Of a DNA stretch of 26,236 bases, positions 1 through 26,236 are shown piece by piece. Each line of letters opens with the position of its first letter. Position 1 is the first letter of the stretch. The position numbers and the translations under genes were made by a program. Under the pieces are notes generated by a model that was not told where the DNA came from, searched no databases, and was given only the letters and a program-made list of their open reading frames with translations. Source of the stretch: a virus. The DNA is taken from the IMG/VR virus record IMGVR_UViG_3300023172_002449, positions 1-26,236 of that record. The stretch is one strand, 5' to 3'.

Positions 1-2
1 TA

Positions 3-572
3 TGCACTACTAGGATACAGACTGGAGTGGGATATCCGCAACTTAGTGCGGTTATCGAATGTGCAGACGCAGCACATGGATTGGGTGGCCATATCATTGC
101 TGATGGTGGTTGTACTTGTCCTGGTGATGTTGCTAAAGCCTTTGCTGCTGGTGCCGACTTTGTAATGCTAGGCGGTATGCTTGCAGGACACGATGAAGGC
201 GGCGGTGAAATAATTACTAAGTACTATCAAAGCAACGAACTAAGACCAGAACGTGATGATGGAATGAATGGAGAAATTCCTGAAAAAAATTGGTTTGAAG
301 AAGTTATTAAAGAAAAGAAATTTGTTCAATTTTATGGTATGAGTAGTAAAGCTGCAAATGATAAACATTTTGGTGGTTTAAAGGAATATCGATCATCTGA
401 AGGAAGAGAAGTTTTAATTCCATATCGTGGATCAGTTAAAAACACCACTCAAGATATATTGGGTGGTATTCGATCTACATGTACATATGTAGGAGCAAGA
501 AAATTAAAACAGCTAAGTAAGTGTACTACCTTTGTAAGATGTACAAATCAATTTAATAAAGTGTATGCTTAG
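3..572 (+). CDS. guaC: GMP reductase, 3' part (runs in from upstream)
   Basis: GMP reductase converts GMP to IMP with NADPH and so links guanine to adenine nucleotide pools. The reading frame is open to the left edge, so the gene starts outside the window. The first complete codon (3-5) is the Cys of [15 protein letters not shown], which matches the catalytic-Cys loop of bacterial GuaC. It is followed by [19 protein letters not shown] and [17 protein letters not shown], the phosphate-binding end of the TIM barrel. About 189 residues remain, somewhat longer than the equivalent part of the E. coli enzyme; the extra length lies around the [13 protein letters not shown] stretch. The C-terminal [21 protein letters not shown] is typical. 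The IMP dehydrogenase family is the alternative, but the CTTR loop and GVGYPQLSA favour GuaC. A promoter-like sequence follows the stop codon. Confidence 0.93.
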
Positions 573-574
573 TA

Positions 575-603
575 TTTACTTTTCTTTAAATATAGGTTAT
601 AAT
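575..603 (+). promoter_or_regulatory. candidate early promoter (TTTACT-N17-TATAAT)
   Basis: TTTACT at 575-580 and TATAAT at 598-603 are exactly 17 nt apart, the same spacing as the other early promoters here. It sits just after the guaC stop. The -10 box ends one base before the ATG at 605, so a transcript starting about 6 nt downstream would miss that start codon. It therefore either serves the genes from 813 on or is a chance match. Confidence 0.4.
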
Positions 604-604
604 A

Positions 605-820
605 ATGAGTGAGTTTACATCATCATATCAATCTCTTAAAGGCAGTTTACTCAGAACTTTAGTTTATACTATTGGGCATTTTTTTATTGCAATAACCTGT
701 CTTATGCTTATATCAGATGTACCTCTTTGGATAGCAGCTACAGACGCTGTAGTAGAACCTCTTGCAAATGCAGTATGGTTTTATTTTTTAGATAGATTGT
801 GGATAGCAAAGAATGACTGA
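605..820 (+). CDS. DUF2061-like small membrane protein
   Basis: A 71-residue protein with two hydrophobic segments (about residues 16-38 and 40-62) separated by a short charged/proline turn. The order of a basic start (SLKGSLLRTL), two membrane spans and a closing aromatic FLDRLWI resembles DUF2061, a family of small predicted inner-membrane proteins of unknown function. No catalytic residues are visible. The ATG at 605 is the only sensible start, since the next in-frame ATG would remove the first helix. The gene overlaps the next tiny ORF, so the two are probably translated together. Confidence 0.65.
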   Translation: MSEFTSSYQSLKGSLLRTLVYTIGHFFIAITCLMLISDVPLWIAATDAVVEPLANAVWFYFLDRLWIAKND

Positions 821-923
821 AATTATTTTATATAACATATTATTCTGGGTACCATATTATTGGATTTGTGCCCTACCTCAACGTATATTTCAAAAACAAA
901 TAGATGAGACTATAAATGACTAA
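813..923 (+). CDS. tiny membrane protein, 36 aa
   Basis: A 36-codon ORF that overlaps the end of the DUF2061-like gene and the start of dexA. The translation begins MTEIILYNILFWVPYYWICA, a single hydrophobic aromatic-rich segment, and ends in a charged tail (QKQIDETIND). It fills what would otherwise be a 95-nt gap in a densely packed gene string, which supports it being real. Function is unknown; it may be a one-span membrane peptide. Confidence 0.5.
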   Translation: MTEIILYNILFWVPYYWICALPQRIFQKQIDETIND

Positions 924-1503
924 TTCTTTAATATTTGACTTTGAAACATTATCTACAGATAGATATAATGGTGTAGTTGTTTCTTTAGCAATTCTTAAAT
1001 TTTCAGAAGATAATTTTACAATTAATACTGGTTATACTTTTTCTGAATTAGTTAATTCTGCAAAACTTTTAAAGTTTGATGTTCAAGACCAAGTTAAAAA
1101 CTATAATAGGGTAATAGATAAAAAAACTTTGGAATGGTGGAATGAACAAGGAACTGAAGCAAAGAAACAGATAATTCCATCAGACAGAGATAAATCAATT
1201 AATGAACTTTATGACTTTTTTATATCAGTATCCGACAATAATACTGATAAAGTATATACAAGAGGTAATAATTTTGATCCTATTATATTTGAAAATATTA
1301 TGGACCAATTACATAAACCACAACCATATAGATTTTGGCAATTAAGAGATACCAGATCAATTATAGAAGGTCTATCTTGGGGCAGCGGATTAAGAAATAA
1401 TTTTATACCTGAGGGATGTGAAGATTTTATTCATCATAATCCTATTCATGATATTGCTATAGATGTTATGAGAATACAAGCTTTAGTGAGGGCTATTTCG
1501 TGA
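916..1503 (+). CDS. dexA: DexA-like 3'-5' exonuclease (DEDDh)
   Basis: A 195-residue homologue of T4 exonuclease A (227 aa), a 3'-5' exonuclease of the RNase T/DEDDh superfamily. Visible landmarks are D8/E10 in IFDFETLS (Exo I), the shared LEWWNEQ block near residue 72, RGNNFDP with D121 (Exo II), FWQLRDTRSIIE near 140, and HNPIHDIAID with H178 and D183 (Exo III, the h-type). The order and spacing follow T4 DexA closely. It overlaps the preceding tiny ORF and shares its last bases with the GTG of gene 62, so it belongs to the replication gene string. Its role in T4 is dispensable nuclease activity on DNA ends. Confidence 0.88.
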   Translation: MTNSLIFDFETLSTDRYNGVVVSLAILKFSEDNFTINTGYTFSELVNSAKLLKFDVQDQVKNYNRVIDKKTLEWWNEQGTEAKKQIIPSDRDKSINELYDFFISVSDNNTDKVYTRGNNFDPIIFENIMDQLHKPQPYRFWQLRDTRSIIEGLSWGSGLRNNFIPEGCEDFIHHNPIHDIAIDVMRIQALVRAIS

Positions 1504-1880
1504 ATCACTTTGATTATTTAAATAGTATTAATTATTCTAAAGAAAATATAATGAAAGATAATTTGGATGAAAAAGCATATAATTCATTCATGGTTAATCG
1601 TGGATTATCTTATTTTAATGATACTGTTATATATGCCAATGAAATGAATATGAATGCTCATATAGATTCAAAAATGCAATATGACTTCCTTAGAACTCTC
1701 ATTAGAAAACGTAAAAGATTTTCTAAATGGACCAAAGAGGATAAAAACTTAGATGTTGACTTAATAAAAGAATATTACGGATATTCTAAAGAAAAAGCAT
1801 ATCAAGTGCTTCCTTTACTTACAAAAGAACAAATGGATTATATTAGTAAGAAGATGAGTAAAGGTGGCAAAAAACCGTAA
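1500..1880 (+). CDS. 62: clamp-loader small subunit, gp62-like
   Basis: The protein (126 aa) resembles T4 gp62 (187 aa), the non-ATPase subunit that with gp44 loads the gp45 sliding clamp. Shared stretches include YNSFMVNRGLSYFNDTV, followed by a Met-rich turn and DFLRTLIRKRKRFSKWTK, aligning with the FMVENALS and RGKRYGKWAK segments of gp62. It is shorter, mainly at the C-terminus, as expected for marine T4-like phages. The start is GTG at 1500 within the TGA of dexA, with GAGG about 8 nt upstream; an ATG at 1551 would give a shorter protein. It lies directly before regA, whereas the T4 order is 44-62-regA-43. Genes 44 and 45 are not in this window. Confidence 0.8.
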   Translation: MNHFDYLNSINYSKENIMKDNLDEKAYNSFMVNRGLSYFNDTVIYANEMNMNAHIDSKMQYDFLRTLIRKRKRFSKWTKEDKNLDVDLIKEYYGYSKEKAYQVLPLLTKEQMDYISKKMSKGGKKP

Positions 1881-1891
1881 ATATAAGTTAT

Positions 1892-1899
1892 TATAAATA
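1892..1899 (+). promoter_or_regulatory. late promoter (TATAAATA) upstream of regA
   Basis: An exact TATAAATA, the T4-type late promoter element recognised by the gp55/gp33/gp45 system. It lies in the 66-nt gap between gene 62 and regA and is followed at 1903-1914 by the perfect palindrome ATATCATGATAT. Late transcription of regA would be unlike T4, where regA is mainly early and middle. Confidence 0.6.
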
Positions 1900-1902
1900 G
1901 AA

Positions 1903-1914
1903 ATATCATGATAT
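1903..1914. repeat. perfect 12-bp palindrome, possible operator
   Basis: ATATCATGATAT is its own reverse complement and sits at the expected transcription start of the TATAAATA promoter at 1892. It could be a protein-binding site or a chance AT-rich palindrome. Confidence 0.3.
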
Positions 1915-1946
1915 AACTATAATAATAATTTACGTGAGTTGAAGAT

Positions 1947-2363
1947 ATGAATGAAGTCAATAATGAATTAGTGAAATGGACTCCAGAAACTATGCTGGAA
2001 GTTTCTCTAAATGAACCTGATGATTTTTTAAAGGTCAGAGAAACACTCACCCGTATAGGGGTTGCATCTCGAAAAGAAAAAAAACTATTTCAGTCTTGTC
2101 ATATATTACATAAACAAGGCAGATACTTTATAGTTCATTTTAAAGAACTATTTTTATTAGATGGTAAAAAATCTAATTTAGAAGAAGGCGATATTGCTAG
2201 AAGAAATACGATCGCTACTCTTATGTCAGACTGGGGCTTAGTAACAATTCAAGAAGAAAGTAAAGCGCAGCCTTTATCCCCATTAAGACAAATTAAAATT
2301 ATCCCATTTAAAGATAAACAAGAATGGGAGCTATGTCCAAAATATAATATTGGAAGAAAATAG
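1947..2363 (+). CDS. regA: RegA translational repressor
   Basis: RegA binds AU-rich translation initiation regions of early phage mRNAs and blocks ribosome entry. The 138-residue product matches T4 RegA (122 aa) along its length: LNEPDDFLKVRETLTRIGVA, then LFQSCHILHKQGRYFIVHFKE, then RRNTIATLMSDWGLV and the C-terminal KQEWELCPKYNIGRK. It carries about 16 extra residues at the N-terminus (MNEVNNELVKWTPETM); the T4-like core begins at the second Met (1995). I keep 1947 because 1995 has no clear ribosome-binding site, though neither is strong. A late promoter lies upstream and a terminator-like hairpin follows. AU-rich initiation regions such as that of gp43 are plausible targets. Confidence 0.93.
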   Translation: MNEVNNELVKWTPETMLEVSLNEPDDFLKVRETLTRIGVASRKEKKLFQSCHILHKQGRYFIVHFKELFLLDGKKSNLEEGDIARRNTIATLMSDWGLVTIQEESKAQPLSPLRQIKIIPFKDKQEWELCPKYNIGRK

Positions 2364-2369
2364 AATATC

Positions 2370-2400
2370 AGCTATTCATTAAAGTAATAGCTTATTTTTA
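2370..2400 (+). terminator. terminator-like hairpin after regA
   Basis: AGCTATT (2370-2376) pairs perfectly with AATAGCT (2386-2392) around a 9-nt loop and is followed by TATTTTTA. The stem is AT-rich, so efficiency is uncertain. It separates regA from the late hsp20 unit. Confidence 0.5.
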
Positions 2401-2406
2401 TAAATA
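2399..2406 (+). promoter_or_regulatory. late promoter (TATAAATA) for the hsp20 unit
   Basis: An exact TATAAATA 60 nt upstream of the hsp20 ATG. It overlaps the first bases of a 10-bp inverted repeat at 2405-2437, so the predicted start site lies inside the left arm. Confidence 0.65.
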
Positions 2407-2437
2407 ATAGTGGATGCCAGAAATGGGTCCACTATTA
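2405..2437. repeat. 10-bp inverted repeat at the hsp20 promoter
   Basis: TAATAGTGGA (2405-2414) and TCCACTATTA (2428-2437) are exact reverse complements with a 13-nt spacer. It could act on DNA as an operator next to the late promoter; as RNA, only part of the left arm would be transcribed from the predicted late start, but read-through transcripts would carry the whole hairpin. Confidence 0.55.
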
Positions 2438-2465
2438 ATTCTTGCTTGACAAAAAGGAGAAAACA

Positions 2466-2939
2466 ATGACAGGCATACAAACACTTTTTCCACGTTCATC
2501 TTTTGTTGGTTTTGATCATCTATTTAATGAGTTAGAATACACAGCTAAACATTCAAAAGATCATTACCCCCCACATAATATTATTAAAACAGATGAAAAC
2601 GATTATTTAATCGAGCTTGCTGTTGCAGGGTTTTCCAAAGATGAACTAACAGTTGAAGTTAAAGATAGAACTTTAACAGTAACAGGAGAACACGAATCAA
2701 GAGGTCGTGAGTTTATACATCGTGGTATTAGCACGAAAAAGTTTAAGCGCACGTTCCGGCTGTCAGAGCACGTACACGTACACGGAGCAGATATTCAGGA
2801 CGGTATTCTTGCAATAGAATTGAAGTACGTCGTTCCTGAAGAAATGCGTCCTCGTAAAATTACAATTGGAAAATTTAACGAGGTCGAACATGACACAAGC
2901 AGTACTGGTAGCGCACAGCTACTTAACGAAAACAGCTGA
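2466..2939 (+). CDS. hsp20: Hsp20/IbpA family small heat-shock protein
   Basis: A 157-residue alpha-crystallin-type chaperone that holds unfolding proteins. The N-terminal arm (MTGIQTLFPRSSFVGFDHLF) resembles the IbpA start. The crystallin domain runs from about residue 35 to 135, with YLIELAVAGFSKDELTVEV and a TLTVTGEHE strand, and the C-terminal KITIGKF carries the I-x-I motif used in oligomer packing. The ATG at 2466 is preceded by AAGGAG; an in-frame TTG at 2442 lacks such a site. Genes of this type are recurrent in marine T4-like phages. The promoter is of late type, so it probably assists capsid assembly or host stress during late infection. The middle of the gene (about 2740-2790) is visibly richer in GC than its surroundings. 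Confidence 0.9.
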   Translation: MTGIQTLFPRSSFVGFDHLFNELEYTAKHSKDHYPPHNIIKTDENDYLIELAVAGFSKDELTVEVKDRTLTVTGEHESRGREFIHRGISTKKFKRTFRLSEHVHVHGADIQDGILAIELKYVVPEEMRPRKITIGKFNEVEHDTSSTGSAQLLNENS

Positions 2940-3117
2940 ACTGTTAATTGAGTTCTTTAAATCATTAAAACAAGCACGTAAACTAAACAAACTACAGCGC
3001 CAAACATACAACGAATTGATGGCTTTGTCTGATAAGGATTTAAACGATATCGGAATCCATAGAGGTGATATTAGATATATCGCTTATCAGAATCAAAACC
3101 TGAAAGGGTGGGTATAA
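2890..3117 (+). CDS. DUF1127 (YjiS-like) small protein
   Basis: A 75-residue protein whose C-terminal part, LMALSDKDLNDIGIHRGDIRYIAY, is the DUF1127 signature (usual form LSDRELxDIGLxRGDI). The N-terminal half has two short helices with a basic stretch, LKQARKLNKLQRQTYNEL. DUF1127 proteins are abundant in alphaproteobacteria, where some bind RNA or affect stress and phosphate responses. The ATG at 2890 has CGAGG just upstream and lies inside the end of hsp20 (50-nt overlap); an upstream in-frame TTG is less likely. It sits in the late hsp20 unit and may have been acquired from a host. Confidence 0.85.
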   Translation: MTQAVLVAHSYLTKTAELLIEFFKSLKQARKLNKLQRQTYNELMALSDKDLNDIGIHRGDIRYIAYQNQNLKGWV

Positions 3118-3317
3118 TGGTGGCACAAGTAACCCACATTTGGTGGTCACTTAGACAAGAACTGGTTTCAATGCTTTCTTCAGCGTGGAAATCATTTAAC
3201 CACTTTGCATTAGTAGTTGGTCACTCACGTGCCGCAACACATTTGGCTAGAATGGGATACCATGAACAAGCCAAGAATGTTATGATGGAATTAAAGAAGC
3301 TGCAAAATAATCGCTAA
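3117..3317 (+). CDS. small protein of unknown function in the hsp20 unit
   Basis: A 66-residue protein starting at the ATG that overlaps the DUF1127 stop (TAATG). It opens with an aromatic amphipathic stretch (THIWWSLRQEL) and ends in a helical segment, SRAATHLARMGYHEQAKNVM, followed by MELKKLQNNR. The Ala-Arg-Met-Gly pattern recalls short helical partners found next to DUF1127 genes in alphaproteobacteria, but I do not recognise a named family. Tight coupling with the DUF1127 gene suggests a joint role. Confidence 0.7.
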   Translation: MVAQVTHIWWSLRQELVSMLSSAWKSFNHFALVVGHSRAATHLARMGYHEQAKNVMMELKKLQNNR

Positions 3318-3322
3318 TGTAT

Positions 3323-3330
3323 TATAAATA
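3323..3330 (+). promoter_or_regulatory. late promoter (TATAAATA)
   Basis: An exact TATAAATA just after the stop at 3317 and 85 nt before the next start codon (3415). The leader it would make contains the GC-rich hairpin at 3365-3382. Confidence 0.65.
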
Positions 3331-3364
3331 AAACTTTATAATCAGAAGGCTTTAGTTAGCTCAG

Positions 3365-3382
3365 GGGGCGGGAAACCGCCCC
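3365..3382 (+). promoter_or_regulatory. GC-rich hairpin with a GAAA tetraloop in a late leader
   Basis: GGGGCGG (3365-3371), loop GAAA (3372-3375), CCGCCCC (3376-3382): a perfect 7-bp all-GC stem closed by a GNRA loop, very unusual in this AT-rich sequence. No U-run follows, so it is a poor intrinsic terminator. It may stabilise the mRNA 5' region, bind a protein, or end as a 3' stability element for read-through transcripts from the hsp20 unit. Confidence 0.7.
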
Positions 3383-3414
3383 TCAGATCACACACAATCA
3401 CAAGGAAAATAAAA

Positions 3415-3639
3415 ATGACAAATAAAAACCCATTTGAAATCAGAGCAGATATGCTCAAACTTGCAAAAGACTATATGGATCAACAGTATCATATGAATGT
3501 AGACTTTTGGAGACAACAGTTTGATACAAACAAAGCAACAGCTGAAGAATTTCAAAAAGCAATCCAAGAATATTATACAATGGATGATCTAATGGATAAA
3601 GCAAAAGAAATGTATTCTTTTGTTTCAAAGAAAGATTAA
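3415..3639 (+). CDS. conserved-type small helical protein, 74 aa
   Basis: The product begins MTNKNPFEIRADMLKLAKDY, followed by MDQQYHMNVDFWRQQF and a helical, charged C-terminus (YTMDDLMDKAKEMYSFVSKKD). I recall similar NPFEIRxxxLxxAKDYxDxQ proteins in T4-like cyanophages, without a known function. CAAGGAAA lies before the ATG. The gene is preceded by a TATAAATA late promoter and the tetraloop hairpin, which suggests late expression and perhaps a structural or assembly role. Confidence 0.75.
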   Translation: MTNKNPFEIRADMLKLAKDYMDQQYHMNVDFWRQQFDTNKATAEEFQKAIQEYYTMDDLMDKAKEMYSFVSKKD

Positions 3640-3640
3640 T

Positions 3641-3793
3641 ATGAAAGGCTGGCTTAACTGGTGGCTATATTTAAGGAAAATGGGCTATCCTTTTTTCTAC
3701 AGTATAGAATGGGCTTATTATAATAATAAGTACTGGCATCCAGAAGGTATTTGGCCATATGATATGAAAAAAAGACGTTTACAATCTTTCTAA
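3641..3793 (+). CDS. 50-aa Trp/Tyr-rich small protein
   Basis: A 50-codon ORF starting two bases after the previous stop. The protein is unusually aromatic (WLNWWLYLRKMGYPFFYSIEW near the N-terminus, later NNKYWHPEGIWPYD) and ends basic (MKKRRLQSF). Its last codons contain the -35 box of the gp43 promoter. Function is unknown. Confidence 0.55.
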   Translation: MKGWLNWWLYLRKMGYPFFYSIEWAYYNNKYWHPEGIWPYDMKKRRLQSF

Positions 3794-3806
3794 TTTATGA
3801 TATAAT
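3778..3806 (+). promoter_or_regulatory. early promoter of DNA polymerase gene 43
   Basis: TTTACA at 3778-3783, exactly 17 nt, TATAAT at 3801-3806. The predicted start near 3813 leaves a leader of under 20 nt containing GGAGG (3818-3822) before the TTG start. An A/U-rich leader this short is a natural site for RegA or gp43 autoregulation. Confidence 0.75.
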
Positions 3807-3830
3807 AATTCCAAACTGGAGGTTATTATT

Positions 3831-6413
3831 TTGAATTCATTCTACACTTCAGTGAACCGTTATGGCAATTCCATTCTTTATCGTGGATATTCACCTAACG
3901 GTTCACCTATTAATCAACGTTATAAATTTAAACCAAAATTTTGGTTACCATCTAAAAATCCAACAGAGATAAAATCCTTTGATGGTACGAATATTGCACC
4001 AGTCGAATTTGAAAAAATGAGCGATGCTAAAGAATTTCTTGAGCAATATTCGGAAATGGAAGGTGCAAAAATATATGGCACCCGTAATTATATTCATCAG
4101 TTTATTACAGAAAAATTTCCTGATGATATTAAATTTAATCCAAAAAATACAAATGTAGTTAATTTTGATATAGAAGTTGCTTCTGATGATGGTTTCCCTA
4201 CACCAGAAGCTGCAGCTTATCCTATTATATCAATTGCGCTTAAATCTAGTAAATCTTCCATATATCAAGTATGGGGTTTAGATAATTATGATCCGTCTAA
4301 AACTGAAATTAATTTAGATGGTGGACAAATCCAATATCATCAATTTAATTCAGAAGAAGCCATGATGGTTTCGTTTCTAACATACTGGACTAAAAATTAT
4401 CCAGATATTATAACTGGCTGGAATACCAGATTTTTTGACATACCGTATCTCGTTAATCGGATCAAGATTATTGGAACACAGGAAGCTGCTAATAAATTAT
4501 CACCGTGGAAACTTGTTAATGAAAGAAATACCACAATCATGGGTCGACCACAGGTTAACCATGAAATTGTTGGTATTCAACAAGCCGACTATCTTGAATT
4601 ATTTAAAAAGTTTGGATACTCATATGGTACTCAAGAATCGTATAGATTAGATCATGTTGCAAATACGGTACTTGGAGAAAAGAAATTATCTTATGAAGAA
4701 CATGGTAATCTTTATACTTTATATAAACAAGATCATCAAAAATTTATTGACTATAATATTAGAGATGTACAACTAATTGATAAAATGGATGCCAAAATGG
4801 GTCTTATTAATCTGGCTATGACTATGGCATATAGGGCTGGCACTAATTTATCTGATACTTTTGGTACGACTTCAATTTGGGAATCTATCCTTTATCGCAG
4901 ATTACTTTCTAAAAATATTGTTTCTCCTATTGAACAAATAAAAAGAGTTGCTTATGAAAATAATTCTAATCCCAATGTTATTGAAGGTGGTTATGTAAAA
5001 GATCCTCAAGTAGGAGCACACGATTGGGTAGTATCTTTTGATTTAAATTCTCTGTATCCAAATATTATTGTTCAATCTAACATATCACCGGAAACTATTA
5101 TTCGCAATAAAACTTGGAGATTTTTCCCTCAAGGTGTTGATCATTATCTAAACGGAGAAGATAAAATTGATGAAGAATTTTCTGTTTGTGCTAGTGGTGT
5201 TCCTTTTTCAAGAGAAAAACAGGGTATTATTCCAGAACTTATTGTGGATTATTATTCAGAAAGAACACAAATAAAGAAGAAAATGTTAGATGCAAAATCT
5301 CAGTATGAAAAAACAAAATCTTCATATCTCGAGTCTGAGATTAATCAGCTAGAAAATAATCAGATGGCAATTAAAATTTTGCTTAATTCTCTTTATGGTG
5401 CTCTTGCTAATAAACACTTTAAATATTTTGATAATGCTCTTGCTGAAAGCGTAACTTTAACTGGTCAGCTTTCGATCAAGTGGGCGGAAAGAGCAATAAA
5501 TGAAGAAATGAATAAAATCTTAAAAACAGAAAATACCGATTATGTTATAGCAATTGATACTGATTCTGTTTATATTAATTTTGGTCCTCTTATTGAAAAA
5601 TTAAATCCTAAAGATCCCGTAAAAGCCATTGATAAATTATGTAAAGACCACTTTGAAAAAATTATTGCTATGGCATATGATAAACTATTTTACAGACTTA
5701 ATGGTTATACTCCAAGAATGGAAATGGGTAGAGAAGTTATTGCAGATCGTGGAATATGGACTGCTAAAAAACGCTATATACTTAACGTACATAATAACGA
5801 AGGAGTACAATACGCAGAACCTAAACTAAAAATGATGGGTATAGAAGCAATTAAATCTTCAACACCTCAAGTTGTAAGAGATAAATTCAGAGAAATATTT
5901 AAGATTATTATTAGTAGCACAGAAACGGAAACACGTAATTATATTAATAATTTTAAATCTGAATTTAAATCTTTACCTCCAGAAGCGGTCGCTTTTCCTA
6001 GAGGTGTTTCAGATATTAATAAATTTTCACATAATAAAAATATTTATTGTAATTCTGCCCATTCTAAAAAATGGACAGAAGGTTCTAAACAAATAGATGT
6101 AAAAACAACACCTATTCATGTTCGTGGTGCTCTTTTATATAACTATCATGTAAAAGATAAAGCTTTAGATAAAAAGTATATTATGATACAAAACGGAGAA
6201 AAAATTAAATTTACTTATATGAAACTTCCTAATCCTATTCGTGAAAATGTTATTTCTTTTCCAGATTATTTACCTGAAGAATTAAATTTACATAAATATG
6301 TGGACTATGATATGCAATTTGAAAAAACATTTATCGAACCTCTTAACCCTATACTTGAAGCTGTAGGGTGGTCGGTAAAAGATGTTCAAACTTTGGAGGA
6401 CTTTTTTGGATGA
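3831..6413 (+). CDS. 43: DNA polymerase gp43 (family B)
   Basis: The replicative polymerase: 860 residues, close to T4 gp43 (898). The exonuclease domain shows FDIEVAS with D113/E115 (Exo I), ITGWNTRFFDIPYLVNR (Exo II) and YNIRDVQLI (Exo III). The polymerase domain shows SFDLNSLYPNII with D404 (motif A), KILLNSLYGALANK with K515 (motif B) and IDTDSVYI with D576 and D578 (motif C). All catalytic residues are present, so it should be active with proofreading. The C-terminal TLEDFFG matches the clamp-binding tail of T4 gp43 (LDFLFG). The start is TTG at 3831 behind a strong GGAGG; there is no nearby ATG that keeps the N-terminal FYTSVNRYGN strand. It is followed with ATGA overlap by the phosphomannomutase gene. 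Confidence 0.98.
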   Translation: MNSFYTSVNRYGNSILYRGYSPNGSPINQRYKFKPKFWLPSKNPTEIKSFDGTNIAPVEFEKMSDAKEFLEQYSEMEGAKIYGTRNYIHQFITEKFPDDIKFNPKNTNVVNFDIEVASDDGFPTPEAAAYPIISIALKSSKSSIYQVWGLDNYDPSKTEINLDGGQIQYHQFNSEEAMMVSFLTYWTKNYPDIITGWNTRFFDIPYLVNRIKIIGTQEAANKLSPWKLVNERNTTIMGRPQVNHEIVGIQQADYLELFKKFGYSYGTQESYRLDHVANTVLGEKKLSYEEHGNLYTLYKQDHQKFIDYNIRDVQLIDKMDAKMGLINLAMTMAYRAGTNLSDTFGTTSIWESILYRRLLSKNIVSPIEQIKRVAYENNSNPNVIEGGYVKDPQVGAHDWVVSFDLNSLYPNIIVQSNISPETIIRNKTWRFFPQGVDHYLNGEDKIDEEFSVCASGVPFSREKQGIIPELIVDYYSERTQIKKKMLDAKSQYEKTKSSYLESEINQLENNQMAIKILLNSLYGALANKHFKYFDNALAESVTLTGQLSIKWAERAINEEMNKILKTENTDYVIAIDTDSVYINFGPLIEKLNPKDPVKAIDKLCKDHFEKIIAMAYDKLFYRLNGYTPRMEMGREVIADRGIWTAKKRYILNVHNNEGVQYAEPKLKMMGIEAIKSSTPQVVRDKFREIFKIIISSTETETRNYINNFKSEFKSLPPEAVAFPRGVSDINKFSHNKNIYCNSAHSKKWTEGSKQIDVKTTPIHVRGALLYNYHVKDKALDKKYIMIQNGEKIKFTYMKLPNPIRENVISFPDYLPEELNLHKYVDYDMQFEKTFIEPLNPILEAVGWSVKDVQTLEDFFG

Positions 6414-7141
6414 TTAATTATGTTTTTGATGTGGATGGAACTCTTACACCCAGTAGAATGAAAATGGATAAAGAGTTTCAAAAATTCTTTTTAGAATTTA
6501 TAGAAAAAAACAACGTCTATCTTGTTACGGGTTCAGATTATATAAAAACGGTCGAACAGGTTGGTAAAGAGATATGTGAAAAAGTTATTAAATGCTATAA
6601 CTGTTGCGGCAATAGTATTTGGCAGAATGGAGAAGAAATTTATAAGTCTGATTGGAAACTTTCAGAAGAAATTGTGGATTGGCTAAAAAAAGAATTAAAG
6701 AATAGTAAATTTAGTATAAGGACTGGAAATCATATAGAACAGAGACCAGGCTTGGTAAATTTTAGTATTCTTGGTAGAAATGCTTCTTTTGAAGAAAGAT
6801 TCATATATACACAATGGGACGATCAAATAGATGAAAGAATAACAATTGCCAAAAAATTCAATCAGAGGTTTTCCTACTATAAAGCACAAGTTGCAGGAGA
6901 AACCGGAATTGATATTACTCAAATAGGAAATGATAAAAGTCAAGTTGCAAATCATATAGATGGTCCTATTGTATTTTTTGGTGATAAAATGAAAGCCGGT
7001 GGCAATGATTATCCTTTAGCATTAGAAGTTAAAATGAGACCAGACTCTTGGAATCATGAAGTAAAAGACTGGAAAGAAACATATAAAATATTAACTAATT
7101 TATCATATAAAGGTTTACAAAAAGTCGAATATAATGTATAA
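6410..7141 (+). CDS. eukaryotic-type phosphomannomutase (HAD family)
   Basis: A 243-residue HAD-superfamily enzyme most like the PMM1/PMM2 family, which interconverts mannose-6-phosphate and mannose-1-phosphate. Visible motifs are FDVDGTLTPSR (nucleophile D7, acid/base D9), VTGSD, the sugar-binding EQRPGLVNFSILGRNAS block with the following EER, and VFFGDKMKAGGND with the Mg-binding Asp. The PMM2-like N-V-S-x-I-G-R order is distinctive and separates it from bacterial alpha-D-phosphohexomutases, which have another fold. The start at 6410 overlaps the gp43 stop (ATGA) and keeps the hydrophobic strand before D7. The cupin and cytidylyltransferase that follow also suggest sugar-phosphate metabolism. 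A sugar phosphatase is the alternative function. Confidence 0.85.
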   Translation: MINYVFDVDGTLTPSRMKMDKEFQKFFLEFIEKNNVYLVTGSDYIKTVEQVGKEICEKVIKCYNCCGNSIWQNGEEIYKSDWKLSEEIVDWLKKELKNSKFSIRTGNHIEQRPGLVNFSILGRNASFEERFIYTQWDDQIDERITIAKKFNQRFSYYKAQVAGETGIDITQIGNDKSQVANHIDGPIVFFGDKMKAGGNDYPLALEVKMRPDSWNHEVKDWKETYKILTNLSYKGLQKVEYNV

Positions 7142-7142
7142 T
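7114..7142 (+). promoter_or_regulatory. early promoter before the cupin gene
   Basis: TTTACA at 7114-7119, 17 nt, TATAAT at 7137-7142, lying inside the last codons of the phosphomannomutase gene. The predicted start near 7149 gives a leader of about 22 nt to the ATG at 7171. Confidence 0.7.
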
Positions 7143-7170
7143 ACTATTAATATTATGAAAGATAAAAACA

Positions 7171-7530
7171 ATGAGTAAAGCAGGAAAAGTGTGGGGTGTA
7201 ACAGAACTTATTGAAGCGAATGGTTCTTTAGAGTTTCATCGTATTCAAATGAATAAAGGAGGTGTTTGTTCTAAACATCTTCATGAGTTTAAATGGAATG
7301 GGTTCTATGTCGAAAAAGGTGTAATGTTGGTTCGTGTCTGGCAGAAGGATTATGATCTTGTGGACGAAACTATTTTATATGAAGGAGATTATACAAAAGT
7401 CAAACCAGGTCTTTATCATCAGTTTGAATGCCTAGAGTCCGGTGTTGCTTACGAACTCTATTGGGCTGAGTTTAATCATAACGATATTGTAAGAGAAACT
7501 GTAGGGTATAATGAAAAAAATAAAAAGTAA
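7171..7530 (+). CDS. small cupin, mannose-6-phosphate-isomerase-like
   Basis: A 119-residue single-domain cupin. The first cupin motif is GGVCSKHLHEFKWNGFYVEKG, with candidate metal ligands H37, H39 and E45 or nearby. The second is GDYTKVKPGLYHQFEC with the conserved His. The middle MLVRVWQKDYDLVDETILYEG forms the connecting strands. The family includes the C-terminal domain of bifunctional mannose-6-phosphate isomerases, which fits its place directly after a phosphomannomutase, but a small cupin can also be a sugar epimerase or binding protein. It has its own early promoter and overlaps the following small gene. Confidence 0.75.
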   Translation: MSKAGKVWGVTELIEANGSLEFHRIQMNKGGVCSKHLHEFKWNGFYVEKGVMLVRVWQKDYDLVDETILYEGDYTKVKPGLYHQFECLESGVAYELYWAEFNHNDIVRETVGYNEKNKK

Positions 7531-7690
7531 TAGTTGGACTTTAGAAGTACAAGAAAATGGAAAAACTAAGGAACTATTTATTGAATTTCCTCCTGAAGCT
7601 CTTAGTCAAGTAGGCTGGGATGAAGGAGATACTTTACTTTGGGAAGAATTAACTGATGGTGTTTGGAGTATAACAAAGAAAGATGACTAA
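7511..7690 (+). CDS. 59-aa AbrB/MazE-like small phage protein
   Basis: A 59-codon ORF overlapping the cupin and cytidylyltransferase genes at its two ends. The core ELFIEFPPEALSQVGWDEGD, followed by TLLWEEL, has the pattern of an AbrB/MazE-type swapped-hairpin domain (hydrophobic strand, P, L, x-GWxxGDxLxW). Similar short proteins are frequent in T4-like phages, with no known function. It could be a small DNA-binding or antitoxin-like protein. Confidence 0.65.
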   Translation: MKKIKSNSWTLEVQENGKTKELFIEFPPEALSQVGWDEGDTLLWEELTDGVWSITKKDD

Positions 7691-8105
7691 AATGAAAATC
7701 GGTTTAACGGCTAGTACATTTGATTTACTACACGCTGGTCATATAATGATGTTAAGAGAAGCCAAATCAAAATGTGACTGGCTTATAGCAGCACTACAAG
7801 TAGATCCTTCATTAGATAGAAAAGAAAAAAATTCTCCCATACAAACTATAGTTGAAAGACAAGCTCAACTTGAAGCAGTAAAGTATGTAGATGAAGTCAT
7901 TATTTATTGTACTGAAAATGATCTTTTAGATATTATTAATATGTACCCAATTGATATAAGAATACTTGGTGAAGAATATAGACAAAAAGATTTTACAGGT
8001 AAGGACGAATGCCGTAATCGTGGAATTGAACTATACTTTAATAAAAGAGATCATAGATTTAGCTCAAGCGGATTAAGATCAAGAGTTTGCGAAAATCATA
8101 AATAA
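7683..8105 (+). CDS. cytidylyltransferase-like nucleotidyltransferase (TagD type)
   Basis: A 140-residue enzyme of the HxGH nucleotidyltransferase superfamily. The ATP/CTP-binding signature is TASTFDLLHAGHIMMLREAK, with HAGH at residues 17-20. The second signature near the C-terminus is RFSSSGLR (125-132), matching the (I/S)SST-x-(I/L)R loop. Length and layout fit glycerol-3-phosphate cytidylyltransferase (TagD), which makes CDP-glycerol; other sugar- or ethanolamine-phosphate substrates are possible. It begins inside the preceding small ORF (8-nt overlap) and lies among sugar genes, so a CDP-activated polyol or sugar for glycan or DNA decoration is a reasonable inference. Confidence 0.83.
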   Translation: MTKMKIGLTASTFDLLHAGHIMMLREAKSKCDWLIAALQVDPSLDRKEKNSPIQTIVERQAQLEAVKYVDEVIIYCTENDLLDIINMYPIDIRILGEEYRQKDFTGKDECRNRGIELYFNKRDHRFSSSGLRSRVCENHK

Positions 8106-8108
8106 TAC

Positions 8109-8137
8109 TTTACATATCAGTAAAAATAGGATATAAT
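8109..8137 (+). promoter_or_regulatory. early promoter of the mazG-TAGT unit, probably leaderless
   Basis: TTTACA at 8109-8114, 17 nt, TATAAT at 8132-8137. Only ATAAAA separates the -10 box from the ATG at 8144, so a start 7 nt downstream would fall on the A of the start codon. Confidence 0.75.
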
Positions 8138-8143
8138 ATAAAA

Positions 8144-8437
8144 ATGAACTATGTAGAAAAAATTATTCAGTGGCATCATGATAGAAATCTTATTGAAGGT
8201 TCTACAGATAAAGACCAATATATGAAACTTATTCAAGAAATGGGTGAGCTATCGGACAGTATCTGTAAAAATAAAGACATTAGAGACGATTGTGGTGATA
8301 TTATGGTTGTTCTAATTAATATTATGGAAAGAAACAATATAAGTTTTGAAGAATGTCTTGAAGTAGCCTATAATGATATTAAAGACCGTAAAGGTAGAAT
8401 GGTGGATGGTGTGTTTATAAAGGAAGGTGATAATTAA
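8144..8437 (+). CDS. mazG: MazG-like nucleotide pyrophosphohydrolase
   Basis: A 97-residue all-alpha NTP pyrophosphohydrolase. The MazG-type metal site is visible as KLIQEMGELSDSI followed by IRDDCGDIMVVLINI, giving the acidic ExxE and the later DxxxD helix. Such enzymes cleave NTPs or dNTPs to monophosphates and PPi; phage versions have been proposed to act on dGTP/dCTP or ppGpp, and the substrate cannot be read here. It is preceded by a perfect early promoter with almost no leader, and its stop shares a base with the next ATG (TAATG). Confidence 0.85.
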   Translation: MNYVEKIIQWHHDRNLIEGSTDKDQYMKLIQEMGELSDSICKNKDIRDDCGDIMVVLINIMERNNISFEECLEVAYNDIKDRKGRMVDGVFIKEGDN

Positions 8438-9372
8438 TGCAACCAAAATACCCAATCTATATAATTTCTAAGGGTAGAGCGGACTCACGTCTTACTTCAA
8501 AAACTCTTGAAGAAATGAGAGTACCATACAGAATTGTTATTGAAGATAGTGAATATGATGATTATGCTAAAGGTATATCACCCGAAAAAATTATAACTCT
8601 GCCTACAGATTTTAGAGAAAATCCAAAGTATGCAATTCCAGATAACAAAGGCAGAATTGGCGGTTCTATTCCTGCACGTAACTTTGTTTGGGAACATTCT
8701 ATTAATGAAGGTCATAAGCGGCATTGGATTATGGATGATAATATTAAACATTTCTATAGATTACATAAGAATAGAAAAACTAAAGTAACCTCTGGAACTA
8801 TTATTAGATTATGTGAAGATTTTACCGACCGATATACTAATGTAAAAATGTCTGGTATGAATTATCAATATTTTGCTCCAGCTTCTCAGAAAAAAAAGCC
8901 ATATACACTTAATACCAGAATTTATTCTTGTATTCTATTATCTAATGATTTGAAACATCGCTGGCGTGGTAAATACAATGAAGATACAGTTCTAAGTCTT
9001 GATATTCTAAAAGATGATTGGTGTACAATTTTATTTAATGCATTCTTATGTGGTAAAATTACAACTCTTGTTATGGGCGGTGGTAATACTGATAATGTGT
9101 ATGTTGACGGAGACAATCGTTTACAGTTTGCACAAGCACTTGTAGAACAACATCCAGATCTGGTTAAAGTTGTACATAGATATAATAGATGGCATCACCA
9201 TGTAGATTATAGTCCGTTTAAAAAGAATAAGCTTATCTATCGTGATGACTATGTTATTAAAGGTGGTGTAAACGAACACGGTATGAAATTACATAAATTA
9301 ACTATGGAACAATATAAAAAAGCAACTACAGAATTTGGAAACGCGGAGAACCCCTACTATGAGCAAACCTAA
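8437..9372 (+). CDS. TET-associated-type glycosyltransferase (TAGT)
   Basis: A 311-residue GT-A-fold glycosyltransferase. The start YPIYIISKGRADSRLT, the DDN at 100-102 (WIMDDNI, the likely metal/donor site), LNTRIYSCILL, the NED at 181-183 (GKYNEDTVLSL) and the DWCTILFNAFLCGK and GGGNTDN stretches agree with the TAGT family described by comparative genomics in phages. TAGTs are predicted to glycosylate hydroxymethylated pyrimidines in DNA. No TET/JBP oxygenase or hydroxymethylase is in this window, so the acceptor is unknown. It is translationally coupled to mazG and overlaps a small acidic partner typical of this gene pair. The alternative is a cell-surface glycosyltransferase. Confidence 0.8.
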   Translation: MQPKYPIYIISKGRADSRLTSKTLEEMRVPYRIVIEDSEYDDYAKGISPEKIITLPTDFRENPKYAIPDNKGRIGGSIPARNFVWEHSINEGHKRHWIMDDNIKHFYRLHKNRKTKVTSGTIIRLCEDFTDRYTNVKMSGMNYQYFAPASQKKKPYTLNTRIYSCILLSNDLKHRWRGKYNEDTVLSLDILKDDWCTILFNAFLCGKITTLVMGGGNTDNVYVDGDNRLQFAQALVEQHPDLVKVVHRYNRWHHHVDYSPFKKNKLIYRDDYVIKGGVNEHGMKLHKLTMEQYKKATTEFGNAENPYYEQT

Positions 9373-9640
9373 AGGAGCTAACCTATTTGTATTAGACGGA
9401 CAAGAAGATGATCTTGATCCTATGGGTTGGGATGATATGCCAGAATTTGAACAAGAGAATAGAGAGGATTATGCTGCTCTTGTTATTAGATTTAGGACAG
9501 AGGAAGATTTAAAAGAATTTGCACAAAAGATTGGACAACCTAATCTTACTAAAAAATCACGTGGGACATTTTATCCTGCGGTAGAATTTAATGAGGCAAA
9601 TCTTTTGCGTTGGATGGATGAAGAACAAATACCGAGCTGA
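9359..9640 (+). CDS. small acidic partner of the TAGT glycosyltransferase
   Basis: A 93-residue protein, MSKPKGANLFVLDG and then a DDLDPMGWDDMPEFEQENRED stretch, followed by a small alpha/beta unit (YAALVIRFRTEEDLKEFAQKIG) and KKSRGTFYPAVEF. I recall similar small proteins, sometimes with ParB-like neighbours, next to TAGT genes in many phages; their function is unknown. The ATG at 9359 lies 13 nt inside the TAGT gene and has GCGGAG upstream; an earlier in-frame ATG at 9335 is less likely. A role in directing the glycosyltransferase is only an inference from context. Confidence 0.75.
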   Translation: MSKPKGANLFVLDGQEDDLDPMGWDDMPEFEQENREDYAALVIRFRTEEDLKEFAQKIGQPNLTKKSRGTFYPAVEFNEANLLRWMDEEQIPS

Positions 9641-9642
9641 TT

Positions 9643-10581
9643 ATGCAAGTTTCTGCAACATTCTTTAAATCTATTTATGATAATAAGACTCATAAGAATA
9701 TGAGTTTTTCTGATTTTTCACAGTTTGAAAAATTTTTATATAAGTTGTCAGAAAGAAAGTTAAAGGATAAAAAAGATGCTCAACTTATATCTCCAGCTTC
9801 ATATATTGAAGATACAACCAGAGCAAATAAAAATGTGATAGACTGGGCTGGCTGGGCAGCTATGGATGTAGATGATCACGAGTTTAAAGGGGATTTAAAA
9901 AATGAGCTTATTCGTATATATGGTAAGTACTATTTCGTTTGCTATAGTACTGCTAGCAGTCGAGAAAGTTTACCAAAGTTTCGTCTGGTCTTCCCACTTA
10001 CAAAAAGAGTTAGATCAGATAATATCAGACATTTTTGGTACGCACTCAACACACAACTTAAGGCTATCGGCGATGCGCAAACTAAAGATTTATCACGAAT
10101 GTATTATATCCCTGGTTCGTACTCTGGCGCTTTCAACTTTATTTTTACTAACACTGGTGGTTCTTATATAGATCCAGAAGAACTGATGAGTGCTCATCCT
10201 TATCAGGAAAAGAAAACTGGAACATTCTTAGATAGATTACCAACAGAAATGCAAAAATCCATTATAGAATATCGTAAGAATAAAATGGAAAATAATAATG
10301 TCAATTGGACTAATTATGAAGATTGCCCATTTGTAAATAAGAATCTTATCAGAGATTTTAAAAATATAGCATATGTAGATAATACCGGAAGATATGCTAT
10401 GGTTTATAAAATAATGGTTTCTATAGCAAGTAATGCAATTAAGAAACAATATCCTATAAATACGTTTGAAATTGTAGAACTAATTAAACAACTTGATGCA
10501 GATACAGCAAAGAGATATGAAAATAGACCTCTTAATATAGAAGCTGATCGTGCTATAGAATATGCGTATAGAAATATTTAA
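9643..10581 (+). CDS. putative primase-polymerase (AEP-like) protein
   Basis: A 312-residue protein with the layout of an archaeo-eukaryotic-type primase domain: WAAMDVDDHEF with D75/D77 (motif I, metal ligands), YFVCYSTASSRESLPKFRLV (residues 98-115, motif II region) and DLSRMYYIPGSY with D149 (motif III region). The C-terminal third is helical and of unknown role. If right, it would prime DNA synthesis for gp43/gp41 and replace the T4 gp61 type, which I do not see here. I cannot rule out a relaxase- or replication-initiator-like protein of the same wider fold. It starts at ATG 9643, two bases after the previous stop. Confidence 0.55.
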   Translation: MQVSATFFKSIYDNKTHKNMSFSDFSQFEKFLYKLSERKLKDKKDAQLISPASYIEDTTRANKNVIDWAGWAAMDVDDHEFKGDLKNELIRIYGKYYFVCYSTASSRESLPKFRLVFPLTKRVRSDNIRHFWYALNTQLKAIGDAQTKDLSRMYYIPGSYSGAFNFIFTNTGGSYIDPEELMSAHPYQEKKTGTFLDRLPTEMQKSIIEYRKNKMENNNVNWTNYEDCPFVNKNLIRDFKNIAYVDNTGRYAMVYKIMVSIASNAIKKQYPINTFEIVELIKQLDADTAKRYENRPLNIEADRAIEYAYRNI

Positions 10582-10596
10582 AAAAAATGTATTTTA

Positions 10597-10649
10597 GGGG
10601 TTTACAAGTGATGATTTTTAGTATATGTTGTAAGAGTAAATAGAATCGG
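10597..10649 (+). promoter_or_regulatory. repeat-type strong promoter, copy 1
   Basis: GGGG (10597-10600), TTTACA (10601-10606), 17 nt, TATGTT (10624-10629), 13 nt, AGAATCGG (10642-10649). The upstream AATGTATTTTAGGGG and its preceding A-run are nearly identical to copy 3 at 20676, 10 kb away. It drives the 86-aa gene at 10659. Confidence 0.8.
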
Positions 10650-10658
10650 AGACTTCTT

Positions 10659-10919
10659 ATGGCTTACTGGACTCACACAAATTCACCAATCGGCATTTTT
10701 ACTGAAAAAGAGGTTGGCAATTGTTTTGAATACTCTATTAATGATGATCCGATTACTTCATTTAATGAAGATTTTCCTCATAAAATCTGGGTCTGCAATG
10801 GATACCGTTACGGAACGGTAAAGAAAACCGTTGTAGTAATCTGTATAGATGAAGACGAATACGGTCTCCCTGTGACACAAACGTGGCACATTAAAAATAA
10901 TCGTATATATGCAAATTAG
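10659..10919 (+). CDS. unknown 86-aa early protein behind repeat promoter copy 1
   Basis: A small, mostly beta-strand protein: MAYWTHTNSPIGIFTEKEVG, FNEDFPHKIWVCNGYRYG, then KKTVVVICIDEDEYG and a closing TWHIKNN. I recognise no family or catalytic motif. It is alone between two strong repeat-type promoters, each with its own AGAATCGG leader, a layout usual for early host-takeover genes. The ATG is supported by GGAGAC (10648-10653) upstream. Confidence 0.7.
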   Translation: MAYWTHTNSPIGIFTEKEVGNCFEYSINDDPITSFNEDFPHKIWVCNGYRYGTVKKTVVVICIDEDEYGLPVTQTWHIKNNRIYAN

Positions 10920-10971
10920 GGGTTTACAAACTCCTAAAAATATAGTATGTTGATTATATAAAGAGAATCGG
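10919..10971 (+). promoter_or_regulatory. repeat-type strong promoter, copy 2
   Basis: GGGG immediately before TTTACA (10923-10928), 17 nt, TATGTT (10946-10951), 13 nt, AGAATCGG (10964-10971). It begins within the stop codon of the 86-aa gene and drives the gene at 10984. Confidence 0.8.
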
Positions 10972-10983
10972 AAAGGAACTAAA

Positions 10984-11493
10984 ATGTCTAACGTTGCTAC
11001 AAATCTTAAAAAAGTTGGAACTTATCTCGGATATTTTACAATTCAAAAACATACAACAAACGTAAATAATAACAAGCCTTCTCGTACTTATGAAAAGCTT
11101 GTATTTACAAAAGCCGATGGTATGGAAACTCGTGACTTTAAAGCCATGGGTGATATTGTATATGGTATGTATGTTAACGGCGATCTTGTTAAGATTGGCA
11201 AAGCAGGTTCAACAAACGGTTGGGCTGGACGTATTAGTACCTATGGTGTTGATCCAAAAGGTGAAGCAACTAATCGTAAAATCATTACACATCTAAAAGA
11301 AGATTTTACATATGAAACTCGTGTAGAAGTATATGGCATTTCAGTTCCTCGTGTTCACTCAGAATATTTTTGCCCAGTAACACGTGAAACGGTTTCCATT
11401 GAACTTCCGCAAAACCATCAGGTAGAAACTCATTTAACTGCTGAAGCAGAAGCCGAGGGTGTTGATCTTATGTTCTGTACGCAAAAAGTTTAA
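10984..11493 (+). CDS. GIY-YIG-like protein, tentative
   Basis: A 169-residue protein. The centre, GDIVYGMYVNGDLVKIGKAG, followed by GWAGRISTYGVD, has the shape of a GIY-YIG/T5orf172-type domain (strand, KIGK, then R...Y), and a late Glu (NHQVETHLTAEAEAEG) is where the catalytic Glu helix would be expected. The usual G-I/V-Y...Y-I/V-G start is only partly present (VYGMYV), so it may be a diverged or inactive nuclease. The first 40 residues form an unassigned N-terminal part. Strong expression is suggested by repeat promoter copy 2 and GAAAGGAACT before the ATG. It could attack host DNA early or be an unrelated takeover protein. Confidence 0.45.
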   Translation: MSNVATNLKKVGTYLGYFTIQKHTTNVNNNKPSRTYEKLVFTKADGMETRDFKAMGDIVYGMYVNGDLVKIGKAGSTNGWAGRISTYGVDPKGEATNRKIITHLKEDFTYETRVEVYGISVPRVHSEYFCPVTRETVSIELPQNHQVETHLTAEAEAEGVDLMFCTQKV

Positions 11494-11497
11494 TATA

Positions 11498-12679
11498 ATG
11501 AAAATATTCATAATTCCATATACATTCTATACTTATTTTTCTTTTAAAGAAAGAGTAAGTGGCGTTGATGAGAGTATGTTGAAACAGATAGAAGTTTTAA
11601 GAGAAAGAGGTCATGACGTAAAAGCATATACTATTTTTGGTAATCTACATGAATATTTAAATGATGTTTATTATTATGATGATAAAGTTCCTGAAATAGG
11701 AATAAAATCATATTTAAAAAGTACTAAAAATAGAAAAAAAATTGTAACAGATATTATAATTAAAATAAAAAAATTTAAACCTGATATAATTTTATCAAAT
11801 GCATATTTTCAACGCGGTTTTTATAATGAATTACAAAAAATAAATATACCTATAATTTATATGTGTCACGCTGCACCCGGATTTTTATCAGATCTTATGT
11901 CTGCAAATAAATTATCAAGTTTCAGTGAAAGACATTCTATTTGCGCAATGTCGGAATATCATGCAAAAACTATAAAACAATTTTATGGCAGAAAAAGAAA
12001 AAACTGGGACTTTGAAGGTAAAATAAGTGCAGACTCAATAGTATTTTCTTCATATAGTAATAAAGAAAATGTATTGGGTTCTGACGGTATTGTTAGACAT
12101 GTCTCTGCTGCAAATAAAGATAAACAGACTTTTTTGATACATGACTTTTTAAGCAAAACAGATTTTAAAACCGAAGTATATACTACTTTAAATCATATGA
12201 CTAAAGATAATGAAAAATTAAATTCTTATGTTGAAAAAGCATTTAAAAATTTTAATACTTCAGATAGATTAATCAATCTTGATATTGAACATAAAATCAT
12301 TATGGAAAATATAGCAAAATCGGCGTGTTGTTTTGTAGGATTAGCATATTATGATAGTTTTACAATTACCTCACTTGAAGCGCTTTCTCGTGGTATACCA
12401 ATTATTGTAAAAGGGATAAAAAACTCACATCCTGCAAAAGAAATGGTAGAACCAGAATATCAAAAATATGTTCATATATACGAAAATAAAAAAGATTTTA
12501 TTGATAAGGTAAAAGAGTTTTCAAATGTTACAATAGAAGAAAGACATCAAATTGCCAATTCTTGTTATAAAATTACTTCAAAAAATATGTATGGAAATAA
12601 ATTAGAAAAGGCATTAAATAGTGCCGTACTTAAATTTAATAATAAAAATAGTTTACACTTAGAAAATTTTATGATATAA
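11498..12679 (+). CDS. GT-B glycosyltransferase (GT4-like)
   Basis: A 393-residue GT-B-fold enzyme. The N-terminal domain starts MKIFIIPYTFYTYF and contains GVDESMLKQIEVLRERGHDV, typical of GT4 acceptor domains. The C-terminal donor domain has YYDSFTITSLEALSRGIPII, corresponding to the E-x7-E nucleotide-sugar site, with E294 as the conserved second Glu. The donor and acceptor are not readable. ATG 11498 follows the previous stop by 4 nt; an upstream ATG at 11459 lies inside the previous gene. The gene is even richer in A than its neighbours (many AAA/ATA codons), which may reflect separate acquisition. The epimerase and dehydrogenase that follow would supply uronic-acid-type donors. Confidence 0.75.
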   Translation: MKIFIIPYTFYTYFSFKERVSGVDESMLKQIEVLRERGHDVKAYTIFGNLHEYLNDVYYYDDKVPEIGIKSYLKSTKNRKKIVTDIIIKIKKFKPDIILSNAYFQRGFYNELQKINIPIIYMCHAAPGFLSDLMSANKLSSFSERHSICAMSEYHAKTIKQFYGRKRKNWDFEGKISADSIVFSSYSNKENVLGSDGIVRHVSAANKDKQTFLIHDFLSKTDFKTEVYTTLNHMTKDNEKLNSYVEKAFKNFNTSDRLINLDIEHKIIMENIAKSACCFVGLAYYDSFTITSLEALSRGIPIIVKGIKNSHPAKEMVEPEYQKYVHIYENKKDFIDKVKEFSNVTIEERHQIANSCYKITSKNMYGNKLEKALNSAVLKFNNKNSLHLENFMI

Positions 12680-12680
12680 T
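12652..12680 (+). promoter_or_regulatory. early promoter of the epimerase gene
   Basis: TTTACA (12652-12657), 17 nt, TATAAT (12675-12680), inside the last codons of the glycosyltransferase gene. The -35 side TACACTTA and the downstream TAAGTGTA form an 8-bp inverted repeat around the -10 box. TATAATATAAGTGTAGAAG recurs exactly at the promoter at 13681. Confidence 0.75.
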
Positions 12681-12702
12681 ATAAGTGTAGAAGGAGAAAA
12701 AT

Positions 12703-13659
12703 ATGTCACATATTACAGTAACTGGCGGCGCTGGTTTTATCGGTTATCATCTTATTCAAAAATTAGTAGACGAAGGTCATACGGTTTCGGCATTTGATAA
12801 CTTTAATGATTATTATGATGTTTCTTTAAAAGAAGATAGAGCAAATAATTTAAAAAATCTTGGTGTTGAAGTAACACGTCTTGATCTAAAAGAAAAAGCA
12901 CATTTAAAATTTTTTCTTGCTTCTACAAAACCTGATGTTGTTATTCACTTAGCTGCATACGCAGGTGTTCGTCATTCATTAGAAAATCCTCAAAAATATA
13001 TTGATAATAATATCACTGGATCACAAAATTTAATAGAAGCTTGTATAGAAAATAATATTGAAAATGTGGTATATGCATCTACATCATGTACCATGGCTGG
13101 AAATCCATTACCATGGAATGAAGATGAAAAAACTGGTTATCAACTAAACCCATACGGTTTTACTAAATCCACCAACGAATGCCAATTTATTTCAAGTAAA
13201 ATTCCTAAAACCACCGGTCTTCGTTTCTTTACTGTTTATGGTCCTTGGGGCAGACCTGATATGGCTTTATTTGATTTTACAAAAAATATTATTGCTGGCA
13301 ATGAAATTGAATTATTTAATTATGGTGATATGATTCGTGACTTCACTTATATAGATGACATTGTAAGTGGTATTATTATTGTTGTTAATCAAACATTATC
13401 TGAAAATAATGAATTTAATGAAATATATAATATCGGTTATGGTGAACAAGTAAAATTGGTTGACTTTGTTGATAATATTGAAAAACAATTAGATCGTAAA
13501 GCTAAACGTAAACTTGTACCAAAACATCCGGCAGATACTCAAGCAACTTGGTCTGATACAACTAAACTACAAAAACTCGGATATAAACCTACTACACCAA
13601 TTGAAGTTGGTGTAGAAAAATTTGTTTCCTGGTATAAACTATATTATGGAGTAAACTAA
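12703..13659 (+). CDS. NAD-dependent epimerase, UDP-glucuronate 4-epimerase-like
   Basis: A 318-residue extended SDR enzyme. The NAD site is TGGAGFIG (residues 7-14). DNFNDYYDVSLKEDR (32-46) is characteristic of UDP-glucuronate 4-epimerases (CapI/GAE). HLAAYAGVRHSLENP follows, and the catalytic Tyr/Lys pair is Y151 and K155 in NPYGFTKS. FFTVYGPWGRPDMALFDF and RDFTYIDDIV complete the substrate side. Length is normal and nothing is missing. It probably converts UDP-GlcA to UDP-GalA, using the product of the UDP-glucose dehydrogenase two genes on. AGAAGGAG precedes the ATG, and the gene has its own early promoter. Confidence 0.9.
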   Translation: MSHITVTGGAGFIGYHLIQKLVDEGHTVSAFDNFNDYYDVSLKEDRANNLKNLGVEVTRLDLKEKAHLKFFLASTKPDVVIHLAAYAGVRHSLENPQKYIDNNITGSQNLIEACIENNIENVVYASTSCTMAGNPLPWNEDEKTGYQLNPYGFTKSTNECQFISSKIPKTTGLRFFTVYGPWGRPDMALFDFTKNIIAGNEIELFNYGDMIRDFTYIDDIVSGIIIVVNQTLSENNEFNEIYNIGYGEQVKLVDFVDNIEKQLDRKAKRKLVPKHPADTQATWSDTTKLQKLGYKPTTPIEVGVEKFVSWYKLYYGVN

Positions 13660-13661
13660 TA

Positions 13662-13802
13662 ATGGATAGCGTAGAAAAACTTTACAAAAATGTTGCACTA
13701 TATTATAATATAAGTGTAGAAGAATTATTGGATCGACTCACTAAAAACGGAGAACCTCTAATTCATAATTATTATAAGGAAGTGTATCCAAATGGGTTCT
13801 AA
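13662..13802 (+). CDS. 46-aa small ORF between epimerase and dehydrogenase
   Basis: A 46-codon ORF starting three bases after the epimerase stop and overlapping the start of the dehydrogenase by 11 nt. The protein (MDSVEKLYKNVALYYNISVE, later KNGEPLIHNYYKEV) is helical and contains an early-promoter sequence within its coding DNA. It has no recognised domain. The tight packing supports translation, but it may only couple the two neighbours. Confidence 0.45.
   Translation: MDSVEKLYKNVALYYNISVEELLDRLTKNGEPLIHNYYKEVYPNGF
13681..13709 (+). promoter_or_regulatory. early promoter of the UDP-glucose dehydrogenase gene
   Basis: TTTACA (13681-13686), 17 nt, TATAAT (13704-13709), inside the 46-aa ORF and 82 nt before the dehydrogenase ATG. 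The 19 nt from the -10 box are identical to those at the epimerase promoter. Confidence 0.7.
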
Positions 13803-14631
13803 ACTAAGAATTGCTATTGTCGGTCATGGTTTTGTAGGAAAAGCCATTGATCATGGGTTTAATGACTATAACTGCGATAAAATAATTATTGATCCAAAAT
13901 ATGGAAATAGTATTGATAATATTAAATCACTAGTAACAGATGTAGCTTTTGTTGCTGTTCCTACACCTATGGGAAAGAATGGAGAAATTGATTCATCTAT
14001 TGTTGTTGAAACAGTAAAGAAACTTAAACAAAGAAGAACTGGTATTATTGTAATCAAATCTACAGTAACTCCTGATATTATTAAGAGTCTTACTAATGGT
14101 TCTGGTTCAAGTACAAGAGTAGTTTACAATCCAGAATTTTTAACAGAGATAAATGCTAATTCTGATTTTATAAATCCTGATATGCATGTATTTGGAGGTC
14201 ACAAAGAAACCACTCAAAGATTGGAAGAAATATATAGAGAGTATAGTTTATGTAAACCATGTCCAGTTTTTCATATGTCCGCTACGGAAGCAAGCTTTGT
14301 AAAATATGGACTTAATTGTTTTCTTGCTACAAAAGTTTTATGGTTTAATCAGTTCTATGATGTAATAGAAAAGTTTGGTGGTAATTTCGGTCACATTGTA
14401 AATGCTATTGGAACAGATCCTAGAATAGGAACATCCCACACCAGAGCACCAGGGTTTGATGGCAAAAGAGGGTTTGGGGGAGCTTGTTTCCCAAAAGATA
14501 CAGCAGCATTTAATAATTTTTCAAATAAAGAATTTACGGTATTAAATGAAGCAATTAAAGCAAACAATGAATATAGAAAAGAATACGAAAAAGATTCAAG
14601 AGAATTGGAACAAAACGTAAGCTATGCTTGA
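13792..14631 (+). CDS. ugd: short UDP-glucose 6-dehydrogenase-like protein
   Basis: A 279-residue member of the UDP-glucose/GDP-mannose dehydrogenase family. The Rossmann motif is IVGHGFVGKA (GHGFVG 11-16), VAVPTPMGKNGEID and KSTVTPD follow, and YNPEFLTEINA is the usual substrate segment. The catalytic Cys is C232 in GFGGACFPKDTAAF. Cellular enzymes have about 390-450 residues; this one stops soon after the Cys loop and lacks the C-terminal UDP-binding domain. Short forms occur in phages, so it may still act, perhaps as a dimer or on another donor. It would make UDP-GlcA for the epimerase upstream. SD: AAGGAAG before the ATG. Confidence 0.85.
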   Translation: MGSKLRIAIVGHGFVGKAIDHGFNDYNCDKIIIDPKYGNSIDNIKSLVTDVAFVAVPTPMGKNGEIDSSIVVETVKKLKQRRTGIIVIKSTVTPDIIKSLTNGSGSSTRVVYNPEFLTEINANSDFINPDMHVFGGHKETTQRLEEIYREYSLCKPCPVFHMSATEASFVKYGLNCFLATKVLWFNQFYDVIEKFGGNFGHIVNAIGTDPRIGTSHTRAPGFDGKRGFGGACFPKDTAAFNNFSNKEFTVLNEAIKANNEYRKEYEKDSRELEQNVSYA

Positions 14632-14773
14632 ATTATTAATATATGCTATTGGTATATATCTGCTAATGATTATATTACAATTTTTATTTAAACCTATAAT
14701 TACAATAGCAATTATTTTTATCATACTATTTTATTTACAAAAATATGATATTTTTACTATCTATCTGTTGTAA
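14624..14773 (+). CDS. 49-aa membrane peptide
   Basis: A 49-codon ORF overlapping the dehydrogenase stop. The translation (MLELLIYAIGIYLLMIILQF, a KP turn, then an Ile-rich second span) is almost wholly hydrophobic, suggesting two short membrane helices. It ends 45 nt before uvsX. Function is unknown; phage membrane peptides of this size can affect lysis timing or superinfection, but nothing here shows that. Confidence 0.5.
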   Translation: MLELLIYAIGIYLLMIILQFLFKPIITIAIIFIILFYLQKYDIFTIYLL

Positions 14774-14818
14774 TTTAGTTTATAATATATAAATTAATAC
14801 TATACAAAGGAGTATTGT

Positions 14819-15865
14819 ATGTCAATTATGGACAAACTCAAAAAGAACTCAAAGCTATCCCACACTTCAGTTCTTTCTGAGTCTAAATTTTTTACCGAAA
14901 AAGATATGGTTCCAACAGAAGTCCCTATGATTAATGTTGCATTATCTGGTTCAGTAGATGGTGGGTTAGCACCAGGTCTTACAGTTCTTGCAGGACCTTC
15001 AAAACACTTTAAGACATCATTTGCATTACTTATGGCTGCAGCTTATATGAAACATTATTCAGATGCAGTTATGCTATTTTATGATTCAGAATTTGGTTCA
15101 CCTCAAACTTATTTTCAACAATTTGGAATTGATACATCTCGCGTATTACACACGCCTATTACAAATGTTGAAGAATTAAAGTTCGATATTATTGGTCAAC
15201 TTGAAGAACTTGATCGTGATGATAAAGTTGTTGTAGTTATTGATTCAATTGGAAACTTAGCATCTAAGAAAGAAATGGAAGATGCACTGAATGAAAAATC
15301 AGTTGCTGATATGTCAAGAGCAAAAGCACTTAAGGGTCTTTTCCGTATGACAACACCATATCTTGCCATGAAGAATATTCCGCTTCTTGCTGTTAACCAT
15401 ACTTATAAAGAAATTGGTCTGTTTCCGCGTGATATTGTTGGTGGTGGTACAGGTATTTACTACTCAGCAGATAATATCTGGATTCTCGGTAGGCAACAAG
15501 ATAAGAAAGGTACAGAAATTCAAGGTTATCACTTTGTAATCAATGTGGAGAAATCACGATATGTTAAAGAAAAGTCTAAAATTCCTATCACTGTTAGTTG
15601 GGACGGTGGTGTACGTAATTTTTCTGGTTTACTCGATTGTGCTCTTGCCGGTGGTTATGTTACTAAACCTTCTAACGGTTGGTACGCTGCAGTTGATAGA
15701 GAAACTGGAGAAATCGGCGCCAAAGTCAGACATGAACAAACCTTAGAAAAAAAGTTTTGGGATCCTATTTTTGCGGAAACAGATTTCAAAGATTTTTTAA
15801 AGAAACAATATTCTATTGGTCATCAATCTTTGGTTGAGATGGATGATATTGTGGCAGAAGAATAA
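14819..15865 (+). CDS. uvsX: UvsX recombinase (RecA family)
   Basis: The phage RecA-type recombinase, which forms filaments on ssDNA and drives recombination-dependent replication and repair. It has 348 residues (T4 UvsX: 391). Walker A is GPSKHFKTS (59-67) and Walker B is VVVVIDSIGNL (137-147). LAVNHTYKEIG and the GGGTGIYYSADNIW stretch fit the DNA-binding loop and the Q-like signalling region. The C-terminus is shorter than in T4 and acidic at the end (EMDDIVAEE). AAAGGAG lies 6 nt before the ATG. A TATAAT at 14781-14786 is a possible -10, but no -35 is found at 17 nt, so it may be a middle-type promoter. Confidence 0.96.
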   Translation: MSIMDKLKKNSKLSHTSVLSESKFFTEKDMVPTEVPMINVALSGSVDGGLAPGLTVLAGPSKHFKTSFALLMAAAYMKHYSDAVMLFYDSEFGSPQTYFQQFGIDTSRVLHTPITNVEELKFDIIGQLEELDRDDKVVVVIDSIGNLASKKEMEDALNEKSVADMSRAKALKGLFRMTTPYLAMKNIPLLAVNHTYKEIGLFPRDIVGGGTGIYYSADNIWILGRQQDKKGTEIQGYHFVINVEKSRYVKEKSKIPITVSWDGGVRNFSGLLDCALAGGYVTKPSNGWYAAVDRETGEIGAKVRHEQTLEKKFWDPIFAETDFKDFLKKQYSIGHQSLVEMDDIVAEE

Positions 15866-16176
15866 TGAAATATATAGAAAATAAAGATTATGAATTAATA
15901 CCAGACGAAAATGGTGATGATGTATGGAATGTTAGAATACTTGAAGGTGAATTTAATGAAGTTGTAGTTAGATTTGGTTCTATTAGAATTGATGGTAAAA
16001 ATGTAGATAATGAAGAAGATGTTAAACTATCCTTTGATTTTGATGTAATTACAACACCAGACGAAAATCTAACTCCAGAAAATATTGATTTACAATTGTT
16101 TGCTGGTGATATATTATTAAGCATAATAGAATCTTCTATAGAAAATAAAGAAGAAGTACATTTTAAAGAGGTATAA
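15865..16176 (+). CDS. 103-aa acidic protein between uvsX and gene 41
   Basis: An acidic protein beginning MKYIENKDYELIPDENGDDV, rich in beta strands (NVRILEGEFNEVVVRFGSIR) and ending in a helix (LQLFAGDILLSIIESSIENK). It is coupled to uvsX by TAATG. Marine T4-like phages often have a small conserved gene in this position, where T4 has gene 40; I see no resemblance to T4 gp40. Function is unknown; a UvsX- or gp41-interacting role is suggested only by position. Confidence 0.75.
   Translation: MKYIENKDYELIPDENGDDVWNVRILEGEFNEVVVRFGSIRIDGKNVDNEEDVKLSFDFDVITTPDENLTPENIDLQLFAGDILLSIIESSIENKEEVHFKEV
16089..16117 (+). promoter_or_regulatory. weak candidate internal promoter before gene 41
   Basis: TTTACA (16089-16094), 17 nt, TATTAT (16112-16117), within the small gene upstream of the helicase. 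The spacing matches the other early promoters, but the -10 has one mismatch and the site is inside coding DNA. Confidence 0.35.
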
Positions 16177-16180
16177 AAAT

Positions 16181-17557
16181 TTGAATACAAATATAGAACA
16201 AGTCGTTCTTAAAAATATCCTTACTAATGAAAAATACATGAGAAAGGTTCTTCCTTTCATTAAACCAGATTACTTTGAAGGCGTTTATAAAATGCTATTT
16301 AAACAAGCAGGAATGTTTGTTGCAAAGTATAATAAACTTCCTACAGCAGAAGCATTTAAAATAGAAATCGATCAATCAGATAATTTTAATGATGAACAAT
16401 ATAGACATGCTATTGAAATTATACCTAGTCTATTTGAAATGGAAAAATCCGACGAGACTTGGTTAAATGATACTACAGAAAAATGGTGTCAAGATCGTGC
16501 TTTATATAATGCTGTTATGGAATCAATCTCCATTATAGATGGAAAACATCAGAGTCTTACAAAAAATGCTTTACCGGATATTCTCACGAAAGCGCTCGGA
16601 GTCTCATTCGACGCCAACATCGGTCACGACTATATTGAAAACTTTGAAGAACGATTCGAGTTCTACCACCGTGACGAGGAAAGATTACCTTTTGATCTTG
16701 ACTACTTTAACAAAATTACAAAAGGAGGTATTCCAAACAAAAGTCTTAATGTCTGTCTTGCTGGTACTGGCGTTGGTAAATCTTTATTTATGTGCCACTG
16801 TGCTGCTGCTAATCTAAATCGGGGTAATAATGTTTTATATCTTACTATGGAAATGGCAGAAGAAAGAATAGCAGAAAGAATAGATGCTAATTTACTTGAT
16901 ATACCTATTGATCAGTTAGAACATCTTAGTAAAGAAATGTTTGCTGAAAGAGTAAGAGGGCTTTCATCTAAAACTAATGGTAAGTTAATCATAAAAGAAT
17001 ATCCAACCGGATCTGCTCATTCTGGTCATTTTCGTGCCCTTTTAAACGAATTAAAACTAAAGAAATCGTTCGAGCCTGATATTATATACATTGATTATCT
17101 TAATATTTGTGCATCAAGTAGAATGAAAGGAATGGGAGGTGCCATTAATTCATACAACTACATTAAGGCAATTGCTGAAGAATTACGAGGTCTTGCGGTG
17201 GAGTTTGACTTACCGATCGTTACTGCAACGCAGACGACTAGGTCTGGTTATAGTAACTCGGATATTGGGCTTGAAGATACGTCCGAGTCTTTTGGATTAC
17301 CCGCAACCGCGGACCTCATGTTCGCTCTTATCTCGACAGAAGAACTTGAAGGAATGGGACAGCTTGCGGTAAAACAATTAAAGAATAGATATAACGATCC
17401 AACATATAAGAAAAGGTTTGTAATCGGGGTTGATAGATCAAAGATGAGACTATTTGATGTTCACGAAGGAGAACAAACTCTAATAGATGATACTCCAGTA
17501 TTTGATAAAACAAAAACGGGTATAAATGTAAAGAAATTTGAAGATTTTAAATTATAG
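16181..17557 (+). CDS. 41: replicative DNA helicase gp41 (DnaB-like)
   Basis: The hexameric 5'-3' helicase of the T4-type replisome. It has 458 residues (T4 gp41: 475). The N-terminal helical domain covers about 1-150. The RecA-like motor shows Walker A GTGVGKS (195-201), LTMEMAEERIAER (221-233, H1a) and Walker B IIYIDY (301-306), followed by PIVTATQTTRSGYSNSD (H3 Gln) and the LKNRYNDPTYKKRF arginine-finger region. The start is TTG at 16181 with AGAGG about 9 nt upstream. The tail ends FEDFKL, recalling a clamp-binding end. Two short stretches (about 16570-16680 and 17190-17340) use many more GC-rich codons than the rest. Confidence 0.97.
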   Translation: MNTNIEQVVLKNILTNEKYMRKVLPFIKPDYFEGVYKMLFKQAGMFVAKYNKLPTAEAFKIEIDQSDNFNDEQYRHAIEIIPSLFEMEKSDETWLNDTTEKWCQDRALYNAVMESISIIDGKHQSLTKNALPDILTKALGVSFDANIGHDYIENFEERFEFYHRDEERLPFDLDYFNKITKGGIPNKSLNVCLAGTGVGKSLFMCHCAAANLNRGNNVLYLTMEMAEERIAERIDANLLDIPIDQLEHLSKEMFAERVRGLSSKTNGKLIIKEYPTGSAHSGHFRALLNELKLKKSFEPDIIYIDYLNICASSRMKGMGGAINSYNYIKAIAEELRGLAVEFDLPIVTATQTTRSGYSNSDIGLEDTSESFGLPATADLMFALISTEELEGMGQLAVKQLKNRYNDPTYKKRFVIGVDRSKMRLFDVHEGEQTLIDDTPVFDKTKTGINVKKFEDFKL

Positions 17558-17566
17558 GAGTTAAAT

Positions 17567-17851
17567 ATGGCTAAAGGCAAAGGTGGTAAATCAAGCGGAA
17601 ATATCTCTCAAGGTATTCATTCTAATATTTCTCAGAATACAAAAAGACTTATGAAACAGGGATATAAATCTTCTATTCATAGAGTTTTAAATCAACAGAA
17701 AGCTTTACTTCAAGGTAAAGATATTGTTGTAACTATTCCTAATCCGAATACCAATGAAACTAATAAACCTTTTATTCGGCAAAAAGTATCCGGTAAAAAT
17801 TATTTAAATGCTCTTAAGAATCGTACATATGTAATGAAAGAAGTACAATGA
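17567..17851 (+). CDS. basic small protein of unknown function, 94 aa
   Basis: The product starts MAKGKGGKSSGNISQGIHSN, a Gly/Lys/Ser-rich flexible arm, then a basic helical part (NTKRLMKQGYKSSIHRVLNQ) and a short strand-rich end (IVVTIPNPN, FIRQKVSGKNYLNALKNRT). The charge suggests nucleic-acid binding. It is preceded by ATAGGAG and follows gp41 by 9 nt, so it is in the replication unit. I know no named family. Confidence 0.7.
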   Translation: MAKGKGGKSSGNISQGIHSNISQNTKRLMKQGYKSSIHRVLNQQKALLQGKDIVVTIPNPNTNETNKPFIRQKVSGKNYLNALKNRTYVMKEVQ

Positions 17852-18096
17852 ACTGGGAAGATTTTGAAGAAAAGGCCTTTTCGGAAGTTTTTAATCACTA
17901 TATTAATTTAACAAATGATTTAGTTGAAGAAGATCAAGATCCCTTACTGATTGCAGCTATACTTGTCACTACGGGTCTTAGCATGTATAGAACATTGTTA
18001 AATGAATACGATTATGATAAAATGGTAGAACAGATTAGTCTTTTTAAAGATGATATTACTAGTTTTGAACAAGCAAAGAAAGGCCAGTTACATTGA
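17848..18096 (+). CDS. helical acidic small protein, 82 aa
   Basis: It begins MNWEDFEEKAFSEVFNHYIN and contains a hydrophobic helix, DPLLIAAILVTTGLSMYRTL, before an acidic end (DYDKMVEQISLFKDDI). The ATG overlaps the previous stop (ATGA). The pattern is like small conserved proteins of marine T4-like phages between gp41 and thyX, with unknown function. The hydrophobic stretch is short and more likely a buried helix than a membrane span. Confidence 0.7.
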   Translation: MNWEDFEEKAFSEVFNHYINLTNDLVEEDQDPLLIAAILVTTGLSMYRTLLNEYDYDKMVEQISLFKDDITSFEQAKKGQLH

Positions 18097-18782
18097 AAGT
18101 TAAACTTTTATCATATAGCCAACCAGCAGATCGTATTCATTCGGGAGAAGCTGGTTATGCTGGTTTACAAAATATTCAAGATTTAATTGCTTATTGTGCA
18201 AGAGTATCAAATCCAGGTAATCAAGCTAATACTAAAACAACTGCAAAATTACTTGATTACCTTGTTAAACATAAACATTGGTCACCTTTTGAAATGGCTT
18301 CTGCTACTCTTGAAATAGAAACTACAAGAGATATTGCAAGACAGTTTTTAAGACATAGATCATTTTCTTTTCAGGAATTTTCTCAAAGATATGCAGATCC
18401 TAATGATATGGGTAATGCATTTGTTATCCGTGAAGCAAGACTTCAAGATGAAAAAAATAGACAAAATAGTATTGAAACATCTGATACAGCCTTACAGGCT
18501 TGGTGGCATGCCCAACAAGAATTTTTAATTGAACATACTAAAAGAATATATAAAGAAGCAAGAGAAAGGGGTATAGCAAAAGAACAGGCACGGGCAATTT
18601 TACCAGAAGGTAATACAGTTTCCCGTTTATATGCAAGTGGTACAATTAGATCATGGATTCATTACATAGAGTTACGTTCCGCAAACGGGACTCAAAAAGA
18701 ACATATGGATCTAGCTATAGGTATTGCAAAAGCAATCTCTAAGATTTATCCTTCAGTAGAAAACTTTATTCAAGAGGAGTAA
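18093..18782 (+). CDS. thyX: flavin-dependent thymidylate synthase ThyX
   Basis: Makes dTMP from dUMP using methylene-tetrahydrofolate, FAD and NADPH. It has 229 residues, a normal length. The ThyX signature RHRSFSFQEFSQRY (87-100) is complete, preceded by HWSPFEMASATLEI (62-75), and the later LPEGNTVSRLYASGTIRSW carries the conserved substrate-binding Arg residues. The start is TTG at 18093, overlapping the previous TGA (TTGA), with AAAGG upstream. Together with MazG, GuaC and the phosphoribosyltransferase it supports nucleotide supply. There is no sign of altered catalytic residues that would suggest a pyrimidine hydroxymethylase role. Confidence 0.96.
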   Translation: MKVKLLSYSQPADRIHSGEAGYAGLQNIQDLIAYCARVSNPGNQANTKTTAKLLDYLVKHKHWSPFEMASATLEIETTRDIARQFLRHRSFSFQEFSQRYADPNDMGNAFVIREARLQDEKNRQNSIETSDTALQAWWHAQQEFLIEHTKRIYKEARERGIAKEQARAILPEGNTVSRLYASGTIRSWIHYIELRSANGTQKEHMDLAIGIAKAISKIYPSVENFIQEE

Positions 18783-18786
18783 TTTA

Positions 18787-19005
18787 ATGGGAAGAAAACT
18801 TTCAACTTATTATTCGGACCACGGTAAAGGTTACTGTGAAATACATTTTGATTTCAAAGAAGAATATGGTTATATAAAGTATTTTGATAATAATGAAAAG
18901 CTATTTTTTGTTGAAGATTATAAAGGTAAATCAATGAGATATATTGAAGATGCTGCAGAAAACTGGGCTCTTGGTATAAAACTCTTAGAAGCGGATTATC
19001 ATTGA
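18787..19005 (+). CDS. small protein of unknown function, 72 aa
   Basis: A protein starting MGRKLSTYYSDHGKGYCEIHFD, mostly strands (YGYIKYFDNNEKLFFVEDYK) and closing with a helix (YIEDAAENWALGIKLLEADYH). AAGAGGAG lies within and just after the end of thyX, 6 nt before the ATG, so translation is linked. It resembles conserved marine-phage hypothetical proteins, but no function is known. Confidence 0.7.
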   Translation: MGRKLSTYYSDHGKGYCEIHFDFKEEYGYIKYFDNNEKLFFVEDYKGKSMRYIEDAAENWALGIKLLEADYH

Positions 19006-19010
19006 CTTTT

Positions 19011-19178
19011 ATGGCGTTTCAAGGTAGTAAAGAAATAATCTGGCATATAACATGTTCTTGTTGTAAGTTTTATTTTACTCTTCCCACTATGGAAGAAAAT
19101 TATAGAATAGATAGGGGAAGTTTTTATTGTCCAAGCTGCGGAAAAAATCAAAGTGTAAAAATTATAAAAGAGGAATAA
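19011..19178 (+). CDS. 55-aa zinc-ribbon protein
   Basis: A 55-codon ORF filling the gap between 19005 and 19179. The protein has two Cys clusters, HITCSCCKFYF (15-18) and YCPSCGKNQ (40-43), spaced like a zinc ribbon, then a basic tail ending IIKEE. The last codons carry the ribosome-binding site (AGAGGAATAA) of the next gene. Such ribbons bind nucleic acid or partner proteins; the role here is unknown. Confidence 0.65.
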   Translation: MAFQGSKEIIWHITCSCCKFYFTLPTMEENYRIDRGSFYCPSCGKNQSVKIIKEE

Positions 19179-19601
19179 ATGCCACATAAAACTAATTCAG
19201 ATTTATTTGAAGCTGGTGAATTTATAAGTCACGCTAAACTAAAACTTAATTGGAAAATAGAATGTGATGCAATTAGACCAAAAGAATGGCATGTACTTGC
19301 TCAGATTATAAAAGAGTTTGAACCACAACCCTGGAGAAAAGCAGTAGGTATACCACGTGGTGGTATATCTTTAGGTAATGCACTTGATAAATATTCAACA
19401 AATAATCCTAATGATCCTATTCTAATTGCTGATGATGTATATACCACTGGTACGAGTTTTAAAGAATTTATAAAAGAATTTTATCCTGATGTTGCAACAA
19501 TACAGTGGTGTGTTTTTGCTAGAAAACCTACAGAAGGTAGAGTAAAGGCTTTATTTACAATGCCAGATAAAGGTAGACATGGCTTAAATTGGAGAAAATA
19601 A
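19179..19601 (+). CDS. phosphoribosyltransferase-like protein
   Basis: A 140-residue type I PRTase. The PRPP-binding loop is ILIADDVYTTGTSF (81-94, with D85/D86), and VGIPRGGISLGNAL (57-70) is the preceding beta-strand and PPi loop. It is shorter than typical hypoxanthine/orotate PRTases (about 180-210), and the hood domain that fixes base specificity is small, so substrate cannot be assigned. It could salvage a base or make a modified nucleotide. The ATG directly follows the zinc-ribbon stop. Confidence 0.8.
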   Translation: MPHKTNSDLFEAGEFISHAKLKLNWKIECDAIRPKEWHVLAQIIKEFEPQPWRKAVGIPRGGISLGNALDKYSTNNPNDPILIADDVYTTGTSFKEFIKEFYPDVATIQWCVFARKPTEGRVKALFTMPDKGRHGLNWRK

Positions 19602-19604
19602 ATT

Positions 19605-20162
19605 ATGAAATATTATAAATTAGAACCATCAGTTAAAAAATCAGTTATAGAATGGCATACATTTAAAAGAAAAGATGCTGACGGAAATAGTATTTTTCTT
19701 CGTAAAGAATTAGGGTGGAGATATGGTGCTTGGTTAATTAGAGTTCCAGAAACAGAAGATGAAATTAAAGAATTTCTTTCCGATAAAGGAGACTATGATT
19801 CAATTCAAGAATATCTTGCAGATTATTATGGAGAGGAAGATATTATCACAGAAGAAACAAATTTGGAAGATTATCTTTTACCTAAGATAACAGATGAATT
19901 TGTAGATATAAGCGAAGACTATGAAGATGCTGAAATGCTAGAAACATGGGACGGCTGTTGGGAAGAATGGTCTCTTATTGGTGCAGAACTTCGTGGTATT
20001 TCAGAGGAACAACAGGAACAATGGGTTGAAGAAGCGGCCGCTGCATATGATGAAGATTATGAAGATGGTGTAGAAGGTCTAGGTTGGCAGTTTATAGATT
20101 GTTTTTATGAAATGCATTGTAATCCAGAAATAACTCCATGTGATGAATATGGGAATACTTGA
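19605..20162 (+). CDS. highly acidic protein of unknown function
   Basis: A 185-residue protein. Residues 1-46 are mixed and basic (KYYKLEPSVKKSVIEWHTFKRK). From about residue 50 it becomes strongly acidic, with clusters such as YYGEEDIITEETNLEDYLLP, FVDISEDYEDAEMLETWDG and EEAAAAYDEDYEDGVEG and only a handful of Lys/Arg. Five Trp and many Tyr are spread among the acids. No family is recognised. The composition fits a DNA-mimic or metal-binding protein, which is inference only. Its last 20 nt overlap the methyltransferase gene. Confidence 0.75.
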   Translation: MKYYKLEPSVKKSVIEWHTFKRKDADGNSIFLRKELGWRYGAWLIRVPETEDEIKEFLSDKGDYDSIQEYLADYYGEEDIITEETNLEDYLLPKITDEFVDISEDYEDAEMLETWDGCWEEWSLIGAELRGISEEQQEQWVEEAAAAYDEDYEDGVEGLGWQFIDCFYEMHCNPEITPCDEYGNT

Positions 20163-20655
20163 TGTTTTAAAAGTGGTTGGTCGTAATGAAGAAAGTGACG
20201 AATGTTACACTCCAGTAGAACAGATAAAACCGCTACTAAATTATCTTGATAAAGATAAAACTTATTATGAACCCACTTCTGGTATATCTTCAAATATAGT
20301 ACAAGCTTTTACCGATAACGGCTATAAAATGAAAGGAAGTAACGGTAAAGACTTTTTTACTTGTAATTCAGACGATGTTTATGATGGTATTATAACCAAT
20401 CCCCCGTATAGTAAAAAAGATAAATTTATTAGACATTGTTATAAATTAGAAAAACCTTTTGCATTACTTCTCCCGGTATCTTCATTTCAAGGAGTAAGAA
20501 GGGGCGCTCTTTTTAGTAAATATGGTATGTCTGCATTAGTATATAATCATAGAGTTGATTTTACAGGCAATGGTAACCCACATTTTGGTGTAGCATGGTT
20601 TATTCATGGTTTTTTACCACCAAATCAAATATTTTGGATTGATAATAAAATTTAA
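20143..20655 (+). CDS. NPPY-type DNA/RNA methyltransferase-like protein
   Basis: A 170-residue class I methyltransferase-like protein. ECYTPVEQIKPLLNYLDKD opens the domain, as in phage adenine methyltransferases. YYEPTSGISSN stands where the SAM motif (DPxxGxG) should be and is degenerate. The catalytic motif IITNPPYSKKDKFI is intact, and PFALLLPVSSFQG follows. NPPY is used for N6-adenine or other exocyclic amine methylation. The altered SAM site and small size make reduced or different activity possible. The start could be 20143 or 20149 (or GTG 20140); no strong ribosome-binding site distinguishes them. It lies 20 kb from any restriction gene I could see, so it is probably an orphan. Confidence 0.7.
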   Translation: MNMGILDVLKVVGRNEESDECYTPVEQIKPLLNYLDKDKTYYEPTSGISSNIVQAFTDNGYKMKGSNGKDFFTCNSDDVYDGIITNPPYSKKDKFIRHCYKLEKPFALLLPVSSFQGVRRGALFSKYGMSALVYNHRVDFTGNGNPHFGVAWFIHGFLPPNQIFWIDNKI

Positions 20656-20671
20656 AAAAAAATGTATTTTA

Positions 20672-20724
20672 GGGGTTTACAAACGAGTTTAAATATATTA
20701 TATTAATAATATAAAGAGAATCGG
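20672..20724 (+). promoter_or_regulatory. repeat-type strong promoter, copy 3
   Basis: GGGG (20672-20675), TTTACA (20676-20681), 17 nt, TATATT (20699-20704), 13 nt, AGAATCGG (20717-20724). The A-run and AATGTATTTTAGGGG before it match copy 1 almost exactly. It drives the unit 20739-22509. Confidence 0.8.
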
Positions 20725-20738
20725 TTAGGAGACTTACT

Positions 20739-21155
20739 ATGGGTACCGCATCAATGATCGGAGTTTATAATAAAGACGGATCAGTCACAGCATCTTACTG
20801 CCATTATGACGGCTATCTTTCTTATAACGGAAGACTTTTAGTTGAAACATATAACACAACAGAAGCCGCAAATGCAGTTGCAAATTGTGGTTATCTTTCA
20901 GGTTTAACTAATGATCTTGATAATGATCTTAAAGAAGCTGTACATAAAAATGAAGAACCCCGAATTTATAATTCAGTTGATACCTTCCTAAAAGTTGGTG
21001 ATCGTTATGCTGGAGCGGATTATCTTTATCTTTTTGATGGAAAAACATGGCTCTATACCGATACATATGGTAACCGTAAAGACCGTAAGTTTAAAGAAGT
21101 CGAAGCAGATTTGGTAGATCATGATGCTCCCAAATTCAATCAGGTAGCAGTATAA
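20739..21155 (+). CDS. conserved-type phage protein, 138 aa
   Basis: It starts MGTASMIGVYNKDGSVTASY, then CHYDGYLSYNGRLLVETYNT and a loop with NCGYLSGL. T4-like and other phages have a family with the same frame (MxTRSxIG, DGxVxxxYCHxDGYPxxxGxxLxxxYN), function unknown. The strong repeat-type promoter and GTTAGGAGAC before the ATG point to high early expression. It may be a takeover protein. It is coupled to the next gene by TAATG. Confidence 0.75.
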   Translation: MGTASMIGVYNKDGSVTASYCHYDGYLSYNGRLLVETYNTTEAANAVANCGYLSGLTNDLDNDLKEAVHKNEEPRIYNSVDTFLKVGDRYAGADYLYLFDGKTWLYTDTYGNRKDRKFKEVEADLVDHDAPKFNQVAV

Positions 21156-21712
21156 TGAAACTTAGTAATTTATTATCTGGTATTATAAACGGTATTACTG
21201 CAACAGCTATTATAGTTGTTGCAGGCACTCAACTCTATGCCAATGATCATAGCTGGGATAAAAAACAAATAAGTAAAATCACAAATAATGATTTACATTG
21301 TCTCCAGCAAAATATTTTCTTTGAAGCAAGAAATCAAACAGTAAAGGGACAAGTTGCCGTAGCATGGGTAACACTCAATCGTTTAGATGATACTCGTTAT
21401 CCAAATACAATTTGTGGAGTTGTAAAGCAAGCTAATCGTGATTCAAATGGTAATATCATTAAACATAAATGTCAGTTCAGTTGGTATTGCGACGGCAAAT
21501 CGGATAAAATACCCAGTAATAAAATATCACAAAATGCTTGGAAACAAGCTGGTATTGTAGCCGAGGTTGTTCTAATGGATAGAATGTCTGGATATATCTT
21601 TAAGGATCCTACTAAAGGTTCAACTATGTATCATGCCGATTGGGTATCACCATACTGGAAAGTAAAGTATGATCAGGTAGCTTATATTGAAGACCATGTT
21701 TTCTACAAGTGA
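21155..21712 (+). CDS. SleB-type cell-wall hydrolase with N-terminal membrane anchor
   Basis: A 185-residue Hydrolase_2/SleB-like enzyme. Residues 8-28 form a hydrophobic segment (SGIINGITATAIIVVAGTQL) that could be a signal peptide or signal anchor. The domain begins LHCLQQNIFFEARNQTVKGQ with the catalytic Glu at E57, and continues with VAVAWVTLNRLDDTRYPNTI, CQFSWYCDGKSD and MYHADWVSPYW, all hallmark stretches. Such enzymes cleave peptidoglycan and in phages serve as endolysins. The anchor resembles SAR endolysins, which are exported without a holin. Placement in an apparently early unit is odd for a lysis gene. No holin was identified nearby. Confidence 0.88.
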   Translation: MKLSNLLSGIINGITATAIIVVAGTQLYANDHSWDKKQISKITNNDLHCLQQNIFFEARNQTVKGQVAVAWVTLNRLDDTRYPNTICGVVKQANRDSNGNIIKHKCQFSWYCDGKSDKIPSNKISQNAWKQAGIVAEVVLMDRMSGYIFKDPTKGSTMYHADWVSPYWKVKYDQVAYIEDHVFYK

Positions 21713-21719
21713 GGAAAAA

Positions 21720-22004
21720 ATGAAAAATAAAATTGACTATCGTTTTAACGAAGAAAACTATATCAAGGAGTTTAAAGAATATATTGACGCTACTTATAGT
21801 CAACACTATTCTCAGAATAAATTCCAATCCACTGAAGTAATCATGGATCGTGGTCATGGTACAGGTTTCTGTATGGGAAATGTTGATAAATATTCCAATA
21901 GATATGGAAAGAAAGGTACTGCAGCAGATGCTCGTAAAGACCTTATGAAAGTTTTACATTACGCTCTCCTTCAACTATATGTGCATGACAATGATCTTGG
22001 ATAA
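21720..22004 (+). CDS. DUF3310-like protein
   Basis: A 94-residue protein starting at ATG 21720 behind GTGAGGAAA; an upstream in-frame ATG at 21687 lies inside the hydrolase gene. The part GTGFCMGNVDKYSNRYGKKG, followed by DARKDLMKVLHYALL, matches the DUF3310 pattern (GNxxKYxxRxxxK...DLxKxxxYxxxL). DUF3310 is common in phages and sometimes labelled nucleotide kinase, without strong evidence. VIMDRGHGTGF is an insertion before the core. Its real function is unknown. Confidence 0.75.
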   Translation: MKNKIDYRFNEENYIKEFKEYIDATYSQHYSQNKFQSTEVIMDRGHGTGFCMGNVDKYSNRYGKKGTAADARKDLMKVLHYALLQLYVHDNDLG

Positions 22005-22317
22005 TCACGTTAATGAAATCTTTAAAGATAATATAAATATGATGGTACCATGGTATCTTATGGCTTCATATGCTTATTATGTAGAAGATGATCCGATCTT
22101 AACTGATAATTTTTTCGATAATATGGGTAAAAGAATCCTAGAAAACTGGGAAAAAATTACACATTTTCATAAACACTATATCAGTAAAGACGAATTAAAA
22201 GCTGGAAGTTTTCTGGGAAAATATCCTAGCAGAGTTTCAGATTCTGTTAATGCTTTAAGAAAATATGGTTTTATTAAGAAAGAAAAGAAAGAAGTAACAC
22301 TGGAAGATTTTTTCTAA
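21979..22317 (+). CDS. LigA-domain-Ia-like protein with clamp-binding-type tail
   Basis: A 112-residue protein. MMVPWYLMASYAYYVEDDPI, followed by LTDNFFDNMGKRILENWEKI, resembles domain Ia of NAD-dependent DNA ligases (YYxxDxPxxxDxxYDxLxxxL), found alone in many phages with unknown function. HKHYISKDELKAGSFLGKYP follows. The C-terminus reads KKEVTLEDFF, the same ending as gp43 (TLEDFFG). The length equals that of T4 gp33, which also ends in a clamp-binding LDFLL, but the rest does not look like gp33. Possible ATGs are at 21979, 21985 and 21991; it overlaps the DUF3310-like gene in all cases. Confidence 0.7.
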   Translation: MCMTMILDNHVNEIFKDNINMMVPWYLMASYAYYVEDDPILTDNFFDNMGKRILENWEKITHFHKHYISKDELKAGSFLGKYPSRVSDSVNALRKYGFIKKEKKEVTLEDFF

Positions 22318-22509
22318 ATGAAACAAGAAATAATTAAATTTAAAAGTACAAATTATTATCGAAATAAAAAAAGAAATGAACTTGTACGAAAAAGATTAAA
22401 AATAAAATACCAGAAAAGGGCAGGCACTTATCTTCTGGATCCTATGAATAAGAAAGAAGATAAAAACACACTTGAATTTAATATTGATTCTGATTATATT
22501 ATGATGTAA
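22318..22509 (+). CDS. basic 63-aa protein of unknown function
   Basis: It starts immediately after the previous stop. The N-terminal 35 residues are very basic (FKSTNYYRNKKRNELVRKRL, then KIKYQKR), and the end is acidic (LEFNIDSDYIMM). It may bind nucleic acid. It is the last gene before the tmRNA and is followed by a 10-bp inverted repeat. No family is recognised. Confidence 0.6.
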   Translation: MKQEIIKFKSTNYYRNKKRNELVRKRLKIKYQKRAGTYLLDPMNKKEDKNTLEFNIDSDYIMM

Positions 22510-22530
22510 CATATTTACTACAATAAAAAA

Positions 22531-22559
22531 TGATTAATAAATCTTATAGTTATTAATCA
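22531..22559. repeat. 10-bp inverted repeat upstream of the tmRNA
   Basis: TGATTAATAA (22531-22540) and TTATTAATCA (22550-22559) are exact reverse complements with a 9-nt loop, just upstream of the tmRNA -10 boxes. It may be a weak AT-rich terminator for the preceding unit or an operator for tmRNA transcription. Confidence 0.5.
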
Positions 22560-22562
22560 TCA

Positions 22563-22578
22563 TATAATACTATATAAT
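22563..22578 (+). promoter_or_regulatory. candidate tmRNA promoter (two TATAAT boxes)
   Basis: TATAAT occurs at 22563-22568 and again at 22573-22578, 3-6 nt before the first bases of the tmRNA acceptor piece. The second has only a weak TTATTA at 17 nt upstream, and no TTTACA is present, so activity may depend on an activator or on read-through. Confidence 0.45.
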
Positions 22579-22634
22579 CTGTAGACGTTATAAAGACTAT
22601 ATGGACCTGGGGGCGGCACCCAGCAGCTCCACCA

Positions 22635-22720
22635 TAAACACTTGATAGAGGACGCTCGAAAATTCTGGGAAGCAGATAGGGAAGTAGCTACCTGATTCTG
22701 TGGAGAAATTCAAGTGTTTA
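22635..22720. repeat. inverted repeat bounding the tmRNA spacer
   Basis: TAAACACTTGA (22635-22645) directly follows the acceptor CCA, and TCAAGTGTTTA (22710-22720) ends four bases before the coding-piece GGGGCT. In the precursor this 11-bp helix stacks on the acceptor stem and presents both junctions for processing, probably by RNase P and 3'-end nucleases of the host. Confidence 0.85.
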
Positions 22721-22771
22721 TGATGGGGCTGAAATAGGATCGACATGTATTCTAGTTTACAAAATACAAAT

Positions 22772-22816
22772 GCAAACGATAACTTTGCACCATCTGGTTA
22801 CGCACTAGCTGCATAA
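22772..22816 (+). other. tmRNA tag reading frame, ANDNFAPSGYALAA
   Basis: From the resume codon GCA (22772) the frame reads ANDNFAPSGYALAA and stops at TAA (22814-22816). ANDN at the start and ALAA at the end are the general features of alphaproteobacterial tags; the ALAA end is the ClpXP/ClpAP degradation signal. Confidence 0.92.
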
Positions 22817-22894
22817 CACAGGGGGTTGGCCACTTACCTAGCAACAGAAATAGTGGCACATTAATTTTAAAAATTCATTAAGGGAATAAAACAA

Positions 22895-23275
22895 ATGAAA
22901 ATCGCAGCACTCACAGTAGCAGCAACAATTGCAGCAACATCAGTATCAGCAATGGACCTTGGTTCAACAGGTCTTTCACTTAACACAGAAGTAGACGCAT
23001 CATGGGATCTTGATGCTGATACGAATAACCTTCTCGTTACTCTTGAGCCAGAGTTGGGTTACAGCATTGTTGGTGTGAGCCTTACGGCTGGTATGGATCT
23101 TAATGTTTATCAGAATGAAGAATTTGTTCTTGGTGATCAGTTTGACGCTCTTTCAATTGACTTTGGTGCGTCTTATCAAATTATGGAAGGCCTTTCCGCT
23201 TATGGTGAAACAACCTGGGACGTAGAAGCTAGTGAACTCGAAGCATCAAAAGTTGGTGTTACTTTTTCATTCTAA
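22895..23275 (+). CDS. small exported beta-barrel-like outer-membrane protein
   Basis: A 126-residue protein with a clear signal peptide, MKIAALTVAATIAATSVSA (cleavage about residue 19). The mature part is alternating polar/hydrophobic strands (LSLNTEVDASWDLD, NLLVTLEPELGYSIVGVSLTA, DALSIDFGASYQI, SAYGETTWDVEA) and ends VGVTFSF with the terminal Phe typical of proteins inserted by BamA. The length would allow about six to eight strands. GC and Ala/Thr codon use are higher than in neighbours, suggesting a host source. TAAGGGAA precedes the ATG. It starts 35 nt after the tmRNA with no promoter between. Possible roles are blocking receptors for other phages or altering permeability; both are inference. 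Confidence 0.7.
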   Translation: MKIAALTVAATIAATSVSAMDLGSTGLSLNTEVDASWDLDADTNNLLVTLEPELGYSIVGVSLTAGMDLNVYQNEEFVLGDQFDALSIDFGASYQIMEGLSAYGETTWDVEASELEASKVGVTFSF

Positions 23276-23291
23276 TAAAATGAATTTCGAG

Positions 23292-23299
23292 TATAAATA
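23292..23299 (+). promoter_or_regulatory. late promoter (TATAAATA) of the exported-protein unit
   Basis: An exact TATAAATA 17 nt after the preceding stop and 80 nt before the start at 23379. A strong terminator hairpin lies between it and the gene. Confidence 0.65.
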
Positions 23300-23330
23300 G
23301 TATTATCGGGTTGTTACGAAATAAACACGT

Positions 23331-23357
23331 GAGGGGCCACGGTTAGCCCCTCTTTTT
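23331..23357 (+). terminator. intrinsic terminator in a late leader
   Basis: GAGGGGC (23331-23337) pairs with GCCCCTC (23346-23352) around an 8-nt loop and is followed by TTTTT. It is the best rho-independent terminator in the window. It can end transcripts from the tmRNA/beta-barrel unit, but it also lies downstream of the late promoter at 23292, so it would cut off or attenuate transcripts of the next genes. Confidence 0.85.
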
Positions 23358-23378
23358 CGTTTAATGGAGGTAGCACTG

Positions 23379-23756
23379 ATGAAAAAGTTTATACTTATTT
23401 TAGCAGCTGCGATAGGCTTATCCATTCCAGCTTATGCGCAGCAGACGGATCAATCTAGTGGCAGGGGAGTTTTAATTCAAGCTCCTTGTGATTATTATCC
23501 TGTCGTATTTGAAGTTCAGAGACAAAGTAACGAAAGATTGATGTTTGTAGGTAACGGAGCAATAAAGGAATCCACTAGTAACAAATACTTTAGAGGAGCT
23601 GTTGCTGTTTGGTGGAATATGGAAACAGAAAATGCTTCTATAACAATTCAGTTTCCGGATGGTATGATATGTCTACTTTCTCCTGCTGGAAAATTTCAAC
23701 CTTGGACTGGGTCACAGCCTTGGGAACCACCAAAAGAAAAGAAACAAAGTTTCTAA
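23379..23756 (+). CDS. exported protein of unknown function, 125 aa
   Basis: Signal peptide MKKFILILAAAIGLSIPAYA (cleavage AYA-QQ, about residue 20). The mature part starts QQTDQSSGRGVLIQAP, has two Cys (APCDYYP and MICLLSP) that could form a disulfide, and ends Trp/Pro-rich (FQPWTGSQPWEPPKEKK). The start is ATG 23379, 8 nt after GGAGG; an upstream in-frame ATG at 23364 precedes the ribosome-binding site and is rejected. It is the first gene of a late unit of exported small proteins. The function is unknown; such sets occur among marine phage genomes near virion genes. Confidence 0.78.
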   Translation: MKKFILILAAAIGLSIPAYAQQTDQSSGRGVLIQAPCDYYPVVFEVQRQSNERLMFVGNGAIKESTSNKYFRGAVAVWWNMETENASITIQFPDGMICLLSPAGKFQPWTGSQPWEPPKEKKQSF

Positions 23757-23757
23757 G

Positions 23758-24033
23758 ATGTTTCAGACAATATTTCTATACGCTATAATATCTTCACTTA
23801 CTGGTGAACCAGAAACTTTTTATTTTAACGGTAAAGTTTTTCCTAATCATATTGAGTGTACACACTTTTATTACACGTATGAAAGCAATATTAAAAACGG
23901 TATCTTGGAACACGCTACACGAAAATTTAATAGCGATGCTGCATTAGTACATGAAATCGGTTGTGTTACAAGAGAAGTTGATCAATTTTATAATGAAATC
24001 TATAAGAATAAAAGAGCACTGTACAGTAAATGA
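23758..24033 (+). CDS. small Cys-containing protein with hydrophobic start, copy A
   Basis: A 91-residue protein. MFQTIFLYAIISSLTG is a short hydrophobic start that may be a signal peptide or the first strand. The pattern ETFYFNGKVFPNHIECTHFY, then later HEIGCVTREVD, gives two Cys. The two following genes have the same outline (hydrophobic start, a strand, F...C helix, second Cys near the end), so the three look like diverged paralogues. ATG 23758 starts one base after the previous stop. Function is unknown. Confidence 0.7.
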   Translation: MFQTIFLYAIISSLTGEPETFYFNGKVFPNHIECTHFYYTYESNIKNGILEHATRKFNSDAALVHEIGCVTREVDQFYNEIYKNKRALYSK

Positions 24034-24272
24034 AATGGTTAGTTGTAGTTTTATTTGCCACCATACACGGTGATGTGTATATCTTCACTGATCCACACTT
24101 TGAAGACAGAGAAAGTTGCATAGCAAGTATTTCTGATGCAGAACAAGCTCAGAAATATGTCGCAAAGTTAGTTATGGAATATAAAAGATTGATGCCTATT
24201 AGAGCATTAAACTGTGTTGATGAAGCTACCATAAATAAAATATTAAAAGACATGGATAAAGATAACGTATGA
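24030..24272 (+). CDS. small Cys-containing protein, copy B
   Basis: An 80-residue protein, MKWLVVVLFATIHGDVYIFT, then HFEDRESCIASISDAEQAQK and a second Cys in ALNCVDEATI. The MKW start, F..(R/D)..C helix and late Cys are shared with copy C, less closely with copy A. ATGA overlap with copy A. It may be exported with a disulfide. Confidence 0.72.
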   Translation: MKWLVVVLFATIHGDVYIFTDPHFEDRESCIASISDAEQAQKYVAKLVMEYKRLMPIRALNCVDEATINKILKDMDKDNV

Positions 24273-24472
24273 AGTGGATACTAGTTTATATTGTTGTGGA
24301 AGGAACTACACCAGTAGCAGTAAACGCTATGGGTCCAGACCACACGTTTGATTCTATGATAGATTGTTTTGCCAAAAGAGAACAACTTGCCTTAAAAGTA
24401 GGTGGAAAAGCCGGATATTATCCATCAAGAAAACAAGCAATCTGCATTAAAATTGCGGATGAATCTATTTAA
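24269..24472 (+). CDS. small Cys-containing protein, copy C
   Basis: A 67-residue protein, MKWILVYIVVEGTTPVAVNA, then HTFDSMIDCFAKREQLAL and KQAICIKIADESI. Same outline as copy B: MKW plus hydrophobic strand, F-(D/E)-x-x-x-x-C helix, second Cys near the end. It overlaps copy B by ATGA. Proteins of this outline occur in several marine phages and bacteria, function unknown. Confidence 0.72.
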   Translation: MKWILVYIVVEGTTPVAVNAMGPDHTFDSMIDCFAKREQLALKVGGKAGYYPSRKQAICIKIADESI

Positions 24473-24475
24473 AAA

Positions 24476-24483
24476 TATAAATA
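24476..24483 (+). promoter_or_regulatory. late promoter (TATAAATA) of the Asn/Thr-repeat gene
   Basis: An exact TATAAATA in the 40-nt gap before the start at 24513; the predicted start near 24490 leaves a leader of about 23 nt with AAAAGGTAAA as a ribosome-binding site. Confidence 0.65.
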
Positions 24484-24512
24484 TATCTAAGAAACACTAA
24501 AAGGTAAACGAC

Positions 24513-25664
24513 ATGAGAAAGTTCTTGTTAAGCGCTTTCTTTGTTATGACCGCTGCTATGGTTCAAGCACAGGTTGCTAATGATGCAGACGGTAATTTTG
24601 ATAGTACTAGCTATGTAGAAACAAACAATGATAGTACTACAACCACAAACAGTACTGTGACTACTGATAATACGAATACTAATGATACGACGATCACTAG
24701 TACAAACACGAATACAAATACAAACACGAATACTAGCACTATAGATAGTACGACTACTTCTACAAATACGAACACTAATACTAGCACTATAGATAGTACA
24801 ACAACATCGACAAACACTAATACCAATACGAGTACAATTACTAATACTACAGATAGTACTATCAATAGTACCAGTAATAATACTTCAAATATTACTACAA
24901 CAACGGATAACACGAATACGAATACTAATACGAATACCTCAACTATAACAAGTGATAATACGAACAATAATACAAACACTAATACCAATACGAGTACGTC
25001 TACTAATACAAACACTAACACGAATACCAATACGAGCACGTCCACTAACACTAGTAATGTAACTACTGATAATACAAGTAGTAATACAAACACCAATACA
25101 AATACGAATAATTCTACAGTAAGTTCTACCAGTAATAATTCCAATACAAATACTAATACGAACACTAGCGATTCTACAGTTAATAGCACTTCAACAAGTG
25201 ATAACACCAATAATAACATTAACACGAATAATTCTACAGTTACACAAAAGATAGAATCACCACCACCGTCCGCTATTGCTCCTACTGTTATGGGAGGCGG
25301 AAATGATAACTGTACCGTAACTTGGTCGAGTGCTGTTCAAACACAGATAGTTGGTATGAGTGGTGGTGGTCATATTCGTGATATGAATTGTGAACGTCTT
25401 AAAAATTCCAAAACTCTTTATAATATGGGTATGAAAGTAGCTGCTGTTGCTTTGATGTGTCAAGATGAATCAGTTTATAGAGCTATGGAAATGGCTGGAA
25501 CTCCTTGTCCCTTTAAAGGAAGTATAGGAACCGAAGCAAAAGCGTTGTGGGATAATAGTCCTGATATGCAACCAAAACCACAACTACCAGGAGAAGCTGC
25601 AAATGCACCGGCTAATGCCCTTATTGGTGGCGGTATACTGCTTATCTTACTCGCTCTCCTCTAA
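24513..25664 (+). CDS. exported Asn/Thr/Ser-repeat protein with conserved C-terminal domain
   Basis: A 383-residue protein in four parts. The signal peptide is MRKFLLSAFFVMTAAMVQA (1-19). Residues about 27-243 are almost only Asn, Thr, Ser and Asp, including an exact 16-residue tandem repeat (STIDSTTTSTNTNTNT twice). After a Pro-rich joint (ESPPPSAIAPTVMGGG) a globular domain with four Cys follows: NCTVTWSS, IRDMNCERLK, ALMCQDESVY, GTPCPF. The end, ALIGGGILLILLALL, is a hydrophobic span. I recall the Cys-domain in other T4-like marine phages without function. The layout suggests a membrane-anchored surface or periplasmic stalk. It is under a late promoter and overlaps the next gene by 62 nt. 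Confidence 0.8.
   Translation: MRKFLLSAFFVMTAAMVQAQVANDADGNFDSTSYVETNNDSTTTTNSTVTTDNTNTNDTTITSTNTNTNTNTNTSTIDSTTTSTNTNTNTSTIDSTTTSTNTNTNTSTITNTTDSTINSTSNNTSNITTTTDNTNTNTNTNTSTITSDNTNNNTNTNTNTSTSTNTNTNTNTNTSTSTNTSNVTTDNTSSNTNTNTNTNNSTVSSTSNNSNTNTNTNTSDSTVNSTSTSDNTNNNINTNNSTVTQKIESPPPSAIAPTVMGGGNDNCTVTWSSAVQTQIVGMSGGGHIRDMNCERLKNSKTLYNMGMKVAAVALMCQDESVYRAMEMAGTPCPFKGSIGTEAKALWDNSPDMQPKPQLPGEAANAPANALIGGGILLILLALL
24732..24997. repeat. direct repeats within the Asn/Thr region
   Basis: ACTAGCACTATAGATAGTAC occurs at 24732-24751 and 24780-24799, a 48-nt (16-codon) period. A 26-nt segment is identical at 24810-24835 and 24972-24997. Many shorter ACTAATAC-type repeats fill the region, so it can change length by slippage or recombination in frame. 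Confidence 0.85.
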
Positions 25665-26236
25665 CGCTCAAGATCTAACGCAACAAGACATTGATATGGG
25701 AACACTGTATGGTGCTCCCTCCAATCCTGATGACCTATTAGAATATACTGATCGCACATACATGGATCAGATTATAAACAATAATGTTACAGCATATACA
25801 AATGGTACTGGTAGGGATTGGCAAGCAACAACTGGTTGTTTGAATGCTAGTACTGAAAATGGTGGTGATGGATCTTGGGGAGGAACAAGTAGTGGAAGTT
25901 GTGCTAACATTGGCACAAATGGAGACGGTGCTATACGCTTTGGATGGAATAATACAGTAGTTTCTCAAACTCAAGATGTAATTAACGATGCATTAAAGAT
26001 TGCAGGTATAAATGTTGTTGGGTACTTATGGCAATGGAAAGTTAAAAATTACAATGCTAATGATACCAGTACAAATCAAGTCAATAATCAAGACCCATTA
26101 TATGTAAGAGTCATTGTTAAAGATAATGATGGAAATGTCCTTGATGAAAGAGAGTGGGATTACTCATATTCAATAAGTGACTGGGAACAAAAAAATGGAA
26201 TGCAGTGGTATGATCCTTTTTTAATGGGCGATAAAG
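25603..26236 (+). CDS. exported protein, 5' part (runs off the window)
   Basis: An ORF open to the right edge, 211 codons visible. It begins inside the previous gene in another frame at ATG 25603, with AGGAG (25589-25593) 9 nt upstream. MHRLMPLLVAVYCLSYSLSS followed by NAQDL is a signal peptide; a second ATG at 25615 would drop the basic HR. The mature part is Gly/Asn/Trp-rich (GTGRDWQATTGCLNAS, GDGSWGGTSSGSCAN with two Cys), followed by FGWNNTVVSQTQDVINDALK and VVGYLWQWKVKNYNAND. A strand-rich part follows (YVRVIVKDNDGNVLDEREW). I recognise no family. Its tight coupling to the repeat protein suggests they work together at the cell surface or in the periplasm. Confidence 0.8.
   Translation, partial: MHRLMPLLVAVYCLSYSLSSNAQDLTQQDIDMGTLYGAPSNPDDLLEYTDRTYMDQIINNNVTAYTNGTGRDWQATTGCLNASTENGGDGSWGGTSSGSCANIGTNGDGAIRFGWNNTVVSQTQDVINDALKIAGINVVGYLWQWKVKNYNANDTSTNQVNNQDPLYVRVIVKDNDGNVLDEREWDYSYSISDWEQKNGMQWYDPFLMGDK

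Follow-up and report, generated by a model that had tools for sequence, protein, structure and literature searches.

A fragment of a phage genome, analysed here over its entire virus record of 26,236 bases (the window), holds a gene for a permuted tmRNA whose two pieces are separated by a spacer. This locus raises the question of whether the gene is a genuine phage gene and, if so, what resides in a stretch of the transcript that is expected to be discarded. We find it very probable that the permuted, alpha-type tmRNA gene genuinely belongs to the phage and that its spacer acts as a hypervariable, exchangeable slot. The comparisons below show that this slot can be occupied by an empty hairpin, by an insert without coding signal (the case of the window) or by a predicted small protein gene.

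The window contains a permuted tmRNA gene

Two Rfam covariance models identified positions 22577–22860 of the plus strand as a circularly permuted tmRNA, both above their gathering cut-offs (RF01849, alpha_tmRNA: 22540–22860, 84.6 bits, gathering 50, E 7.5e-22; RF04321, tmRNA_permuted: 22577–22816, 77.5 bits, gathering 47, E 1.6e-13). A sequence-only reading of this DNA had proposed such a gene and named a covariance search as its check, and both scores bear it out. The fold of 22577–22865 is better than that of all 200 of 200 dinucleotide shuffles (z −4.04). ARAGORN reported no gene anywhere in the window, permuted tmRNA included.

The gene has the permuted order of encoded CCA, spacer and GGGG 5′ strand (Table 1). 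Its acceptor piece ends in GGACCTGGGGGCGGCACCCAGCAGCTCCACCA, with the CCA at 22632–22634. The spacer is closed by a helix formed from an exact 11-bp repeat, TAAACACTTGA (22635–22645) and TCAAGTGTTTA (22710–22720), which is followed by TGAT and can be extended by 2 bp between the CA of the CCA tail and TG. GGGGCT at 22725 pairs with AGCTCC over 6 bp, including a G3.U70 wobble. G3.U70 is the alanine identity element of the acceptor stem; it is present in 166 of 166 parsed phage loci among the matches listed, a count that is favoured by the search patterns and the parser themselves. The tag ends in a hydrophobic residue and two alanines before the stop. The acceptor piece, the repeat, the acceptor pairing and the tag frame ending in ALAA had all been described in the earlier reading and are present to the base. 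That reading took the repeat for a boundary only; it marks what proved to be the most interesting part of the locus.

Table 1. Features of the tmRNA locus in the window and spacer types of its lineage.
Feature	Position or loci	Strand	Basis or remark
Upstream neighbour, endolysin family	21155–21712	+	PHROG 938, E 2.5e-20
Acceptor (tRNA-like 3′) piece: 5′ arm of P2, T arm, 3′ acceptor strand, CCA	22577–22634	+	RF04321 and RF01849 alignments, sequence
Intervening (internal transcribed) spacer, 90 nt, exchangeable slot	22635–22724	+	Sequence, lineage comparison
Longest open frame in spacer (17 aa, from TTG to TGA), unlikely to be a gene	22642–22695	+	No Shine-Dalgarno seen
Coding (mRNA-like, 5′) piece: acceptor strand GGGGCT, GATCGAC segment, tag frame, 3′ domain	22725–22860	+	RF01849
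Tag frame ANDNFAPSGYALAA, resume codon GCA, stop TAA	22772–22816 (codons to 22813, then TAA)	+	Sequence
Downstream neighbour, 126-aa protein, signal-like start	22895–23275	+	Relative downstream in 14/15 lineage loci
25-nt spacer, empty hairpin	L221, L231, L232
74–75-nt spacer	L142, L236, L237, L239
90-nt spacer	window, L092, L233, L235
164-nt spacer with frame MTTRIKMKGGDEFDALSKK...	L234, L238, L242
229-nt spacer with Shine-Dalgarno-like GGAG and 66-aa frame MSDYKDLVNTFLKNGGE...	L240, L241

The helix P2 between the two pieces is paired in both model alignments, but is short and A/U-rich, with non-standard pairs marked. The lead from G1 to the resume codon measures 47 nt in the window. Among the loci in which a simple pattern gave the resume codon, it measures 59–106 nt, except in L092 and L068, which also have 47. 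Because this lead is so short, pseudoknot 1 of the window tmRNA looks reduced or replaced. Of the fold expected from the earlier reading, the acceptor pairing stands, while a canonical pseudoknot 1 is not fully borne out. A hairpin GTATT/AATAC upstream of the resume codon, read from the sequences, is not intact in L142 or L231. In L096, the coding piece has an unusually long tag frame of 29 aa, script-read as ANDNVSNVFSFVDFGSLKNYVNEDYALAA.

The short lead could be taken as a sign that the gene is a decayed or imported host ssrA without function, and ssrA fragments are reported to occur in prophages (Buchholz et al, 2022; PMC9004378). We consider this barely credible: both Rfam models pass their cut-offs, and the tag frame and acceptor pairing are kept across the lineage of related loci described below, while flanks and spacers diverge. 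The tag is ANDNFAPSGYALAA or ANDNFAPSGFALAA in 15 of the 16 loci (the window and 15 others), the exception, L234, being cut. Import is opposed by the host search, in which an exact 26-base window-specific tmRNA segment had 0 matches in the genome collection. A nucleotide search of the phages collection with the window tmRNA likewise gave no match.

The carrier is a T4-like phage

The window is taken to derive from a T4-like phage because of its predicted gene content, which comprises a UvsX recombinase, a DnaB-like helicase, ThyX, an Hsp20 and a DNA polymerase (phrog_262, 992.6 bits) that has its best relatives in T4-like cyanophages and in phage C48C1 (53.1% identity). Rfam matches and phage genes thus agree with the earlier proposal of a permuted, two-piece-type tmRNA on such a phage. 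Across the lineage, a relative of the endolysin lies upstream of the tmRNA in 15 of 15 loci, with 32–42% identity in the 12 that are not near-identical to the window. As to the 126-aa neighbour, L234 ends before the gene and in L142 it lies farther off (+417); no phrog_480 match was seen next to the tmRNA of L142 or L231. Three loci, L092 (from an 82-kb contig), L233 and L235, share the tmRNA and the spacer of the window, and their neighbour proteins are 100% identical where present. A search of 16 records (phage Melnitz and the lineage contigs other than the window, 15 in number and often fragmentary) found no SmpB gene, so SmpB of the host must serve. Further downstream of the tmRNA, at 24513–25664, the window encodes a protein of 383 aa that has a signal-like start and extended Asn/Thr repeats (12–48-nt units in tandem).

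Phage-borne two-piece tmRNA as such was published in 2022, a point on which the sequence-only reading had been unsure. Buchholz et al (2022; PMC9004378) reported one in the cultured phage Melnitz. In the same paper, 53 of the 133 unique structures of phage tmRNAs are two-piece ones according to ARAGORN (50 of the 53 marine or aquatic), and 17 of 47 Melnitz-like contigs have a permuted tmRNA. The paper also names Methylophilales (OM43) as the host of Melnitz, whose ssrA the authors place with alphaproteobacterial ones. The permuted tmRNA type therefore does not fix the host group, contrary to the earlier claim. The 2025 tmRNA database (PMC11915505) lists 79 sequences from bacteriophages and 11,946 of the permuted form; its accessible text makes no mention of protein genes in the intervening sequences of permuted tmRNA. 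Among the titles and beginnings of abstracts listed from the openly searchable literature, none described a protein gene inside the spacer of a phage tmRNA. The two-piece tmRNA of phages is thus already known, and the spacer as a swappable slot, often with a small protein gene, looks new.

Spacers appear to be exchanged within the tmRNA lineage of the window

The lineage was defined by a complete scan for the window-specific start of the coding piece, which matched 15 IMG/VR stretches in addition to the window. The mature pieces are nearly constant across this set, and the spacer is of five types (Table 1). Near-identical backbones carry spacers of different types. L232 (25 nt) and L240 (229 nt) are 100% alike in the first 137 nt of the coding piece and 98% in the next 500 nt, with 86% upstream. 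L221 (25 nt) and L241 (229 nt) share 96% upstream, 99% in the coding piece and 79% downstream; the corresponding values for L232 (25 nt) and L236 (74 nt) are 96%, 99% and 90%. Conversely, L240 and L241 differ in 1 of 229 spacer bases, whereas their flanks are only 85% and 82% alike. From these two patterns, the simplest reading is that whole inserts have been exchanged between near-identical tmRNA backbones. The 74–75-nt inserts were also considered as structured RNA, which a comparison of their interior folds with shuffles did not support.

Phage spacers are often long and mostly closed by a helix

Phage loci were collected with two further scans, of which scan A used an acceptor-piece pattern and left the spacer unconstrained, and scan B required TGAT before GGGG; only the matches listed were used in both. 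Together with the lineage scan, these matches gave 188 candidate phage sites, and the permuted order could be parsed at 166 of them; some of the unparsed sites look like one-piece genes or cut contigs. Most of the loci are metagenome contigs. Of 12 proteins taken from loci whose spacers are coding, 5 had PHROG matches at the set cut-offs, so the phage origin of the rest leans on their assignment by IMG/VR. For comparison, 118 bacterial contigs were retrieved with one pattern (matches listed), of which 109 were parsed; the remaining 9 comprise 8 with an acceptor piece within about 110 nt upstream and 1 that is cut.

In the 166 parsed phage loci among the matches listed, spacers range from 4 to 499 nt. 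The longest, in L074, contains a 120-aa frame that follows GGAG, starts about a quarter of the way in and has no Pfam or PHROG match. Bacterial spacers range from 4 to 116 nt, with 89 of 109 at 22–50 nt (matches listed); those of three Candidatus Pelagibacter contigs measure 11–12 nt. Spacers of at least 57 nt occur in 31 of 51 unique phage loci of the acceptor-piece scan (matches listed), compared with 8 of 108 unique parsed bacterial loci. When the phage set is trimmed to the bacterial alpha-type signature, 10 of 17 loci still have such spacers (Fisher p 3e-6, matches listed).

Among the 33 unique spacers of at least 45 nt from the acceptor-piece scan (matches listed), 31 have a closing helix of 8 bp or more, as against 38 of 1650 dinucleotide shuffles. 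The full phage set, which is partly selected for TGAT, gives 112 of 122 unique spacers versus 68 of 2440 mononucleotide shuffles (matches listed). The helix mostly measures 9–13 bp in spacers of at least 45 nt (matches listed), that of the window 11 bp. Among bacterial spacers of at least 20 nt, 20 of 98 have a helix of at least 8 bp (matches listed).

On short stretches round each gene, ARAGORN found 105 of 153 parsed phage loci and 100 of 104 bacterial ones (matches listed), so a census based on it likely undercounts the permuted tmRNAs of phages. Among 15 tested members of the window lineage, it missed 14, the window included. On the minus strand of contig L170, tmRNA-like 5′ pieces occur at two positions (140 and 414) separated by about 270 nt. 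Rfam reports one of them, and they may be tandem tmRNA genes cut by the contig end.

Several inserts have features of their own. By eye, the spacers of L134, L144, L162, L016, L193, L180 and L084 form an H-type pseudoknot with covarying loop pairing (CTGCA/TGCAG, CTGTAA/TTACAG, CTGCAC/GTGCAG and CTGCAT/ATGCAG). T-arm-like stretches such as GCGGTTCGAAACCGT lie beside or near the closing helix in L362 and L363 (phages DSS3_MAL1 and MD18), L170, L140 and L099; a script pattern confirmed the one in L170 only, and the DSS3_MAL1 and MD18 spacers resemble it by eye. The stretches suggest tRNA-derived inserts. As for tRNAs, ARAGORN found none in the unique IMG/VR phage spacers of at least 55 nt and their flanks (matches listed).

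Many long spacers carry small protein genes

Long phage spacers frequently contain open reading frames that exceed chance. Compared with dinucleotide shuffles, the longest ATG frame was significant (p ≤ 0.05) in 25 of 35 unique spacers of at least 130 nt and in 6 of 24 at 100–129 nt, as against 3 of 50 at 70–99 nt and 0 of 13 at 45–69 nt (matches listed). When a Shine-Dalgarno-like stretch was required, the numbers in these four classes were 21, 7, 3 and 0 (matches listed). In 13 pairs of related frames, some of them related to one another and counted without tree correction, pooled pN/pS for the in-spacer part is 0.22 in frame versus 0.99 and 1.63 out of frame. The same pairs have 0 stop columns in frame versus 59 and 60 in the other frames, and their differences fall on codon positions 1, 2 and 3 in the proportion 85/40/155.

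Among 10 spacer frames tested against Pfam, that of L184 matches DUF6356 (46.2 bits, cut-off 24.4). Two others are below cut-off (L201, DUF2061, 22.3 versus 23.1; L145, DUF3778, 16.9 versus 22.1), 7 of the 10 have no match, and none of the 10 matches an endonuclease. Against PHROGs, 1 of 10 tested frames gave weak matches at E ≤ 0.01, and tblastn of two spacer proteins in the phages collection gave none. A free-standing small membrane protein at 605–820 of the window, which has no PHROG match, resembles by eye the DUF2061-like frame in the L201 spacer.

Two families of predicted spacer genes have free-standing relatives. The 66-aa gene of L240 occurs at ten IMG/VR loci: five, including L240 itself and L241, lie in spacers and are spread over two tmRNA lineages, and five have no permuted tmRNA in the available flank (1.5 kb or to the contig end). 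A family of membrane peptides of 38–44 aa has 274 relatives, of which the best 80 were examined. Within these 80, 60 lie strictly inside a permuted tmRNA spacer, 4 precede a coding piece whose acceptor piece is cut off or was not found, and 16 are placed otherwise; by eye, 7 of the 16 are followed by a tmRNA start, 6 are free-standing (L399, L400, L411, L429, L431 and L458) and 3 are unclear. A further candidate family (L151, L161, L217, L238 and Melnitz) turned out to be joined only by the tails that run into the tmRNA and is counted as real only for L151 and L238.

Taken together, many long phage spacers carry protein genes under purifying selection, the expression of which is predicted. The frame-specific pN/pS, the Pfam match and the relatives outside tmRNA genes exclude chance frames in these phages. 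RF04321 was run on 16 chosen records whose spacers are coding, and every one scored above the cut-off, so the tmRNAs concerned are not visibly broken.

The insert of the window has no coding signal

For the window itself, the picture is different: unlike the 13 pairs from other loci, its spacer gives no indication of a frame under purifying selection. Its longest ATG frame has 5 codons (p 1.0). The longest open frame of any kind starts from TTG and reads LIEDARKFWEADREVAT, and it is highly improbable that the spacer encodes this 17-aa peptide: the start lies inside the closing helix and lacks a recognisable Shine-Dalgarno sequence, and a search with a degenerate codon pattern retrieved no diverged relative. 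That pattern found only L092, L233 and L235, all with identical spacers, and the idea of a coding remnant was dropped.

The 90-nt insert could instead be a structured RNA that regulates how the tmRNA is processed, as a riboswitch, ribozyme or sponge. With the closing helix included, 22634–22722 folds better than 196 of 200 shuffles (z −3.10); once that helix is removed, the interior is no better than shuffles (z −0.46), and the insert was rejected as a structured RNA. By comparison, 8 of 74 spacers classed as non-coding have an interior z below −2 (matches listed), and some other inserts show, by eye, loop-downstream pairing or the T-arm-like stretches described above. Within the window insert, Rfam gave no non-tmRNA family at cut-off and only chance-level, sub-cut-off matches at E ≤ 10; in 18 loci searched, no non-tmRNA match overlaps a tmRNA gene. 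The spacer contains GGGAAGTAG, which resembles the glnA (glutamine riboswitch) motif, but Rfam at E ≤ 10 has no riboswitch match in 22500–22900. A glutamine riboswitch has been reported in the 3′ domain of the Melnitz ssrA (PMC9004378). On balance, a regulatory RNA is improbable here.

Another alternative is that the tmRNA of the window is a phage two-piece tmRNA of the ordinary kind and its spacer neutral filler, with the frames in other spacers due to chance or irrelevant to the window. The missing signals of coding or excess structure in the window insert agree with it, as does the rarity with which spacers of 45–99 nt exceed chance (ATG frame at p ≤ 0.05 in 3 of 63, matches listed). Chance frames are excluded in other phages by the evidence given above, however, and neutral filler alone leaves the exchange of whole inserts between near-identical backbones unexplained. 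We therefore regard this account as possible but doubtful for the locus as a whole. It does not compete with an exchangeable slot at every point, and may be true of just the 90-nt insert, which has no coding signal and is possibly neutral filler. That this insert is cargo is suggested by analogy with the other spacers, given that it has no ATG frame of note, an ordinary interior fold and no Rfam family at cut-off.

A model for the exchangeable slot

The exchangeable slot that we favour can be placed in a scheme of tmRNA maturation (its steps are taken from the family and from the anatomy of the gene). One transcript would be cut at the CCA end and at G1 by RNase P and 3′ enzymes. The acceptor and coding pieces would stay paired, be charged with alanine on the CCA and bind SmpB of the host, and the mature tmRNA would rescue stalled ribosomes and add the tag ANDNFAPSGYALAA. 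The spacer, held until then by the helix that prolongs the acceptor stem, would be discarded in processing. A long helix would keep both ends together whatever sits at its tip, which would leave the slot free for cargo there; forming the helix would be the chief constraint on the sequence of the slot. The cargo could then be swapped by recombination within the conserved pieces of the tmRNA.

The positions of stops and ribosome-binding signals allow a further coupling. We selected 44 spacer frames (ATG start, at least 26 codons, p ≤ 0.1, spacer of at least 98 nt; matches listed), of which 17 end with the TGA of TGAT and 11 with the TAG of GGGGNNGAAATAG; in 5 the stop lies further downstream, and in 11 it is inside the spacer. 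A cut at G1 would keep the stop in the TGAT and inside-spacer classes (17 and 11) and remove it in the others (11 and 5). The Shine-Dalgarno-like stretch overlaps the closing helix in 17 of the 44 and was not recognised in 10 (matches listed). These positions are compatible with a coupling between maturation and expression of the nested gene.

In its strongest form, which we put forward tentatively and consider rather unlikely, the phage permuted tmRNA would be a dual gene, its spacer a dedicated exchangeable site and the expression of the passenger tied to tmRNA maturation by a switch like that of ArfA, whose logic is the basis of the comparison. An uncut precursor would yield the full passenger protein. 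Where RNase P removes a stop beyond G1, the passenger message would become non-stop and its product would be tagged by its own tmRNA, so that a cut precursor leads to destruction of the product. A Shine-Dalgarno-like stretch in the closing helix would be a second lock on expression.

Whatever the regulation, phage tmRNA genes have so far been noted as one gene each, and many appear to hold a second, hidden element in the discarded part of the transcript that is swapped between phages. Their spacers are a new place to look for small phage proteins. Annotation probably skips such genes, as suggested by the Melnitz spacer, in which no CDS is annotated. Nested spacer genes would also make the coupling of RNA maturation and translation cleanly testable.

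Comparison with known systems

The closest cultured counterpart is the ssrA of Melnitz (MZ577097.1), with an annotated tmRNA at 45984–46436 and a spacer of 142 nt. It resembles the window in being a phage-borne permuted tmRNA with a closing helix of the same kind and TGAT before GGGG. Unlike the window, its spacer has a candidate frame, MFKWLSKTRLVVITRDYFRERNRKADAKIPKYLSG..., that follows GGAG and runs into the coding piece, and its resume-codon lead is about 82 nt rather than 47. At the sensitivity used, sequences similar to the Melnitz tmRNA were confined to the four Melnitz records. In the roseophages DSS3_MAL1, MD18, DSS3P8 and vB_RpoS-V10 and in Rhodobacter phage RcSimone-Hastad, spacers of 97–111 nt fold with a closing helix. 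The permuted tmRNA is recognisable but unannotated in Phaeobacter phage MD18, Roseobacter phage DSS3P8, Ruegeria phage vB_RpoS-V10 and RcSimone-Hastad. In Rhodobacter phage RcRudolph (L366) and MT836065 (L368), which had matched by nucleotide search, parsing gave no permuted tmRNA.

The permuted tmRNAs of Alphaproteobacteria (RF01849, RF04321) share with the window the order of acceptor piece, spacer and coding piece, the CCA, G3.U70, the GCA resume codon and a tag ending in AA; they differ in their short spacers, and the lead of the window is reduced. Unusual intervening sequences have been recorded in the 2025 database, which gives one tRNA-Ala, called unique, in a nominally archaeal genome and one repetitive element (PMC11915505). 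These are inserts like those described here, but are single database cases, not from phages and, as told there, not protein genes. The same source describes group I introns in intron-form tmRNA that have a homing-endonuclease frame inside the removed segment (PMC11915505). This arrangement parallels a protein gene in a discarded spacer; the intron, however, is self-splicing, whereas the gene described here is permuted and no ligation is expected.
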